62,912 nucleotides of DNA from positions 1-62,912 of the forward strand of contig JAFGWM010000012.1 of NCBI GenBank assembly GCA_016937155.1, read 5' to 3'. The notes beneath the pieces are model-generated. The model saw only the letters and a program-made list of their open reading frames with translations, did not search any database and was not told the origin of the DNA. Shown here in pieces: positions 1 to 62,912 of the stretch (positions within the stretch are counted from its first letter, which is position 1; each line of letters begins with the position of its first letter). Origin of the DNA: Deltaproteobacteria bacterium. Lineage in GTDB: Bacteria > Myxococcota_A > Polyangia > HGW-17. The position numbers and the translations under genes are program-made.

Positions 1-91
1 GCCCCCACAAGGCAAACGGAACTAATTTTTCAAAACGCAACCCTGGGAGGGAGGAAAAATATGGGAAATGGTGAAACCTAACCCGGGCGGG
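1..91. other. Left edge, no gene seen
   Basis: The 91 bases downstream of the deformylase stop contain purine-rich runs and a short inverted repeat, AACCC/GGGTT at 80-84 and 89-93, that overlaps the stop codon. No T-run follows on the minus strand, so I do not call a terminator. No coding sequence could be supported. Confidence 0.4.
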
Positions 92-592
92 TTATTGAAT
101 TTGGAGCCTTCGGAGGGCTAGCTTTTTTTTGAGTGGGCCGATGTGGTCGATTATTAGTTTGCCGTTCAGGTGATCTGTTTCATGCTGAAACGCTCTACTT
201 AATAATCCAGTGCCTTCCATGGTGAACTCATTTCCATTCAGATCAGTTGCTTTTACGGTGCACTTTTTGAAACGTTTTATTGGTACGAATACGCCTGGGA
301 AGCTTAAACAGCCTTCTTCTTCCCTGACTTCACCTTCAGTGTGAATAATTTCGGGATTTATAAAAATAATTGTGTCGTCCTCTTCTGTTCCGCCAGCAAA
401 AGTAGGATCTATTACAAATATCCTAATCGGTTTATTGACCTGTACTGCTGCAAGACCAACGCCTTCGGATGCGTAGAGAGTGTCCTCCATATCGGAGATA
501 AAAGATCTCAAATCATCGGTTATTTTATCGACTTCAGAAGATCTTTCCATTAAAACCGGCTCAGGATATTTTACAATGGGCAAGATTGACAT
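92..592 (-). CDS. def: Peptide deformylase
   Basis: Removes the N-formyl group from the initiator Met of nascent proteins in the cytoplasm. The 166-residue protein has the family's normal length and all three motifs in order: GVGLAAVQ at residues 44-51 (the usual Pro of GLAAPQ is Val), EGCLS at 93-97 with the metal-binding Cys95, and HETDH at 137-141 with two metal His and the catalytic Glu. A GGAG ribosome site lies about 7 bases before the ATG. It is divergent from the Nudix gene, separated by about 70 bases. The common partner fmt is not visible; it could lie beyond the window edge. Identification is secure. Confidence 0.96.
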   Translation of the reverse strand: MSILPIVKYPEPVLMERSSEVDKITDDLRSFISDMEDTLYASEGVGLAAVQVNKPIRIFVIDPTFAGGTEEDDTIIFINPEIIHTEGEVREEEGCLSFPGVFVPIKRFKKCTVKATDLNGNEFTMEGTGLLSRAFQHETDHLNGKLIIDHIGPLKKKLALRRLQIQ

Positions 593-663
593 TTTCTAAC
601 TCCTTAAATTCTACTAAACTCAGGCAGGTTCCTGACTCAAACACGTTATTTGGAGTAATAGAC

Positions 664-1098
664 ATGAAAGAATACAGAAATCCAAAGCCCACAGTTGATA
701 TAATCATAGAATTGAAAAGACACAACAGTTTTAATATCGTGCTTATAAAGAGAAAAAATCCTCCCTTTGGTTATGCCTTGCCTGGAGGATTTGTTGATGA
801 GGGTGAGTCTTTATTGAATGCAGCAATAAGGGAAGCAAAAGAGGAAACAGGTCTTGATGTGAATATCTACAGACAGTTTTTCACATACAGTTCTCCAGGC
901 AGGGATCCACGGATGCATTCCATATCAACTGTATATCTGGCAAGAGCTGAGGGTGAACCGGTTGCAGGAGATGATGCTGCAGAAATATTACTTGTTTCAC
1001 CTGAGCATATTCCACAAATGGCATTTGATCATGCTGAAATCATAAATGATTATCTTGAATTTTTAAAAACTGGAAAACTTCCCAGTCTGGCAAGTTAA
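664..1098 (+). CDS. Nudix hydrolase (ADP-ribose pyrophosphatase-like)
   Basis: Predicted to hydrolyse a nucleoside diphosphate linked to another moiety. The Nudix box is complete: Gly42, Glu48, then REAKEETGL at 56-64 of the 144-residue form. I chose the ATG at 664 because GGAG sits about 8 bases upstream and the fold starts directly after it. The open frame continues upstream to 586, but that start overlaps the def start region and has no ribosome site. Residues 10-30 form the first beta strands (VDIIIELKR and NIVLIKRK). The architecture fits small ADP-ribose or NADH pyrophosphatases; the substrate cannot be read from sequence. Confidence 0.9.
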   Translation: MKEYRNPKPTVDIIIELKRHNSFNIVLIKRKNPPFGYALPGGFVDEGESLLNAAIREAKEETGLDVNIYRQFFTYSSPGRDPRMHSISTVYLARAEGEPVAGDDAAEILLVSPEHIPQMAFDHAEIINDYLEFLKTGKLPSLAS

Positions 1099-1252
1099 TC
1101 CGATTGATATTAATGAATCATGATAAACAATCAGTGACTATACAATTCGGAATTCCCTGCTGTGAATTTTGAGTGCTTAAAAAGGACAAAAAATCAGACT
1201 GTTATGCTTTTTGATTCAAACTGCTTGAGATGAGGATCATTTATACTATTAT

Positions 1253-2056
1253 ATGTACCCGGTGAATAATATGACTGACTGGACAAAACATTTAGAAGCA
1301 GGCTCTATTGCATATGAGGAGGGTAACCTTGCAGTTGCAAGAGGGCATTTTTTTTCGGCCTGGACATCCAACCCCCATCATCCCCTGACAAATTATGTTT
1401 ATGGAATGGAACTCTCCAGAACAGGTCACCGTCAGGAAGCCATTGAGCGACTTCAGGAAGCCTGGTCTCAGGATTCCTCCCTTGTTCCTGCGGCATGTCA
1501 GTGGGTTCGTCTAAGACTTCTGGAGGATATTTGTGATGTGGATGCAGTTGAACAACTGGATAAACTGTCCGGCAGATTTCCTGAGGATACTCTAATCATG
1601 ATGACCCGTCTTGAGTACTATATGATGAGAGGAAATATTGATGACGCTATTATTCAGGCTGAAATCCTTGAACGGTATAATCCTGAAGATGGTCATATCG
1701 CAATGGCCAGAGTAAACCAGTTAAGGGGGCTGATTGCATCATCAAATGATAATAATCAGGAGGCTCTAGAGTGGTTTAGACGGGCATCCGAACTTGATTC
1801 AGATTGGGCAGGTCCTGTTATAAATCAGGGTGTACTGCTTGAAAAAGCCGGTCTTACTGAAAAAGCCCTGGAGATGTATAAGAAGGCCCTGAAAATTGAA
1901 CCTCAGCATCCTGTTGCTCTCTATGATGTGGCCCGAATTTATTATCTTATGGAAAACAGGTTTGAAAGTTCAAACTATCTTAAACAATTATTGGCAGAGT
2001 ATCCTGAATACCCCGGTGGTGAAGATCTTGCCAGGGCTATTTTGGAGATTTCCTGA
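1253..2056 (+). CDS. TPR-repeat protein
   Basis: A 267-residue protein made largely of tetratricopeptide-like helical pairs, clearest around residues 12-45, 47-80, 157-190, 191-224 and 225-256, where the small/large residue spacing (A..G...A..Y..AL...P) is visible. There is no signal peptide or membrane segment, so it is probably a cytoplasmic scaffold. The start is uncertain: a second ATG at 1271 has a GGTG just upstream and may be preferred. Its stop overlaps the start of the RseC-like gene by one base (TGATG), which implies co-translation. No specific partner can be named. Confidence 0.85.
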   Translation: MYPVNNMTDWTKHLEAGSIAYEEGNLAVARGHFFSAWTSNPHHPLTNYVYGMELSRTGHRQEAIERLQEAWSQDSSLVPAACQWVRLRLLEDICDVDAVEQLDKLSGRFPEDTLIMMTRLEYYMMRGNIDDAIIQAEILERYNPEDGHIAMARVNQLRGLIASSNDNNQEALEWFRRASELDSDWAGPVINQGVLLEKAGLTEKALEMYKKALKIEPQHPVALYDVARIYYLMENRFESSNYLKQLLAEYPEYPGGEDLARAILEIS

Positions 2057-2538
2057 TGAGCATAGAAGATACAATAGTTCAGTATGGCGAAGTAACACAT
2101 GTGAGTGGAGATGTGTTAACAGTGATGGTATCCAGGCCAGATGCCTGTAATCATTGTGCTGCAAACGGCGCCTGTAATACTTTGAGTTTTGGAAGACAAC
2201 ACAGCGCCAGAGCCAGAAACAGATGTGACGCTAAATTGGGGGATCATGTTGAAATAGTAATTAAATCTTCAGGGCTGTTGAAAAGTGCTGCCCTAGTATA
2301 TCTCTTTCCTGCAATGATGCTTCTTATTGGTGCCCTCACAGGCAATTTTATTGCTCAGAAAATTGGCGCTAATATGAATCTTTTTTCAGTTTTATCGGGG
2401 CTTGGAGCATTTGTTTTGAGTGTTGTTATAGTATATTTTGTTAGCTCAAGACCAAACTGGCAGGTTCTTCCTGAGGCTGTTCGTATATCTGACTCTCCAA
2501 TCTGCTCTGGAGGTGACAGTGTCCCTTCAGCAAACTGA
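2056..2538 (+). CDS. RseC/MucC-family membrane protein
   Basis: A 160-residue inner-membrane protein with an N-terminal soluble domain that carries Cys31, Cys34 and Cys40 in an ACNHCAANGAC cluster, followed by two membrane helices at about 77-97 and 110-130. That layout matches the RseC/MucC family, linked in other bacteria to SoxR reduction and sigma-E signalling, and often found with Rnf-type redox genes. No rnf genes are visible here, so its partner is unknown. It is translationally coupled to the TPR gene upstream, and its 3' end overlaps the next gene. Confidence 0.85.
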   Translation: MSIEDTIVQYGEVTHVSGDVLTVMVSRPDACNHCAANGACNTLSFGRQHSARARNRCDAKLGDHVEIVIKSSGLLKSAALVYLFPAMMLLIGALTGNFIAQKIGANMNLFSVLSGLGAFVLSVVIVYFVSSRPNWQVLPEAVRISDSPICSGGDSVPSAN

Positions 2539-3490
2539 AAAAAAATCGTTTTCTCGGAAGGTTTTACGCTTTCTGCCTAAAACTGCCGGGATTTTTATTC
2601 TTATATACCTGTTCTACCGAACTGGATGGCGGGCTCCGGTCAGGATGGTTCGTGAGATTGGGGTCATACCTTTTCTTTTTCTTTTGTCTCTAAATATTCC
2701 ACACATATTTCTCAAAGCGTTCAGATGGAAACTGATGGTTAATAAAAGTGGGGGTAAAATTACCAATCTGGAAAGTCTCCGTATATATTTTGCAGGTATT
2801 GCAATGGGTATCTTCACTCCAGGAAGAGCAGGTGAAATGTTCAGGGCAGTATATGTGGTTGATGAGAAGTTTCCACTTCAGAGTGCCCTAGGTACCGTAA
2901 TTGCGGATCGACTGTTTGACCTGGGATTTTTATTGACAGTCAGTGCTGTTTCAACTTTTTTTCTGATTGGTTTCAGTTGGTTGATTGTTTTGATAATCCT
3001 AGCTGTGGGAGCTGTATCAGGAACAGCGATACTCATTCTCATACATGGTAAGCTTCTGGAACGTATTGAATCCAGATTCTTTAAAAACTCTGCTCCAAAT
3101 CTCAAATTCACCGATGCTTTAAAAATTTCTTTTTCAAATTTTCCTTTGAAAATTATCCTTACAGGTCTGGCTTATGGCATTATGAATTTTCAGGTTTATA
3201 TAATTGCTATTCAGGGGGGAATGGAAATTTCCTATATTCAGTCATTTCTACTCTTCAGTCTTGCGAATACTTTTGCTCTGTTACCACTCAGCATTAGTGG
3301 TCTTGGAACCAGAGAAGCCGCTCTGGGATGGCTGTTTTCCATTTCCGGATTCAGTGCTGCACAGGGGGTGTCGGTTTCCTTCTCATTTTTTATGCTTGTG
3401 GTTATCCCTGTCACTCTTGTGGGGATTGCAGCGTTATTTTTTTCCCCTTCTCTCCGGAAGGTGGATTCGGCGCATGCAGATAATCCATGA
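2519..3490 (+). CDS. UPF0104 / lysylphosphatidylglycerol synthase TM-region protein
   Basis: A polytopic membrane protein of about 323 residues with seven or more hydrophobic helices. It resembles the flippase-like membrane half of MprF and AglD-type proteins; motifs such as FTPGRAGE and SISGLGTREAALG are typical of this family. I place the start at the GTG at 2519, since GGAGG lies five bases before it. The frame runs open to 2438 but that start has no ribosome site. It overlaps the RseC-like gene by 20 bases. Its 3' end overlaps the convergent M20-like gene by 80 bases. The substrate is unknown. Confidence 0.85.
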   Translation: MSLQQTEKKSFSRKVLRFLPKTAGIFILIYLFYRTGWRAPVRMVREIGVIPFLFLLSLNIPHIFLKAFRWKLMVNKSGGKITNLESLRIYFAGIAMGIFTPGRAGEMFRAVYVVDEKFPLQSALGTVIADRLFDLGFLLTVSAVSTFFLIGFSWLIVLIILAVGAVSGTAILILIHGKLLERIESRFFKNSAPNLKFTDALKISFSNFPLKIILTGLAYGIMNFQVYIIAIQGGMEISYIQSFLLFSLANTFALLPLSISGLGTREAALGWLFSISGFSAAQGVSVSFSFFMLVVIPVTLVGIAALFFSPSLRKVDSAHADNP

Positions 3491-4907
3491 CAATATTTAC
3501 CAGTACATGAACACCAACACTTAAACTTTCCTCATCGGGGTTGAATGAACCGCTCCCCCTGCGATTTGCAAATTTACTTCCACTGCATCCCAGCAGGAAC
3601 ATGGATGTCGGCAATTCCTTGTGATATTTTGTAAAATCCCCCGGATCACTCAATGGATCCCCAGGCAACACGCCATGTCTGCCAAGGGATCTCACCAGAG
3701 TTCCAAGTGTCCATTCTGTCAGCCTGGTATTTCCCACAGTCATCTGAGGACCTTTTGTGAAATTAACTGATACCTTTGCTCCACTGCTCTTTTTTGCCCC
3801 TTCAACTGCATTTTTAATGAGTTTTGTCATCTTTCTTCGGTCGTTTTCTATAAGCCATCTGAAAGTTCCACCAATTACAGCCCTGGAGGCCATAGTATGT
3901 GATGCTTCCCCGGCGTGAAGTTTACCGATATTTAAAATAACCTGATGATTTGGCCCGAATTTTCTTGTGGGCAGTATAAGGAGGCTGCTCACCAGTGATG
4001 CAGCAATACTGACCGGATCCGTGCATTTCCACGGAACTGTTCCTGAACACATATGAGATGAAACACCTTTAATTATGATTGAGAATCTGGACAATCCACC
4101 ATGGACAGCTCCAGTGGGAACCCCAATTTTTCCGGTTTTTATTCCAGGGTCCAGAGGCATATGATACAAAACATCGACGCCTAGTCTGCCGAGTACACCA
4201 CTTGAAATTACATCTGTGGCTCCCATGTGTTCACCACTCTGAACTCTGCTTGAAGCACCCTGAAAAAGAAAAACGACATTGCCATTAAGCTTATTCTTCA
4301 TTTCAGTCAGCACTCTGGCTGCGCCAAGGGCTATGGCCATCTCCATATCACGGCCATAAGCGTGACTGACCATGACTTTTCTGTTTTCCCAGTAACCACT
4401 GGAATTGGACGCAAAAGTCAGGCCGGTAGTTTCTGATTCCGGTGAACCATCTATACCAAACAGGAATCCTACTGTTGCTCCCCGAGGATTTCCTCTGATA
4501 ACAGCAGCGAAGCCTGTTAAGCCTGCCGGTTCAAATTTATTTATACCAAGTGCCCCAAGTTGATCTTTAAGATATTTAACGGTTTTTACTTCTCTCCATG
4601 CCAGTTCAGCTTTTGCGTGAAGGGCCCTTCTGTGGGAAATTATATCATCCTCATATTTTTTAATCAGTCGCCACATTTTTCTGGAAAACCTTGAAGGTCT
4701 CGGCTTCATATGTTTAGGAATATCTGACTGATCCTTGGCCGGGAGATCCATCGGAGGTTGCCAGGGCAGATCCTGCTCTGGAGTTTTTTTTTCAACGATA
4801 ATCTTTACAGGAGATTTCTTCCGCGGATCAGGAGGCGGGTCACAGGAAACAAAAAAAATCGTAAAAAATAATAAAAATTTTTGAGAGTTTTGAATCATAG
4901 CTGTCAT
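3411..4907 (-). CDS. M20D amidohydrolase-like lipoprotein, probably inactive
   Basis: A 498-residue protein with a lipoprotein signal peptide ending in FFVSC (Cys22), then a Pro/Lys-rich linker to about residue 75, then a full-length M20D (HipO/AbgB-like) fold. The family's metal residues are mostly missing. HACGHD reads HAYGRD, the PAEE acid pair reads ASS, and the C-terminal HxPxF His is replaced in GSGSFNPDEE; only the His of YHMPLDPG remains. The dimer-domain segment and the GGTFR strand are kept. I infer a surface pseudoenzyme, perhaps a binding protein. Its 3' end overlaps the convergent membrane-protein gene by 80 bases. Confidence 0.85.
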   Translation of the reverse strand: MTAMIQNSQKFLLFFTIFFVSCDPPPDPRKKSPVKIIVEKKTPEQDLPWQPPMDLPAKDQSDIPKHMKPRPSRFSRKMWRLIKKYEDDIISHRRALHAKAELAWREVKTVKYLKDQLGALGINKFEPAGLTGFAAVIRGNPRGATVGFLFGIDGSPESETTGLTFASNSSGYWENRKVMVSHAYGRDMEMAIALGAARVLTEMKNKLNGNVVFLFQGASSRVQSGEHMGATDVISSGVLGRLGVDVLYHMPLDPGIKTGKIGVPTGAVHGGLSRFSIIIKGVSSHMCSGTVPWKCTDPVSIAASLVSSLLILPTRKFGPNHQVILNIGKLHAGEASHTMASRAVIGGTFRWLIENDRRKMTKLIKNAVEGAKKSSGAKVSVNFTKGPQMTVGNTRLTEWTLGTLVRSLGRHGVLPGDPLSDPGDFTKYHKELPTSMFLLGCSGSKFANRRGSGSFNPDEESLSVGVHVLVNIVMDYLHAPNPPSGEKGKKITLQSPQE

Positions 4908-5029
4908 TTTCTACAAGTTTTTTAGATAATTTTCAAAGGTTTTAAAAATAATGACCCAATATTTGAAAATGGTTTTGGAAAAGAATTGGAATTTGTAATA
5001 AACTCCATTGATTAAGTAGAGGTAGGATT

Positions 5030-6298
5030 ATGGAAACTCCAATTATCTATAATATTTTTCCCAGACTGGCAGGAAATTGTCAGGAATGGAAAGACTGGGC
5101 TTCAAAAGCCAGAGATATGGGCTTCAACTGGATTTACTTAAATCCATTTTCCAAAGTGGGACTAAGTGGGAGTCTGTACGCTGTGAAGGATTATTTTAGT
5201 GTTGATGATTCCTTCAGAACTGAAACTGTAGGTAGTTCCACATGTTTTCCTGAGCTGCAGGATGTTTTACAGGAAATCCACCAGATGGGTCTTAACGTCA
5301 TGTTTGATCTGGTGATTAACCACACTTCCATTGACTCGGTTCTGGTGGAGAAGCACCCTGAATGGTATAAAAAAGATGAAAAAGGGAAATTTTTGCATCC
5401 CTCAGCAATCGATCCGGCGGACGCAAGAAAAGTAACCACATGGGGTGATCTGTATGAGATTGATAACGAGGAAAGTCCAGATCTTGAGGGATTGTACAAT
5501 TACTGGGAAGGTCTTGTTGATACCTATGTGAATATTGGAGCTGGGGGCTTCAGATGTGATGCAGCTTATAAGGTTCCAGGGGTACTCTGGAAACGACTGA
5601 TGGAAAGAGCGGAGAAAGTAGCAGGAAGAAAAATACCATTTTTTGCTGAAACTCTGGGATGTACGATTGAGGAAGTCAGTGCATTAAAGGATGCCGGTTT
5701 CAGTTATCTCTATAATTCCGGTAAGTACTGGAATTTTGATGCTCCATGGGCAATTGAGCAACACCGGATGTTTGGTGAAATAGCGCCAAGTGTGGGTTTT
5801 CCAGAGAGTCATGATACAAGTCGTCTTGCCAAGGATGTTAATGATAATCTTGATGTAATTAAACAGCGTTATCTGTTTGGTATTTCATGGTCTGAGGCTT
5901 TTCAGATAACAATGGGATTTGAATATGGCTACCACGTAAAGCCTGATGTGGTGAAAATGACCAGGAATGATCAGGAAAGTCCCAGATATGATCTGACTTC
6001 ATTTATTTGCAATGCCAACAGATTCAAACTGAGTATTCCAGTGCTTTGTGAAGAGGGTAGTTTTGACAATGTGACCAGATTTGAGGCGCCCACTTTAGTG
6101 CTTGAGAAAAAAAGCAACATGGGCAATGACTCAATCTATATCATTATAAACAAGGACTGGGAAAATTCTCAATGGACCGAATTACCGATGGAAATGGAGC
6201 TTTGCAGACTTCATAATGCTGACCAGGTTGTTTTCGAAGCTTCTCCCAGATGGATTGAGCTTTCCCCTGCAGAGGTTGTTTTCGGGAGAAAAATATGA
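5030..6298 (+). CDS. GH13 alpha-amylase-family glycosidase
   Basis: A 422-residue protein with the GH13 signatures in order: DLVINH at 93-98, GFRCDAAYK at 173-181 with Arg175 and nucleophile Asp177, Glu207 in FAETLG as the acid/base, and HD at 261-262 as the third catalytic-site pair (FPESHD in place of the usual NHD). There is no signal peptide, so it is cytoplasmic and probably acts on stored or imported alpha-glucans. It is shorter than most amylases and lacks a visible carbohydrate-binding module. The opening (IYNIFPRLAG) and GSLYAVKDY resemble compact GH13 proteins of uncertain specificity. It starts a five-gene run on the plus strand. Confidence 0.9.
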   Translation: METPIIYNIFPRLAGNCQEWKDWASKARDMGFNWIYLNPFSKVGLSGSLYAVKDYFSVDDSFRTETVGSSTCFPELQDVLQEIHQMGLNVMFDLVINHTSIDSVLVEKHPEWYKKDEKGKFLHPSAIDPADARKVTTWGDLYEIDNEESPDLEGLYNYWEGLVDTYVNIGAGGFRCDAAYKVPGVLWKRLMERAEKVAGRKIPFFAETLGCTIEEVSALKDAGFSYLYNSGKYWNFDAPWAIEQHRMFGEIAPSVGFPESHDTSRLAKDVNDNLDVIKQRYLFGISWSEAFQITMGFEYGYHVKPDVVKMTRNDQESPRYDLTSFICNANRFKLSIPVLCEEGSFDNVTRFEAPTLVLEKKSNMGNDSIYIIINKDWENSQWTELPMEMELCRLHNADQVVFEASPRWIELSPAEVVFGRKI

Positions 6299-6630
6299 AT
6301 TTAAAAAAACTATACATTACACTGCTTCTGGTTTTTGCAATCGGTTGTTCAGGTAAAAAAGAAACTTCTTCTGAGGATTCAACTTCCAATTCCAGTGTAA
6401 CAAGGAAGGATTTTTGTCCTTTATTGGTAGCAAAGCTTGGACAATGCACAAAGGAAAGTGGTGTAAGACACAGATTTAACTTTCAGCATCTGAAAAAATG
6501 GATATATGAAGATTGTGAGAAGGCCAGAAAAGCCAACAGTGAAAGATACTCAAGGCTCTATCAATGCAGTGAAAAAGACTGCAACGGTTTAAATGCATGT
6601 CTTGAAAATCTTCTGAAAACAGAGAAATAA
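6295..6630 (+). CDS. Small Cys-rich lipoprotein
   Basis: A 111-residue protein with a lipoprotein signal peptide ending in AIGC (Cys18), then a Ser/Thr-rich tether, then six further Cys residues (in DFCP, QCT, DCE, QCS, DCN and ACL) that could form three disulfides in the periplasm or on the surface. The start overlaps the GH13 stop as ATGA, and one base separates its stop from the next start, so it is co-translated with the glycosidase and the kinase. I do not recognise the family. The Cys spacing suggests a small folded extracytoplasmic module. Confidence 0.8.
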   Translation: MNLKKLYITLLLVFAIGCSGKKETSSEDSTSNSSVTRKDFCPLLVAKLGQCTKESGVRHRFNFQHLKKWIYEDCEKARKANSERYSRLYQCSEKDCNGLNACLENLLKTEK

Positions 6631-6631
6631 T

Positions 6632-7783
6632 ATGACATCCCGTACAGGAAATAAAAAATATAATCTTCCTCAGATAAAGCCGGGGGATATGATTGGAGAG
6701 TATCGGGTCAGAAGACTTTTGGACAGCGGTGGTATGGGTACAGTTTACGCTGGTGTTCACCCCGTTATAGGTAAAAAAGTCGCTATAAAGATACTTCATC
6801 CACATGTGGCACAGAATCCTGAAAACATTAGCAGATTTAAACAAGAAGCCAGTGTGGTGAATGCAATAGGCGATCCGGGTATTGTGGATATTTTTTCCTT
6901 TGGCGAGCATGAGGGAAGATATTATTTCGTAATGGAATACCTTAAGGGTGAGAGACTTCTGGAGTTTTTAAGGCGACAGGGCAGGATTAGCGGTTTTGCA
7001 GCAGCTCAACTTTTAAGGATGCTTGCATTGAGTATGGCAGCTGCACATGACAAGAACGTTATTCACAGAGATATAAAAGCTGAAAATATTTTTCTTGTTC
7101 CTTCAAATGATGGTTACTGGCCTCCCAGATCCAAAATTCTTGATTTTGGTCTGGCAAAGCTGGCAATGCCTCTTCCGGGACAGCAACTCCCTCAGACTCG
7201 ACAGGGTGTCACTCTTGGAACTCCGTACTATATGTCTCCAGAACAGTGCAGGGGACTCGCTCTCGACGCTAGGAGCGATATTTATTCTCTTGGTGTTCTT
7301 GCATATGAGATGGTTACCGGATCACTGCCATTTATGCACAAGGATGCTATTGAAGTTATGCATATGCATCTGAAAAATGAGATTTCTCTTGAGCCCGGTG
7401 AGGATTTACCCCGGTTGATGGTGGAACTGATCAAGGGGTGTCTGGAGAAAAAACCTGATGATCGTCCCCAGGATATGCGGGAGTTTATTACTTCTCTGGA
7501 ATCAATTTTTCCTACACTTTCTCCGAATGCCGTTCAGCCTCAGATAAGTTCTTCCGAGGATGAAGTCAGCGGTCTTTACCGCATTGATGACATACCTGAC
7601 AGCAGTGTTGATTCCCCGGAAATTCATCAGGGAGATAATGCCGATATTTCCTCTGGTGTATTGGCTGCTGATACAGATATTTACTTGAAAAAATCGGCAG
7701 ACAAAAAATATCTAATGATAGTTTTCAGTAGTGGTTTGCTCATAGGTTTGCTGCTAGGCACTTTCATTGGAAAGCTTTTCTGA
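6632..7783 (+). CDS. Hanks-type Ser/Thr protein kinase, membrane anchored
   Basis: A 383-residue protein with a complete kinase domain at about residues 24-290: Gly-rich loop SGGMGTVY, Lys53 in VAIKIL, HRDIKAEN with catalytic Asp147, DFG at 171-173 and GTPYYMSPE before the activation-segment end. A linker of about 70 residues leads to one C-terminal membrane helix at about 361-380, so the kinase faces the cytoplasm with almost no outside part. The gene directly follows the Cys-rich lipoprotein and is followed by the UPRT-like gene, so the lipoprotein or UPRT-like protein may be partners. All catalytic residues are present, so it is likely active. Confidence 0.93.
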   Translation: MTSRTGNKKYNLPQIKPGDMIGEYRVRRLLDSGGMGTVYAGVHPVIGKKVAIKILHPHVAQNPENISRFKQEASVVNAIGDPGIVDIFSFGEHEGRYYFVMEYLKGERLLEFLRRQGRISGFAAAQLLRMLALSMAAAHDKNVIHRDIKAENIFLVPSNDGYWPPRSKILDFGLAKLAMPLPGQQLPQTRQGVTLGTPYYMSPEQCRGLALDARSDIYSLGVLAYEMVTGSLPFMHKDAIEVMHMHLKNEISLEPGEDLPRLMVELIKGCLEKKPDDRPQDMREFITSLESIFPTLSPNAVQPQISSSEDEVSGLYRIDDIPDSSVDSPEIHQGDNADISSGVLAADTDIYLKKSADKKYLMIVFSSGLLIGLLLGTFIGKLF

Positions 7784-7796
7784 TTCAGGAGGTAGA

Positions 7797-8855
7797 ATGA
7801 CCAGACTAATTTTAAGAAGTATGGATCTTGACGCTTTTTTGACCGACCAGGATATGGCAAATATACAGATGATGGATTCTCTTTATCAGAATGCCATGGA
7901 AATCAGTTCCAGATGGGATAATGCTCCTGAGTCTGAAAAGAACTCCCTTTCCAAAGAGTTGATAGACTCATTCGGTGCGATGGGCGAAGAGATGCATACT
8001 ATGCTCAGGGATGAAAAGCAGATACATGTATACTCGTTTGAAACTCCAAATTTTATTCATGGTGAAGTCAGCCGTCTGGTTGCGAAACTTAGAAATATTC
8101 GAACACAGGATCCTGAATTCGTTTATTACATACAGAGAGCTTATGAATTGCTTTTCAATCTGGCCTTTGGTGGAGAGCCTGAATCCAAACATCACATAAT
8201 TGTAAAAACTCCTGTAAATATACCAAAGCCTAACTACGCAGTTCATAAAATTCCTGATATTGATTCCCAGACATCAAATGCGGTTATGTGTGTTATGCTG
8301 AGAGCAGCACTTTTACCATCTATGATTGTTTCAAAGGAAATTCAGGAATACAGTCACAGTGGGCAGATTACACCCTTTGCACTTTTCAGGATCAGCAGAG
8401 ACGATACAAAGGAAGAGCGGGACATGGCGTATGTTCTGGATCTTAAAAAGAGCTATTTTGATCTTGAGACTCTTGATGGTAAAGACTGGTTTTTTGCAGA
8501 TCCTATGAATGCAACCGGTGGTTCCCTTGTAACAGTGGTTAGATTTTTACTTGATCAGGGGATAAAACCCAGAAGTATAAAATTCTTTAATGTGTTGAGT
8601 GCAATGAAGGGTTCATTAAGGATTGTGAGGGCTGTGGAAAATGCTGAAATTTACACATTATGGATGGACCCTGCTTTGAACAGCAAGGCATATATACTTC
8701 CCGGTGTGGGGGACGCCGGAGATAGAATAAATGGAAAGGATTCTCTGGAACATCCTCGAAATATTATTCAACTAATCTCTGATTATGGAAACAGGATAAC
8801 AAGTCTGTATCGCAGTCAGGTTAGAGCAATTGAGAAAACAGTTCTGGGAATATAA
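7797..8855 (+). CDS. Uracil phosphoribosyltransferase-like protein with N-terminal extension
   Basis: A 352-residue protein whose residues 80-315 match uracil phosphoribosyltransferase. The PRPP loop DPMNATGGS is at 235-243 and the uracil-binding flap YILPGVGDAGDRI at 299-311. Both motifs are nearly canonical, so catalysis is plausible, but about 80 residues precede the fold and typical Upp proteins have only 208-220. I chose the ATG at 7797 because GGAGG lies seven bases before it; the frame is open to 7767. It overlaps nothing and is directly followed by the NikR-like gene. The extra N-terminal region and the kinase/NikR context suggest a specialised role rather than a simple salvage enzyme. 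Confidence 0.85.
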   Translation: MTRLILRSMDLDAFLTDQDMANIQMMDSLYQNAMEISSRWDNAPESEKNSLSKELIDSFGAMGEEMHTMLRDEKQIHVYSFETPNFIHGEVSRLVAKLRNIRTQDPEFVYYIQRAYELLFNLAFGGEPESKHHIIVKTPVNIPKPNYAVHKIPDIDSQTSNAVMCVMLRAALLPSMIVSKEIQEYSHSGQITPFALFRISRDDTKEERDMAYVLDLKKSYFDLETLDGKDWFFADPMNATGGSLVTVVRFLLDQGIKPRSIKFFNVLSAMKGSLRIVRAVENAEIYTLWMDPALNSKAYILPGVGDAGDRINGKDSLEHPRNIIQLISDYGNRITSLYRSQVRAIEKTVLGI

Positions 8856-9284
8856 GTGAGTATCATGTCATCAAATTTAGTAAGATGTTCGTTATCAATT
8901 GAATCAACACTTTTTAATCAACTTGAGCGGCTGGTTGGACATAATGGTTATGAAAACAGAAGTGAATATGTTAGAGATCTTATTCGTAAACAGCTTGTGG
9001 AAGAAGAGTGGGAGTCAAACGAGGAAGCCCTTGGTACAATTACGATGATTTATGATCACGAAACAAGAAATCTCGGACGCAATCTTGTTAATCTGCAGCA
9101 TGAAAATCATGATCTTTTTCTCGCCACGACACATGTCCATCTTGATAAACATGTGTGTGCTGAAATGATAATGCTAAAAGGTGCAGCACATGACATTAGA
9201 GTTGTGGCAAATAATCTTGGCAAACAAAAAGGGGTTTTACATACTGCACTGTCCATGTCTTCAACAGGTAAAATACTTAAATAG
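8856..9284 (+). CDS. nikR: NikR, nickel-responsive repressor
   Basis: A 142-residue CopG-type ribbon-helix-helix protein with a C-terminal ACT-like metal domain. All four Ni ligands of E. coli NikR align: His82, His93, His95 and Cys101 (spacing 11, 2, 6), within TTHVHLDKHVCAE. The RHH domain at residues 9-45 gives the DNA-binding strand (VRCSLSIES). The start is the GTG at 8856, immediately after the previous stop, or the ATG at 8865; both are in frame. No nickel transport or hydrogenase/urease gene is visible in the window, so the targets are not known. It is convergent with batE. Confidence 0.93.
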   Translation: MSIMSSNLVRCSLSIESTLFNQLERLVGHNGYENRSEYVRDLIRKQLVEEEWESNEEALGTITMIYDHETRNLGRNLVNLQHENHDLFLATTHVHLDKHVCAEMIMLKGAAHDIRVVANNLGKQKGVLHTALSMSSTGKILK

Positions 9285-9314
9285 TCCCACCTTATAAATG
9301 TCTGTTTTTGTTAA

Positions 9315-10100
9315 TCAGAGTGTCCCGATGGTGTTTTTTTCCACCCATCCTTCCATACCATTTGGAAGGGATATTTTTACCCATGCCTGATCCTCAAGAT
9401 TGATTTTAATCTTTAAACCTGCATGGATTTTAAAGGCGGTATTTGATGATTTCTGAGGGGCTTCCTTCACGGAAATTTCATCCGGAAGAACTATTCCAAA
9501 TCTGTAAATATGTTCAAAATAATATCTTCCACTAATCATAATAGCGAAAATGAGTACGAAGACTCCAGTTAATACTGCACCGGTAATCATTGATATCCTT
9601 AGCAAACCGGATTCTCTGAAATACAACCAGGTTAAAATGCCGAAAAAAAGTGACCATAAAACTATGAAGATAATTTTCATGGTTGAAAAATTCATCCAGT
9701 TAACCATTCTTACCCATAATGAACTCTCGGCAAAACTCACAATATTATCCTTGTATTTTCTTTCTATGACCTGACGGGTGAGTTTTATGTTGTGCAATGT
9801 ATCCTTGTGCTTTGGATGCAGTTTCAGAGAGCGTTCATAACTGTAAACAGCATATCCATATTTTCCTGCTTTGTAGTAGGCATTTCCAAGATTGTAGAAT
9901 AAATTTTCATGGTGAATTCCTCGGCTGATAAGAATTTCAAATGCCTTTGCTGCATTTTCGTAATCGGATGGCGAGGAGGCTTTTGCATAAATTCCAACAG
10001 CATAGTTAAATAATTCAGCATTATCCATATTCTGTGGCTTTGGAGCTTCAGTAATTCCAGAAATCAGATTTGTAAAACAAAAAATCAGGGTATAAATCAT
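9315..10100 (-). CDS. batE: BatE-like TPR/SH3 membrane protein
   Basis: A 261-residue protein: a signal-like N-terminus, TPR motifs around residues 30-100 (FYNLGNAYYKAGKYGYAV is the clearest), two membrane helices at about 143-160 and 170-189, and an SH3-like domain at about 210-258 with a GWVEKNT turn. This order is that of BatE in Bat aerotolerance operons. I place the start at 10100, where GAGG lies about 7 bases upstream; the frame is open to 10286 but that stretch reads inside batD. It is the last gene of the operon, 7 bases after the batD stop. Confidence 0.88.
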   Translation of the reverse strand: MIYTLIFCFTNLISGITEAPKPQNMDNAELFNYAVGIYAKASSPSDYENAAKAFEILISRGIHHENLFYNLGNAYYKAGKYGYAVYSYERSLKLHPKHKDTLHNIKLTRQVIERKYKDNIVSFAESSLWVRMVNWMNFSTMKIIFIVLWSLFFGILTWLYFRESGLLRISMITGAVLTGVFVLIFAIMISGRYYFEHIYRFGIVLPDEISVKEAPQKSSNTAFKIHAGLKIKINLEDQAWVKISLPNGMEGWVEKNTIGTL

Positions 10101-10107
10101 ATTAACC

Positions 10108-11931
10108 TCAATCACCAATCCGATCGCAAAGCTTACGTACATCACCAAGAGCAGTTTCATACTGCATGTTGGCCAGAGCAGCATCCGGCGCGTATCTTGC
10201 GAAGTCAAGGGATTCAAGCATTTCCTGAATCTGTGTAATGAGTTCTTCAGTGCAACCGGAATCTTTAAGCTTATCTGATAGTTCAACAGTGGTCAGTCCC
10301 ATTGCTCTTGTTCCGGTTTTTTCAGAGATGGAATCCATGAGAAGTTTTGTGAGTTCACTGTAAAATTCAGATGATTTTCCCTCATGCATATATTGTCTGG
10401 CAAGTTTGAGGGACATTCTGTGTCTTCTGGATGCAGCACGTTTTTTGATAAACACTTTATTTGAAGAAAGTTTCTTTCTAGTGAGAATAATAATTCCAGT
10501 AATTCCCCATATCCCAAATGGGATTAAAAGTGAAGTTATAAAAAATGAAAAGGATGAGATAAGTGCTCTGCTGGAATTTCCGGATACAGGTTTGATCTTA
10601 ATGGGTTTGATTCCGGGAGCAAGAAAGTTTTCCTTTATCCCTGTTGATACTGGATTTATTTTTGTAACCGCTGTAGCCGGGTTTTTCCCTTTGGCTATAT
10701 CAAAAGAGTAGGCTTTTGTTGTTGCCTTTATATATTTCCCTTTTGATGGATCGAAATAATTGAAAATAATTTTGGGAAAAAGATGTTTTCCTGTTTTTAC
10801 AGGAACAAGAATATATGAAGCCTTCCATGAGCCTGCAAATTTTTTCTCCTTAACAAGTTTTTCCGAAATTACGGGGTTTCCGTTTGGCTCAAGTCTTGCC
10901 CAGTCAATATCGGGAAGCTGAGGTCCCTTAAGGGAGGTTAAAAGCCCATCTCCTGTAATTTTTACTGTTACATCTATGGCTTCTCCTGTTTTCAGGGATG
11001 TGGAGGTCAGGTCTATATCAATTTTGAAATTTCCGATGTTATCATCACTGAAATTGGCGGGGCGTCCGGAAGCGGGAAGTGGAAGTACGTTGATAGTTAC
11101 AGGAGCGGAATTTCTAACTGATGTTCTTCTGGGGCTTAAAAAATCGGATTGAGTTACGTATGAAACATTTCGTGTTCCGATAACCAGTTTTCCTGACTTC
11201 TGCGGCCAGTACATTCTCCTGAAAGCAAGAACTCTGTAATAACTCTCGCCGTGTACGTTTTCTCTTTTTGAAATATCATACTGATGATGAGGAGAGAAAA
11301 GACTTTTGGAAATAAAGCCTGGAGCATCAGGAATATCACTTCTTGGTGCTTCACTTATTGGCTTGTAGGTGTAAATATACCAGGAAACCATTATTCCTTC
11401 ACCTAAATAAGCTTTTGTTTTATTGACAGTAATCTGAAAAAAATCATCTCCTGTGCTCGTGGCTAGTGGAGTATCTCCTTCCTTTATCGGTTTGGGAAAA
11501 GAGCGTGGAGGATTGACACTTACGACAATCTTGTTGCTTTTGTATTTGCGTCCCGAGACAGTCATTACTGCTGGTGACACTGTGAATCTGCCTTCTGTTT
11601 TAGCCCGAAGATAATAAGTGATGACATGGCTCAATTCCTGGTAGTAACGACCGTTATTGATACCAATCTGACTTTGAGTAGACTCACTCTGATCTATCAT
11701 CTCGAATTGTTTCAGGGAAGGTGGATTAAATGAATTGTAGAAGTTTCGTTTAATTCTCCCTCTTCTTGTTTTTACAGCACTCATCTTCACAATGAGTTTA
11801 AACTCTTCACCTTGCCGCACCCTTGCAGGTTCAGCACTCAGGGAAATCTTGTACTGTGCAAGTGCAGTACAGGGAATACCCATAGTTACAAATACAAGAA
11901 GAAATATTCTCGACAGCCTAATTATTACCAT
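10108..11931 (-). CDS. batD: BatD-like protein
   Basis: A 607-residue secreted or membrane-anchored protein with a signal peptide ending near ALAQ (residue 26), several immunoglobulin-like beta domains over residues 28-430, one membrane helix at about 450-480 and a cytoplasmic helical tail. This is the BatD (oxygen tolerance) architecture. The tail has a TTVELSDKL motif that also occurs in the gene product at 15143-16642, so the two appear to be related modules. It sits between the TPR gene and batE on one transcript. Confidence 0.9.
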   Translation of the reverse strand: MVIIRLSRIFLLVFVTMGIPCTALAQYKISLSAEPARVRQGEEFKLIVKMSAVKTRRGRIKRNFYNSFNPPSLKQFEMIDQSESTQSQIGINNGRYYQELSHVITYYLRAKTEGRFTVSPAVMTVSGRKYKSNKIVVSVNPPRSFPKPIKEGDTPLATSTGDDFFQITVNKTKAYLGEGIMVSWYIYTYKPISEAPRSDIPDAPGFISKSLFSPHHQYDISKRENVHGESYYRVLAFRRMYWPQKSGKLVIGTRNVSYVTQSDFLSPRRTSVRNSAPVTINVLPLPASGRPANFSDDNIGNFKIDIDLTSTSLKTGEAIDVTVKITGDGLLTSLKGPQLPDIDWARLEPNGNPVISEKLVKEKKFAGSWKASYILVPVKTGKHLFPKIIFNYFDPSKGKYIKATTKAYSFDIAKGKNPATAVTKINPVSTGIKENFLAPGIKPIKIKPVSGNSSRALISSFSFFITSLLIPFGIWGITGIIILTRKKLSSNKVFIKKRAASRRHRMSLKLARQYMHEGKSSEFYSELTKLLMDSISEKTGTRAMGLTTVELSDKLKDSGCTEELITQIQEMLESLDFARYAPDAALANMQYETALGDVRKLCDRIGD

Positions 11932-11942
11932 CTTAATCCTGC

Positions 11943-12923
11943 TTACCAGTCCTTGATGGGGGCTCTCCTGTTTTTCCCCATCCTTTTGTATAATTCCTTT
12001 TGCCTTGCTTTCTGTCTTTGTTCAAGATCATTCAACGCTTTTACAGCAGCCTTCTGTTCCGGAGAAAGTTTTTTTGGTTTTTTTACGTTTTGTTTATCAT
12101 CCTGAGATTGTTGCTGCTGGTCTTTTTTCTGCTGGTCTTTCTTTTGCTGATCCTTCTTTTGTTGGTCTTTTTTCTGCTGGTCTTTTTTCTGTTGATCCTT
12201 CTTTTGTTGGTCTTTTTTCTGCTGGTCTTTCTTCTGTTGATCCTTCTTTTGCTGGTCTTTTTTCTGCTGGTCTTTCTTCTGCTGATCCTTATTCTGGCCG
12301 TTTTTATCTTGATCTTTTTGGTTCTGATCTTTCTTTTGTTGATCCTTTTTGTCCTGGTCTTTTTTCTGTTGGTCTTTTTTCTGCTGATCTTTCTTCTGTT
12401 GCTCTTTCTTCTGTTGTCTTTCCTGTTTTTCCTGCTCTTTTTTCAATTCTTCAATTTTCTCCAGAGCCATTTCGTAGTTGTGGATTGCAGATTCACTGGC
12501 GGTATTCAACTCAATTGCTCTTTTAAAGGATTCGGCACTTTGCTGATAAGTTGCAACAGCTTCTTTTATTTGTTTTTTCTTTGAATGTTCATAGGATCTT
12601 GCGGTGTTGAATCTGGCAATTCCCTGAAAATAGAAACTGTTTTCTCTCAGCTTTCGATTCTCGGAAGCAGTGGCACTCTGAAATGATTTCTCCGCATCCA
12701 GAAATTTCCCCTGTGCCAACTGACTTAAACCAAGATTGAATTTTAATTTCAGGGATTTCCCTCTGCTTGAAAGAGCTTCAAGGTAAAGTTCCTCAGCTTT
12801 ATCATATTTTTTATCCTTCAAAAAGGAGTTTGCTTTTTTTACCTGTTCAACTTCAATAACAAAGGGATCCCACGAAATAATGAAAATTGAAAACAGTAAA
12901 ATTAAAAGTATTTCAGCCTTCAT
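11943..12923 (-). CDS. BatC-like TPR protein with KDQ repeat
   Basis: A 326-residue protein with an N-terminal hydrophobic segment, TPR-like helices at about residues 25-150 (YDKAEELYLEALSS, ESFKRAIELN), a highly charged repeat of QQKKD at about 170-265, and a basic C-terminal helix (SPEQKAAVKALNDLEQRQKA). The equivalent position in Bat operons is BatC. The repeat is encoded by a 15-bp unit repeated about twelve times at 12121-12300 with a 45-bp higher-order pattern. It overlaps the VWA gene upstream by 11 bases. The repeat length is likely to vary between strains. Confidence 0.83.
   Translation of the reverse strand: MKAEILLILLFSIFIISWDPFVIEVEQVKKANSFLKDKKYDKAEELYLEALSSRGKSLKLKFNLGLSQLAQGKFLDAEKSFQSATASENRKLRENSFYFQGIARFNTARSYEHSKKKQIKEAVATYQQSAESFKRAIELNTASESAIHNYEMALEKIEELKKEQEKQERQQKKEQQKKDQQKKDQQKKDQDKKDQQKKDQNQKDQDKNGQNKDQQKKDQQKKDQQKKDQQKKDQQKKDQQKKDQQKKDQQKKDQQKKDQQKKDQQKKDQQQQSQDDKQNVKKPKKLSPEQKAAVKALNDLEQRQKARQKELYKRMGKNRRAPIKDW
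12121..12300. repeat. 12 x 15-bp tandem repeat (45-bp higher-order unit)
   Basis: Twelve consecutive 15-bp units read on the plus strand as variants of TCTTTTTTCTGCTGG. Positions 1, 4, 7 and 10 are identical to that form; units 2/5/8/11 end in TGA, and units 3, 6 and 9 start with TCC. The array therefore also has a 45-bp period, and only the last unit is diverged. It encodes the QQKKD repeat of the BatC-like protein. More degenerate units continue to about 12420. Confidence 0.9.
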
Positions 12924-13974
12924 TTTGAGCCTCTCTGGTTTTGAAAAGTTCCCTGTCTCCCAAAAGAAGAAGGTTAAAAATCAGAAAGATAATTGCTGGA
13001 ATAATGAACCAATGAAATTCCTCATTTTTTTCTTCGATTTTTCGTTTCTGGCCTTCTGTTCTTTTCAAATCCTTGATGTTTTTCAACACAAGTTCGGTCC
13101 CGAAATTATCTTTTGAAGCCTTGAAGTATTTTCCCCCTGTTAATTCAGAAATTTTTTTCAGGAGTTTTTCATCAAGACTTGAAGTAACATATTTTTCTCC
13201 GTATTTCATATATCCAGATGTATTCCCATCTTCATTTACAGCGGGAACCAGAGAGCCGGATGTATTTCCAATGCCAATAGTGTACACTCTAATGCCCTGA
13301 GTATTAAGCTCGGATGCTATTTTTTCGGGTGATCCGGAGAGATCCTCTCCATCACTCAGGAGTATGATTATCTGCGATCTTTTATCACCTGATCTTCGAC
13401 TTTCAATGAGAAGATCCTTTGCACTTGCCAGAGCTCTTCCTATTGCTGTCCCCCCAAGGGGCATATCTTCCGGGACAAGGTTTTCCCAGAACATCTTTGC
13501 GCTTTCATAATCTTCAGTAAGAGGATAAGTCATTGGTGTACCGGCGAAAGCTATCAATCCCACCCTGTCTCCACCAAGAGAGTCAATAAGTTTATTCATT
13601 TCTCTTTTTGCATGTTCAAGTCTGCTTCCATGCATATCTCTGACATTCATTGATTTGGAAAAGTCCAATGCAACTAAAATATCAAGTCCTCTAGGCTTGA
13701 GATTCATTGTTTTCCCTCTGGATTGAGGTTGAGCCCAGGAGATAAGTGAAAGAATAAGTACTCCGAGAATAAGTGCAACGTTTATGGAAGCAACAATATT
13801 ACTGCGTCTGTCTATAAGGTCTGCTACGAGATCGTGGGTTCCAAATCGGCTCATAATCCGTTTTTTAATTGCATGGCTGATTACGTATGCAAATAAAAGT
13901 ATAAATATTCCCACTGTAAGCCAGAGCCCTGTCCCCGTAAGGCTTAAAAATGAATTCCAGTTTCTCCAGGTCAT
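12913..13974 (-). CDS. batB: VWA-domain BatB-like membrane protein
   Basis: A 353-residue protein with membrane helices at about 17-35 and 62-80, a von Willebrand A domain from about residue 96, and a C-terminal helix at about 325-345. The MIDAS motif is intact: DFSKS at 104-108, the later Thr in AFAGTPMTYPL and the Asp of LLSDGED. The VWA domain probably sits in the periplasm between helices. It lies in the Bat operon and starts as an overlap with the following gene. In most operons this position is BatA or BatB. Confidence 0.9.
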   Translation of the reverse strand: MTWRNWNSFLSLTGTGLWLTVGIFILLFAYVISHAIKKRIMSRFGTHDLVADLIDRRSNIVASINVALILGVLILSLISWAQPQSRGKTMNLKPRGLDILVALDFSKSMNVRDMHGSRLEHAKREMNKLIDSLGGDRVGLIAFAGTPMTYPLTEDYESAKMFWENLVPEDMPLGGTAIGRALASAKDLLIESRRSGDKRSQIIILLSDGEDLSGSPEKIASELNTQGIRVYTIGIGNTSGSLVPAVNEDGNTSGYMKYGEKYVTSSLDEKLLKKISELTGGKYFKASKDNFGTELVLKNIKDLKRTEGQKRKIEEKNEEFHWFIIPAIIFLIFNLLLLGDRELFKTREAQNEG

Positions 13975-15146
13975 GGAAACCTCCTGAGCCAGGTCATTTC
14001 CAGAATGCTGCCTAAAAACAGCAACAGCATTGCTGCCATAATGAAAATTGATTGAATACCTCTATTTGTACGGTATTTGGTGATATATTTATTCTTTTCC
14101 AGTTTATCTAGAAGTTTCTGAAAACGATCCTGAAGAGCGGCCTTATCTGATGCCAGATAACTTGATCCACCTGTACGGGAACTTATCTGTTCCAGAAGTT
14201 TTGGATTTACCGGAGCCCTTCTGGTAAACAGACTGAGTCTGGAACCATTTCCTCCATTGGGATCTCCCATAAGGATGGTATGAATTTTGACACCCAGAGC
14301 TGTAGCATGCTGCGCTGCCTCTTTGGGGCTCATTTCTCCCGCATTATTATCACCATCTGTGAGGAGAATAATTATTCTTGTTTTTGATTTGGATCTTCTA
14401 AGCATATTCAAAGATGTACCGAGAGCTTCTCCAATGGCTGTTGCCCGTCCCTCATCTATGGTTCCCAGATTCACACGTGATAATAAATGATTGAATGCGT
14501 AATGATCAAGCGTCAGGGGACAGTACGGATATGCATACATACCGAAAACAACAAGCCCCATTCTGTCATTTGGCCTGCTTTTTACAAACTGTGAAACCAC
14601 ATCCTTTGCCGCTACCAGTCTGTTTGGTGGCATATCATTAGCTTCCATTGATCTCGAAACATCAAGTGCTATAACAATATCAATACCCTGCTCATCGGTT
14701 TCTTCATATATATTCACCAGTGATGGTCCACTAAGTGCAAAAATCAAAAGACCAAGAGAGATGATTTTTACGGTGGGGGTAAGAAACCTGAAGTAAGTTC
14801 TCAATCCCGGTTTGATGCTACTCAACAGTCCAAGTCTGGAATAGTTGAGCGATGCATATCTCCTGTGATCTCTGGAAATTACATACCAGGCAATCAGTGG
14901 GAGTACAGTAAGCCCCCAGAGTGCCCATTTCCTCGTGAATACCACTGGATTTGTATATTTATTGAGTCCTATGTGAACAAACCAGGCGGTCATGCCGGTA
15001 AACATGATAAACATAACCCATGGAAACATTTTATTCAGGGCAAATGAAAAATTCTGTTTTCCAGAAAACAGGCTTGATACCCCGGCTTCTTCTGCGGGAC
15101 CGATGACAGGGCCCCTGATATCTTTTCTTATATCAGACCTTCTCAT
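13971..15146 (-). CDS. batA: VWA-domain BatA-like membrane protein
   Basis: A 391-residue protein with a proline/charge-rich N-terminus, membrane helices at about 42-60, 75-92 and 125-143, a VWA domain from about 155 to 350 with an intact MIDAS (DVSRS at 162-166, VVFGMYAYP, LLTDGDNN) and a final helix. It overlaps the next VWA gene by four bases (ATGA). The first 40 residues (ending near GKQNFSFALNKMFPW) are longer than in typical BatA. It is one of two adjacent VWA proteins, as in BatA-BatB pairs. Confidence 0.9.
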   Translation of the reverse strand: MRRSDIRKDIRGPVIGPAEEAGVSSLFSGKQNFSFALNKMFPWVMFIMFTGMTAWFVHIGLNKYTNPVVFTRKWALWGLTVLPLIAWYVISRDHRRYASLNYSRLGLLSSIKPGLRTYFRFLTPTVKIISLGLLIFALSGPSLVNIYEETDEQGIDIVIALDVSRSMEANDMPPNRLVAAKDVVSQFVKSRPNDRMGLVVFGMYAYPYCPLTLDHYAFNHLLSRVNLGTIDEGRATAIGEALGTSLNMLRRSKSKTRIIILLTDGDNNAGEMSPKEAAQHATALGVKIHTILMGDPNGGNGSRLSLFTRRAPVNPKLLEQISSRTGGSSYLASDKAALQDRFQKLLDKLEKNKYITKYRTNRGIQSIFIMAAMLLLFLGSILEMTWLRRFP

Positions 15147-16642
15147 TCTTTATCATCTCCCCTTTTTTCCTGAGTTTTGCCTCCCAGTAAATCTCTGTGT
15201 AACTCGTCAAGAGAACTGCTGCGTATTGAGTTTTTATCTTCAACTGACTGAGTGTCTTTTACTTCCTTAATTTTTTCTTTTATGCCATCTGATGGTGTAT
15301 CTGCAAGTCCTGCCCATCTCAAATCCTCTTTATCAACAAGTTTCTCAGAATCATCATCCAAAACTGGAGTGGTTTCTTCTCTGATGGTCTCTAAGTCTTT
15401 ATCAGAATCTGGCTCATCACCAGGGGAAAGCTCTTCATCTGTAAGTTCGTACCATGTCTTCCTGACAAAATCGTAACTCTGTTCCAGATAATCCCTTGAT
15501 TCATCAGGAGTTACTGTTAACTTGGCAAATTTAATCAGATCGAGCTTATCCATGAACAATGAAATTTCCTGATGGGTGATTCCATCAGGTTTTACTTCTT
15601 TTAGTTTCTCAAGAAGTTCAGTGGTTGTCATTTCCAGAGAGTAGAAAGAATAACGATTACCAAAGTATTCTCTAACTATTTCAGAAATTTCATATGCATA
15701 GTCCTTAATATACTCATCTTCGGGTGTACCTCTGGATCTTAAAATATCCAGTCGCTCATATGCAATTTCATTCGCTGGTCTGACAGGAATAACTCTTTCT
15801 CTGGTTGAACGCTTTTTGAGAATGTATCTGATGATAAAAAACCCAAGTGCAAATACAACCAAACCAATCGCAATGCCAGTAAGAAGATTTTTCAAAAAAA
15901 TATTTTCCCGATAAATGGAGTATGGCTTCCAGAAAGGTCCGCCTGCTTTGATATTTTCTTCACTTGCAGGTTCTTTCAGGGAAGGATGAGGATCATTGGC
16001 CAGTTTGGAGGAAATTATTATTCTCGGTCCTTTCCCGGCTTCATGGGACATTATAACAGTAGGGGTTGTGGACCCTGAGAGTTTTATTGAAACCGGGATT
16101 GGTGACACTCCATACTCATCAAGAGCGGTCTGCAGTTCCTTTTTTGATGACGCCAGTTGCTGTTCAAGATCTTTTATTGCTGACTCTGTGGATTTTGTAT
16201 CTTTTCCTGCTGTACCTGCATTGGTAAGTTTTGTTTTTTGTTCCACCAGATCTGACTCAAGACCGTTAATTCTTTTTTGAATCCTTCCTGCTTTCAAATC
16301 CAGTAAACGGTCAGTAAAAAAGGAATTGAGTGTTATCTCAAATACCTTCTTTTCGTTACCGCTATCCAGTTTTTCATTCAATATAAGATGGGGTTCCCCG
16401 ATTGTTTTGAATCTTTTTCCTGGTTCAATTTTTGCGGGGAAACTGACTTCTGTATTTTTCGGAGAAACAATTGTAATGAGCAGCTGAAAGTTTTGAGCAA
16501 CAAATATATCCTTTGTGGGATTTTTCAATTGAACACTGACATCAGCATCCATTACTGGAGGAGCAGGATTCTGACCATATGACACAACCGGAAACATCAG
16601 TACAATGAGTATAATAAGGGATGACAGTTGAAATATCCTCAT
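15143..16642 (-). CDS. BatD-related membrane protein
   Basis: A 499-residue protein with a signal peptide (cleavage near residue 23, SYGQ), a beta-rich extracytoplasmic region, a coiled coil at about residues 115-175, one membrane helix at about 250-270, and a cytoplasmic tail. The tail has a TTTELLEKLKE motif and a following FAKL/LDLIKFA helix that match the C-terminal tail of BatD at 10108-11931. It occupies the position of the DUF4381-like gene between DUF58 and the first VWA gene. The last 100 residues are Asp/Glu/Ser-rich and probably disordered. Confidence 0.75.
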   Translation of the reverse strand: MRIFQLSSLIILIVLMFPVVSYGQNPAPPVMDADVSVQLKNPTKDIFVAQNFQLLITIVSPKNTEVSFPAKIEPGKRFKTIGEPHLILNEKLDSGNEKKVFEITLNSFFTDRLLDLKAGRIQKRINGLESDLVEQKTKLTNAGTAGKDTKSTESAIKDLEQQLASSKKELQTALDEYGVSPIPVSIKLSGSTTPTVIMSHEAGKGPRIIISSKLANDPHPSLKEPASEENIKAGGPFWKPYSIYRENIFLKNLLTGIAIGLVVFALGFFIIRYILKKRSTRERVIPVRPANEIAYERLDILRSRGTPEDEYIKDYAYEISEIVREYFGNRYSFYSLEMTTTELLEKLKEVKPDGITHQEISLFMDKLDLIKFAKLTVTPDESRDYLEQSYDFVRKTWYELTDEELSPGDEPDSDKDLETIREETTPVLDDDSEKLVDKEDLRWAGLADTPSDGIKEKIKEVKDTQSVEDKNSIRSSSLDELHRDLLGGKTQEKRGDDKE

Positions 16643-17523
16643 CCTCTCATTCTCCTTTCTCTTCTCCTGAAGAACTGCATCAGTGCAGGGAGATAGTCAT
16701 CGCTTGTTCCTATGGTCATATAATCAAGTTTCAATTTTCTGAAGAGTGATTCACGAACTTCTTTTCGCGCTTTTGCTTTCAGTTTAAAAGCTCTGGCAAC
16801 CTGTTTTGTAATATCGAGAGTAACAATCTGTCCGGTTTCCAGATCTCTGACATTTATCATCCCCACAGGAGGGAGTTCTTCTTCTCTCGGGTCAATCACA
16901 GTGACAGGTATCAGGTCATGCCGTTTTGCTGTAATTTTCAGGTCATGCTCATATTCCGGTGAAAGGAAATCAGACAACAGAAATGCAACACTTCTTCTTT
17001 TACTCACATGTCCCATAAATTTAAGAGCTGTATTAATATCCGATTTCCCGGATTTAGGTTCAAAGTTCAGTATTTCGGTGACTACTCTCAGAACATGTTT
17101 TCTACCCTTTTTGGGGGGAACAAATTTTTCAATCTGATCAGTAAAAATAATCAATCCAACCCTGTCATTATTCTTGATAGCTGAAAAAGCAAGAAGTGCG
17201 CTAAGCTCTGCCATAAGCTCTCTTTTTGTGGCTCTCACTGTTCCAAACAGTGTTGAGGCACTCATATCAACCATGAGCATGATGGTGAGCTCCCTTTCTT
17301 CAACAAAGAGTTTTACAAAAACATCATTTGTTCTGGCTGTAACATTCCAGTCTATGAGTCTGATATCATCCCCTGGCTGATACAGCCTGACCTCATCAAA
17401 AACCATACCACGCCCTTTGAACACACTCTGATACTGGCCAGCAAGCATGTCATTAACCAGACGACTTGTTTTGATTTCAATCTTCCGGACTTTCCGGATA
17501 AGTTCCCTTGATATCATTTTCAA
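16639..17523 (-). CDS. DUF58-domain protein
   Basis: A 294-residue soluble protein of the DUF58 family, the usual partner of MoxR ATPases in Bat operons. The family signature GRGMVFDEVRLYQPGDD at about 37-53 and IDWNVTART at about 57-65 is complete, and a VWA-like core follows with a DMSAS motif at about 87-91 in MVDMSAS. The C-terminus is basic. It overlaps the upstream neighbour's stop by the ATGA pattern at 16639-16642. It probably binds the MoxR ATPase in the cytoplasm. Confidence 0.92.
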   Translation of the reverse strand: MKMISRELIRKVRKIEIKTSRLVNDMLAGQYQSVFKGRGMVFDEVRLYQPGDDIRLIDWNVTARTNDVFVKLFVEERELTIMLMVDMSASTLFGTVRATKRELMAELSALLAFSAIKNNDRVGLIIFTDQIEKFVPPKKGRKHVLRVVTEILNFEPKSGKSDINTALKFMGHVSKRRSVAFLLSDFLSPEYEHDLKITAKRHDLIPVTVIDPREEELPPVGMINVRDLETGQIVTLDITKQVARAFKLKAKARKEVRESLFRKLKLDYMTIGTSDDYLPALMQFFRRRERRMRG

Positions 17524-17532
17524 CCACCTTAC

Positions 17533-18522
17533 TTAGGGAATTTCAATCTGATCAAAAATCCTCTGTACAGCATCTTCAGTAGTGAATTCCTCAGCTTCTG
17601 CTTCATAAGTAAGAACCAGACGATGTCTTAAAACATCAGGGCCGATGGTTTTTATATCTTCCGGTCGAACAAAGCCTCTCTGTTTGAGGAATGCATGTGC
17701 TCTTGCCGCATTCATAAGAGCTATGGTTGCTCTGGGACTTGCACCGAATTCAATGAAGTCTTCAAGCTCTTTAAGCCCATATTCTGCGGGTTCTCTTGTG
17801 GCTATAACAACGTTGGTGATATAATCCTTGAGACTTTCTTCAACGTATATCTGATTAATTACTTCTCTGGCACTGAGAATCTGCTCGGCTGTCACTATTG
17901 TGCGTGGTTTGAGATCCTTTGAACTTGTCATACGATCCATAATCATACGCTCTTCATCTCTTGTGGGATAACCCACCTTCAGCATAAGCATGAATCTGTC
18001 GAGCTGGGCTTCAGGAAGGGGGTAGGTTCCTTCCTGTTCAATGGGGTTTTGAGTTGCCATTACAAGAAATGGAGCTTTCAGTGGATGTGTTTCATCTCCT
18101 ATTGTGACCTGTTTTTCCTGCATTGCTTCTAGTAGAGCACTCTGAACCTTTGCAGGTGCTCTGTTAATTTCATCTGCTAGAATCAGATTAGCAAAAATAG
18201 GCCCTTTCTTTGCGCTGAATTCACCAGTCTGAGGTTTATATATTACGGTACCAATGAGATCAGCAGGAAGAAGATCCGGAGTAAACTGGATACGCTGGAA
18301 TTTTAAATCCAGTATTGTTGAAAGTGTTGATATCGTAAGAGTTTTTGCGAGACCAGGAACACCTTCCACCAGAACGTGTCCTCCTGTGAAAAGACCAATC
18401 AGAAGACGTTCAATCATGTACTGCTGGCCAACAATAACTTTCTGTACTTCTGCCATTAACTCGGAAACAAATTCACTTTCTTTTTTTACAAGGTCAATTA
18501 CCGATCTGATGTCATAACTCAT
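17533..18522 (-). CDS. MoxR-family AAA+ ATPase
   Basis: A 329-residue AAA+ protein with Walker A GVPGLAKT at 54-61, Walker B LILADEIN at 113-120 and the sensor region RFMLMLKVG with its Arg. MoxR proteins act as chaperones for VWA and DUF58 proteins. I place the start at 18522 (MSYDIRS), where GGAGAT lies about 7 bases upstream; the frame is open to 18612 with no ribosome site. It is the first gene of the minus-strand Bat operon, and its promoter must lie in the 18523-18729 spacer, shared with the divergent aminopeptidase gene. Confidence 0.94.
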   Translation of the reverse strand: MSYDIRSVIDLVKKESEFVSELMAEVQKVIVGQQYMIERLLIGLFTGGHVLVEGVPGLAKTLTISTLSTILDLKFQRIQFTPDLLPADLIGTVIYKPQTGEFSAKKGPIFANLILADEINRAPAKVQSALLEAMQEKQVTIGDETHPLKAPFLVMATQNPIEQEGTYPLPEAQLDRFMLMLKVGYPTRDEERMIMDRMTSSKDLKPRTIVTAEQILSAREVINQIYVEESLKDYITNVVIATREPAEYGLKELEDFIEFGASPRATIALMNAARAHAFLKQRGFVRPEDIKTIGPDVLRHRLVLTYEAEAEEFTTEDAVQRIFDQIEIP

Positions 18523-18667
18523 ATTAAAATCTCCAAAAAATAATGATGTATAAATAAAGTAAGGATTGAAATAAATCTCAGAAATTACATGAAATGTCAA
18601 CTTGCACTTCACTTAACTGAGCATCCGTTTTCGTATAACTCACTTTTTGTGAATATGATTCCCGAAA

Positions 18668-18688
18668 AAATGTATTTCTGATACATTT
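18668..18688. promoter_or_regulatory. Candidate operator, perfect inverted repeat
   Basis: AAATGTAT, a 5-bp spacer, then ATACATTT form a perfect 8-5-8 palindrome in the spacer between the moxR start (18522, minus) and the Xaa-Pro aminopeptidase start (18730, plus). Its size and position suit a dimeric repressor or activator that controls one or both genes. The binding protein is not known. Confidence 0.4.
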
Positions 18689-18729
18689 ATGCGGTATCTG
18701 ATTCTGACAACCTGTAAAGGAGTTTTAGC

Positions 18730-20100
18730 ATGTTTGAAAGTTCAGTATATAAAAGTAGAAGATTAAAACTGAGAGAAAAACTTGGGGACAGGACAGCAAT
18801 TATTATAGGTCATGGACTCACCCCCCGTAATTACCGTGATAATACATACGACTTTCGTCAGAACAGCACATTCCTTTATTTCATTGGCCTTAAAATTCCT
18901 GATATGGCATTTATTTCAACCCCTGATGGAGATTTTCTGGCAGGTACAGAGCCAACTGTGGATGATATTATCTGGTCCGGCCCTCTCCCGGGACTTAAAG
19001 ACCTGGCAGCAAGAGCAGGGATTGAAAAAACAGTGGAGATAAAGGAACTGCCAAATTTTCTTAATAAGTATAATAAAATACACTACCTTCCTCTTTATCG
19101 TGAAGAAGACGTAACTTTCCTTTCTGAAATCACTTCAACCATCAGGGATAAGATTCCAGGTGGATATTCAACTGATTTATTAAAGTTTTGTGTGGATATT
19201 CGTTTGAAAAAAGAAGGAATAGAAATTCTTGAAATAGAAAAAGCCCTGAGTGCTTCTTATGATATGTATAATGCAGCATCCAGAGTTGTGAAAGCTGGTG
19301 CTGGTGAGTTTGATGTAATGGCATCAATGAAAAATGCTGCTTTGCTCCGTAAATGTGAAATGTCTTTTACTCCAATTGTTTCTGTAAGAGGCGAAGTTCT
19401 TCACAACCACTCCTATGATAATACCCTTGAGGATGGTCAGATGATTCTTCTTGATTCCGGAGCGGAAACTCTTGAGGGGTATGCAAGTGATATTACCAGG
19501 ACATGGCCGGTTAATGGCGTGTTTTCTCCTCTTCAAAAGGATCTTTACACTGTAGTGTTGGATTCATGGAAGAAGGCGGTTTCTCTGGTGAAACCGGGGG
19601 TAACCATGACAGAACTGCATCTTGCCGCTGCCAGAGTTATCACAAATGGTTTAAAGGATATGGGCATTATGAAAGGAAATCCTGAAGATGCAGTAAGAGA
19701 AGGGGCTCATGCACTGTTTTTCCCCCATGGTCTGGGGCATATGATGGGGCTTGATGTTCATGATATGGAAGACCTTGGTGATTACGTCGGTTATGGGGAT
19801 GATTTCAGACGTTCCAGTCAATTTGGTCTGGCGTTTCTCCGTATGGGGCGAATTCTCGAGAAAGATTATGTTTTTACAATTGAACCAGGTATTTACTTTA
19901 TTGATGCTCTTATTGATTCCTGGCAGATGGATTCTCTTCATTCAGCATTTATTGATTATGAAAAAGTAAATTCACTTCGGGGTTTTGGTGGAATAAGGAT
20001 TGAAGATGATATTCTGGTCACCGAAAATGGTGGCAGGATACTTGGCCAGAAAGAAATTCCCCGTGAAATTCAGGACGTGGAAAATTTACTGAAAAACTGA
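18730..20100 (+). CDS. pepP: Xaa-Pro aminopeptidase (M24B)
   Basis: A 456-residue cytoplasmic metallopeptidase that releases N-terminal residues preceding proline. An N-terminal AMP_N domain covers about residues 1-160. The pita-bread metal ligands are all present: Asp in LLDSGAE, Asp in ASDITRT, His in HGLGHMMGLDVHD, Glu in FTIEPGIYF and Glu in GIRIEDDIL. The length matches family M24B. AAAGGAG lies about 10 bases before the ATG. It is divergent from the Bat operon and 16 bases before the antiporter start. Confidence 0.93.
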   Translation: MFESSVYKSRRLKLREKLGDRTAIIIGHGLTPRNYRDNTYDFRQNSTFLYFIGLKIPDMAFISTPDGDFLAGTEPTVDDIIWSGPLPGLKDLAARAGIEKTVEIKELPNFLNKYNKIHYLPLYREEDVTFLSEITSTIRDKIPGGYSTDLLKFCVDIRLKKEGIEILEIEKALSASYDMYNAASRVVKAGAGEFDVMASMKNAALLRKCEMSFTPIVSVRGEVLHNHSYDNTLEDGQMILLDSGAETLEGYASDITRTWPVNGVFSPLQKDLYTVVLDSWKKAVSLVKPGVTMTELHLAAARVITNGLKDMGIMKGNPEDAVREGAHALFFPHGLGHMMGLDVHDMEDLGDYVGYGDDFRRSSQFGLAFLRMGRILEKDYVFTIEPGIYFIDALIDSWQMDSLHSAFIDYEKVNSLRGFGGIRIEDDILVTENGGRILGQKEIPREIQDVENLLKN

Positions 20101-20116
20101 ATGGATGAGGTGATAA

Positions 20117-21790
20117 GTGACAGATGGTTTTCTCGCTGCGGGATTGCTGTATAGCGCAGCTTTATTTGCAGGCAGGGTATTTTCAAAATTCCATTTTCCA
20201 AAAGTAACCGGCTATCTTCTTTCAGGTCTGGTTTTGGGACCTTCACTTTCGGAAATACTTGGTATATCACCAGTTTTATCTAATAAAGCTCTTCATTCTC
20301 TGGATTTTTTATCACTTCTTGGAATTGCTCTGATTATGTTCAGTGTTGGAAGCAATTTCAGAGTTACTAAACTGAAAAAGTATGGAACAAACCTTATTAA
20401 AGCCAGTCTTATTGAGTCCGGTTTTACATTTTTACTGGTTTTTATGATTTCAACATTTTTTAGATTTGGAACTGTTCCCTCGCTGTTTCTGGGAATTATG
20501 GCAATGAATACAGCTCCAGGGGCAACCCAGATGGTGATGAGGGAACTGCAGTCTGAGGGTGAACTTTCAGAACTTACGCTTATACTTATCGGTCTTAACA
20601 ACCTTATGGGGATACTCCTGTTTGTTATTCTATTTTATTTTTTTGGAGGCAAGGGCACAAGTGCCACAGATTCAATAATCTGGAAGCTTTCAGGTCCTGT
20701 AGCTGGAGGTGTTGGTGTTGGCCTTGTGATAAGCTACTGGGAGCAAAGGCTCACAAAAGAAATTGAACGTCAGATAATGGCTGTTTCAATGATCCTTCTT
20801 CTCATATGGGGGAGTATATATTTCAGTTACAATCTTCTTTTTGCCGCACTGGTGGCGGGGATGACAGTGATAAATTTTTCCCCTCACGAAAAACGTCTTT
20901 TTTCAGATGTGAGTAAAATTGACTACCCCATATATGTGATCTTTTTTGCTCTGGCTGGTACTCATTTAAAGCTCCAGTCACTACCTTCCATGGGACTGGT
21001 TGGAATAGGCTATGTATTCATGAGAACTATTGGCAAGTATTATGGAAACCGTGCTGGGGCAGCAGCAGGTGGCTTCTCCACGACAATCAAGGAAAATCTG
21101 GGAAGTGCCATGCTTTGTCAGGCTGGAATAGCCATAGGGCTGGCTCAAATTCTGGCAAATACGTGGGGGGATAATGGAGGTCTTCAACTTCAGAATGTTA
21201 TTCTTGCCAGCGTAGTGGTTTTTGAGGTTGTAGGCCCTGTGATGACCAGAATAGCACTTGTTAAGGCAGGTGAAGTGACCGTTGTCAGTATGCTCACCTC
21301 CAGAGCCCCGGTGGGGATTTTTGAGGGTGTACATGATTTGTTTAATCATTTTGCTTCAAATATTGGTTTCTCAATGAGTGACAGATTCTCAAGTGTAGGA
21401 GATATTCCCATAAAAATGGTTATGAGAAGGCATGTGGAGACCATTCCGGAAGATATGGATTTTGACTCACTTTTAAAAACAATGGGCCATTCACGTTATG
21501 ATCGCCTTCCGGTAATTGACAGCCATGATAATCTCGTCGGTATAATTCATTACAGTGATATCAGTAATGTGCTGTTTATAGAAGAGCTTCGTCAGCTTGT
21601 CGTTGCACGGGATATTTCAGTTCCTATTATAGTTGAACTTGCCGAAGATGATTCACTGGAAAAAGCCATGGATGTATTTCATTCTCATCCGAACATAAGT
21701 TACCTGTTCATAGTTAGCTCTAAAGACCGAAAAAAACTTGCAGGAGTTTTGAGGCATAATGATGCTCTGAGTGCCCACGGCGGAGTTTAG
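20117..21790 (+). CDS. CPA2-type cation:proton antiporter with CBS domains
   Basis: A 557-residue protein with about 12 hydrophobic helices in residues 1-400 and two CBS modules at about 425-550 (MVMRRHVETIPEDMDF and DISVPIIVELAEDD mark their starts). This is the Na+/H+ exchanger/Kef-type (CPA2) fold; the Rossmann TrkA_N domain of KefB/KefC is absent, and the CBS pair may bind a nucleotide instead. The start is the GTG at 20117 with GAGGTGAT just upstream. Substrate (Na+, K+) cannot be decided from sequence. Confidence 0.88.
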   Translation: MTDGFLAAGLLYSAALFAGRVFSKFHFPKVTGYLLSGLVLGPSLSEILGISPVLSNKALHSLDFLSLLGIALIMFSVGSNFRVTKLKKYGTNLIKASLIESGFTFLLVFMISTFFRFGTVPSLFLGIMAMNTAPGATQMVMRELQSEGELSELTLILIGLNNLMGILLFVILFYFFGGKGTSATDSIIWKLSGPVAGGVGVGLVISYWEQRLTKEIERQIMAVSMILLLIWGSIYFSYNLLFAALVAGMTVINFSPHEKRLFSDVSKIDYPIYVIFFALAGTHLKLQSLPSMGLVGIGYVFMRTIGKYYGNRAGAAAGGFSTTIKENLGSAMLCQAGIAIGLAQILANTWGDNGGLQLQNVILASVVVFEVVGPVMTRIALVKAGEVTVVSMLTSRAPVGIFEGVHDLFNHFASNIGFSMSDRFSSVGDIPIKMVMRRHVETIPEDMDFDSLLKTMGHSRYDRLPVIDSHDNLVGIIHYSDISNVLFIEELRQLVVARDISVPIIVELAEDDSLEKAMDVFHSHPNISYLFIVSSKDRKKLAGVLRHNDALSAHGGV

Positions 21791-21865
21791 AAAAATAACT
21801 TTCAGTCCTTGAAATTTCATTTTTTCATAGTATTCAATCTGTAACTTTTAAAATGGAGGTATCTT

Positions 21866-23131
21866 ATGAAAAACTTATTTATTATCTTAATCAGTCTGTT
21901 AACTTTGATCTCTACATGGGGATGTACCAGTGATGAGACTGAAGAAACTATTCTTCAGGCTAAATCAGAATTGTCACGTAATCTAACACCTGATGTTTCA
22001 GAGACTCAACTTGGTGAGTTAGTATCTGGAAACACTGAATTTGCACTTAATCTTTATGAAGAACTGGTGGCTCTTGAATCGGGAAATATTTTTTATTCAC
22101 CCCATTCCATAAGTATTGCTATGGCAATGACATGGGCCGGAGCGTTGGGTGATACAGCTTCTCAGATGGCTGATGTTCTTCAGTTCGGTAGTGTTGCCGA
22201 GGAAGTTCATGCTGCTTTTAATGCACTGGATCTGGAGCTTTCATCAAGAGGCACTTCCGATCCGGAAGAGTTCCGTCTTGAAATAGCAAATGCCATATGG
22301 GGTCAGGATGGTTATGGCTTTTTACAGTCATTTCTTGATACCCTTGCTTTGAACTATGGTAGTGGATTGTTTTTATTGGATTTCTTTGCAGATCCTGAAA
22401 ATTCAAGGATAACTATTAATGATTGGGTAGCTGAAAATACTGAGGATAGGATTAAAGATTTGCTGCCTGAAGGAAGTGTGACAAATAACACAAAACTTGT
22501 ACTTACAAATGCGATTTATTTTAAAGCCGATTGGAACACAAAATTCCATCCTGATTCAACTTATACGGGAGAGTTTACACAACTTAATGATTCCAAAGTT
22601 TCCGTTGATATGATGAACGCTCAGATTTCTCTACCACATTATCAGGGAGCAAATTTCTCAACTGTTGAAATGCCTTACAAGGGAGAAGACATATCTATGG
22701 TAGTTATTCTACCCGATGAAGGTGAATTTGAGAATGTGGAGGCTGCTTTTAATGCAGAATTATTATCTGATATTGATTCCGGTTTTTTAACAACAGATAT
22801 GATACTCACTTTCCCCAAATTCAGTTATGAATACAAAATTTCCCTTAAGGATATTTTTGTTGATATGGGAATGACTGATGCCTTTGACTTTGGAAAAGCA
22901 GATCTTTCAGGGATGGATGGGACGAATGAACTTTATATTATGGATGTTTTGCATAAAGCATTTGTAGCAGTTGATGAGGAAGGTACTGAGGCAGCAGCAG
23001 CAACCGGTGTAATTGTTGGAGATACAAGTATTCCCAGTGTAACATTTAATGCCAATAGACCATTTATCTATCTGATCAGGGATCGTGTTACAGGTGCTAT
23101 TCTGTTTGTTGGTAGAGTTGTTGAATTATAG
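21866..23131 (+). CDS. Lipoprotein serpin (serine protease inhibitor)
   Basis: A 421-residue serpin with a lipoprotein signal peptide ending TWGC (Cys20). Family landmarks are clear: FYSPHSISIAMAMTWAGA, TNAIYFKADW, and the hinge [11 protein letters not shown] followed by the reactive loop. The hinge shape (small residues at P12-P9, Gly at P15) is that of an inhibitory serpin. By alignment with alpha-1-antitrypsin the P1-P1' pair is near Thr-Ser in VGDTSIPS, so a protease that is not trypsin-like is expected. The serpin is tethered outside the cell. A decayed second copy follows downstream. Confidence 0.94.
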   Translation: MKNLFIILISLLTLISTWGCTSDETEETILQAKSELSRNLTPDVSETQLGELVSGNTEFALNLYEELVALESGNIFYSPHSISIAMAMTWAGALGDTASQMADVLQFGSVAEEVHAAFNALDLELSSRGTSDPEEFRLEIANAIWGQDGYGFLQSFLDTLALNYGSGLFLLDFFADPENSRITINDWVAENTEDRIKDLLPEGSVTNNTKLVLTNAIYFKADWNTKFHPDSTYTGEFTQLNDSKVSVDMMNAQISLPHYQGANFSTVEMPYKGEDISMVVILPDEGEFENVEAAFNAELLSDIDSGFLTTDMILTFPKFSYEYKISLKDIFVDMGMTDAFDFGKADLSGMDGTNELYIMDVLHKAFVAVDEEGTEAAAATGVIVGDTSIPSVTFNANRPFIYLIRDRVTGAILFVGRVVEL

Positions 23132-23314
23132 TACAATTCACTGCATTAAGTTCTTTTCAGGCATTTATCTTCATTAATAATGACTTATTTACCCTCCTTT
23201 TGATAATGAAGTAATAAAAAAAAATGTTGTTACTGTCTGTTATGAGATGCATATTGAACTATGAAAAAATCCTGGTATAAATATAACCATTGAATTATTA
23301 CTGGAGGGAAATCT

Positions 23315-23823
23315 ATAATTAGAAATATGTTAATTTTGTTTACAGGATTTTTGTTTGTTTTTGTATCATCATGCAATGAAACTGATGAGCATGATGTTCT
23401 TAATGCTTCTTCTGATCTTTAGCGGATACTTGATCCTCAGGTCAGTGACGTACAATTTTCTGAGCACCTTAGTGGTAATACAGGATTTGCATTTGATTTA
23501 TACAGGGAAATAGCAGGAAAATCAGATGATAATACCTTTTATTCTCCTTATTCGATAAGTACTGCAATGGTAATGACATGGGCCGGGGCGTTGGGTGATA
23601 CAGCATCACAGATGGTAGTAAAAATCTATTTATTGAGGGAGTATATCATAAATCGTTTGTAGCAGTTGATGAAAAGGGTACAGAAGCTGCTGCTGCCACA
23701 GCTGTTAATTCAGTAAACAATTCAGATCCAACTTATTTCATTATTAACAGACCCTTTATTTTTCTTATCAGAGATCGGATTACCAAAACAGTGCTGTTTA
23801 TCGGGCGGGTAGTCAGTCTTTAA
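23315..23823 (+). pseudogene. Decayed serpin copy
   Basis: A second serpin reading frame with three lesions. The likely start codon is ATA at 23315 in place of ATG, 7 bases after GGAGGG; the ATG at 23327 is too far from that site. A TAG stop at 23420-23422 replaces a Ser codon. About 240 internal codons are missing between TASQMV and a reactive-loop segment ([15 protein letters not shown]), with a change of frame. The ends still align with the intact serpin at 21866-23131: signal peptide, [16 protein letters not shown] and the C-terminal RPFIFLIRD. It overlaps the stop of the next gene by four bases. Confidence 0.88.
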
Positions 23824-24248
23824 TTCCTGTTTCTTCCTCTTCCCTGTCCATTACCTCTTCCACGACCCTGACCACTTCCATCACATGCACCCATTCCACG
23901 GCATCCACGGCCCCGGCCATTACGATAACGATTCTGGTTGCGATTCTGGTTTTTACTCTGTGATGTTGAGTAGTAATTATATCGTCCTCTGGCATCTGAC
24001 GGTCTGCAGTGAAATACTCCATGCCTTCCGCCAGTCATACACGTGCCATTTCTCTTTGAACCCTGACAGTCGGTAAAACTGCAACTGTCCCCTGATTTTT
24101 TCCCTTTGCATGCATCAATGCTCTGCTTTTTCGGTCCACTTCTTCTACCCATTTCATCAGGCTTGTTTGTTGAACCGTAATTCTGAGCGAAAGCCCATGT
24201 TGTGATTAGAAGACCTGCGGTAATTGTTGCAAAAACAATCTTTTTCAT
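23820..24248 (-). CDS. Secreted Cys-containing Gly/Arg-rich protein
   Basis: A 142-residue protein with a signal peptide ([21 protein letters not shown]), a Cys-containing module with [16 protein letters not shown] and GTC...FHC spacing, then a tail rich in Arg, Gly, Asn and Gln. The module resembles small secreted proteins with a C-x-GKxxGDxC-type pattern found in several Gram-negative lineages; I do not know the function. The tail is low complexity. Its stop overlaps the decayed serpin by four bases. Confidence 0.75.
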
Positions 24249-24389
24249 TTTGTGTTCCTTTCGGTATTTAGTGGAAAATTTCTTCGAAGAATAAAACTGA
24301 ACGCCGGTTTGACCTGACCCGTTTCAATATGGTTCCATAATTTATTATTTTTTTTTTAAAATTATTTCTAATAAAAGTTTGATCTGAAA

Positions 24390-24740
24390 TTATATAGTCT
24401 GGGCAGCGGTTAGTGAGGCGAAATACTTAGTCATACCCCAGACCTGCTTGGCTTTTAGACCGATAAACTGAATTCCGATACCTGCCACACCACCATCAGC
24501 ATTTTTTTCAACCCAGCGAATCACCGACTCGACTTCCATTTCCTCATTAAGAGTGGGGATGGAAAAATAAACCTTGATTATCTGCTGATTTGAATATTCG
24601 AAATCATCAACAATATACAATCCCCCGACGGACATATTGGATATCTCTGATTCACGGATAATTCCATTGACCTCAATCCTTACGGGTAGTTGTACTTCAT
24701 GTCTTTGATTTACACGACGAGTGCTGGGGTTAATTGTCAT
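24390..24740 (-). CDS. PilZ-domain protein
   Basis: A 116-residue protein with the two PilZ landmarks: an Arg pair near residues 9-14 (RRVNQR) that fits the RxxxR c-di-GMP switch, and NMSVGGLYI at about 37-45 matching the (D/N)xSxxG motif. It is therefore probably a c-di-GMP-binding cytoplasmic protein. The protein is a stand-alone domain with no fused output module. The SpoA-domain gene at 24765-25709 lies 24 bases upstream on the same strand. Confidence 0.88.
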   Translation of the reverse strand: MTINPSTRRVNQRHEVQLPVRIEVNGIIRESEISNMSVGGLYIVDDFEYSNQQIIKVYFSIPTLNEEMEVESVIRWVEKNADGGVAGIGIQFIGLKAKQVWGMTKYFASLTAAQTI

Positions 24741-24764
24741 ATTAGCTCCTGAGTCAAACCTGAA

Positions 24765-25709
24765 CTATTTCAGGCTTTGATTTTGAAAAACATCTGTAAC
24801 TTGAATAACAAGTTCGTTGTCAGCCACCTGAAGCTCACCATGGGCAATTACGTGATTATCATGGGTGAGTGCCACCTGTCCGCCAGGTTTTATGCCTGTT
24901 GAAAGCCTGGCACCCTGAAATAGAGAATCAAAGTCACTGCCACTGAGTCTGATTCTACCAATTTCGATTGTAATGTCCATCGACAAATTAGCCGAAATTG
25001 AAGGTTTCATGAATGGTTCTCCTGATGAAATTAGATCTCTTTCTTCCAGTTTGACCGGTAACCAGTACATGCCATCACCCAGAAAAAAATTATAACTAGC
25101 ACTAAACCCTGTATAAATCAATGATCCAACTTCAATGGAAGCAAGAATTTCAGATGATAGAAAACCGCATGATAATATCATGGAATATAAAGGACTGATA
25201 GCTGCTTCAGGAGTGTTTATCTGGGGAAAAACAAATGGTGAAGGAGAAAAAAAGACCGGAAAATTTAACTTTTCTGATGAAAATTCGGTTATTACCAGTG
25301 GGAATTTCATTCCGTATTCCCAGTTGACTATGTTCTCCTGCCAGAATTCTCCTAAAGAACTGATGAATGATTCAATAGTAATTTTTGCAAATATTTCTTC
25401 ATGTGGAGAGAGAGTGTCTGCTGTTTCAATGTCTGGTGCACCGAGTTGAAAAACTCTGGCAAATAAATTTTTTAAAAATCCAACTGGAATTCCAGCTAAA
25501 TTTCCATTTTTTCCGCTGGCACAGAAAATTAATTTTTCTTTTCTGTATATCCTTTTGGTTATTGAGAATTTTGTTTCAAACAGATCTGATATTTCGGAAA
25601 AGTTTAATTTGTCTGAATTGATAAAGTTACCGAGAGTTTTCTCAAGTGCGGGATTAACCGGTTCTGTAACAGGGATAAAGTCATAGAAGGATGATAATTT
25701 ATTTAACAA
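24765..25709 (-). CDS. SpoA-domain (FliM/FliN/SctQ-like) protein
   Basis: A 314-residue protein whose C-terminal 75 residues are a SpoA (surface presentation of antigens) domain: beta strands in MDITIEIGRIRLS, ISTGIKPGGQVALT-like turns and a final VIQVTDVF. That domain builds the C-ring of flagella and the sorting platform of type III secretion. The N-terminal 230 residues are only loosely FliM/SctQ-like (mixed hydrophobic beta). No flagellar or type III genes are in the window. It is probably co-transcribed with the PilZ gene downstream, which hints at c-di-GMP control. Confidence 0.72.
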   Translation of the reverse strand: MLNKLSSFYDFIPVTEPVNPALEKTLGNFINSDKLNFSEISDLFETKFSITKRIYRKEKLIFCASGKNGNLAGIPVGFLKNLFARVFQLGAPDIETADTLSPHEEIFAKITIESFISSLGEFWQENIVNWEYGMKFPLVITEFSSEKLNFPVFFSPSPFVFPQINTPEAAISPLYSMILSCGFLSSEILASIEVGSLIYTGFSASYNFFLGDGMYWLPVKLEERDLISSGEPFMKPSISANLSMDITIEIGRIRLSGSDFDSLFQGARLSTGIKPGGQVALTHDNHVIAHGELQVADNELVIQVTDVFQNQSLK

Positions 25710-25827
25710 AACAGTTTCTCCGGTTAAAATTTTTTTACAACATCAGATTAAAAAAATCCATTGAATTTCAGAATCCTTTTAAGTACTGTCAGAATACATC
25801 TGATTCAACTATTACAGGAATGGTTCA

Positions 25828-26847
25828 ATGAGCGGAAAATTTACAGTTTTTGTTATGAAGTGTCCGAATTGTGGGGCGAATATTGAGGGCAGCGAAGGGG
25901 AAAGTATAATCACCTGCAGTTACTGCCAGAATACCCTTAGACTTTCTGAGAAACAGCAACCTGCTGAAGAATCTAAAAAGGAATCTGATGCCGGAAATAA
26001 ACAGACTCCTCCTTATCAGTTCAACAGTAACTATCTGGAGGCCCAGAAACAGATTGTAAAAACTACTGCCAAGGCTGGAAAAACAGCTGCTGTTTTGGGG
26101 GTTACCATAACATTACTGAGTGTTGGTGGAGTGATATTCGGATCTTTTTTTATGCAAAACAAGGTTCAGACACATATTAAGGATCGTCAGAATGAAACCC
26201 GTAGACGAATTGAAAATGACAGAATAAAGAGGGAAAGGGAAAGATGGGAAAAATACCGTGAGAAAGATTCAGAGGCACTCACCAAGAAAATGAAAATGGC
26301 TCTAAGCGGTATTTTAAAAGAGATGAAGTTTCCCGTTTATGGAAATTCTAAAGCTACAAAACTTGTGATTGAGTTTGGAAGTTTTACGGGGACTGGTATT
26401 TCCAGGCAAAAGGAAATATCACTACATCGTCGAAAATTTTTAAGGAAATTCAAGGAGCAGTTGAAATGGGTATATATTCCAAGTCCCACAGAGAATCTTT
26501 CGAAAAGTGGTGCTGTTACGTTTCTTTTTGAGTTTTTTAATAAAAAGGGAAGGGATGGTTTTGAGTTGTTTCTGAGGAAATTAATGAGGAACAACAGATG
26601 GACCTGGGATAAAAAGGCTCTGGTGAAATATGCTGTTTCACACGAGATGGATAAAAAAACTGCACTCAAGCTTTTAAATGATAAGGACGCTCTGGATATT
26701 CTGAAAAAGTTGAGAAAAGTATCTGAAACTCTTGATATTCCGGAGAACGAAAGTGCTCTCGTGATAAATGACAGGATATACAGAGGTTATACAATAATCA
26801 ATAATTTCAAATTTATTATGGAAAATGAACTTGGAATGAAACAATAA
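25828..26847 (+). CDS. Zinc-ribbon membrane protein of unknown function
   Basis: A 339-residue protein with a zinc ribbon at residues 12-33 (CPNC and CSYC; Cys12, 15, 30, 33), a linker with a Pro/Gln-rich patch, one membrane helix at about 85-104, a basic coiled coil at about 115-160, and a C-terminal region rich in Lys/Leu with no family match that I recognise. The Cys pair geometry suggests Zn binding in the cytoplasm. An AGGA lies about 10 bases before the ATG. It is divergent from the SpoA gene and convergent with the M29-like gene. Confidence 0.7.
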   Translation: MSGKFTVFVMKCPNCGANIEGSEGESIITCSYCQNTLRLSEKQQPAEESKKESDAGNKQTPPYQFNSNYLEAQKQIVKTTAKAGKTAAVLGVTITLLSVGGVIFGSFFMQNKVQTHIKDRQNETRRRIENDRIKRERERWEKYREKDSEALTKKMKMALSGILKEMKFPVYGNSKATKLVIEFGSFTGTGISRQKEISLHRRKFLRKFKEQLKWVYIPSPTENLSKSGAVTFLFEFFNKKGRDGFELFLRKLMRNNRWTWDKKALVKYAVSHEMDKKTALKLLNDKDALDILKKLRKVSETLDIPENESALVINDRIYRGYTIINNFKFIMENELGMKQ

Positions 26848-26849
26848 AA

Positions 26850-27986
26850 TCATACAGGGAAGTTAATTGTGTATTTCCCGTTTTCCATAAGGGTCGTTTC
26901 ACTTCCATCCATGTTTTCTAATACAAGATAGTCAATATTTATCAGGGGTTGTGTTTCTGGAATATAGACGCGATCAATGTGAATTACCTGCTCCGGGGAT
27001 GAAAAATCTTTGACACCAACCTGACCGCCAAAATGATCACTTCTGCCGAAAGCAATATGTAATCCCAGTTTTTCATCCAGAAGAATTTCTCCCACAGGTT
27101 TGATGCCGAAATCTCCTAAAACGCCAAGTCCCAGTTCTGCAATATTTGCATATGCAACTTCATTTTTTATCTGAGAATCCTCAATTTCAGACATTTCCCC
27201 TTTGGTTATTACTTCAACTGCCTTATTCCCTTCAACCCGGTACACAACGATTTCATCTCCAAATTGAACGGGTAGGAGTCCTCTGGTAAAAGAAGGCTCA
27301 TTTGCTATTTCACCTTCGTACGGGACGATGTAGGCTTCTCCACTTGGAAGGTTTCCTGCTGCCGGGCCAGCGTTGAAGGTTCCACCACTGGCATGTCCCT
27401 TACGGAATCTTAGGTCAAGATGAAATTTCCATGATTCTCCGGAAGATGAAAATGAAATCAGAGCCCCATCAGCTTTATCAAGCATCTCTTTTAAGAATTC
27501 AACTCTAGCTGAAATAATTGAGTAATCCACTCTGAGAGCATCTGCCATTTCCATTGAGAAACCAGGCATAGTTGCAGCACGAAAATTATATTTAGTTGAT
27601 GCCATCTTTAAAGGGGCGGTTGTTGAATATCTGGTTGGTGCGAGAATAATTTCCACTTTGTTAAAAATATTCTCGAAAGTGTCATTATCACTTTCTGAGC
27701 TCCAGTAAGAAGGCAAGCCAATATTAACCCCACATTTAACTGGTAAATCACCATTGTTTTTTCCAGGACTTTTGTAAACTACATGTGAAATTTCCATATT
27801 GGGAAATGCGTCCCTCAGAGTTTCGACCCAGTCAGATGCCATGAGTCTCTGAGATTTCCATTTATTATCATCTGCCTCAGCATCAGGAGGCAGATCTGTA
27901 AGAACAGCAAGTGTTTTTTCAGTTCCTTTCAGAGAGAAGACTCTGGTGATAAGGTTTTTCATTTCGGATATTCCCAGATTTTCCAT
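26850..27986 (-). CDS. M29-like aminopeptidase
   Basis: A 378-residue protein with landmarks of the M29 (aminopeptidase T) family: NLPSGEAYIVP with its Glu, ANIAELGLG with the second Glu, LGLHIAFG with a metal His, and the C-terminal HIDRV with His and Asp. These supply most of the usual two-metal site. There is no signal peptide. It is probably a cytoplasmic peptidase. The stop lies two bases from the convergent zinc-ribbon gene and the next gene on its strand ends two bases before its start. Confidence 0.8.
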   Translation of the reverse strand: MENLGISEMKNLITRVFSLKGTEKTLAVLTDLPPDAEADDNKWKSQRLMASDWVETLRDAFPNMEISHVVYKSPGKNNGDLPVKCGVNIGLPSYWSSESDNDTFENIFNKVEIILAPTRYSTTAPLKMASTKYNFRAATMPGFSMEMADALRVDYSIISARVEFLKEMLDKADGALISFSSSGESWKFHLDLRFRKGHASGGTFNAGPAAGNLPSGEAYIVPYEGEIANEPSFTRGLLPVQFGDEIVVYRVEGNKAVEVITKGEMSEIEDSQIKNEVAYANIAELGLGVLGDFGIKPVGEILLDEKLGLHIAFGRSDHFGGQVGVKDFSSPEQVIHIDRVYIPETQPLINIDYLVLENMDGSETTLMENGKYTINFPV

Positions 27987-27988
27987 TT

Positions 27989-29638
27989 TTACTCCTCATA
28001 GTATGCAATTACCCAGGATGATAAACTGATGCCTCTCCAGTTATCACCTGAATACGGTTCATCATTGTAGAAGGCTCCATAAGAAATCAGAATCTGCGAT
28101 GCAGCGGCAGTTTGTTCAGTAATATCATATGTTACCAGTGGAACTTCCTTTCCTGGGCACCAGCCACTTCTTCCATACCACCAGGTGCCGTACTGGTTTG
28201 GCACTGTACCATCTTCAGTCTGCCACATGCATCCTATTGTTTGACTGACTTGAGGGAAATCTCTCATATATTCATTGCTATTGATTTCAAAATAATGTTC
28301 TGTGTTGCAGAACTCAGCACAGTTTCCCGGCTGACTCATTCCATGGCCTGTTATTGAGGTGGCAAGTTCCATTTTTGTATAACCGGTAGGGACTGTAACA
28401 GTAATGTCAGGAAAGTTTTCATTGTATGTTTCGTTAAACTCGTTGTAACCATGCCATAAAGGAAATGCTATGGTATGATGGTATGGCTTTCCTGTGGATG
28501 CCAGAAGCATGTTCAATGAAACTTTCCATGGATCCTGACTGTAATATTTAAACCGGAATGTCCCACCATCCCTGAAGAGACCCAAAAGAGGGCTGATGTC
28601 GTGGACCCATCTTCCGTGTCGGTGATAGCTTGTTATCCACCGACCAATTTCTAGATTACAGCTTTCATCAGTTTCATCAGCACAAAGGTAAAGATATACC
28701 AGTCGATCCCATTCCGGGCAGTATCCAACTTCTCCTCCATCACAGCTGTTTGTCATATCCAGTAATAGAGTGTCATAAATTTCCATTTCCTCACTGGAGG
28801 GCAGTTCAACTTCGAAAAAATGATCCCCGGATACAGCTACTTCTTCAATGAGGGTAATGTTCTCAGGAGCAAGATTTTTAAGAGCCTGTTCTCTATCACT
28901 TTCAAAATTGTAATAAATTGTTTCATTTCGAACCAGTGAAAGGTTTGGTGCAAACCATCCCACATTGCTGTCATATCTGAAGGGATCAGCAAAGCTTCCT
29001 ATGTAGCGTATTCTCTGAAAACGATCTATCCCAAAACCAAAACCAGGAGATGGAAAATGGTGTGAAGCATAACCATCAAGCTCGCGGGCTCTGCCGGTAA
29101 CAAAATGAACTCTAGATTTCCAGTGATCTGATTTTGTCTGACTGATTGTTTCATAAAAATCATCAAACTGTTGTGATAGTGCACTGAGTTTTTCATTTCG
29201 GATTTCCGAATCCGCATCATCGGAAACAAAGAAAAGATGTACATTCTCCGGGATATTTTGGAGAAGTGCATCTACATCATCAGCCCAGGTCATATCAGGA
29301 AAGGAACTGTTCTGGGAGGGGTTATCCGGTATGAATAATATACTGTCACAACCCGTCCAGATTTCACTGAGGGTGATTGAGCCTTCTGTTGTCTCCACAG
29401 TGAAATCGGCAGCAATCGAATAAAGAGTATTGTCTCCGGCCAGGTTGTTAAACGGTCTTGTCGGTTCATCAATCTCATCACAGTAAGGGTTTGTTATTAC
29501 TTCCCCTCCATCTGAATCACTGGAATCAGCATCAATGGAAGCATCATTTACATTGTTTGAATTTTCAGTGTTATCATCACACCCGATAATTATTACTAAA
29601 CTGAACAGAAAAACTATTTTAATAATCAATTTTGTCAA
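27989..29638 (-). CDS. PNGase F-like lipoprotein with N-terminal thioredoxin-like domain
   Basis: A 549-residue protein whose last 260 residues match peptide-N-glycosidase F: WDRLVYLYL, SITGHGMSQPGNCAEFC, the TWWYGRSGWCPG core and a conserved Cys pattern. PNGase F cleaves N-glycans from Asn. The N-terminal half has an Asp/Ser-rich tether followed by a thioredoxin/AhpC-like segment (FTVETTEGSITLSEI, ILFIPD). A lipoprotein signal ends in IIIGC. I place the start at the TTG at 29638 because GGAGGG lies six bases before it; the frame is open to 29719 but has no ribosome site. Not all catalytic residues were checked. Confidence 0.82.
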   Translation of the reverse strand: MTKLIIKIVFLFSLVIIIGCDDNTENSNNVNDASIDADSSDSDGGEVITNPYCDEIDEPTRPFNNLAGDNTLYSIAADFTVETTEGSITLSEIWTGCDSILFIPDNPSQNSSFPDMTWADDVDALLQNIPENVHLFFVSDDADSEIRNEKLSALSQQFDDFYETISQTKSDHWKSRVHFVTGRARELDGYASHHFPSPGFGFGIDRFQRIRYIGSFADPFRYDSNVGWFAPNLSLVRNETIYYNFESDREQALKNLAPENITLIEEVAVSGDHFFEVELPSSEEMEIYDTLLLDMTNSCDGGEVGYCPEWDRLVYLYLCADETDESCNLEIGRWITSYHRHGRWVHDISPLLGLFRDGGTFRFKYYSQDPWKVSLNMLLASTGKPYHHTIAFPLWHGYNEFNETYNENFPDITVTVPTGYTKMELATSITGHGMSQPGNCAEFCNTEHYFEINSNEYMRDFPQVSQTIGCMWQTEDGTVPNQYGTWWYGRSGWCPGKEVPLVTYDITEQTAAASQILISYGAFYNDEPYSGDNWRGISLSSWVIAYYEE

Positions 29639-29908
29639 TTCAATCCCTCCTGAGTGTGAGTTCATACCGTCTGTATTTTTATCATGAAAGTGATGTTTCA
29701 AACAGACTAATCTATGCATTCATGATTCATTGAGGAGAAAAGACCTCAATTGTAGCAAAAAATTTGAAAAAACGTTGTCCATATTATTGTTACAGATTTC
29801 ATAATTGAGAGATATGCCAATATCTTTCCAATCCAATTGGACGTTGTTGTGAGTTTTATGTTATCTTCTGAAAATGCAGACAGACTATGCTGAAACATGG
29901 AGGTTGTA

Positions 29909-30328
29909 ATGCTGTCATTAACAGATTTTATTTTCTTTTTCGCGTTTTTTTTATCACAAAATGTGTCATTTGGAGTGATATCAAATCAAGAACCGGATGT
30001 GCACCCTTTAGTTCCAGAAGCTAAGTATATTAACACTTTTAAGAAACAAATGGTGTATTTGGAATCTGATAATGATGGTAAATACAGCACTGATATATTG
30101 ATTCCGGCTATGGTTGTTCGTGGTGATGTGGTTTCCGACTCAGGTTTTAAGAAAAATCCTGATCTGGAAACCCTTAAACTTGCAATTGGTCTTACAGCAG
30201 CCACCTTGCTTTGTGTGGGGGCTGCGATTTTATTTTTGCTAGGGGGAGAGGATAATAAGATTACAAAAATGAAACCTGTAGATTATACCAAACTAACGGG
30301 ATCAGGTTTTAAAGTGTTTGGTTTTTAG
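29909..30328 (+). CDS. Small membrane protein of unknown function
   Basis: A 139-residue protein with a hydrophobic N-terminus (signal-like), a soluble middle and one membrane helix near residues 94-110 (IGLTAATLLCVGAAILFLL), ending in a GSGFKVFGF tail. I place the start at 29909, preceded by GGAGG with five bases spacing; the frame is open to 29897. I know no family. It is convergent with the radical SAM gene, whose stop is eight bases away, and could be a partner in the same process, but nothing in sequence proves it. Confidence 0.6.
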   Translation: MLSLTDFIFFFAFFLSQNVSFGVISNQEPDVHPLVPEAKYINTFKKQMVYLESDNDGKYSTDILIPAMVVRGDVVSDSGFKKNPDLETLKLAIGLTAATLLCVGAAILFLLGGEDNKITKMKPVDYTKLTGSGFKVFGF

Positions 30329-30336
30329 CTCTGGAT

Positions 30337-31410
30337 TTAGTGGCATTTGCAACTAGGAACCAGAATATGAGAGAGGCAGCATGGGGGCATCATATCAGGA
30401 TTAAGTTCAGGAGGAGGTGTTTTTTGTGATTTTTTCATGGGTTCACCTTCCGGGCCTCTAATATCAGTTATTTTCATAGAGTTATGCGTAGGCTGCTCAT
30501 TTCTCGTTTTGGGTGTTTCAGGGGTGTCTGTTTTACCCCCGGATGTTTTCTGTCCAGCACAGTTTATCATTATTGTGCTTGCCGCTAATATTGCTGCCGC
30601 AGTGGCAATTTTGGAAGATTTTTTTTGAGTATATACAGGTATTAGCGGACACATCCAACTGGAAGTATTTACTGTATTTTCATTGAGATGCTCTCTTAAA
30701 AAATATCCTGATTTAATTTTGTCATTTCTGTAATAAAAAGAGGAGCCACTTGATGCTGGACAGATTCCTGAAGAGCCGGGTAACATTGTATCACTGAGAG
30801 TGGTAAAATATGGAAAATCAGTTCCTTCGAGAAGTTCATAGATTTCATAATCAGTGCAATCTACTGATGGTCTGCCGCTGATCCCACGGGAAAGAAGCCA
30901 GTGTCTGGGTTTTATCTGACGTAATAATTCTACCAGCTCAGTAAATGAACCGATGTTTGGTTTCATTACAACACTTTGAATACCCCAGTTAAGCCCGGTA
31001 TTTTCAAGCATCCTGATTGCCTGCATGATTTTAGCAAAACTGCCACTTCTACGTATCGAATCATGAATTTTCTGAGTTCCATCAAGGCTGAACCAGACGA
31101 AATCCAGTCCGGCACCTATAAGGTCAGTCTGAAGCCTTTCATTCCATGTATAGCCGTTTGTTATAATCTGAACATGAACATCCAGCGATTTTATTGAACG
31201 TACTGTATCAGCCAGATTTGGAACTAGGGTTGGTTCACCACCGCTTAAAACCACTGCATCCAAATCCCTAAAATTATCAAGGTGATTTGAAATATCAATA
31301 TCACTGACGTTAATACCGGACGCTGTTTTCACAATGCAGTGCTTACAGGAAAAACTGCAACTGGATGTGAGAAACCATTCAACAACTTTTGGAGAGTAAT
31401 TATCAGTCAT
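30337..31410 (-). CDS. Radical SAM protein with lipoprotein-like Cys-rich C-terminal tail
   Basis: A 357-residue protein. Residues 1-215 are a radical SAM domain with the CxxxCxxC cluster motif (Cys18, 22, 25) and LSGGEP at 55-60. Cys217 and Cys254 lie in a short C-terminal Cys-containing region (SPASM-like but reduced). From 263 a lipoprotein-type signal follows in the same frame: KKSSK, a run of Ala/Ile, then MINC at 281-284. The last 19 residues contain Met-Met-Pro-Pro-Cys-Cys and Cys-Lys-Cys-His, a possible metal site. The join is encoded by an A8 run (30619-30626 on the plus strand as T8). I infer an enzyme fused to its peptide substrate, unproven. Confidence 0.78.
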   Translation of the reverse strand: MTDNYSPKVVEWFLTSSCSFSCKHCIVKTASGINVSDIDISNHLDNFRDLDAVVLSGGEPTLVPNLADTVRSIKSLDVHVQIITNGYTWNERLQTDLIGAGLDFVWFSLDGTQKIHDSIRRSGSFAKIMQAIRMLENTGLNWGIQSVVMKPNIGSFTELVELLRQIKPRHWLLSRGISGRPSVDCTDYEIYELLEGTDFPYFTTLSDTMLPGSSGICPASSGSSFYYRNDKIKSGYFLREHLNENTVNTSSWMCPLIPVYTQKKSSKIATAAAILAASTIMINCAGQKTSGGKTDTPETPKTRNEQPTHNSMKITDIRGPEGEPMKKSQKTPPPELNPDMMPPCCLSHILVPSCKCH

Positions 31411-32055
31411 TTATAAATCCTGTGGTTTGACCCATGTTATAACTTTCCCTATTATTCGAAAATCTTCACGATAAGTAACATCAATTGGTCGATATTTTTT
31501 ATTTTCCGGGATTAGAAAAACTTTTTCATTTATTATTTTCAAACGTTTTACAGTAGCCTCATCACCTATTAAAGCTGCTATAATTTCCCCTGGTTCAGCC
31601 ACCGGCTGCTGACGGATAACAACAAAGTCACCATCATTGATTCCACAGTTCACCATTGAATCACCTCGTACATGAAGCGCAAAATGTCGCCCACCGGATG
31701 AGAGTTCTTCGTCAATGGTGATTGTGCCCTGATGATTTTCCTCGGCAAAAATTGGAATACCAGCTGCAATTTCTCCAAGAACAGGAATACTGGTTGTGAT
31801 ACTGCCATCGGAAGAACCAGAAAGATATTCTGTTTTAAGAATTTCTATACTTCTGGCTTTGTATGGGCTTCGCCGGATGAAACCTTTGGACTCCAGTTTT
31901 TTAAGCTGTTCATGAACACTCGGAGCTTTAATTTCAAGTGATGCAGCAAGCTCTCGTGTTGAAGGTGGAAACCCGTTGCGGGTCATAAATTCGTGTATGG
32001 TCTCCAGTAGCCTGCGCTGGGATTTTGTAAGTTTTTCAGAAGATGTCCGTACCAT
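31411..32055 (-). CDS. lexA: LexA repressor
   Basis: A 214-residue SOS repressor with a winged helix-turn-helix at about 1-75 (ELAASLEIKAPSVHEQLKKLE), the autocleavage pair Ala98-Gly99 in GEIAAGIP, catalytic Ser133 in RGDSM and Lys170 in EATVKR. Length and order match. I prefer the ATG at 32055, preceded by AGGTGGGGG; a GTG at 32067 is in frame too. A CTGTC-N7-GACAG palindrome directly upstream could be its own operator. It follows the radical SAM gene's start by zero spacing on the same strand, so the two may share a transcript. Confidence 0.95.
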   Translation of the reverse strand: MVRTSSEKLTKSQRRLLETIHEFMTRNGFPPSTRELAASLEIKAPSVHEQLKKLESKGFIRRSPYKARSIEILKTEYLSGSSDGSITTSIPVLGEIAAGIPIFAEENHQGTITIDEELSSGGRHFALHVRGDSMVNCGINDGDFVVIRQQPVAEPGEIIAALIGDEATVKRLKIINEKVFLIPENKKYRPIDVTYREDFRIIGKVITWVKPQDL

Positions 32056-32071
32056 TTGAACCCCCACCTTT

Positions 32072-32088
32072 CTGTCAGAAGTCGACAG
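32072..32088. promoter_or_regulatory. Candidate LexA operator
   Basis: CTGTC, seven bases, GACAG form a 5-7-5 inverted repeat 17 bases before the preferred lexA start. LexA boxes differ strongly between phyla, so the sequence could not be matched to a known consensus; the location is what supports it. Confidence 0.35.
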
Positions 32089-32192
32089 TGAATTGAGCCT
32101 AACATTTGAAAGGTAATATGCAAGATTAATTTATCGGGAATATACTGATGAGCCTGAATAATTATGAAAGCAGGGAAGGGAATAAGGAGAAA

Positions 32193-34139
32193 TCAGCCTT
32201 TGAAGTTATCAATGAGATCCCTGACAACTGCAGGATCTGCCAGAGTACTGGTATCACCGAGGTTCTCAAAGTCTTTTACGGCGATTTTCTTCAGGATACG
32301 ACGCATAATTTTTCCTGATCTGGTTTTTGGAAGTCCATCAGCCCACTGTATGTGATCCGGAGTTGCGATAGGTCCGATTTCCTTACGAACATGAACAACC
32401 AGTTCCTTTATGAGTTCATCAGTTTTTGGAACATCATTGTTGAGTGTAACAAATGCGTAGATTCCCTGACCCTTGATGTCGTGTTTGAAACCGACAACTG
32501 CAGCTTCAGCAACTTTAGGATGTGAAACCAGTGCACTTTCAACTTCAGCTGTTCCCATTCTGTGACCGGATACGTTGATAACATCATCAACACGTCCTGT
32601 AATCCAGTAGTAGCCATCTTCATCACGACGGCATCCATCACCTGTGAAGTAGTTACCGGGATACTGTGAGAAATATGTTTCAATGTAACGTGCGTGATTG
32701 TTGAAAACAGTTCTGGTAATTCCCGGCCATGGGAATTTGATGCAGAGATTACCCTCATTTACGCCTTCAAGTTCGTTTCCACTGTCATCAACCAGCATAG
32801 GTTGAATTCCGAAGAAAGGTCTTGTGGCAGAGCCGGGTTTGATTTTTGTAGCACCCGGAAGAGGAGTTATCATGATTCCGCCGGTTTCTGTCTGCCACCA
32901 TGTATCAACGATGGTGCAGTTTCCACGACCTACTTCATTGTAATACCAGAGCCATGCTTCAGGATTGATTGGTTCTCCGACTGTTCCGAGAACTTTCAGA
33001 CTGGAAAGATCGTGTTTACGTACAGGCTCGGGACCTTCCTTTGCAATTGCACGAATAGCAGTTGGAGCGGTATAGAAAATATTTACCTTGTGACGCTCAA
33101 CCATATCCCAGAATCTGTCAACATCAGGATAATTTGGAACACCTTCAAACATAATTGTGGTGGCGCCATTAGCAAGGGGACCATAAACGATATATGAATG
33201 ACCTGTGACCCAGCCAATATCAGCTGTACACCAGTACATATCGCCTGGTTTATAATCAAATACGAATTTGTGGGTTACAGCGGCATAAGTGAGGTAACCA
33301 CCTGTTGTGTGCTGGACACCTTTTGGTTTTCCAGTGGAGCCGGATGTATAAAGAATAAATAGAGGATCTTCACTGTCCATTGACTCATAAGGACACACGG
33401 GACGTGCATCAGCCATTACTTCATGCCACCATTTATCGCGGCCTTCAACCATTTCGATATCCATGTTGTTGCGTTTTACAACGATAACGGATTCAACAGG
33501 TGTTTCACCCTTGATTGAAGCATCGGCAGTTGCCTTGAGTGGAATAGGTTTTTTCCCACGGAAAGTTCCATCTGCTGTCAGGAGTACTTTTGCCCCTGCA
33601 TCAACAATGCGATCACGCAGAGCATCAGCACTGAATCCACCAAATACGATGGAATGAATTGCACCAATTCTTGTACATGCCAGCATTGAAATTGCCAGTT
33701 CGGGGATCATCGGCATATAGATACAGACTCTGTCACCTTTGCGGACGCCTTCGTTTTTAAGAACGTTAGCGAACTTATTTACTTCGTGATAAAGCTCGGT
33801 GTAAGAGTATTTTTTTATTTCAGTGGGCTCATTGCCTTCCCATAAGATAGCTGTCTGGTCACCTTTGCCTGCATGAATGTGTCTGTCTATGCAGTTATAG
33901 GATACATTAAGCTTTCCACCAATGAACCATTCAGTGTGGCCCTTGGTGAAATCCCAATCCAGAACCTTGTTCCATTTTTTATCCCATGTAATGAATTCCT
34001 CAGCCATTCCGGCCCAGAATCCTTCGGGATCTTCAACGGATTTCTGGTACATTTCCAGATATTTTTCATTGCTTATATAAGCGGTGTCCTTGAGGTTAGT
34101 TGGAATATCAAAAACTTTTCCTTCGAGAGTTTCAGCCAT
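32193..34139 (-). CDS. acsA: Acetyl-CoA synthetase
   Basis: A 648-residue AMP-forming enzyme that activates acetate to acetyl-CoA in the cytoplasm. Landmarks: P-loop [11 protein letters not shown] near residue 265, [16 protein letters not shown] in the C-terminal hinge region, and the regulatory Lys in TRSGKIMRR near residue 608, the site acetylated in bacterial Acs. The length equals that of Acs proteins. The ATG is followed by MAETLEG and preceded by GGAGACCA. Divergent from pepT. The gene could allow acetate use or scavenging. Confidence 0.95.
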
Positions 34140-34653
34140 TACTTGGTCTCCTTAAAGTTGTTGTTATGAATAAATTTCATAGTTATACCCGCTTGAGCGC
34201 TTCTTTATCATTTACAGGAAAAAATTTCAACCTCATTTGATACTTTTTTCCCCTTTTGGGAAGCACGAAACTACTGGTTTTTTCTGTCAGGTTTGTGGTG
34301 GAATTTCTTTGTGAGGTAGAGTTTTCAGGAATATCAACACTGGAGAGAGTTGATAATAGAAAACGTTTTGAAATTCACGAAGCAATTCAGCCTGGAAAAA
34401 AATAAAGAAACCTTTTTGAGAGTACCAGAAGGTACAAAATTTTATGATGACCTCCTACTAATTCATGTAAGGTAGCTTTCCGGAGGATACTCTCAGCCAG
34501 AAAAAAGTTGAGATCTGCATAAAGGGGAACTGATTCAACACTTTGCCATGAAAAGGGATTACATGGTATACCATAAGATTCGGATCTGCGGTTTCAGCTG
34601 GACATTGAACCCTTTATTATAGTATCAATGTCGCGAAAGGAGAGATCCAAACT
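34140..34653. other. Intergenic region between acs and pepT
   Basis: 514 bases without a supported gene. It holds the two divergent promoters and a stretch at 34418-34494 that can fold into a multi-stem RNA (described separately). Short ORFs here do not have ribosome sites or family features. No tRNA was seen in the region. Confidence 0.5.
34418..34494. ncRNA. Candidate structured RNA element
   Basis: On the plus strand GAGAGTA at 34418-34424 pairs with TACTCTC at 34488-34494, enclosing CCTCC (34451-34455) with GGAGG (34482-34486) and CTAC (34455-34458) with GTAG (34472-34475). A GTACC/GGTAC hairpin at 34422-34435 competes with the first stem. This nested pattern in a 514-base spacer suggests an RNA or a DNA cruciform. 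I cannot assign a family or a strand; it is a candidate only. Confidence 0.25.
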
Positions 34654-35898
34654 ATGAATATCCGTAATGATGTAGTAGAACGTTTTTGCAGGTACGTAAA
34701 GATTGATACCCAGAGCAGGGAGCCGGAAAATCAGGAGGATTACCAGCGTTATCCCAGTACTGAGAAACAGAAAGATCTCGGAAGGTTGCTTTTGAAAGAA
34801 CTTCACGAAATGGGACTCTCAGCTGAAATGGATGACTGGGGTTATGTTATGGGTACTCTGGAGAGCAACATTGATAAAGATGCTCCTGTGATTGGACTTA
34901 TTGCCCATGTTGACACTTCTCCAGCCGCAAGTGGCGCTAATGTGGTTCCTGTTTTCCATGAAGATTATAACGGTGGGGAAATTCACTATCCAAAAGCTTC
35001 CTGGCAGGTTCTGAGTCCCGAGGATTCTCCCGAGCTGGCGAATAAGCAGGGGCATACAATTATCACTTCAGACGGAACGACTCTTTTGGGCGCAGATAAC
35101 AAGGCCGGTGTTTCTGAAATAATGACAACGGTAAAATATCTTTTGGAGCATCCTGAGATAAAACACGGAAAACTCAGAATTGGGTTTACGTGTGATGAAG
35201 AAATCGGTGCCGGAGTAAATCATTTTGATATCGAAAAATTTGGAGCCCGATGTGCATATACCGTAGATGGCGAAACAGTTGGCTGGATTGAAAATGAAAC
35301 CTTCTGTGCTGACAGTGCTGAACTCGAAATCCGTGGTGTTGATATACATCCTGGATTTGCCAAAAACCGTCTGGTGAACTCCCTTGTGATAGCTTCCAGA
35401 TTTATACTGATGCTTCCGAGAGATAAATCTCCCGAAACCACCGATGGAATGGAAGGCTATGTTCATGCGTATACACTTAATGGTGGTGTCGACAGAGCGG
35501 TCATAAAGATGATTGTTCGTGATTTCACTGATGATGGCCTCAGGGCTTTTGAAGCTATGATGGATGATAACATTGAGGTTCTTAAGAAAGAATTTCCCAA
35601 GGCAGAGTTTAAACTCACCATCAGGGAACAGTACAAGAATATGAAATACTATCTTGAAAGTCATCCTGAAGTTACAGAGCATGCACTTGAAGCAGCAAAA
35701 AGAGCCGGGCTTACACCTGTACTGGGTTCCATCAGAGGTGGTACCGACGGTTCCAGACTCAGTGCAATGGGTTTACCCACACCAAATATTTTTACAGGTG
35801 GACATAATTTCCATTCAACCAGAGAGTGGATCAGTACTCAGGACATGGAAAAAACAGTAGAAACTTTGATTGAGCTGGCTAAACTCTGGGCTGAATAG
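34654..35898 (+). CDS. pepT: Peptidase T (tripeptide aminopeptidase)
   Basis: A 414-residue M20B metallopeptidase that releases N-terminal residues from tripeptides in the cytoplasm. The zinc ligands and catalytic residues are present: AHVDTSP with His85 and Asp87, LLGADNKAG with Asp near 149, CDEEIG with its Glu pair near 182, and the C-terminal GGHNFHSTREW with a metal His. Length and motifs match PepT. GGAGAG lies about 8 bases before the ATG. It is followed two bases later by the histidine kinase start. Confidence 0.95.
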   Translation: MNIRNDVVERFCRYVKIDTQSREPENQEDYQRYPSTEKQKDLGRLLLKELHEMGLSAEMDDWGYVMGTLESNIDKDAPVIGLIAHVDTSPAASGANVVPVFHEDYNGGEIHYPKASWQVLSPEDSPELANKQGHTIITSDGTTLLGADNKAGVSEIMTTVKYLLEHPEIKHGKLRIGFTCDEEIGAGVNHFDIEKFGARCAYTVDGETVGWIENETFCADSAELEIRGVDIHPGFAKNRLVNSLVIASRFILMLPRDKSPETTDGMEGYVHAYTLNGGVDRAVIKMIVRDFTDDGLRAFEAMMDDNIEVLKKEFPKAEFKLTIREQYKNMKYYLESHPEVTEHALEAAKRAGLTPVLGSIRGGTDGSRLSAMGLPTPNIFTGGHNFHSTREWISTQDMEKTVETLIELAKLWAE

Positions 35899-35900
35899 CT

Positions 35901-37955
35901 TTGATCCCCTCTGCATTATCTCACTTTGTAGTTTCACTTCTTATTTTTTCACTTTCAATATCAGTTCCCCTAAGAGCAAGACAGAAAGCAGGTGGTACAT
36001 TTTTCAGTCTTCTGGCTCTGGGAGGTGCATTTCTTTATTTTATGCTGGGAATAAGATTGCAGTACCCGATGGTGGGGACTGCAGCACTTTCTCATACTGC
36101 GGTTAACGCCTTTTTCATCATTTTTATCTGGTATTTCGGGTTTTTGCTCACAGGTTCAAAGCGTTTTCCCGTTGGTGGAATTGTATACATTCTGATTACA
36201 AGTCTTTCCCTGCCGATAAGTCTTCTTCCGGTTTTTCTGAAACAGGGTTTTTTGATCAGAATAATCCCATGGATAACACTTTTACACGGTATTACTGCAT
36301 TTTATAATGTTCTTAACAGGATTTACCGTCTTAGAAACAGAACTGAAAACTACGCAATTATCAGGGGTCTGGAATACCTTGGGTTTTCAACTCTGATTTT
36401 TGGTGGTGGTCTGTTTTTTACATTCATAACTGGAATTAACAGCAAAGTTACCTTTTATGGATTGAATATCCTGTCTTTCACATGGTTTTATTTTCTGGGT
36501 CAGAATGTGGTTTACAACCGGCTGATGGATTTCAATGAGGCACTTGTGAAAATTGCCCTTCAGACCGGACTGGTAATTGCAATATCAGGAATCTATCTTA
36601 TTTTGCTCCTTTCGTTCCCTTATGATCCTGAAATTCTGGTTATAACGGTTCTTATTGCATCCTTTATTACGGTACTTTTACTGGAGCCCATTGAGAAATT
36701 TACAGCCCGATGGATAGCAAAAACAATATTCTGGAACAGGGAGCGTTTCAGAGAAGTGATTGATGATATCACCCTTCAACTGGATATGCTTCCGGAAAGC
36801 GAATCTGCTGTTTATGAAATTATCAGTAATTCTTTTGCTCAGAGTGTGAAAGTGGGGAGTGTTGATATTGTTACTTTTGACGATGACAAAATACAGATGA
36901 GAACCATAAAGAATATTGATGCTGGTGAGATGAAGTCATGGCCAGTTTCAAATCACTCAGAGCTGCTTGAACGATTGAATTATACAAGATATGTTAGTGT
37001 TGATGAAATTGAGCAGGAGTTTGACCGTCTCAAGGAGGCCACTGCACTGAGTCTGGGTGGACAGGATCTCAATGCCATTTTGGATTCCCTTCATACCCTG
37101 AAAGCTGATGTTGTTTTTCCTGTTTTTCCGGATGATGTCCTTGCGGGATTTTTAAGTATCCGAATAAAAGAGCCATTTTACCGTTTCAGTGAATTTGAGC
37201 TGTCTCTGCTTCTGAATCTGGCTGGAAAAATTGGGGCAACATTTGGAAATATACAAAAATATGTAAGAGCACGTGAGAAGGAAAGACTTGTGGTTCTTGG
37301 TCAGATGAGTGCAGGTTTGGCTCACGAAATTAAGAATCCTCTAGGTGCCATTAAGGGTGCCCTGCAGATTCTTGAGGAGGATCTTCAGGAGGTGACTGCG
37401 CCAAGCAGCATGGAATTTGTTTCAATCATCTCGGAGGAAGTGGATCGGCTCACTGCTGTTGTTAACACATTTCTGGATTATGCTAGGCCGGGGACTGATG
37501 ATTTTGAACCTGTACGTCCGGTTATGATTATCAAAAGAGTTCTTGAACTGTATGAAAGAACTCAGCAGACGATCGATTTCAGTGTTGATTGTGAAACCCA
37601 GTGTGATGAGAAAATTCTTGGGAATGCTGATAAATTGCGTCAGGTTTTTATAAACCTGCTGGAGAACAGTATTGAAGCTGTTTCAGAAACCGAAAAACCG
37701 ACTATTTCCATTTCATGTTCAGTTATAACTGTGCACGGTAAAAAAATCATGGAACTGATATTCTCAGATAACGGGATTCCTATTCCACAGGAAAATATTA
37801 TCACAATATTTCAACCGTTTTTTACCACAAAAACTCGCGGAACCGGTTTGGGATTATCGATCTGCAGAAAAATAGTACAGAGTCACAAGGGAGATATTCA
37901 TCTTTCTTCGGGGGGCAAAGAGTTCACAATTCATTTTCCAGTGTTTCAGGAATAA
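35901..37955 (+). CDS. Membrane sensor histidine kinase
   Basis: A 684-residue protein with six to eight N-terminal membrane helices (residues 1-270), a GAF-like region at about 290-450 and a histidine kinase core at about 455-684. The H box LAHEIKNPLGAIKGA is near residue 473, and the ATPase G boxes include DNGIPIPQ and GTGLGLSICRK. The start is TTG at 35901, two bases after the pepT stop; the first helix begins at once, which supports it, but the ribosome site is weak. No response regulator lies next to it, so it is an orphan kinase here. The ligand is unknown. Confidence 0.88.
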   Translation: MIPSALSHFVVSLLIFSLSISVPLRARQKAGGTFFSLLALGGAFLYFMLGIRLQYPMVGTAALSHTAVNAFFIIFIWYFGFLLTGSKRFPVGGIVYILITSLSLPISLLPVFLKQGFLIRIIPWITLLHGITAFYNVLNRIYRLRNRTENYAIIRGLEYLGFSTLIFGGGLFFTFITGINSKVTFYGLNILSFTWFYFLGQNVVYNRLMDFNEALVKIALQTGLVIAISGIYLILLLSFPYDPEILVITVLIASFITVLLLEPIEKFTARWIAKTIFWNRERFREVIDDITLQLDMLPESESAVYEIISNSFAQSVKVGSVDIVTFDDDKIQMRTIKNIDAGEMKSWPVSNHSELLERLNYTRYVSVDEIEQEFDRLKEATALSLGGQDLNAILDSLHTLKADVVFPVFPDDVLAGFLSIRIKEPFYRFSEFELSLLLNLAGKIGATFGNIQKYVRAREKERLVVLGQMSAGLAHEIKNPLGAIKGALQILEEDLQEVTAPSSMEFVSIISEEVDRLTAVVNTFLDYARPGTDDFEPVRPVMIIKRVLELYERTQQTIDFSVDCETQCDEKILGNADKLRQVFINLLENSIEAVSETEKPTISISCSVITVHGKKIMELIFSDNGIPIPQENIITIFQPFFTTKTRGTGLGLSICRKIVQSHKGDIHLSSGGKEFTIHFPVFQE

Positions 37956-38028
37956 CCTACGATTTTTTTATTGTATTTCACATGAACCAATTAAGTAAAT
38001 GATGTATCAGAGAAAAGAAATCAGAGGG

Positions 38029-40056
38029 TTATGAAAATCTTCTCATCAGAAAAATCAGACCTGTGAACAAGAAAAACATCAGTGATGGGAAGGAACTGTT
38101 ATCGGGATTGAAACTGCATTTACAACCATCAGTAGAGGAAGAGTTATTATCACCTGAATCAATTTCATCTGTATCAGATGAATCAGGAGAGGAGTCACTT
38201 CCATCCGGAGTAGAAGCATCTGAAGGTGTGCAATCAGTTGTTCCATCCGAGTTTAATTCAAAATCCTCATCAGTAAAACTGTTGCAGTTATTATCTTTAC
38301 CATCACAAAGTTCCGGGAATCCGAATCCGACTTCATCATCGTTGTCATCGCAATCCTCCCATGCGCTTTGTCCGTCATTATCTGCATCCGATAAATCCAC
38401 CCCACCTGTTACTTCAATGCTGTCAATATCATAACCTGTTTTGGGGTTATTACCTGGTGAAGTAAGATCGACTATTCGCATAAACCTTGCACTGGTAAGT
38501 TCTGTACTGCCTATATCAACACTGCAGTCACCAGTGCACTGAGTCGCGTAAATCCATGGTCCATTCATGTTCTTACTAAGATAGATTTCGGCAGTTTCTT
38601 CGCCATCAGAGCCATCCTCATGAATTAAAAATTCATCGCCATTGTCATCAAGTATCTGGTAGGCAAAATCCAAAGTTATAAAACCTCCACATAAACTAAA
38701 GGTTTCACCATCCTCATCACCAAATACACTGTATGACCAGTTGGGAACCGAAAAATTGTTGTAAGGATAATTAAGTCCGAATTCCTGTATCCGGAAGACA
38801 CCTGAATTTGTATAATTTCCATCTATTTCGAAATCCGTAATCGTTCCTCTTGTAAGACCTGATGATGTTTCTCCCCATGGTGGAGATGCTACTGTTACGT
38901 TTACAGTTTCATCAGGAAGAATTCTGCAGAAGAATCCATTGTCTGTTGAATAAGAGGGCTGTCGATTCCCATCAAGGAATATCTGCGCTTTTGCTGTATT
39001 TCCAGATGGTGTGATAAGTTGACCGCAACCGATAAGGGGCTGGATTTCCATGAGAAAAGACTCAAATGCCTGAATGTTTTCTTCAACAGTGGAATCAGGA
39101 TTTGCCGGCATAAGTGTTTCAATTGTCCAAGCGAATATTCCAAGAGAGCTGTAAAGTGTATCCTGACTCGTTCCATTTGCCTGATACCAGTCAAATCCTC
39201 TAGTGGGAACAAGATTTGCGACATCTCCATAAACGCTGCTCAGTTCCATAATTAGAGTATCATCTTCACTATGCCATGGAGTATAGTCGAACAGGGCATT
39301 CACATATTCTGCTGTGCTGTGATAGTCAAGCGCTGCAACAAAACTGATTTTTGAGGAAAAAGAGTACATCGCTCTGGTTTCATTTTCACTGTATGGAAAA
39401 TCAGACTGGTTTTCATCCCATCCGCAACCATAATCTCTATTCAAATCTATTCCGTGAGCAGTAAAACGTGTATCAGATTTGTAGCCTTCGGGATTTACCA
39501 CGGGAACAATCCAGAAATCAAATTCATCATATACAGCGGATGTCGAGGTCAGTATTTCACGTGTAATACCCAGAGCGTTTTCCACACTGATCTGTTCATT
39601 TCCGTGATGAGCGCCTGTAATTCTTATCGCCGGAAGCTTTTCACCGGTTTTGTTTATATGTAAAGCCCATATCGGGTAGCCCATTGTTGAACTGAATCCA
39701 ACAACATGGAGAGTAGTTGATGAATAGTTTTGTGCAAAGTTATTTAGTATCTCATAAATGGAATCCAGAGTTTCATAATCACCATCCAGTTTGAAACTCT
39801 GTTTTTCAACAACCTCAACAGAAAATCCAAGTTTTGTTAATTCATCAGTTGATGCTCTGGGCATTACACCCTTAAGAACACATTCATCTAGGCCTGTAAT
39901 GGCTCTCCATTTTCCCCGAAATACTCTTTTTCCTGCGACACCTTTTTGTGTGGACCAGAATGAAGTTGAACTGCACACAGGATGAGTAGCTTTGACATCA
40001 ACTGTTTCTACAGTCTGAGTGATAAACATTATATGAATCAGAGTCAGAAAATACAT
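38029..40056 (-). CDS. M14 zinc carboxypeptidase with MopE repeat and sorting tail
   Basis: A 675-residue secreted enzyme. Catalytic landmarks are present in order: HHGNE near residues 150-153 (His, Glu), DLNRDY with substrate Arg, DYH with the third zinc His and ETL with the general-base Glu. After the catalytic domain come beta-rich parts, then a MopE-type metal-binding repeat (DNDGQSAWEDCDDNDDE and LCDGKDNNCNS), a Ser/Asp-rich linker and a C-terminal CKC-helix-RR tail. That tail resembles MYXO-CTERM-type sorting signals. It overlaps the upstream gene's stop by one base (TAATG). Confidence 0.9.
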   Translation of the reverse strand: MYFLTLIHIMFITQTVETVDVKATHPVCSSTSFWSTQKGVAGKRVFRGKWRAITGLDECVLKGVMPRASTDELTKLGFSVEVVEKQSFKLDGDYETLDSIYEILNNFAQNYSSTTLHVVGFSSTMGYPIWALHINKTGEKLPAIRITGAHHGNEQISVENALGITREILTSTSAVYDEFDFWIVPVVNPEGYKSDTRFTAHGIDLNRDYGCGWDENQSDFPYSENETRAMYSFSSKISFVAALDYHSTAEYVNALFDYTPWHSEDDTLIMELSSVYGDVANLVPTRGFDWYQANGTSQDTLYSSLGIFAWTIETLMPANPDSTVEENIQAFESFLMEIQPLIGCGQLITPSGNTAKAQIFLDGNRQPSYSTDNGFFCRILPDETVNVTVASPPWGETSSGLTRGTITDFEIDGNYTNSGVFRIQEFGLNYPYNNFSVPNWSYSVFGDEDGETFSLCGGFITLDFAYQILDDNGDEFLIHEDGSDGEETAEIYLSKNMNGPWIYATQCTGDCSVDIGSTELTSARFMRIVDLTSPGNNPKTGYDIDSIEVTGGVDLSDADNDGQSAWEDCDDNDDEVGFGFPELCDGKDNNCNSFTDEDFELNSDGTTDCTPSDASTPDGSDSSPDSSDTDEIDSGDNNSSSTDGCKCSFNPDNSSFPSLMFFLFTGLIFLMRRFS

Positions 40057-41309
40057 TATTTCCCCTCAGGTTTTCTTTCGCAGGCAGCAGCTTTTCCGTC
40101 CTTCCCTAATACAGCATTTGCTTTAGGGTCAGGTTCGATATCCCTTAGAAGAATATATATGTTGGTAAGGGTATTTATATTTTTTCCCAGATCATTTTCA
40201 AGCTGCCTGAAATCCTTTTTAATACGATTATATTCATCCTGAATAAGTCTTGTTCTTCTCAGAAAATTTCGGAATTTCTTACTGTCGGGATAACTGGACA
40301 GTTTTTCAAGAACTCCATAAAGTTTTTCATAGTTGGTGATTGCTCCCTGAAGTTTCTGAGAATACTCACCTAGGGAGTCTATGTTAAGATATTTACCTGG
40401 AACCTGTTTTATTATGATGCTGGTTTTTCCGGCGTATTTAAAGTCTCCTCCGGATTGGAAAACATATGTTTTTGAGAACTGTTTTCTGAGGAGCATGTTT
40501 CTTGGTCCACTTAAATAAATCAGATCAGGAGAATCTTTTGACTCGGAAAGATTTTTTGCAAATGAGATACTTCCACTTAAAACCAGTGCTATCAATGCCT
40601 TTTTTTCGTTTCGCCATTTTTTTATATTTTCAGAATATCTCTTCTGATCGAATCTTTTTTCAATAACTGAATAAAATACTGCGGTTCCCTTGGAAGTCTT
40701 AAATTCTACAAATTTTTCATCCAGACCAATTATTTTAATATTTTCTTTTTTAGCCCTGGTTTTCAACCAGTTGTCACCAAGTGCAAGGTCGCCTTCTCCA
40801 AGAAAAACGTTTTTAATACCAGCCCCGGAAAGAACTTTTAATATCTTGACGGCTGCTTCTTTTTCTTTTTCAGTGACCACTAATTCCTTTCGTCCCTTGC
40901 CCCTTCTCGAACCAAGTGTATCACCGGTGGCAAAGGCGAATATATTGCTCTTTCCTTTGAGTTCCTTTCTGGCAACAGCACTGAAGGCTGCCAGTCCACC
41001 ACCACCCTGACATTTTGTATTTGTGAGTCTGTTATGTCCTGAACTGATATAAAAAATCTCCAGATCCATCTTCCCGGAGTGTCCTTTCCAGAAAGGGGGT
41101 ATCATCAGTGGATCGAGTTTGGCCGGAAGCTCAGCTATAAGTTTTTTTAAAAGAGGATTGCCCTTTTTGCTTTCATCCTTTTTGGTTCCTTTTCCTCTTG
41201 ACCTTATGGTTGGTTTGGATTTTGACGATTTCTTCTTATCTGTTTTGTTTTTTCCTGAGCATGAAAACATTAGTAATACTGATAAAAAAAGCAGGAATTT
41301 CGATTTCAT
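40056..41309 (-). CDS. Metallophosphoesterase/5'-nucleotidase-like lipoprotein
   Basis: A 417-residue lipoprotein (lipobox MFSC, Cys17), a Lys/Ser-rich tether to about residue 55, then a region with the shape of a 5'-nucleotidase fold: GGLAAFSAV, FATGDTLGS and FLGEGDLALGDN, where nucleotidases have GGLARL, DAGD and GNHE. The metal residues DxH and GNHE are altered (SGH and GEGD), so activity is doubtful. The C-terminus is helical with a coiled coil at about 325-390. It overlaps the carboxypeptidase gene by one base and shares a transcript with it. Confidence 0.6.
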   Translation of the reverse strand: MKSKFLLFLSVLLMFSCSGKNKTDKKKSSKSKPTIRSRGKGTKKDESKKGNPLLKKLIAELPAKLDPLMIPPFWKGHSGKMDLEIFYISSGHNRLTNTKCQGGGGLAAFSAVARKELKGKSNIFAFATGDTLGSRRGKGRKELVVTEKEKEAAVKILKVLSGAGIKNVFLGEGDLALGDNWLKTRAKKENIKIIGLDEKFVEFKTSKGTAVFYSVIEKRFDQKRYSENIKKWRNEKKALIALVLSGSISFAKNLSESKDSPDLIYLSGPRNMLLRKQFSKTYVFQSGGDFKYAGKTSIIIKQVPGKYLNIDSLGEYSQKLQGAITNYEKLYGVLEKLSSYPDSKKFRNFLRRTRLIQDEYNRIKKDFRQLENDLGKNINTLTNIYILLRDIEPDPKANAVLGKDGKAAACERKPEGK

Positions 41310-41902
41310 TTGGCTACTCCCAATTCTTTGAGTGCAATTGAACTCCAGGATTCAAATTCACCATCAGCTACTTTATCACTGAGTTGGGTTATTTCAATGA
41401 ATTCTCCTTCAAGTGTGTCAGTTTCTCTCACAGACAAATCAGTTCTTTCAGGTACTTCGCAAATCATTACCAAGCCCAGATGAACACTTCCAACTTCATT
41501 TGAATCATCGTTAAGGAGAAATGCAGGCCGAACCGGTGATAATTGTCCTGATACCACAAGTTCTTCATTTATTTCCCTCAATGCGGCAGCAGTGAAAATA
41601 TCTTCCGGAGATTCTGTAACTTCACCGGGGTTGATATGACCGCCTATTCCTACGCTCCAGAGATTGTGAAGTCTTTTCTCCCCACCACCCTTGAGTCTTC
41701 GGAAAAGAAAAATTTCATTTCCTCTTTTCATGAGAATATACGGAATAATTTGCTTGAATGAACTGTCTTTTTCCGCCCATTTTCGTTCAACGAAAAAACC
41801 ATTATCAAGTATTTTACCCCAGCTCTCATTCCATTTCATTGTGCCGGTTTTAACAAGTTTATTGCCTAAAAGTTCTCTTTTTACCACATAGATAAATTCC
41901 AT
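41306..41902 (-). CDS. Nudix hydrolase, variant box
   Basis: A 198-residue protein with a Nudix box: GHINPGE followed by REINEEL, but with 14 residues between the first Glu and REU, against 7 in the consensus. Similar insertions are known in other Nudix groups, including phosphoesterase-like members. There is no signal peptide. It overlaps the metallophosphoesterase-like gene's start by four bases (ATGA). The TrkH stop codon lies directly next to its start. The substrate is unknown. Confidence 0.85.
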   Translation of the reverse strand: MEFIYVVKRELLGNKLVKTGTMKWNESWGKILDNGFFVERKWAEKDSSFKQIIPYILMKRGNEIFLFRRLKGGGEKRLHNLWSVGIGGHINPGEVTESPEDIFTAAALREINEELVVSGQLSPVRPAFLLNDDSNEVGSVHLGLVMICEVPERTDLSVRETDTLEGEFIEITQLSDKVADGEFESWSSIALKELGVAK

Positions 41903-43486
41903 TTATTTTCTCCAAAAATCAGGAATAAAAAGTACTATCACTGTGAAAACTTCAAGTCTTCCCATTATCATAAGCAGACTGAGAATCCATTTTACACTGG
42001 ATGGAAAATGCAAAAAGTTGTCCGCAGGTCCCACCGCCCCAAGGCCTGGTCCGATATTTCCCAGTGTTGTAATTGATGCGGTTATTGAAGAAATTATGTC
42101 ATACCCGTGAGCTGCAACGGCTATTGCTCCCAGAGTGAAGACTCCAAAATAGAGAAAGAAAAATCCGCTCACAGAGCTAAGAACTTCTTCAGAAACCGGT
42201 TTGCCACCATAGTGTACAACAATAGCAGCTCTAGGATGGATCAGACGGTATAAATCCCTCATGGATTTTTTAATTATTACAATATATCTCATAACTTTGG
42301 GGCCACCACCAGTTGAACCGGCACATCCTCCGATAAACATAATTATCAGTATCATAAGAGGGGCAAGGGAACTGAAACCTTTAAGTGTAATCCAGCTCTC
42401 AAAGTCCACAGTGGCGTAACCTGTTGTGGTCATTATACTTACAACCTGAAACGCAGCATGTCTTACGCTGTCTGTTGCATAGAGAGATCTTATACCAAAG
42501 GCCACCACAGCAGTGGCTAATATTGTGAATACTGTATAATAAACAAATTCCTGATCCTTAAGATGAGCAAGATAGTTTCTCCTCGTGAGTACCAAGAAAT
42601 GAAGTACAAAGTTTGCACCTGCAAGGAACATAAAAATAGTGATTACCCAGTGAACCCAACTGCTGGTGAATCCGCCTACACTGGCAGCCAAAGGCGAAAA
42701 CCCCCCGGTAGCCATGGTGGTGAGTGCGTGATTGAATGCCTGAAAAAATCCTGTAACTGGCCATAGCAAAATAATTTCAGCTATTGTGATGATCAGATAT
42801 ATTATCCATAAAAGTTTCGATGTCTGTGCAATTTGTGGACTTATTTTGTCTGCTGTGGGTCCTGGAACTTCAGCCTTGAAAAGTGCCATCCCGCCAATTC
42901 CCAGAATAGGAAATACTGCCATTCCAAGAACAATAATCCCCATTCCTCCAAGCCACTGGGAAAGGCTTCTCCACACCAGAAGCCCATGGGGCAGTCCGTC
43001 CCGTTTATGAGGTGTTTCCCACAGTCCGGATGCCAGAATGCTGCTTCCTGTGGTTGTAAACCCTGAAGCAGATTCGAAAAAGCAGTTTGAAAAGCTACAG
43101 AACTCTTCACCTATTGTATCTGTCACATCTCCATTGCATGTGGTAATCCTGTATGTTTTCTCATGTGAACCATTAACGGTTTTTGCACTGTATCGTGCCA
43201 GCTTCCCGTATAAATAATAGGGAAATGAGCCCATGAGTGATATAGCAAACCAGCTCAATGTAACTATTGCAAAAGCAGTTCTGGAATTTGCTCTTCCTTT
43301 ATCTTTTATTTGGCGGCCGATGAGAACCAGTATTCCGCCTGCTGCACTGGTAAGAAAAGCTCCTGCAAAAAGTGAGATTATATCTTCACCACCATAAAAT
43401 ACGGCAAATCCTGCCGGGATGAGCATAAATCCTCCCAGAAGCAGGAGTATTCCGCCGATTGTCAGTAAAATTGGGCGTGGTTTCAA
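41903..43486 (-). CDS. trkH: Potassium uptake protein TrkH
   Basis: A 527-residue polytopic membrane protein (about ten hydrophobic helices) of the TrkH/Ktr-type K+ channel family. Pore loops with selectivity-like Gly are seen in TTTGSS, TMATGGFS, TTTGYAT and TTLGNIG, four in all, as the family requires. GGCAGSTGGG lies before a helix that is typical of TrkH. It translocates K+ with TrkA as the cytoplasmic partner. It is three bases downstream of the trkA stop on the same strand. Confidence 0.94.
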   Translation of the reverse strand: MKPRPILLTIGGILLLLGGFMLIPAGFAVFYGGEDIISLFAGAFLTSAAGGILVLIGRQIKDKGRANSRTAFAIVTLSWFAISLMGSFPYYLYGKLARYSAKTVNGSHEKTYRITTCNGDVTDTIGEEFCSFSNCFFESASGFTTTGSSILASGLWETPHKRDGLPHGLLVWRSLSQWLGGMGIIVLGMAVFPILGIGGMALFKAEVPGPTADKISPQIAQTSKLLWIIYLIITIAEIILLWPVTGFFQAFNHALTTMATGGFSPLAASVGGFTSSWVHWVITIFMFLAGANFVLHFLVLTRRNYLAHLKDQEFVYYTVFTILATAVVAFGIRSLYATDSVRHAAFQVVSIMTTTGYATVDFESWITLKGFSSLAPLMILIIMFIGGCAGSTGGGPKVMRYIVIIKKSMRDLYRLIHPRAAIVVHYGGKPVSEEVLSSVSGFFFLYFGVFTLGAIAVAAHGYDIISSITASITTLGNIGPGLGAVGPADNFLHFPSSVKWILSLLMIMGRLEVFTVIVLFIPDFWRK

Positions 43487-43489
43487 TGT

Positions 43490-44866
43490 TTATCTCCTGG
43501 TGACTGTGGAACCGTGGCTTTCCATAAGTGTTTCAAGTTCCACTATTGAATTGGATGCTGTGAATACCAGTATGCGGTCCGATGGTTCCAGTTTGAAGTT
43601 ACCATCAGGGATATAGTCTTTTTCATCCCGGATTACTGCTCCAATCAGAGTCAGAGGAGGAAATTTAATTTCTCTGAGTGTAAGTCCACATAGATTGTTT
43701 GATGATTTGATATCAAATTCCAGAACATTAATATCCGTGCTCCCCTCAATGTTGGAGACACTGAAAAGTCTACCGTGAGAAATGAAATGAAGGATATGAT
43801 CGACTGCCACAAGTCTGGGGGAGATAATCATGCCCAGATCAACTTTGGCGAGTCGCGTTGCCAATCTGCCGTTTTTAATGAGTGTTACTGTCCTTGATGC
43901 ACCGCTTTTTACAGCAATCAGAGATGATACTACATTTACTTCATCATCGTCAGTAACGCTTACAAAAAGGTCACATGATTCAATTCCCTCTTCTGCCAGA
44001 AGTTCAGTGTCGGTAGTATCACCATTAAGGACAAGTACACCACTGAGCGCATCTGCAAGCCGGAAAGCCTTTTTTCGGTCAGATTCAATAAGTTTTACAC
44101 GGATTCCTTCCTCAGAAAGTTTCGCTGCAATTAGTTCACCGAAATAGGTGCCTCCTGCTACCATAACATCCCGATATGTGCTTCCCTTGCCAGTGAGTTT
44201 TTTTAATACACCGCCAAGATCCCCAATTCTTGCAATCAGGTGGAGTTTTACACCCTCTTTTAACTGGAAGCCTCCTCCGGGTACCAGAAGTTTGCCATTT
44301 TCTTCAGCCATTGCTATGAGCACCGGCATACTTTTCATTTCATTAATTTCAGCTATGGTTTTTCCGATTGCCCAGTGTTCCTTGCCGATTTCAATCTCTG
44401 CAAGAGCAATACGTCCACCTGAAAATCTTACAATTTCTGTAACCTGTGGAAACCTTACAGCATCAATAATTCTATCCACTGCAACGAGCTCTGGATTAAT
44501 GATGAAATCCACCGGAAGAAATTTTCGAGCTGACATTTTGTAGTCAGTTACCATCCCCATATTCCGGATCCGGGCGATTTTCTGGAGTTTTCTTTTGCCA
44601 TATGCCTGAGCAATAAGAGATGCTGTTATATTGACTTCATCCTTATCAGCTACACAGACCAGCAGATCTGCATTTTCAATCCCGGCTTTTCTGAGGATGC
44701 TGGGATCCGTGGCAGAACTTTCTATAACCTGTACATCAAGTTCTTCCATAATCTCTCGTGCTCGAGCAGGGTTGGGTTCGATTATGGTGACATCGTGTTC
44801 TTCACTGCTTAATTTCTCACCAAGCGTATGTCCGACTTCACCAGCTCCTGTAATAATGACTTTCAT
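43490..44866 (-). CDS. trkA: TrkA, cytoplasmic gating subunit of Trk K+ transport
   Basis: A 458-residue protein, the length of E. coli TrkA, built as two tandem halves, each a Rossmann NAD-binding domain (GAGEVGHTLGEKL at the first, GGTYFGELIA at the second) with a C-terminal TrkA_C domain. It gates TrkH by binding NAD(H) and nucleotides. I place the start at 44866 (MKVIITG), preceded by GAGG about 10 bases upstream; the frame is open to 44893 without reason. The next gene upstream ends one base away, so trkA is probably co-transcribed. Confidence 0.95.
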   Translation of the reverse strand: MKVIITGAGEVGHTLGEKLSSEEHDVTIIEPNPARAREIMEELDVQVIESSATDPSILRKAGIENADLLVCVADKDEVNITASLIAQAYGKRKLQKIARIRNMGMVTDYKMSARKFLPVDFIINPELVAVDRIIDAVRFPQVTEIVRFSGGRIALAEIEIGKEHWAIGKTIAEINEMKSMPVLIAMAEENGKLLVPGGGFQLKEGVKLHLIARIGDLGGVLKKLTGKGSTYRDVMVAGGTYFGELIAAKLSEEGIRVKLIESDRKKAFRLADALSGVLVLNGDTTDTELLAEEGIESCDLFVSVTDDDEVNVVSSLIAVKSGASRTVTLIKNGRLATRLAKVDLGMIISPRLVAVDHILHFISHGRLFSVSNIEGSTDINVLEFDIKSSNNLCGLTLREIKFPPLTLIGAVIRDEKDYIPDGNFKLEPSDRILVFTASNSIVELETLMESHGSTVTRR

Positions 44867-44867
44867 C

Positions 44868-45281
44868 TTATTTAACCTCGATACTGTTTTCAAGAATTAA
44901 AGCAAAACTATCAGGAATATCAATTGCTTTTCTCGTGTGGATATTAATGAAAACAAGTGTTGTGTGAGCAATGGCACACATGTTATTCCCAGTCATCATT
45001 TTTTGTGTGAAAGTAAATGATTTTTTTCCTTTGCGGGAACAAAATGTGCTGATAATCACTTCATCGTAATGATTTAACTCATGAAGATAATCAATTTCCA
45101 CCCGCACTGCTGCCACACCAATGCCAGCTTTAAGAAAATCTTCAAAACCAGAGTTGTTTTTATTCGCCCAGTCCCACCGGGCCCATTCAAAATACTCAAG
45201 ATAAACTGAGTTGTTGACGTGACCGAACATATCCAGATGAGTACTTTTAACACTGGTAGAGTAAAAATCGCTAATGCTCAT
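44868..45281 (-). CDS. Hot-dog acyl-CoA thioesterase (YbgC/FcbC-like)
   Basis: A 137-residue single hot-dog domain with the active-site segment THLDMFGHVNNSVYLEYFE, whose Asp is the catalytic residue of 4-hydroxybenzoyl-CoA-type thioesterases. I place the start at the ATG at 45281; the frame is open to 45431 but the extra 50 residues are hydrophobic and not part of the fold. The ribosome site at 45281 is weak, so the start is the least certain part. Located just upstream of trkA on the same strand. Substrate is probably an acyl-CoA. Confidence 0.85.
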   Translation of the reverse strand: MSISDFYSTSVKSTHLDMFGHVNNSVYLEYFEWARWDWANKNNSGFEDFLKAGIGVAAVRVEIDYLHELNHYDEVIISTFCSRKGKKSFTFTQKMMTGNNMCAIAHTTLVFINIHTRKAIDIPDSFALILENSIEVK

Positions 45282-45483
45282 GGTGCTACCATATATGGCA
45301 AAACCTGAAAAAATACAAGAGAAACTCCATATATACAGGCAGCCTAAAGTTAAGTGGGATAAGGGGGCGCGCACATTGAGGTGTACCGAAAAAGTGACTT
45401 GAATATTAAAGCAAAATATACTAAATGACACAGCTGCGTCAAAATATTACAAAATACCTCCATTAGGGTGAAAGGATTGTAAG

Positions 45484-47718
45484 ATGATATTTAAAAACAG
45501 TACTAAGGATCCACTGCTTTGCAGACTGAAGATATTTTTACTGGTGGCCTTGGTATTTTTTGTTGTATCCTGCGATGATACCACCACATCCTCAAATAAT
45601 AATCAGAATAACTCCACTATAAATAATTCATCAAACAACTTAAACGATGCAGGAACTGATTTAGTGAATGATGCAGTGGACGATGGTTCAACGGATTCCT
45701 CAGATGTTACGGATACTGTTGAGACTGATACCACTGATGCGGCTGTGGAGAATCCTGTGGCATCACTGCGAGTTTACCCTCTTGATATCTGGGGTAGATA
45801 CCTTCCGGAGGATAAAACCAGCCTTAATGTTGAAGGTGACAGTAATGAGATTTCTATCTCTAAAACCAGTTATTACACTGTTTTACTTGGGGGAAGTGGT
45901 GACTTTTCAGTATGCCTCTCATCAGACGACTTTCATGAAATCTGTCTGGATTTCAATGTTGATAATGCAGGTGTCATAACAGGGTTCGATTCTGAAAATT
46001 ATGAGTTTCATGGTGTGATATCCGGGGACAGTTCTTCAGGTGAAGTCCCTGAAACAATTCTTATTCTGGGTCTTCCACATCGATGGTTTTCTTCTTCCGG
46101 CAGAGCCCCACGATATAATAACTATTTAACACTGTTGATGGATGGAGAAGAAGCTTGGTCAGATGTTCGGGAGTCCCTTGAAAGTGCCACACAGAAAATT
46201 CTTTTCACATCCTGGTGGTGGGACAGTGAATTTGAACTAACCAGAGATGGAATCAATCATATTTATCTTTCAGATGAAGAAAGATGGGACAATACGATTC
46301 TTGGAATTCTTGAAAACACCAGTGTCACAAAGAGGGTTATGGTGGGTGAATTCTGGGGAACTCACGAGATTTTCGACTGGATAACAATGGATGATGAGCT
46401 TTTAAGTTATGCCGAAGCAGGGGAAGATAATTTTGAGTTCATGGGGCAGGGAAATCCCGTGAGCGATCAATTCTGGTTTGAAATAGAGCCGTTTGATTTT
46501 ATTTCGAGAGTCAGGAATAATATGGCCGGTTTGAACAGCGTTCTTACCGGGACTCAGGAGATTTATTCTGAAGTTCCAGGAAAATACGTTGATTTCTCAG
46601 ATTATCCGGTGGGAATTTCCTTTCAGATTGCTTCCTGGCATCAGAAGTTTTCTGTAATTGATGACGCACTTACATATGTTGGTGGTATGAATGTTAAAGG
46701 AAATGATTGGGACACATCAAATCATGCGGTTTTTGATTACTACAGGATGTATTTTGATTCAACTGAAAGTGAGCGTCTGAATGTATTTAGGAGGGAGAGT
46801 GAAACAGACTTTCCTCCCAGAAAGGATTATATCCTTCGAATCGATGGAACCGCAGCGGTTGACACATCAGATGTTTTTAAGAAAAGGTGGGATTATGGCC
46901 TGAGTGAAGGTTTTGAGTTTTCTGAAAATGCAAGTTCTTTCACTATCAGTGAGCCGGGGGGGGCAGATTTTGGAGAATCCACAGTTCAGATTACCACTAC
47001 CATGCCTCCACCATTCAGTGAGAACAGTATTCTGGAAACCTGGCACAATGCCATAAGTGAAGCGGAAAATTATATTTTCATTGAGGATCAGTATTTCAGA
47101 ATTCCATATCTTCTGGATCTTCTTATTGACCGGATGAATACCATAGCGTCGCTGAAACTTGTGGTTATCACCATGCCCATAAATGAGTGGACTGATGGAG
47201 GCTGTTATTGGACTTACGAAACGGTTAGAATACTTAAAAACGCCTTCCCCGACAGGTTTTTCCTGTATCAGTTAAGAAGTTTTGATTATGTTGAGACCTG
47301 GGGGTGGGATGAGACCGAAAGTCGTTTTGCTGACATGTATATTCATTCCAAGATGCTCATTGTAGATGACAAATTTATGAGTGTGGGAAGCTGCAACAAA
47401 AACAACAGAGGAGTGATTTATGAGGGTGAAATGAATGCTGCAGTTCTGGATCCTCAGTGGGTGAAATCCCAGCGTCAGAGAATAATTACTAATCTGACAG
47501 GTGATGACAGCAATGAAATGAACTGGATTCAGTCACTGGAAAATAATGCTGCAATGAATGATGCTGTCTACCGAAACTGGGATGACGAGGGTGGAGATAT
47601 ATCTCTTGATGGTGCTCCACTTCCACTTATGTATACCCCCGAAGGTTTCGTATACTCTCTCTCTTTCCCCGATCCTTCGGAGTGTCTGGTGGAGGATATA
47701 GGACCTGATCTCTTCTGA
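45484..47718 (+). CDS. Phospholipase D-like lipoprotein
   Basis: A 744-residue protein with a lipoprotein signal (FFVVSC, Cys30), a Ser/Asn/Asp/Thr-rich tether of about 60 residues, a beta region and two HKD motifs: HQKFSVID near residue 385 and HSKMLIVD near residue 620. Both are intact, so it is likely an active PLD-family enzyme on the outer face. Length is well above that of the minimal PLD. Its substrate (phospholipid or other phosphodiester) cannot be seen. It is convergent with purC, 50 bases between stops. Confidence 0.9.
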   Translation: MIFKNSTKDPLLCRLKIFLLVALVFFVVSCDDTTTSSNNNQNNSTINNSSNNLNDAGTDLVNDAVDDGSTDSSDVTDTVETDTTDAAVENPVASLRVYPLDIWGRYLPEDKTSLNVEGDSNEISISKTSYYTVLLGGSGDFSVCLSSDDFHEICLDFNVDNAGVITGFDSENYEFHGVISGDSSSGEVPETILILGLPHRWFSSSGRAPRYNNYLTLLMDGEEAWSDVRESLESATQKILFTSWWWDSEFELTRDGINHIYLSDEERWDNTILGILENTSVTKRVMVGEFWGTHEIFDWITMDDELLSYAEAGEDNFEFMGQGNPVSDQFWFEIEPFDFISRVRNNMAGLNSVLTGTQEIYSEVPGKYVDFSDYPVGISFQIASWHQKFSVIDDALTYVGGMNVKGNDWDTSNHAVFDYYRMYFDSTESERLNVFRRESETDFPPRKDYILRIDGTAAVDTSDVFKKRWDYGLSEGFEFSENASSFTISEPGGADFGESTVQITTTMPPPFSENSILETWHNAISEAENYIFIEDQYFRIPYLLDLLIDRMNTIASLKLVVITMPINEWTDGGCYWTYETVRILKNAFPDRFFLYQLRSFDYVETWGWDETESRFADMYIHSKMLIVDDKFMSVGSCNKNNRGVIYEGEMNAAVLDPQWVKSQRQRIITNLTGDDSNEMNWIQSLENNAAMNDAVYRNWDDEGGDISLDGAPLPLMYTPEGFVYSLSFPDPSECLVEDIGPDLF

Positions 47719-47768
47719 TTCTTATATTTTATTATGTTCAGTTAAAGTTATTTTTGCTTTTCTTTAAA

Positions 47769-48737
47769 TTACGGAACAATGTTACCAAATCCACCTGATT
47801 CAGGAATGAAATTACTTCCCGTAAGAATTTCATAAAGATTGATATACTTAACAGCGGCTTCTATTCTGATATCAGAGGGGATTTCAGGAACCGGTCCATT
47901 CCCGTTGTAGCCGATGCTCTGCATATAATGTCTGATGGTGTCCTTATCCAGTCCACGTGGGGAATTTCCTGCGCTCAGTCTTTCCTCGTAATCATTGAAA
48001 TACCAGTATCTGGAACTGTCAGGTGTGTGGATTTCATCAATAAGGTATAGTGTCCCCGTCTCATCGAGTCCAAATTCATACTTCGTATCAGCTAAAATAA
48101 GTCCTTTTGCAGATGCATGCTTTTGACCTGTTTCAAAAAGGTTCAGTGCAGCAGCTTCAACAAGATTATATATTTTCTCACTCACCAGTCCGGAAGAGAT
48201 TATTTCATCACGACTGGTATTGTGATCATGGCCGTCATCACCACCCTTGGTTGTTGGGGTGATTATATTTCTTTCAAGTTTTGTATGTGGTTTCATACCC
48301 TCAGGGAGTGTATGGCCACAGTACGTCCTTACCCCATTTTTATATGCTGTTAGTATAGAAGTATCACTGGAACCAGTGAGGTAACCCCTTGCAATTACTT
48401 CCACCGGCAATGGAGACAGTTTTTTAACGATGCTAAGCTGTTTATGGGGGACGCTTACAAGATGATTGGGAAGAATATTTTCCACTTCTTTCATCCACCA
48501 GTTCGAAATTCCGTTAAGAACCTGTCCTTTGAATGGTATTGTGCCGACAACACGGTCAAAAACACTTACTCTGTCGGAAACAGCAATAAGCAGTGTCTCT
48601 TCACTCCACTGGAAAATATCTCTAACCTTACCGTGACTGACTGCGGATTTTCCGGGAATTTCCACTCTGGAAACTGTGGATTCCAGATGATCATAAATAA
48701 AATCCCTCAAAGGTTTTCCTTCAATGAGCCTTTCCAT
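47769..48737 (-). CDS. purC: SAICAR synthase
   Basis: Phosphoribosylaminoimidazole-succinocarboxamide synthase of purine biosynthesis. The 322-residue protein belongs to the longer (yeast-like) PurC type with GKVRDIF, RGYLTGSS, TTKGGDDGH and IDEIHTPDSSR motifs. I use the ATG at 48737, which has AAGGAAG at about 7 bases; a GTG at 48746 is in frame. The purB stop lies 5 bases upstream, so the two purine genes form one operon. purC catalyses the step just before the purB reaction. Confidence 0.95.
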   Translation of the reverse strand: MERLIEGKPLRDFIYDHLESTVSRVEIPGKSAVSHGKVRDIFQWSEETLLIAVSDRVSVFDRVVGTIPFKGQVLNGISNWWMKEVENILPNHLVSVPHKQLSIVKKLSPLPVEVIARGYLTGSSDTSILTAYKNGVRTYCGHTLPEGMKPHTKLERNIITPTTKGGDDGHDHNTSRDEIISSGLVSEKIYNLVEAAALNLFETGQKHASAKGLILADTKYEFGLDETGTLYLIDEIHTPDSSRYWYFNDYEERLSAGNSPRGLDKDTIRHYMQSIGYNGNGPVPEIPSDIRIEAAVKYINLYEILTGSNFIPESGGFGNIVP

Positions 48738-48742
48738 AATGT

Positions 48743-50047
48743 TCACTTCCTTTTCTTTTCAAGAGCTCGATCTATTATCATCCCGGTGTGCCTTATGTGA
48801 TGTTTTATATCACAGGCCATTTTTATCTCTTCAGGGGATAGTTTTTCAGAAATAAGAGGGTGCCTGGACATTAACTTGATGAAATCACCATTTCCTGATG
48901 AAGCCATCATTGCACAGCTTTGAACCGCTTCATATGCTTTTTGTCTTAATACTCCACGCATTACAAGTTTAATAAGCACAGCTTCACTGAAAACGAGTCC
49001 TTTGGTAAGAGCAAGGTTTCTTTCAATGGCTTCGTGATTTACTGAGCAGCCGCTTACAACAAAATTTAATCTCTTTAGCATAAACTGAGTAAGACTTGTG
49101 GCGTCAGGGGCAATAATTCTTTCCACGCTGGAATGGGAGATGTCTCTTTCATGCCACAAAGCGACATTTTCAAGAGCGGTGGCAGCATAACCCCTGACAG
49201 TTCTTGCCAGACCACTGATATTTTCAGCTAAAATGGGATTCCTTTTATGCGGCATAGCTGATGAGCCTTTCTGTCCTTTTCCGAATGGCTCAAAAACTTC
49301 ACTCACTTCAGTTCTTTGCCAGTGTCTGAATGTGAGAGAAATTTTTTCACAACTGGCGGCAATCTGCGCAAGGACATTAAAAAATTCAGCATGCCGATCT
49401 CTCTGAACCACCTGAGTTGCTACAGTTTCGATATTCAATCCCAGCTTTCCTAAAGCAATTCGCTCAACATCAGGATCAATATTTGCGTATGTCCCGACGG
49501 CTCCAGCTATTTTCCCGGTTCTTATCCCCTCAGCAGCCCTCTCAAGTCGTTCTCGGTTTCTCTCGAGTTCACTGTAAAAAAGGGCAAAAATAACTCCGAG
49601 ACTTGTTGGCTCCGCATGAATTCCATGTGTTCTGCCCATAATAGGAATATTCCGGTATTCCTCAGCTTTTTTCAGGCAGCTTTGTGATAGAGTTTCAAGA
49701 TCATCAAGTATCATCTGAGACGCTTTTACTAAAAGGAGTGCAAAACTTGTATCAAGTACATCTGAACTGGTCAATCCCAGATGAAGCCATCTGCTGTCAT
49801 CCCCTGACTGTTCCTCAATATCAGTCAGAAACGCGATCACATCATGTCTGGTAATTTGCTCAATTTCAAGAATACGTTGAGCTCTGGGGGAAGATGATTC
49901 TCTGATTCTTTTACTAACTCCATCTGGAACCATCGCCAACTGTTCCATTGATTCACACACCGCAAGTTCCACTTCAAACCACGTTTTAAACCTAGAGTCA
50001 TCAGACCATAAATCCCGCATTTCTTTTGTTGAATATCGATCTATCAT
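48743..50047 (-). CDS. purB: Adenylosuccinate lyase
   Basis: A 434-residue lyase with the fumarase-superfamily signature GSSAMPHKRNP near residues 260-271 and LGLTSSDVLDT, TGKIAGAVGTYA in the active site. It acts twice in purine synthesis, releasing fumarate from SAICAR and adenylosuccinate. I use the ATG at 50047, since AAGGAGG lies 8 bases upstream; the frame is open to 50086. Its ribosome site is flanked on both sides by CCTCC complements, which could form alternative hairpins. Confidence 0.95.
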   Translation of the reverse strand: MIDRYSTKEMRDLWSDDSRFKTWFEVELAVCESMEQLAMVPDGVSKRIRESSSPRAQRILEIEQITRHDVIAFLTDIEEQSGDDSRWLHLGLTSSDVLDTSFALLLVKASQMILDDLETLSQSCLKKAEEYRNIPIMGRTHGIHAEPTSLGVIFALFYSELERNRERLERAAEGIRTGKIAGAVGTYANIDPDVERIALGKLGLNIETVATQVVQRDRHAEFFNVLAQIAASCEKISLTFRHWQRTEVSEVFEPFGKGQKGSSAMPHKRNPILAENISGLARTVRGYAATALENVALWHERDISHSSVERIIAPDATSLTQFMLKRLNFVVSGCSVNHEAIERNLALTKGLVFSEAVLIKLVMRGVLRQKAYEAVQSCAMMASSGNGDFIKLMSRHPLISEKLSPEEIKMACDIKHHIRHTGMIIDRALEKKRK

Positions 50048-50049
50048 TT

Positions 50050-50075
50050 GGAGGGCCTCCTTGTTGACAGGGAGG
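50050..50075 (-). promoter_or_regulatory. purB leader with complement-flanked ribosome site
   Basis: On the mRNA strand CCUCC (50075-50071), GGAGG (50060-50056, the likely ribosome site) and CCUCC (50054-50050) alternate. GGAGG can pair with the upstream CCUCC (10-base loop), while the downstream CCUCC is too close for a stable hairpin. This could sequester the ribosome site. No purine-riboswitch sequence is visible, so the effect is only a possibility. Confidence 0.3.
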
Positions 50076-50218
50076 ACAATAAACATCCACTAATGACAAA
50101 AAATCTCACCATTGTCCATGATAAATTGCAATTTTTCTCAAAGTTTATTATTACGTAAAAAGTCGAATTTTTTTATTTTTGCAGTGAATTAATTGTCACT
50201 GAATAACGTCAGGGAATA

Positions 50219-50824
50219 TTGTCTGTGAAGGATTATAACAGCTTTACCGACGGAGAGCTTATTGAACACGCATCAAATGGTGACCAGCTTGCTTTTCAGT
50301 ATCTTGTGAAAAGGCATAATGGCTGGGCCTATGGGTTTGTTCTAAAAACTGTCAGGAATCCTGAAGCTGCCTGGGATATTACTCAGGAGGGTTTCGTAAG
50401 GGTGTTTAAAAATCTCTCCGAATTCAGACAGGAAAGTTCATTCAGCACCTGGTTTCACAGGATTCTGTACAATCTGTGTATAGATCACTGGAGGAGAACC
50501 GGAAGAAGAATTGAGGTTGAATATCAGGATGTGCTTTCTTCCGGAGATACAGGCCCTTCCGGAGGCAGGGGTCATATTTTCAAGACTCCTGAGAAGGCTC
50601 TGAGGCATACTGAAATTGTCCATCTTCTTGAGGAAGCTCTTGGAGAACTGAGCTTTGAGCACAGGACTATTGTGGTTTTGAGGGAAATAGACGGTCTAAG
50701 TTATGAGGAAATAGCTGAGGTGACCGGGTGTCCTCGAGGTACGGTGATGAGCCGCCTTCACCATGCCAGGAAAAACATTGTTCAACACTTGAAACGTCAC
50801 GGCTACGTTTCATCGGAGATCTGA
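50219..50824 (+). CDS. ECF RNA polymerase sigma factor
   Basis: A 201-residue ECF (RpoE-like) sigma factor with region 2 (DITQEGFVRVFKNL, STWFHRILYNLCIDHWRR) and region 4 (IDGLSYEEIAEVTGCPRGT). The start is the TTG at 50219 or the in-frame GTG at 50225 (AGGGA lies upstream of both). Between the regions is a Gly/Ser-rich linker. The next gene encodes its membrane anti-sigma factor, and the two genes after that could be part of the regulon or operon. Confidence 0.93.
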   Translation: MSVKDYNSFTDGELIEHASNGDQLAFQYLVKRHNGWAYGFVLKTVRNPEAAWDITQEGFVRVFKNLSEFRQESSFSTWFHRILYNLCIDHWRRTGRRIEVEYQDVLSSGDTGPSGGRGHIFKTPEKALRHTEIVHLLEEALGELSFEHRTIVVLREIDGLSYEEIAEVTGCPRGTVMSRLHHARKNIVQHLKRHGYVSSEI

Positions 50825-50827
50825 GTC

Positions 50828-51526
50828 ATGGAAAAAAATGAAAATACGCGTGATGAAGAAATCCTGTCCGCTATGATTGATGGTGAGCTGTCCGAAGCGG
50901 ATACTGAAAAAATAAAACTGACTCTGGAAAATTCTGATCACCTCAGATCTTTTGAAAAGGATCTGATGCTTTCACGTTCAGCCTTTGGTGAGATGAAAAG
51001 GAATACTTCTGATGCTGTAGATTTTGATCTTTTCTGGAAGGATCTCAGTGAAAGCTGTGTGGAGATAACCAGAGCAAAGAATAATAATGAATTAACACCC
51101 GATGAGCTCAGGAAACTTCTCGGAAAATCTGGGCTGTCATGGTTTGACAGGCTCTTTGCTGTTTTTGCTCCAGCTGCGGCAGGAGTTGCCGCTGCTATGG
51201 CCAGTGTATTTTTCCTTATGCCCGCAAGGGTTTTGAAGGAAAGAGTCATCATAGAAAAGCCCATGGCCAGAGCTGGTGAAACTGTAAAAACGGATCTGAA
51301 AGTTGTAAGCGGTGATAAGAAGGACCCAAATGAGGTCAGACCTGTCCACCTTTCACCTAATCCTGTTATTGAAAATATAATTGAATCAGGCGAAAGTTGC
51401 GTGATAGAAAGTATGCAGAGTGCTGAAGATATTATCACTGCAGTTTTCAAGGTTGAAGATTCCGATGGAAGTATGATTACTGTTATCTGGCTTCCAATTG
51501 ATGAACCATCTGAAGATACTATCTGA
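50828..51526 (+). CDS. Anti-sigma factor (RseA-like)
   Basis: A 232-residue protein with a cytoplasmic anti-sigma N-terminus (EEILSAMIDGELSEADTEK) rich in acidic residues, one membrane helix at about 109-131 (FAPAAAGVAAAMASVFFLM) and a periplasmic tail of about 95 residues. The gene starts three bases after the sigma factor stop. This pair is the usual transcriptional relay from envelope stress to the cytoplasm. The short, unstructured tail suggests proteolysis-based release. It has no zinc (HxxxCxxC) motif in the N-terminal domain. Confidence 0.87.
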   Translation: MEKNENTRDEEILSAMIDGELSEADTEKIKLTLENSDHLRSFEKDLMLSRSAFGEMKRNTSDAVDFDLFWKDLSESCVEITRAKNNNELTPDELRKLLGKSGLSWFDRLFAVFAPAAAGVAAAMASVFFLMPARVLKERVIIEKPMARAGETVKTDLKVVSGDKKDPNEVRPVHLSPNPVIENIIESGESCVIESMQSAEDIITAVFKVEDSDGSMITVIWLPIDEPSEDTI

Positions 51527-51545
51527 TTGTATATGGAGATCGTAC

Positions 51546-52049
51546 ATGAACGGATTTATGAAATTTGCAACACTGGTTATATTTGCATCGATTTTCACCG
51601 GAGGAATTTCTTCCTCTGCTGCAAAAAAGATCAATAATCCCAAAAAACCGGTTTACTGTACTGTATACAGTATTGCTGCCAACGAGAAGGCAGGGAAATT
51701 TCCTGCGGAGTTGAAAAACTTCAGACATATATTTAATAGAATGCCCTTTAAGGTATTTCGTTCATTCAAACTGAAACAAAAGAATTCAGTGGCTGTATAC
51801 AACAAATATTCAATTACAAGTATCAGTAAGAAATATAAAGTTGCGGTGAAACTTCTTGAAAGAATTCTTGGTAAAAGTGACAAAGTGAAGTACAGAATTC
51901 AATTTCAGGTAAGGAAGGCTTCCGGCGTTAAGAAAAAAACAGTTACCATTCACGATATGGTTATGAAGCTCAACAGCGCCAAGCCTATGTTTATTGCAGG
52001 TCCAAAAGATGGAAATGATACTCTGTTGATCGGTCTTGTTTGCAGATAG
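51546..52049 (+). CDS. Small secreted protein of unknown function
   Basis: A 167-residue protein with a signal peptide (MNGFMKFATLVIFASIFTGGISSSAA) and a basic, beta-rich body (VYSIAANEKAGKFPAEL, MPFKVFRSFKLKQ, RIQFQVRKASGVKKK). I use the ATG at 51546, since GGAG lies eight bases upstream; the frame is open to 51498, overlapping the anti-sigma gene by 29 bases. It is in the sigma/anti-sigma operon, so it could be an envelope stress output. I do not recognise the family. Confidence 0.7.
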   Translation: MNGFMKFATLVIFASIFTGGISSSAAKKINNPKKPVYCTVYSIAANEKAGKFPAELKNFRHIFNRMPFKVFRSFKLKQKNSVAVYNKYSITSISKKYKVAVKLLERILGKSDKVKYRIQFQVRKASGVKKKTVTIHDMVMKLNSAKPMFIAGPKDGNDTLLIGLVCR

Positions 52050-54134
52050 TTGTCTGCAGTGATAGTATTCATCCAGCGAATGACTGGAATGAAACGTTTT
52101 TTCATATTTTCACTTATCTCAATAATCGTTCTTGCCGGGGGAATCGGATGGTTTCTTCCTAGGCATATTGAAGCTCTGATCAAGAAAAAGATAATTGCAG
52201 CTGCCAGAAAAAAGAATATCAATCTTGGGGATTTCGATGTAGATCTTGGCTGGAATCATATCGGTGTCAAATCTCTTAAGCTTTCTGGTGATGGATGGGA
52301 ATCCAGCATAAACAGTATTTCCATGAATGACTGGAAGATAATTCATATGCTTCCCCCGGAAATTAATCTGGGAGATATAAAAGTGGATGGTCTTCATTTT
52401 CAGGGAACTCCCCCTGAATTTAAACATAAAAAAACACCGGTGGAACAATCATCAGAGGTCAAGTATAAAAGTATAAAGGTAAAAGGCTTTTGGCTGGATG
52501 TGACAATGAAAGGTTTCTCTCTGAGTTGTGAAGATGGAAATGCCAGTTATGAGCCAGGTAAAGGTGGCCGGGCTCTTTTACAGAATGTTGGTTTTAGAGG
52601 TCCTCGTCTTCCTCAGTATTTTGTCAACTCTGTAAATGTAGATTTTGATTCACCATCCAGAATAAACAGTGTTTCGTTATCCAGTATTGTATGGAAGCTT
52701 TCCAGAGATCTGAAACTTTATACTGAGAGAGTGGATATTACGCCGCAAAAATCCGGAGTACTGGGTTTTTCTCTTGATGGTCATTTCCTTCCCAGAAAGG
52801 GAAAAGTCCATGCAAAAGGCAGTATAACTCCTTCCCGGAAAATTGCTGAAGCTGAAATTACCGTTCAGGATGCCAGTGCCGGATTTTTATTTCCCCCGTC
52901 AATACCCGTAACGAAAAAAGAGGATGTAAAACTGGATGGAAAGATCAATATGAGATTTGTTTCAGGGATTGTAAAGACTCGAATCCATGGGGTTTTAAGT
53001 GGTCTGAATTTTTATCATAAGGGCCTGGCCCGTGAGAAATTGAAAAACCTGAATCTGAAACTTGAATCGGAGATGGTGTGGAATCGTGAAACTGATGTTT
53101 TGAATGTTCTGGAGGCTAAATTAACCCATAAGAAAGTTTCCATGTATGTACTATCTGAAATAAAGAATTTTACGGGGGAAAAGCCGGTTCTTGATGGCAG
53201 GATTAAAATTGACCCCACCCCATGTGCCAGAGTCATGGAATCACTTCCCAGAGAACTATTTCCCAATGTGTCGCAGTTTAGAATGAAGGGAACTTTCAGT
53301 ACTGATGTTAAATTTCACCTTGATTTTGGACATCCTATGGAAAAAAACGGTGTAGTATTGAAAGGTGGAGTTAATCTTGATAAGTGTCGGGTGACAAAAG
53401 CTCCCCCATACTTCAGAACATCCAGAATACGTCATGATTTCGGCTATTCTCTAAGAGAACCCGGAGGACAAAAAATATTTGTGGATGTTTCAGAAAACAC
53501 CGACTGGTACACACCTCTGGATAAAATTTCACCCTATATGATTAAAGCTGTACTTACTACTGAGGATGGGCGTTTTTACCGCCACAGAGGTTTTATTACA
53601 AGTGAGTTTTCAACTGCTCTGGCAAGAAATCTTGATGCGGGAAAATTCAAATACGGCGCCAGTTCAATAAGTATGCAAGTGGTTAAAAATGTGTTTCTCA
53701 AAAGAAGGAAAACTTTAAGTCGCAAATTTGAAGAACTGTTTCTTACCTGGTATATGGAACGCCATGTTTCTAAAAGACGAATTATGGAAATTTACCTTAA
53801 TATTATTGAACTTGGCCCGGATATCTATGGTGTTACAAAGGCATCAAGACACTATTTTGGCAAAGAACCTTCCCTGCTTACAGCCAAGGAAGCCATTTTT
53901 TTCGCATCTATATTGCCAAGTCCAAAGAAAAGATATGCCTATTTTTGTCGGGGAAAAGTAAGCCAATACTGGAATCGTTATTTGAATAACCTTCTTAAAA
54001 TAATGAAACGCCGCAAACGATTGACTGACGAAGAACTTGAAAATGCATTAAAAGAGGAAATTATCTTTGACCATGCTGATTTTGCAGGGAAAGACCGTTG
54101 TTTCTACAAGATTAGGAAGTTTCGGGGCAGATGA
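52050..54134 (+). CDS. AsmA-like/GT51 transglycosylase fusion protein
   Basis: A protein of up to 694 residues with an N-terminal membrane helix, about 450 residues of beta-rich AsmA/DUF3971-like sequence, and a C-terminal GT51 domain from about residue 490. GT51 motifs are complete: TEDGRFYRHRG (Glu near 505), GASSISMQ, SRKFEELF, and KRRIMEIYLNIIELG. GT51 polymerises glycan strands in peptidoglycan synthesis. The listed start is a TTG, directly after the preceding stop; ATGs at 52080 or 52089 may be used instead. There is no transpeptidase domain. The combination is unusual; the AsmA part may bind lipid or envelope partners. Confidence 0.82.
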   Translation: MSAVIVFIQRMTGMKRFFIFSLISIIVLAGGIGWFLPRHIEALIKKKIIAAARKKNINLGDFDVDLGWNHIGVKSLKLSGDGWESSINSISMNDWKIIHMLPPEINLGDIKVDGLHFQGTPPEFKHKKTPVEQSSEVKYKSIKVKGFWLDVTMKGFSLSCEDGNASYEPGKGGRALLQNVGFRGPRLPQYFVNSVNVDFDSPSRINSVSLSSIVWKLSRDLKLYTERVDITPQKSGVLGFSLDGHFLPRKGKVHAKGSITPSRKIAEAEITVQDASAGFLFPPSIPVTKKEDVKLDGKINMRFVSGIVKTRIHGVLSGLNFYHKGLAREKLKNLNLKLESEMVWNRETDVLNVLEAKLTHKKVSMYVLSEIKNFTGEKPVLDGRIKIDPTPCARVMESLPRELFPNVSQFRMKGTFSTDVKFHLDFGHPMEKNGVVLKGGVNLDKCRVTKAPPYFRTSRIRHDFGYSLREPGGQKIFVDVSENTDWYTPLDKISPYMIKAVLTTEDGRFYRHRGFITSEFSTALARNLDAGKFKYGASSISMQVVKNVFLKRRKTLSRKFEELFLTWYMERHVSKRRIMEIYLNIIELGPDIYGVTKASRHYFGKEPSLLTAKEAIFFASILPSPKKRYAYFCRGKVSQYWNRYLNNLLKIMKRRKRLTDEELENALKEEIIFDHADFAGKDRCFYKIRKFRGR

Positions 54135-54225
54135 GTTATTTGCCTGATTGAATCTATACCAACAGTAACCCAAATATATGTAATGCGTAGATTTTACTGA
54201 TATTTTCTGTAGTATATAAAACTGT

Positions 54226-54732
54226 TTATTTGTTTTCTATTTTACTGACATGAACGATAATGTTTTTAGTGAGGTGACTCAGGTCATTAAGTCCGCATTC
54301 AATAACACCCAATGGGATAAGTCCTTTTGCATATCCAAAATCCTTATAGAAAATGGCTATATTGCCCCATGGGGCATAATATGTAACGTCACCAATAGAG
54401 GGATCAAAACCTGAGTATGAACCTGCTGTAGATAGTTTTTTTTTCAAATTTGCTATCTTTTCAGTTCCTTCATAATCTGAAAATTTCAGTGTCATGGGAA
54501 GCTGGTTTAAAAAATCTCTGGATGAAGGATTATCATGCATTTTAATTTCAATTTTATGTTTTCCAAATGTCATGATTATTCGTACATTATTTTTTTTAAC
54601 CTTTGAATTGTCAGAATTGATGCTCATTAACTTCACCTTTGAAGGTTCAACGACTGTGCCGGTATCTGGGGTATCACAAGCCAGTTTGTTACAAGCTGTT
54701 ACAATTGAAATAATTAAAAAAAATAGATACAT
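54226..54732 (-). CDS. Cyclophilin-like lipoprotein
   Basis: A 168-residue lipoprotein with a lipobox ending VTAC, and a C-terminal beta-rich cyclophilin-like fold (PF18050 type): LNQLPMTLKFSDYEG, GDVTYYAPWGNIAIFYKD and LIPLGVIE. These proteins are not proven peptidyl-prolyl isomerases. The gene lies 14 bases after the cupin gene's stop in the AraC/YqhD-like cluster. The 5' end has no other feature. Confidence 0.85.
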   Translation of the reverse strand: MYLFFLIISIVTACNKLACDTPDTGTVVEPSKVKLMSINSDNSKVKKNNVRIIMTFGKHKIEIKMHDNPSSRDFLNQLPMTLKFSDYEGTEKIANLKKKLSTAGSYSGFDPSIGDVTYYAPWGNIAIFYKDFGYAKGLIPLGVIECGLNDLSHLTKNIIVHVSKIENK

Positions 54733-54746
54733 ACTTGCCTCGCTTT

Positions 54747-55238
54747 TTAATGCACAGAGGTTGCTTCACTGTATTCACTGTCTGTAACCGGGCCAAACCA
54801 TTTTGCCGGTCCCAGATGCACTTTTGTGCTCATACCAACATGAATAAACTCACTTTTGGGTGTAGCCCCATGCCAGTGAACAATATCAGGGGGAATTGCT
54901 ACGACATCACCAGGTTTTAACAGTTGGGCTTTTTTACCTTTTTCCTGATAGTATCCCTGCCCGCTGGTAATAAGCAGGATTTGTCCCCCAGGATGTGAAT
55001 GCCAGTGGGTTCTGGTTGATGGTTCAAAACGGACATCATACACTTGAGTATCAAATACTTTTTCTTTATCTGTGTGGAGCATATTTACCCAAGTGGTTCC
55101 GGTGAAAATTTCTTTTGGCCCCAGAGTCCCTTTCGGAAAAACGGAATTAGTTGTCATGGTGTTTACTCCTTTGCTGCATGAGGCTATAAGGGATGCCGCT
55201 ATAAGTATTCCTGTAAAATTCATAAATATTTTCTTCAT
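54747..55238 (-). CDS. Cupin-domain lipoprotein
   Basis: A 163-residue protein with a lipoprotein signal peptide ending in LIASC (Cys21) and a single cupin: HWHSHPGGQILLITSG and PGDVVAIPPDIVHWHG, with the usual metal His residues present. It is a short extracytoplasmic cupin, likely Mn/Fe/Zn binding, similar to cupins near carboxymuconolactone decarboxylases. It follows the alpha/beta hydrolase with 14 bases and precedes the cyclophilin-like gene. It probably belongs to the detoxification operon. Confidence 0.88.
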   Translation of the reverse strand: MKKIFMNFTGILIAASLIASCSKGVNTMTTNSVFPKGTLGPKEIFTGTTWVNMLHTDKEKVFDTQVYDVRFEPSTRTHWHSHPGGQILLITSGQGYYQEKGKKAQLLKPGDVVAIPPDIVHWHGATPKSEFIHVGMSTKVHLGPAKWFGPVTDSEYSEATSVH

Positions 55239-55252
55239 GATTAGATTCCTCT

Positions 55253-56326
55253 CTATTTCAGGTGTTTCTTAAAAAATGATGTGAGCTTAGCGAATGGAAT
55301 CATGTCGAATCTATCATAGAGATCAATGTGGCGGGCTTTGGGAACTATAACAAGTTCCTTTGGTTCTGCTGCTTTTTTATAGGCATCTTCTGTAAAATAT
55401 CGGGAATGTGCCTTTTCGCCCATAATGAAAAGAATGGGACGTGGAGAAATAGTATCGATATAATGAAGGAGGGGAAAGTTCATAAATGACATATCACTGG
55501 TAATAGTAAAAGCTGCAATTGAGCGCGGATGAAATCCTCGCTTCATGGCATAGTATTCGAAAAACTCACTGGTAATAGGATCCAGTCCGGCCGGAATACT
55601 TCCAGCCGGTTTTGATGGGAATGAGGGAGTTAGTTTTGGATGACCTGTATCCACATCTTTCCAGCGTTGTTTTGCCAGTTTCGTCAGATGAGCAATTCTT
55701 CCATCTCTGGTCATACTATCCATCCATCCTCTGGCTTTTACTCTGCTCATGTCATACATGCTTACTGTAACAACGGCTTTTATACGATGGTCAACCTGAG
55801 CCGCTGTAAGTGCAAAGGCCCCACTTCCGCAGATCCCGATTGCTCCTATTTTTGTTCTATCAACAAAAGCCTGGGTGCCGAGGAAATCAACTCCGGCACT
55901 GAAATCTTCAACAAAAATACCAGGAGATGATACACGTCTGGGTTTTCCTCCACTTTCACCGTTATAAGATTCATCAAACGCAATAGTAACAAATCCCCGT
56001 TCAGCCATTGTCTGGGCGTAGATACCGGCCCCCTGTTCTTTAACACCACCATATGGTGTTCCAATCACTATTGCAGGATATTTTTTTGTTTTGTCTATGT
56101 TTTTAGGCACATACATGTCAGCGGCAACAGTAATGCCAAACCTGTTTTTGAATGATGCCTTTTTATGGATCACAAGTTTGCTTTTAGCAAAAGTCTTATC
56201 CCAGACATTTGAGTCAACTCTATATGTAGAAGTGGCACATGATATGAACGAAAAAAGTATGATGGAAAGACCAGTGGCTAATTTAATATCAGTTTTGATA
56301 AACCAAATTGTTTTAGTAATATTCAT
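55253..56326 (-). CDS. Alpha/beta hydrolase lipoprotein (dienelactone-hydrolase-like)
   Basis: A 357-residue lipoprotein (lipobox FISC at about residue 30) with an alpha/beta hydrolase fold. The nucleophile elbow is GICGSGAFA, with its Ser in CGSGA; conserved features VIGTPYGGV near the oxyanion region and HIDLYD near the C-terminus supply the catalytic His. It resembles the YcjY-type hydrolases. It lies between ADH and cupin on the minus strand. Confidence 0.85.
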   Translation of the reverse strand: MNITKTIWFIKTDIKLATGLSIILFSFISCATSTYRVDSNVWDKTFAKSKLVIHKKASFKNRFGITVAADMYVPKNIDKTKKYPAIVIGTPYGGVKEQGAGIYAQTMAERGFVTIAFDESYNGESGGKPRRVSSPGIFVEDFSAGVDFLGTQAFVDRTKIGAIGICGSGAFALTAAQVDHRIKAVVTVSMYDMSRVKARGWMDSMTRDGRIAHLTKLAKQRWKDVDTGHPKLTPSFPSKPAGSIPAGLDPITSEFFEYYAMKRGFHPRSIAAFTITSDMSFMNFPLLHYIDTISPRPILFIMGEKAHSRYFTEDAYKKAAEPKELVIVPKARHIDLYDRFDMIPFAKLTSFFKKHLK

Positions 56327-56362
56327 TTTCTTACTCCTGACTGAATTTATTGTCTGATCTTT

Positions 56363-57550
56363 CTATAAAGCAGCTGTGAGTACTTTTATAATATCCTCTT
56401 CGCTCATTGGTGGACGACCGGGTAATTTGCCATTTTCATCGTGAACAATTTGTAAAGTGTCCTGAGCGTAACGTTTAATAAGTTTTCCATCTATATTCAA
56501 TTCGGACAGCCTAGTCGGGCAATTTGTAGTTTTAAGAAATATTTCAAACTGATCAATTCCCTTAAGTGCACAATCGAGATCCTGAGGGTTCTTTGCTTTC
56601 AGGCTAAAAATTCGCTCAGCAAACTGTGTGAATTTTTGTGGATTGTGTTTTGCAGAAAAACGCATCCAGGATGGATTAATAATACTGAGGCCAGCTGCGT
56701 GTGTAATATCATGATGAGCAGAAATTGTATGTTCTATCATATGTACAGGATAACCCCCGTTTGTGCCTGCACTGACCCATCCATTAAGGGCAAGTATGGA
56801 TGCCCATTGTATCTGTGTTCTTGCTTCCAGATCATTGCCATTCTCAATTGCCTTAAGACCCCACTCCATTGCATTAAGAATTACACCTTCAGCAAATCGA
56901 TCCTGGATAGGTGTATTATCTACACCGTTAAAATATGCTTCAGTAACGTGGGTAATCAGATCACAAACACCATAGGCAGTGTGGTTTTCAGGAACACTGA
57001 GGGTTAGCTCAGGATCAACAATAGCAACTTTGGGATACAAACAATTGGCTTGTGCAAAGGATTTTTGACTGGTTTCTTCATTGGTAATAACAGCCCCTGC
57101 ATTCATTTCTGAGCCAGTGGCAGCAAGAGTGGGTACTGTAATTATTGGAAGTGCCGTGGTGGGTATATGCAAATTGCTTTGTCCATGAAATACCATATCC
57201 CAGGGATCACCATCGTAAAAAACTGCAGCGGCAATTACCTTTGATGCATCCATGGTACTTCCACCACCAAGTGCTATAACAACGTCACAGTTTTCTTTTC
57301 TGGCTATGTCAGCTCCCCTTCTTACTGAGGAGATTCTTGGATTGGGTTCAATTCCAGAACATTCAACCACTTGAACTCCAGAATTTTTTAAACTGGCTAT
57401 CACTCGATCAGATATACCGTTTCTTTTAACACTTCCGCCTCCGGTGACCAGTAACGCTTTTTTTCCATACTTAAATGTTACTTCACCGATTTTTGACACT
57501 TTTCCTGCACCAAAAATAAGATGTGTTGGATTGTAGAATTCAAAGTTCAT
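56363..57550 (-). CDS. Iron-containing alcohol dehydrogenase (YqhD-like)
   Basis: A 395-residue class III alcohol dehydrogenase, probably NADPH-dependent, reducing aldehydes. Landmarks: GGGSVKRNG, ALGGGSTMDASK near residues 96-107, PTLAATGSEMN and the metal His residues in HMIEHTISAHHDITHAAGL. The gene follows an AraC regulator by about 220 bases on the same strand. In E. coli YqhD is controlled by the AraC-type YqhC in response to aldehydes; the same pairing is seen here. A GGAGT lies about six bases before the ATG. Confidence 0.92.
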   Translation of the reverse strand: MNFEFYNPTHLIFGAGKVSKIGEVTFKYGKKALLVTGGGSVKRNGISDRVIASLKNSGVQVVECSGIEPNPRISSVRRGADIARKENCDVVIALGGGSTMDASKVIAAAVFYDGDPWDMVFHGQSNLHIPTTALPIITVPTLAATGSEMNAGAVITNEETSQKSFAQANCLYPKVAIVDPELTLSVPENHTAYGVCDLITHVTEAYFNGVDNTPIQDRFAEGVILNAMEWGLKAIENGNDLEARTQIQWASILALNGWVSAGTNGGYPVHMIEHTISAHHDITHAAGLSIINPSWMRFSAKHNPQKFTQFAERIFSLKAKNPQDLDCALKGIDQFEIFLKTTNCPTRLSELNIDGKLIKRYAQDTLQIVHDENGKLPGRPPMSEEDIIKVLTAAL

Positions 57551-57639
57551 GACTTACTCCTTTGGGAAAGTAATGGTTAAAGTTTACATCTCACTCTCAT
57601 CTATATTTATGTGTCAATGAAGTTTAAAAAAAAATGGGC

Positions 57640-57672
57640 ATTACTGGCAAACACATGCCTATTCCTGCAAAT
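57640..57672 (-). promoter_or_regulatory. Candidate AraC-type direct-repeat operator
   Basis: ATTACTGGCAAA at 57640-57651 and ATTCCTGCAAAT at 57661-57672 form a direct repeat with 21-bp spacing, two helical turns. A TTGACA-like -35 for the ADH gene lies at 57612-57617 (minus strand), about 22 bases downstream. The arrangement suits an AraC-type activator of the dehydrogenase gene, but the -10 is not clear. Confidence 0.4.
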
Positions 57673-57769
57673 ATCGACATGTTTTGAATTATACGAAATT
57701 TATTCCGGATATAATCAGAAATAGCAGATTTATATTGTTCGTCTGGTAAAAAGGACTAAGTGATAGGAA

Positions 57770-58678
57770 TCAGGCAAGATAGCTGTATGCAATGGTATGA
57801 GCATCTGAAGGGGGTACATTGAAATAGCGCTTGAACTCTCTGCTGAATTGTGAGGGGCTTTCATAGCCCACTTCAAAGGCAACATTATTTACACGCATTT
57901 TATCATGCACAAGAAGACTTCTGGCTTTGTCCAGCCGAATCTTTTTCAAATACTGAAGTGGTGATTCCCCTGTTACCCGTTTGAATGCCCGGTGAAAAGA
58001 TGATACACTCATGGCTGTTTCTTTTGCCAGATCTTCAACAGTAAGTGTTTCACGATAATCTGTATGGATACGCTCAAGTGCTCTTGCAACAGCGGCATAA
58101 GGTGTCTGATGCTGAGTTAAATTGTATAAAACATGACCTTTTTTATCCCTTAACACTCTATATACAATTTCACCTACAGCCGCATTACCAAGAATTCTAC
58201 TGTCCAGTGGATCATTCAGACAGGAAAGCAGCCTTGTTGTCGCATCAATCATTGAAGAGCTCATTTGTACCGGTTCTACACCTGTGTGTGGTTCAGTTGA
58301 GGTATCACTCCTCTCAAGGTGTAAATTCCCACTGAATTTTGAGACAAGTTCATGAAGCATTGCCACATCTATGTCAATGCTTATACCTAGGAGAGGTTCA
58401 TGCAAGGATGCATGAGTTTCACACTCGAAAGGTATTGGTACACCCAGAACCAGATAGGTCTCCCGATCATAACGAAATTTTCTGTCTCCAAGATAACCGA
58501 TTTTGAATCCCTGTCCGATAATAACTATACTTGCGCTGTATAGCAGAGGAGTTCTGGGAAGCTCTTCAGTGGACCAGAAAAAATAAACACCTGGTATGTC
58601 AGTAATTGATGAACCGGAAGGGGCAGTATGCTGATATTTTTCAAGTAGTCTGTTAAGAAGTGGTTCAAGTGATGACAT
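57770..58678 (-). CDS. AraC-family regulator (YqhC-like)
   Basis: A 302-residue protein with an AraC_N-type sensor domain (residues about 25-160; FECETHASLHEPLLGISI is the clearest part) and two HTH motifs at the C-terminus (TVEDLAKETAMSVSSFHR and VNNVAFEVGYESPSQFSREFK). The pairing with the neighbouring iron alcohol dehydrogenase is that of YqhC-YqhD in enterobacteria, activated by reactive aldehydes. Cys residues that would sense an oxidant or aldehyde: one is visible in the N-domain (FECET). Confidence 0.92.
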   Translation of the reverse strand: MSSLEPLLNRLLEKYQHTAPSGSSITDIPGVYFFWSTEELPRTPLLYSASIVIIGQGFKIGYLGDRKFRYDRETYLVLGVPIPFECETHASLHEPLLGISIDIDVAMLHELVSKFSGNLHLERSDTSTEPHTGVEPVQMSSSMIDATTRLLSCLNDPLDSRILGNAAVGEIVYRVLRDKKGHVLYNLTQHQTPYAAVARALERIHTDYRETLTVEDLAKETAMSVSSFHRAFKRVTGESPLQYLKKIRLDKARSLLVHDKMRVNNVAFEVGYESPSQFSREFKRYFNVPPSDAHTIAYSYLA

Positions 58679-58853
58679 GATGGATCCTCTTGTTTAAAAG
58701 ACAAAAGTATATTATTTATGGTTCTTAAGTTATAATAGTGCTCTTTTTTCTCTTTTAAATGGCAAAATATGGAAATTTTATGCCTGTTTCTGCTGAAAGA
58801 TCCACTGCTGGATGCTGCAATTAGATGAAAAACAACCACAGCCGAATAGTTTG

Positions 58854-58887
58854 ATAAAAAAAAACCCTGAAGATATTGTCTTCAGGG
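58854..58887 (-). terminator. Intrinsic terminator of tRNA-Asn
   Basis: Reading the minus strand, CCCTGAAGA (58887-58879), a five-base loop and TCTTCAGGG (58873-58865) form a perfect nine-pair stem, followed by a run of T (58864-58854). It lies ten bases past the tRNA 3' end, so it is the intrinsic terminator for that transcript. Confidence 0.92.
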
Positions 58888-58897
58888 CTCTAATTTC

Positions 58898-58973
58898 TGG
58901 CGCCGATTGTAGGACTTGAACCTACGACCCAGCGGTTAACAGCCGCTTGCTCTACCTGCTGAGCTAAATCGGC
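58898..58973 (-). tRNA. tRNA-Asn (GTT)
   Basis: A 76-base tRNA on the minus strand with an encoded CCA end. The acceptor pairs GCCGATT with AATCGGC; the D arm has GCTCAGCAGGTAGAGC; the anticodon stem AGCGG/CCGCT holds the loop CTGTTAA with anticodon GTT; the T arm has GTAGG TTCAAGT CCTAC. The discriminator is G. It lies between the AraC gene and the secreted protein gene, with its own promoter and terminator. Confidence 0.98.
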
Positions 58974-58999
58974 ACTGCCTAATTTCTCAGGCGAGTAGG

Positions 59000-59028
59000 A
59001 ATATATGCAGATGATGATGTCATGTCAA
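59000..59028 (-). promoter_or_regulatory. Sigma-70-type promoter of tRNA-Asn
   Basis: On the minus strand TTGACA (59028-59023), a 17-base spacer and TATATT (59005-59000) match the housekeeping consensus closely. Transcription would begin near 58993, about 20 bases before the tRNA 5' end. Confidence 0.85.
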
Positions 59029-59109
59029 TAAAAAATTTTGATGGTAAAAAATAATTTAAATATTTTTCTTTTTGATGCGACTAAAGGCTTTACCGTGGTT
59101 AAATAATTA

Positions 59110-59137
59110 TTGATAAATATGCTGAATTGCCTATATT
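59110..59137 (+). promoter_or_regulatory. Sigma-70-like promoter
   Basis: TTGATA (59110-59115), a 16-base spacer and TATATT (59132-59137) lie about 50 bases before the start of the secreted-protein gene at 59187. The match is good but the -35 is one base off consensus. Confidence 0.5.
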
Positions 59138-59186
59138 TATTGTGATTGGACTTAATAGCAAATCAATCAAATTTAAGGAGGTTTTT

Positions 59187-60506
59187 ATGAAAAAGTTGGG
59201 TATTTCGTTGGTCATGTTAATACTGACTGTCTGGATTGGAGAAGCTCAGGCTGTTTCTCATCACACTTTAAGACATATGAGAAATGCCAAAGGCGTAGTA
59301 AGGATTAGCGGACTTAAAGTTATTAAAAGTTATGAAACGGGACCTGTCAACAGGGCAGTAGTAGCGCATTACAAGAACCTTGAAAGCAATCTGGGAAGGG
59401 CAATAAGTAACTATAACAGAATACCCCGCAGAGATCTCGGGGATCCTGAAGTGAGAAAGTTCGGGAATTTTTTAAGGGCACTGACTGCTCATCTAAATAT
59501 TCTGCGGACAAGAGTGAAAAATAAGAGTGGAGCTGATAAGGCAGTGAAGGATCTCCATTTTGCATTTAAAAAGAGATTCAGCACAATAAGATACAGAAAG
59601 GCTATCGGCATTCTGAACCAGATAAATCTTAATCCAAAATCCACTGCACTGGATTATCTGCTCAGGGGAGGTGGTGGACCAAAAGTATCCCGGAAAGTAA
59701 AAAAATCCAACTGGAGGACTGGTGGAGCAGCAACTTCAGATAATGCTGCCGGTTTCAATGATTTCAGAGCCGCTATACGTGAAATTCAGCATGGATGTAA
59801 CGGGAAATTCAGAGGTGTCCAGAACCTTAGAACATGGTCTCATGGCATTGATACTAGTTTTGGTACCTGGTGTGAGCTGGTGGGAAAAAGTGAATTTCTT
59901 ATTAAGCAGGGAATTAAAGCAGCGGTGGAAGGAATTTTAAGATTTCCTCTGAAGGCTCTTGATGATGCAGTGGATAGCATGATGAATAAAAGTGGTTTTA
60001 TCTCAACTAGAACCGGGAAATGGATTCTTCACCCTAAAGAATACAAGGATAAACTACGGGCTCAAATAGCTTCATATGGTGCTACTGCAGGTGTGAAACT
60101 TGATGATAGCTGGGTTTTGTCAAGCTGGACCAGTGCTATAACCAAGGCACGTGAAATTCTTGATAAATCAGCCCGTAAGCATGTAATGAAAGATGCGGGA
60201 TATAAGCACAGTTTTTCAAAAGTGGAGCGCATGGTTAAATCAGATGTAAGAAAGAACTGGAAAAAAGGTGTGGATTTCAGGAAAGTCAGAATGGTTCGCA
60301 GTAACTGGCTCCTTGTAAAGAACAAGCTCACAGGTCTCCCAATGAGACGGGTTAAAGGTGGGGCACTTTTATATAAAATGCCTAGAGAAAAATGGTGCCG
60401 AATCCGTACATTCGAATACAACGAACCTTATAAGGGTGGTGGCAGATATGTTTCAAAGGGTGAGTTCTCTTGGTCTGAATACATCAGATTTCAGAACTGT
60501 AAATAA
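59187..60506 (+). CDS. Secreted protein of unknown function
   Basis: A 439-residue protein with a signal peptide (MKKLGISLVMLILTVWIGEAQA) and a basic mature body with few Cys (four, mostly near the middle and the C-terminus: GCNG, WCEL, WCR, QNC). I use the ATG at 59187 because GGAGG lies six bases upstream; the frame is open to 59127. It is rich in Lys/Arg/Gly with helical stretches (KAAVEGILRFPLKALDDAVDS). I do not recognise the family. Confidence 0.75.
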   Translation: MKKLGISLVMLILTVWIGEAQAVSHHTLRHMRNAKGVVRISGLKVIKSYETGPVNRAVVAHYKNLESNLGRAISNYNRIPRRDLGDPEVRKFGNFLRALTAHLNILRTRVKNKSGADKAVKDLHFAFKKRFSTIRYRKAIGILNQINLNPKSTALDYLLRGGGGPKVSRKVKKSNWRTGGAATSDNAAGFNDFRAAIREIQHGCNGKFRGVQNLRTWSHGIDTSFGTWCELVGKSEFLIKQGIKAAVEGILRFPLKALDDAVDSMMNKSGFISTRTGKWILHPKEYKDKLRAQIASYGATAGVKLDDSWVLSSWTSAITKAREILDKSARKHVMKDAGYKHSFSKVERMVKSDVRKNWKKGVDFRKVRMVRSNWLLVKNKLTGLPMRRVKGGALLYKMPREKWCRIRTFEYNEPYKGGGRYVSKGEFSWSEYIRFQNCK

Positions 60507-60659
60507 TTTTTAGAATATTTGACTCCTGCCTTTATTGCTTCAAGCTGTTCGTTTCTGATTATTTTAAATACTACAGATTAAACATGTTATTGCAAAATCC
60601 TGAATCAGGTGTTAGTTCAGAAGACATTTTTATCTGTGGTTTTTGTCGGAGGTGACCCA

Positions 60660-62012
60660 ATGACTTTATCAAATGCAAATCTGGAAATGATACGCAGACT
60701 AATAAGACGGCAGGTTATTCCTCCATTGCAGAAAATGATAGAAAAACTGGAAGGGGCGGATCTCAGTGATCTTATGATGAAACTTACTCCCAATGAGCAG
60801 AGAATTCTTATTACAGCTCTGCATCTGAGTGGGAAAGCCGGTGTGATGCTGAAAGAGCTTCCTGAAGGTAAACTGAAAAATGTTCTTGAAAAAATTCCTG
60901 ATGAGATGCTGGTTAAAATTATGTGTCAGATTCAGGCTGATGATGCTGCAATGCTTTTAGAAAGTGTAGACCGGGAACGTGCGAGTAGTGTTTTGGAAAA
61001 ACTTCCTGGAAAGCTCAATGACAAGATAGAGGAAATTCTGCGATTTCCTTCAGATACTGCTGGCTCTTTGATGAATACATATTTTCTTGAGTTTTTCAGT
61101 GATATGTCAGCAAAAGATGCACTGGATAAAATAAGAAAATGGTCAATAAATCAACAGGACCCGATTTATTCCATATATGTTCTTGATGACAGTCACCATC
61201 TGATGGGGCATATTCCTCTGAGAAATTTGGCTTTAGCTGATCCAGAAGACACTCTTGATAACTTTATGCTTCATGATCCTGTAACTGTGAACGCCTATCA
61301 GACCACTGATGAGGCAGCGTACGTTATAACTCGGTATGATCTGGTGAGTGTACCTGTTGTGGATGATAATCACCGTATGGTGGGAATCATAATGATAGAT
61401 GATGTTATTGATACTATGATGGAAAGTGTCGCAGAACAGGCTTTTTCCATGCAGGGTATCACAGAAGAGGACAGGATAGATACTCCGGCTTTCAAATCCA
61501 TTAAAAGCCGATTTCCATGGATGATGATAAATCTTGTAACAGCTTTCATCGCTTCAAGTGTTGTGGGGCTTTTCGAGGGAAGTATTCAAAAGGTGGTGGC
61601 TCTTGCTACTTTTATGCCCATAGTTGCAGGCCTTGGTGGAAACAGTGGTACACAGGCTCTTGCAGTTATGGTTCGATCTCTTGCTCTGGGTGAAATAGAA
61701 ATTTCTGAAGCCAGAAAAGCAATTTTGCGTCAGGTATTTATCTCTCTTTCTCTTGGTATTGTTGTAGGGCTGGTTACGGGGGGTCTTGCCTTCTTATGGA
61801 AGTCTAGTCCTGTATTGGGTCTTGTAATCTTTCTTTCAATGCTTATCAACATGATTATTGGAGGTCTGGTGGGCACAGGAGTTCCTCTTCTTCTGAAATC
61901 TCTGGGACAGGATCCTGCAATGGGAGGTGGCGTGCTGGTTACTGCCACAACGGATTCAATGGGTTTTTTATGTTTCCTCGGGATATCAACTCTGTTCATT
62001 CAGTATATGTAA
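60660..62012 (+). CDS. mgtE: Magnesium transporter MgtE
   Basis: A 450-residue Mg2+ channel: an N-terminal MgtE_N helical domain at about 1-130, two CBS domains at about 135-255, and five C-terminal membrane helices from about 280 (NLVTAFIASSVVGLFEG, ALATFMPIVAGLGGNSG, IIGGLVGTGVPLLL). The pore motif LGGNSGTQA is present. I start at 60660, where GGAGGTGA lies about six bases upstream; the frame is open to 60609. No M-box riboswitch was seen in the 150-base leader. Confidence 0.95.
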   Translation: MTLSNANLEMIRRLIRRQVIPPLQKMIEKLEGADLSDLMMKLTPNEQRILITALHLSGKAGVMLKELPEGKLKNVLEKIPDEMLVKIMCQIQADDAAMLLESVDRERASSVLEKLPGKLNDKIEEILRFPSDTAGSLMNTYFLEFFSDMSAKDALDKIRKWSINQQDPIYSIYVLDDSHHLMGHIPLRNLALADPEDTLDNFMLHDPVTVNAYQTTDEAAYVITRYDLVSVPVVDDNHRMVGIIMIDDVIDTMMESVAEQAFSMQGITEEDRIDTPAFKSIKSRFPWMMINLVTAFIASSVVGLFEGSIQKVVALATFMPIVAGLGGNSGTQALAVMVRSLALGEIEISEARKAILRQVFISLSLGIVVGLVTGGLAFLWKSSPVLGLVIFLSMLINMIIGGLVGTGVPLLLKSLGQDPAMGGGVLVTATTDSMGFLCFLGISTLFIQYM

Positions 62013-62075
62013 ACATTTCTATCAATTGTGGTATATACAGAATCTAGTGGAGAATGCTCCTGAAAGGAGGATTAG

Positions 62076-62783
62076 TTGGCATTGATAACCATTCTTTTAT
62101 TTGCATGGATAGCCGGTCTGGCTTCATTTGCAGGAGGATTTCTTGCATTTTTTGAAAAATCTGAAAATACGGTATTCAAAAAGGCTTTGGGAAAGAGCGT
62201 TGTTGCGTTTGGTGGTGGTCTTCTTGTTTCTGCAATTGCCTTTGCGCTTCTTCCTGAGGGCATGAATCTTCTATCACCGGCAGTGATGACACTTACATTT
62301 ATATCAGGGGGAGTTATATTTGCTGTGATAGATGTGGCCATATCAAAGACAGGTGGTGCTAAGTCTCAGTTTATGGCGATGCTTATGGATTTTTTACCTG
62401 AGTCCATATCCATGGGGGCTGCATTTATGCACAATCGGAATCTGGGTATACTGCTTGCCGGTTTTATTGGATTGCAGAATCTTCCAGAAGGATTCAATGC
62501 ATATAAGGAAATAATTTCAGGTGGGGTAAAAAAATCATCAGCACTATCAGCTCTTTTTATTATCTCATTTCTTGGTCCCTTGGCAGCAGGTATCGGTTAT
62601 GTCTTTTTACAGAATAAGCCTGAAATAACTGCTACACTTATGAGCTTCGCATCCGGTGGAATTCTTTATCTAATTTTTCAGGATATTGCACCGGAGTCCC
62701 GGATGGAAAAACACTGGCAACCTACTTTGGGAGCTGTTTTGGGATTCGCCCTTGGGATGCTTGGAAAACAACTGATTGGTTGA
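62076..62783 (+). CDS. ZIP-family metal transporter
   Basis: A 235-residue polytopic protein with about eight helices and ZIP-type transport motifs: LLVSAIAFALLPEG, SISMGAAFM and LQNLPEGFNAYKE, where the Pro-Glu-Gly turns carry metal-binding residues. Histidines usual in ZIP are partly missing. The start is a TTG at 62076, supported by AAAGGAGG five bases upstream. It follows mgtE by 63 bases. The array of repeats starts at its stop codon. Divalent-metal specificity is not readable. Confidence 0.85.
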   Translation: MALITILLFAWIAGLASFAGGFLAFFEKSENTVFKKALGKSVVAFGGGLLVSAIAFALLPEGMNLLSPAVMTLTFISGGVIFAVIDVAISKTGGAKSQFMAMLMDFLPESISMGAAFMHNRNLGILLAGFIGLQNLPEGFNAYKEIISGGVKKSSALSALFIISFLGPLAAGIGYVFLQNKPEITATLMSFASGGILYLIFQDIAPESRMEKHWQPTLGAVLGFALGMLGKQLIG

Positions 62784-62912
62784 GGGTACTGAGGGTACTG
62801 AAAAACTAACCTGGGAGCTGTTCTGGGATTCGCCCTTGAGGGTACTGAAAAACTAACCTGGGAGCTGTTCTAGGATTCGCCCTTGAGGGTACTGAAAAAC
62901 TAACCTGGGAGC
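62782..62912. repeat. 47-bp tandem repeat at the right window edge
   Basis: Units start at 62791, 62838 and 62885 (the last is cut by the window edge), each beginning GAGGGTACTGAAAAACTAAC and ending ...TTCGCCCTT; a partial unit starts at 62782. A 26-base segment of the unit (TGGGAGCTGTT.TGGGATT, then CGCCCTT) is 25 of 26 identical to the last part of the ZIP gene at 62728-62753, so the array seems seeded from the gene's 3' end. The array may be real or an assembly-edge effect. Confidence 0.85.

Follow-up and report, generated by a model that had tools for sequence, protein, structure and literature searches.

Organization of the fused gene

The window, by which we mean the whole stretch of 62,912 nucleotides that was analyzed, carries at 30337-31410 on the minus strand a single uninterrupted frame that starts with ATG and codes for 357 amino acids. 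Five parts follow one another in its product, namely, a radical SAM core, a SPASM-like stretch that is eroded, a lipoprotein-type signal inside the chain that ends in Cys, a Pro/Lys-rich linker, and the C-terminal PCCLSHILVPSCKCH. These parts and the gene directly upstream are as follows.

30337..31410, minus strand: complete fused gene of 357 aa, radical SAM plus internal lipoprotein-type signal plus Cys-rich tail (ORF; full-length homologue in genome G001)
30925..31371, minus strand: radical SAM core, residues 14-162 (Pfam PF04055, Radical_SAM, E 6.4e-17; AlphaFold pLDDT at least about 90 over residues 60-170)
31336..31359, minus strand: CxxxCxxC 4Fe-4S motif, C18/C22/C25 (from the sequence; invariant in clade alignment A4)
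30649..30762, minus strand: eroded SPASM/twitch-like stretch, residues 217-254, two Cys left (alignments A4 and A5; pLDDT below 50)
30559..30624, minus strand: internal lipoprotein-type signal, residues 263-284, consisting of KKSSK, a hydrophobic run and MIN-C284 (hydropathy scan and lipobox comparison; model helix 266-282)
30394..30558, minus strand: linker rich in Pro, Lys and Thr, disordered, residues 285-339 (pLDDT for the most part below 50; residues common to G001)
30343..30387, minus strand: C-terminal motif, residues 342-356, PPCCLSHILVPSCKC (invariant Cys in seven tails of GTDB family f1; C-x-x-[S/M]-[H/R] core in G008, G051 and G063)
31411..32067, minus strand: lexA, directly upstream of the fused gene (Pfam LexA_DNA_bind, 1.1e-18; same neighbor in G001; genomic context)

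An earlier sequence-only reading had taken the N-terminal part for a radical SAM protein, and the Pfam match over residues 14-162 confirms this. The CxxxCxxC motif and the radical SAM domain are both present, which makes the protein a member of the radical SAM superfamily, and it has GGEP at residues 57-60 and the two later Cys, C217 and C254. That reading was also correct in placing the signal, which begins with KKSSK at residues 263-267, the linker and the Cys tail in the frame of the enzyme, with the end of the tail, residues 340-357, reading MMPPCCLSHILVPSCKCH; all lie in one 357-aa ORF and the layout is the same in G001. In the AlphaFold model the radical SAM core is confident, residues 266-282 form a helix and the linker is disordered. 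Since the SPASM stretch and the linker are modelled without confidence, the position of the tail relative to the active site is not readable from the AlphaFold model. Three SPASM Cys are retained in the G001 relative and more in those from G005, G008 and G051 (alignments A4 and A5). An internal start at Met253 was judged unlikely by eye, being without a Shine-Dalgarno-like sequence and not conserved beyond the genus.

The TAA stop of lexA is immediately followed by the start codon ATG of the fused gene, and the other neighbor is a convergent ORF with no significant family match. No RRE partner (PlpY-like) adjoins the fused gene, and PqqD-like genes are found in the genome solely on contigs C12 and C75.

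Conservation of the fusion and of its tail

The relative from the same genus (G001:C12) has the same five parts and aligns over residues 4-357 with 37% identity (E 7e-56). Its gene also adjoins lexA, its signal ends in LAAC and its tail is PCCYSHILRPGCKC. When the tails alone were compared, from just after the lipobox, the identity between the window protein and this relative was 41% (E 1e-9). Eight complete genes combine a radical SAM part, an internal lipobox and a C-x-x-[S/M]-[H/R] tail, namely, those of the window, G001, G005, G006, G007, G008, G051 and G063, and the six beyond the window and G001 come from three GTDB families. Within GTDB family f1, where eight genomes were searched, six further genes or fragments have the same tail type (one each in G004 and G007, two each in G005 and G006), while G003 has a radical SAM fragment only, cut by a contig end, and G002 has none. 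The named members are metagenome bins of Myxococcota/Deltaproteobacteria: MM_PC_MetaG.mb.210, HGW-Deltaproteobacteria-17, HGW-Deltaproteobacteria-22 and SZUA-580.

Two observations that might have told against the fusion had been named beforehand. Homologues in which the tail Cys are not conserved are not what is found in family f1, where the four tail Cys are invariant in all seven tails aligned. Degenerate read-through past a frameshifted stop is contradicted by the seven other complete fused genes, none of which has a stop or a frameshift, and by the dN/dS of the linker and of the terminal motif, which is below 1 in all three species pairs of genus g4, a value that is based on few codons.

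Between G004 and G006:C92 the region after the lipobox is nearly identical (pN 0.024, pS 0.11), whereas the region before it is not (pN 0.37, pS 0.53); between G006 and G007 the pattern is reversed and the region before the lipobox is closer than the tail. From these sequence comparisons, a tail swap within the genus, with the tail moving as a module, is suggested. The loci of the G004/G006 pair, in which the lipobox and tail are near-identical and the preceding region differs, are L052 and L055.

Other searches returned little. A scan for close relatives with the whole protein gave no match among 84,980 named genomes. A profile of the tail, run on 290 genomes of the class with few candidates scored per genome, found beyond f1 merely low-complexity lipoprotein look-alikes. 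The DNA pattern CC...CxC, searched in the class and in all genome contigs, was outside f1 about as common as its reversed control, and none of those matches was plausible as a radical SAM tail or as a lipoprotein. Nor was a convincing stand-alone CxxSH lipoprotein found near any locus fetched.

The internal lipoprotein-type signal

The segment ahead of C284 had been called a textbook lipoprotein signal. This is true of the relatives, whose boxes are canonical (LAAC, LGTGC, LGSTAC, GLTAC), but overstated for the window protein, whose box, MINC, is imperfect with Asn at -1. A lipobox-like Cys follows a hydrophobic segment in 26 of 26 fused proteins compared. The residue before this Cys is N in the window protein and H in one other, and the remaining 24 have G, A or S; these boxes were judged by hydropathy and pattern, and three of the 26 were set by hand. 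Against the usual description of a bacterial lipoprotein, the hydrophobic segment and the lipobox Cys are both present but the N-terminal position is not, since the signal begins at residue 263. The stand-alone YG lipoproteins described below also have a cytoplasmic stretch, either a 35-aa leader or a zinc ribbon, ahead of the lipobox, and therefore an internal signal is usual in such systems. LspA is encoded in the window's genome, and genes for it are present in G000, G001, G008 and G051.

The window clade and its sister clade

With a profile of the full-length proteins the clade scores at least 295 bits, short fragments excepted, versus 235 bits at most for other radical SAM proteins among the matches listed for the class. 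In a phylum sample of 379 genomes, which contained few close relatives, only G000 and G001 were found at E 1e-70. Outside the family, clade tails read PCHYSHVGC (G008), PCMMSHIGC (G051), PCMMSHVGC (G063) and PCMCVSHMMC (G049), while G074 has the signal without the motif. The clade member at L253 (G049:C195) has an in-frame TAG between the radical SAM core and SPASM and is otherwise complete through the tail.

A tree was made of radical SAM cores, with the tails excluded, in which 12 window-clade cores were compared with 18 YG-fused and 34 unfused radical SAM proteins. The 12 cores lie on one side of a branch with an SH-aLRT of 92, and the tail-type label changes once on the tree versus a mean of 11.2 when shuffled, in a set of which the clade part was gathered in part with a profile containing tail columns (A4). 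By these sequences the tail type tracks the radical SAM clade, imperfectly, the exceptions being G074, in the clade with no CxxSH, and G250, outside the clade with a CCMSR tail. The window protein sits on a long branch, and because of long branches the order inside the window clade is unsure. The fused tail of G250 (L264, 1297-2742, minus strand) reads CCMSRMVMPP, near the window's motif, by either convergence or exchange.

The sister set consists of 18 radical SAM/SPASM proteins of the same class; a lipobox like that of the window clade joins them to lipoproteins that are mostly rich in XYG-P. The label YG-fused covers all 18 fused proteins outside the window clade, including L264 with its CCMSR tail and L013, which has DYS-P instead of YG-P. 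Fusions of the XYG-P type, often with CC repeats, are those at L226 (4371-6155, plus strand; G001, with DYGVEPxC and CC repeats), L233 (1412-3085, plus strand; G006), L241, L281, L282 and L284, and further ones are at L255-L257, L017, L019, L260, L262 and L269-L271. On the strength of their sequences, the XYG-P fusions are candidate self-contained spliceases. It had been proposed that a stand-alone lipoprotein should be sought beside a shorter radical SAM gene in relatives. No CxxSH version was found, but one clade away such pairs do exist, in which a separate small YG lipoprotein adjoins a radical SAM gene; its lipobox is preceded by either a zinc ribbon or a leader, both cytoplasmic.

L014, 1047-1457, plus strand: separate small YG lipoprotein
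L021, 1117-1467, plus strand: separate small YG lipoprotein
L290, 3307-4394, minus strand: separate small YG lipoprotein
L292, 3281-4545, minus strand: separate small YG lipoprotein

The sampled f1 genomes also have a conserved unfused radical SAM protein of the YG clade (L224, 3547-4692, minus strand; L227, L229-L231, L234-L237), which mostly adjoins a conserved gene for a protein of roughly 430 aa and has no YG lipoprotein alongside.

Comparison with known systems

Among NCBIfam models, TIGR04103 and TIGR03913 match best the YG-clade radical SAM proteins, fused and paired, that were scanned, with up to 284 bits, which is below the cut-off. TIGR04103 (nif11-class rSAM maturase 3), which we take to be the PlpX family, also heads the NCBIfam matches of the three proteins of the window clade that were scanned. 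The relatives score 95-280 bits with it, far under the cut-off of 725 bits, and the window protein is not among the best 25 model matches listed for TIGR04103. A review gives IPR026482 for the PlpX family. The model TIGR04133, 'rSAM_w_lipo', also links radical SAM/SPASM with a lipoprotein, a partner that is implied by the model name, but the window protein reaches 60.7 bits where the cut-off is 425, and its lipoprotein is fused. In borosins of the OphMA type, a modifying enzyme and its substrate peptide are in a single polypeptide; unlike the proteins described here, they have methyltransferase chemistry, an unrelated fold and no lipoprotein signal.

The PlpX splicease removes tyramine and its published target is XYG (PMC10533398, PMC11002830). 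Like PlpX, the proteins described here are of the radical SAM/SPASM peptide maturase type, and the XYG motifs of the sister clade are the published PlpX target (PMC10533398); the splice tags of PlpX read RP[GL]YGLPI, which is like XYG-x-P of the sister clade. Because of this likeness and the TIGR04103 match, it is plausible by analogy that the lipoprotein is the substrate in the whole group, that is, in both clades. The window protein differs from PlpX in that its tail is without YG, no PlpY-like gene is adjacent, and the putative substrate is fused and lipoprotein-like, whereas the PlpX substrate is a separate Nif11-type precursor. DAG-RiPPs are RiPP-lipoprotein hybrids that are reported to be modified in the cytosol by another enzyme class and then lipidated (PMC12636315). 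They have the C-terminal target motif behind the lipobox, a layout that the window protein shares, but they depend on MNIO enzymes, small separate precursors and N-terminal signals and not on a radical SAM enzyme in one chain with an internal signal. The sequence-only reading knew of no such fused system. We found no description of a radical SAM-lipoprotein fusion in the open-access literature searched, although each half has a precedent, in lipidated RiPPs (PMC12636315) and in PlpX spliceases (PMC10533398).

Proposed function and alternative explanations

Judging from sequence, we give somewhat better than an even chance to the proposal that the single chain encoded by this gene combines a peptide maturase with the substrate on which it acts, the tail being modified while still in the cytoplasm and then exported in the form of a lipopeptide. 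The radical SAM part at the N-terminus would fold in the cytoplasm, where the tail, by way of the flexible linker, would present the target motif PCC-L-SH-IL-P-C-x-C to be modified in cis or by a neighboring copy. The hydrophobic segment would then serve as a lipoprotein signal and the tail would cross the inner membrane, C284 would be lipidated, and signal peptidase II would probably cut ahead of C284, so that the enzyme would stay cytoplasmic and a lipid-anchored modified peptide would be outside. Observed are the architecture and its conservation, the agreement of tail type with enzyme clade, and LspA in the genome; from these we infer that the tail is the substrate, that the events occur in this order and that cleavage takes place. 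A maturase with an attached, exported or membrane-bound substrate had been suggested earlier; this suggestion is supported in part and is the best-supported reading given the match between tail and clade, the recurrent lipobox and the sister lipoproteins that are both fused and separate. Since no stand-alone CxxSH lipoprotein was found, it is from the YG sister clade that the case for the tail as substrate in the window clade is drawn. Tyramine excision in the window tail is unlikely because Tyr is absent from its motif and is not conserved among the relatives; our guess, made with low confidence, is that the invariant Cys are modified by cross-linking or oxidation. It counts against the preferred reading that the SPASM of the window protein is without most of its Cys, which is unusual for an active peptide maturase, and so do its long branch, its imperfect lipobox, the absence of an adjacent RRE partner and the exceptions G074 and G250. 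With this erosion and the imperfect lipobox, the window copy could have lower activity than the related proteins.

The explanation that we would place next, as unlikely, is a membrane-tethered maturase, in which the segment ties the enzyme to the inner face of the membrane, the exported Cys tail is a metal- or redox-binding or docking module, and the substrate is another protein. The internal segment could be an uncleaved anchor, four Cys within 13 residues fit a metal or a disulfide, and a stand-alone substrate of the CxxSH type was not found. However, a plain anchor needs no lipobox-like Cys and all 26 fused proteins have one after the segment, and the tails of the sister clade are repeat-rich, substrate-like and also encoded separately. 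It is quite improbable that an unmodified small lipoprotein is hitched to a radical SAM enzyme that acts on something unrelated, the fusion merely coupling their expression, because the tail type tracks the enzyme clade and many fusions pair the same enzyme family with the same kind of lipoprotein, even though domain fusions are common and the tail seems to shift between genes as a module. The loss of SPASM Cys in the window and G001 proteins would agree with the tail Cys being extra ligands of the auxiliary Fe-S cluster of the enzyme in place of the eroded SPASM. We regard this as very improbable since G005:C524, G008 and G051 keep many SPASM Cys and yet have the tail, and a lipoprotein signal sits between enzyme and tail. 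An annotation artefact or a decaying gene, with two genes merged through the loss of a stop or an error in sequencing, is hardly credible: the A8 run AAAAAAAA at about 30620, ahead of the signal, the long branch and the in-frame TAG in the G049 relative speak for it, but the same one-frame fusion occurs in seven other complete genes, the tail is conserved, and the relatives already contradict an artefact.

A more specific form of the preferred reading is possible, though we would put it a little short of an even chance from the sequences. A one-polypeptide maturase would modify its own CxxSH tail and the lipoprotein signal peptidase would sever it, so that each enzyme molecule would yield a single modified peptide with a lipid anchor, and the sister clade would do likewise with many XYG splice sites. 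If this is the case, then two recent ideas, protein remodelling by radical SAM enzymes and lipoprotein-routed RiPPs, would be joined in one self-contained gene, and many bacteria of the class would be predicted to bear peptides of altered chemistry on the cell envelope. Each such gene would by itself be a test system, for peptide splicing in the YG clade and for what may be a new modification in the CxxSH clade.

Other features of the window

The palindrome CTGTC-N7-GACAG is upstream of lexA at 32072-32088 of the window; in the whole genome it occurs in exact form just twice, each time within the window. Regulation through this palindrome was considered and rejected, as it is absent upstream of lexA in G001 and its frequency in the genome is not above expectation. 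At 27989-29719, on the minus strand, the window also codes for a lipoprotein-like protein that matches the C-terminal (8.9e-23) and N-terminal domains of PNGase F.
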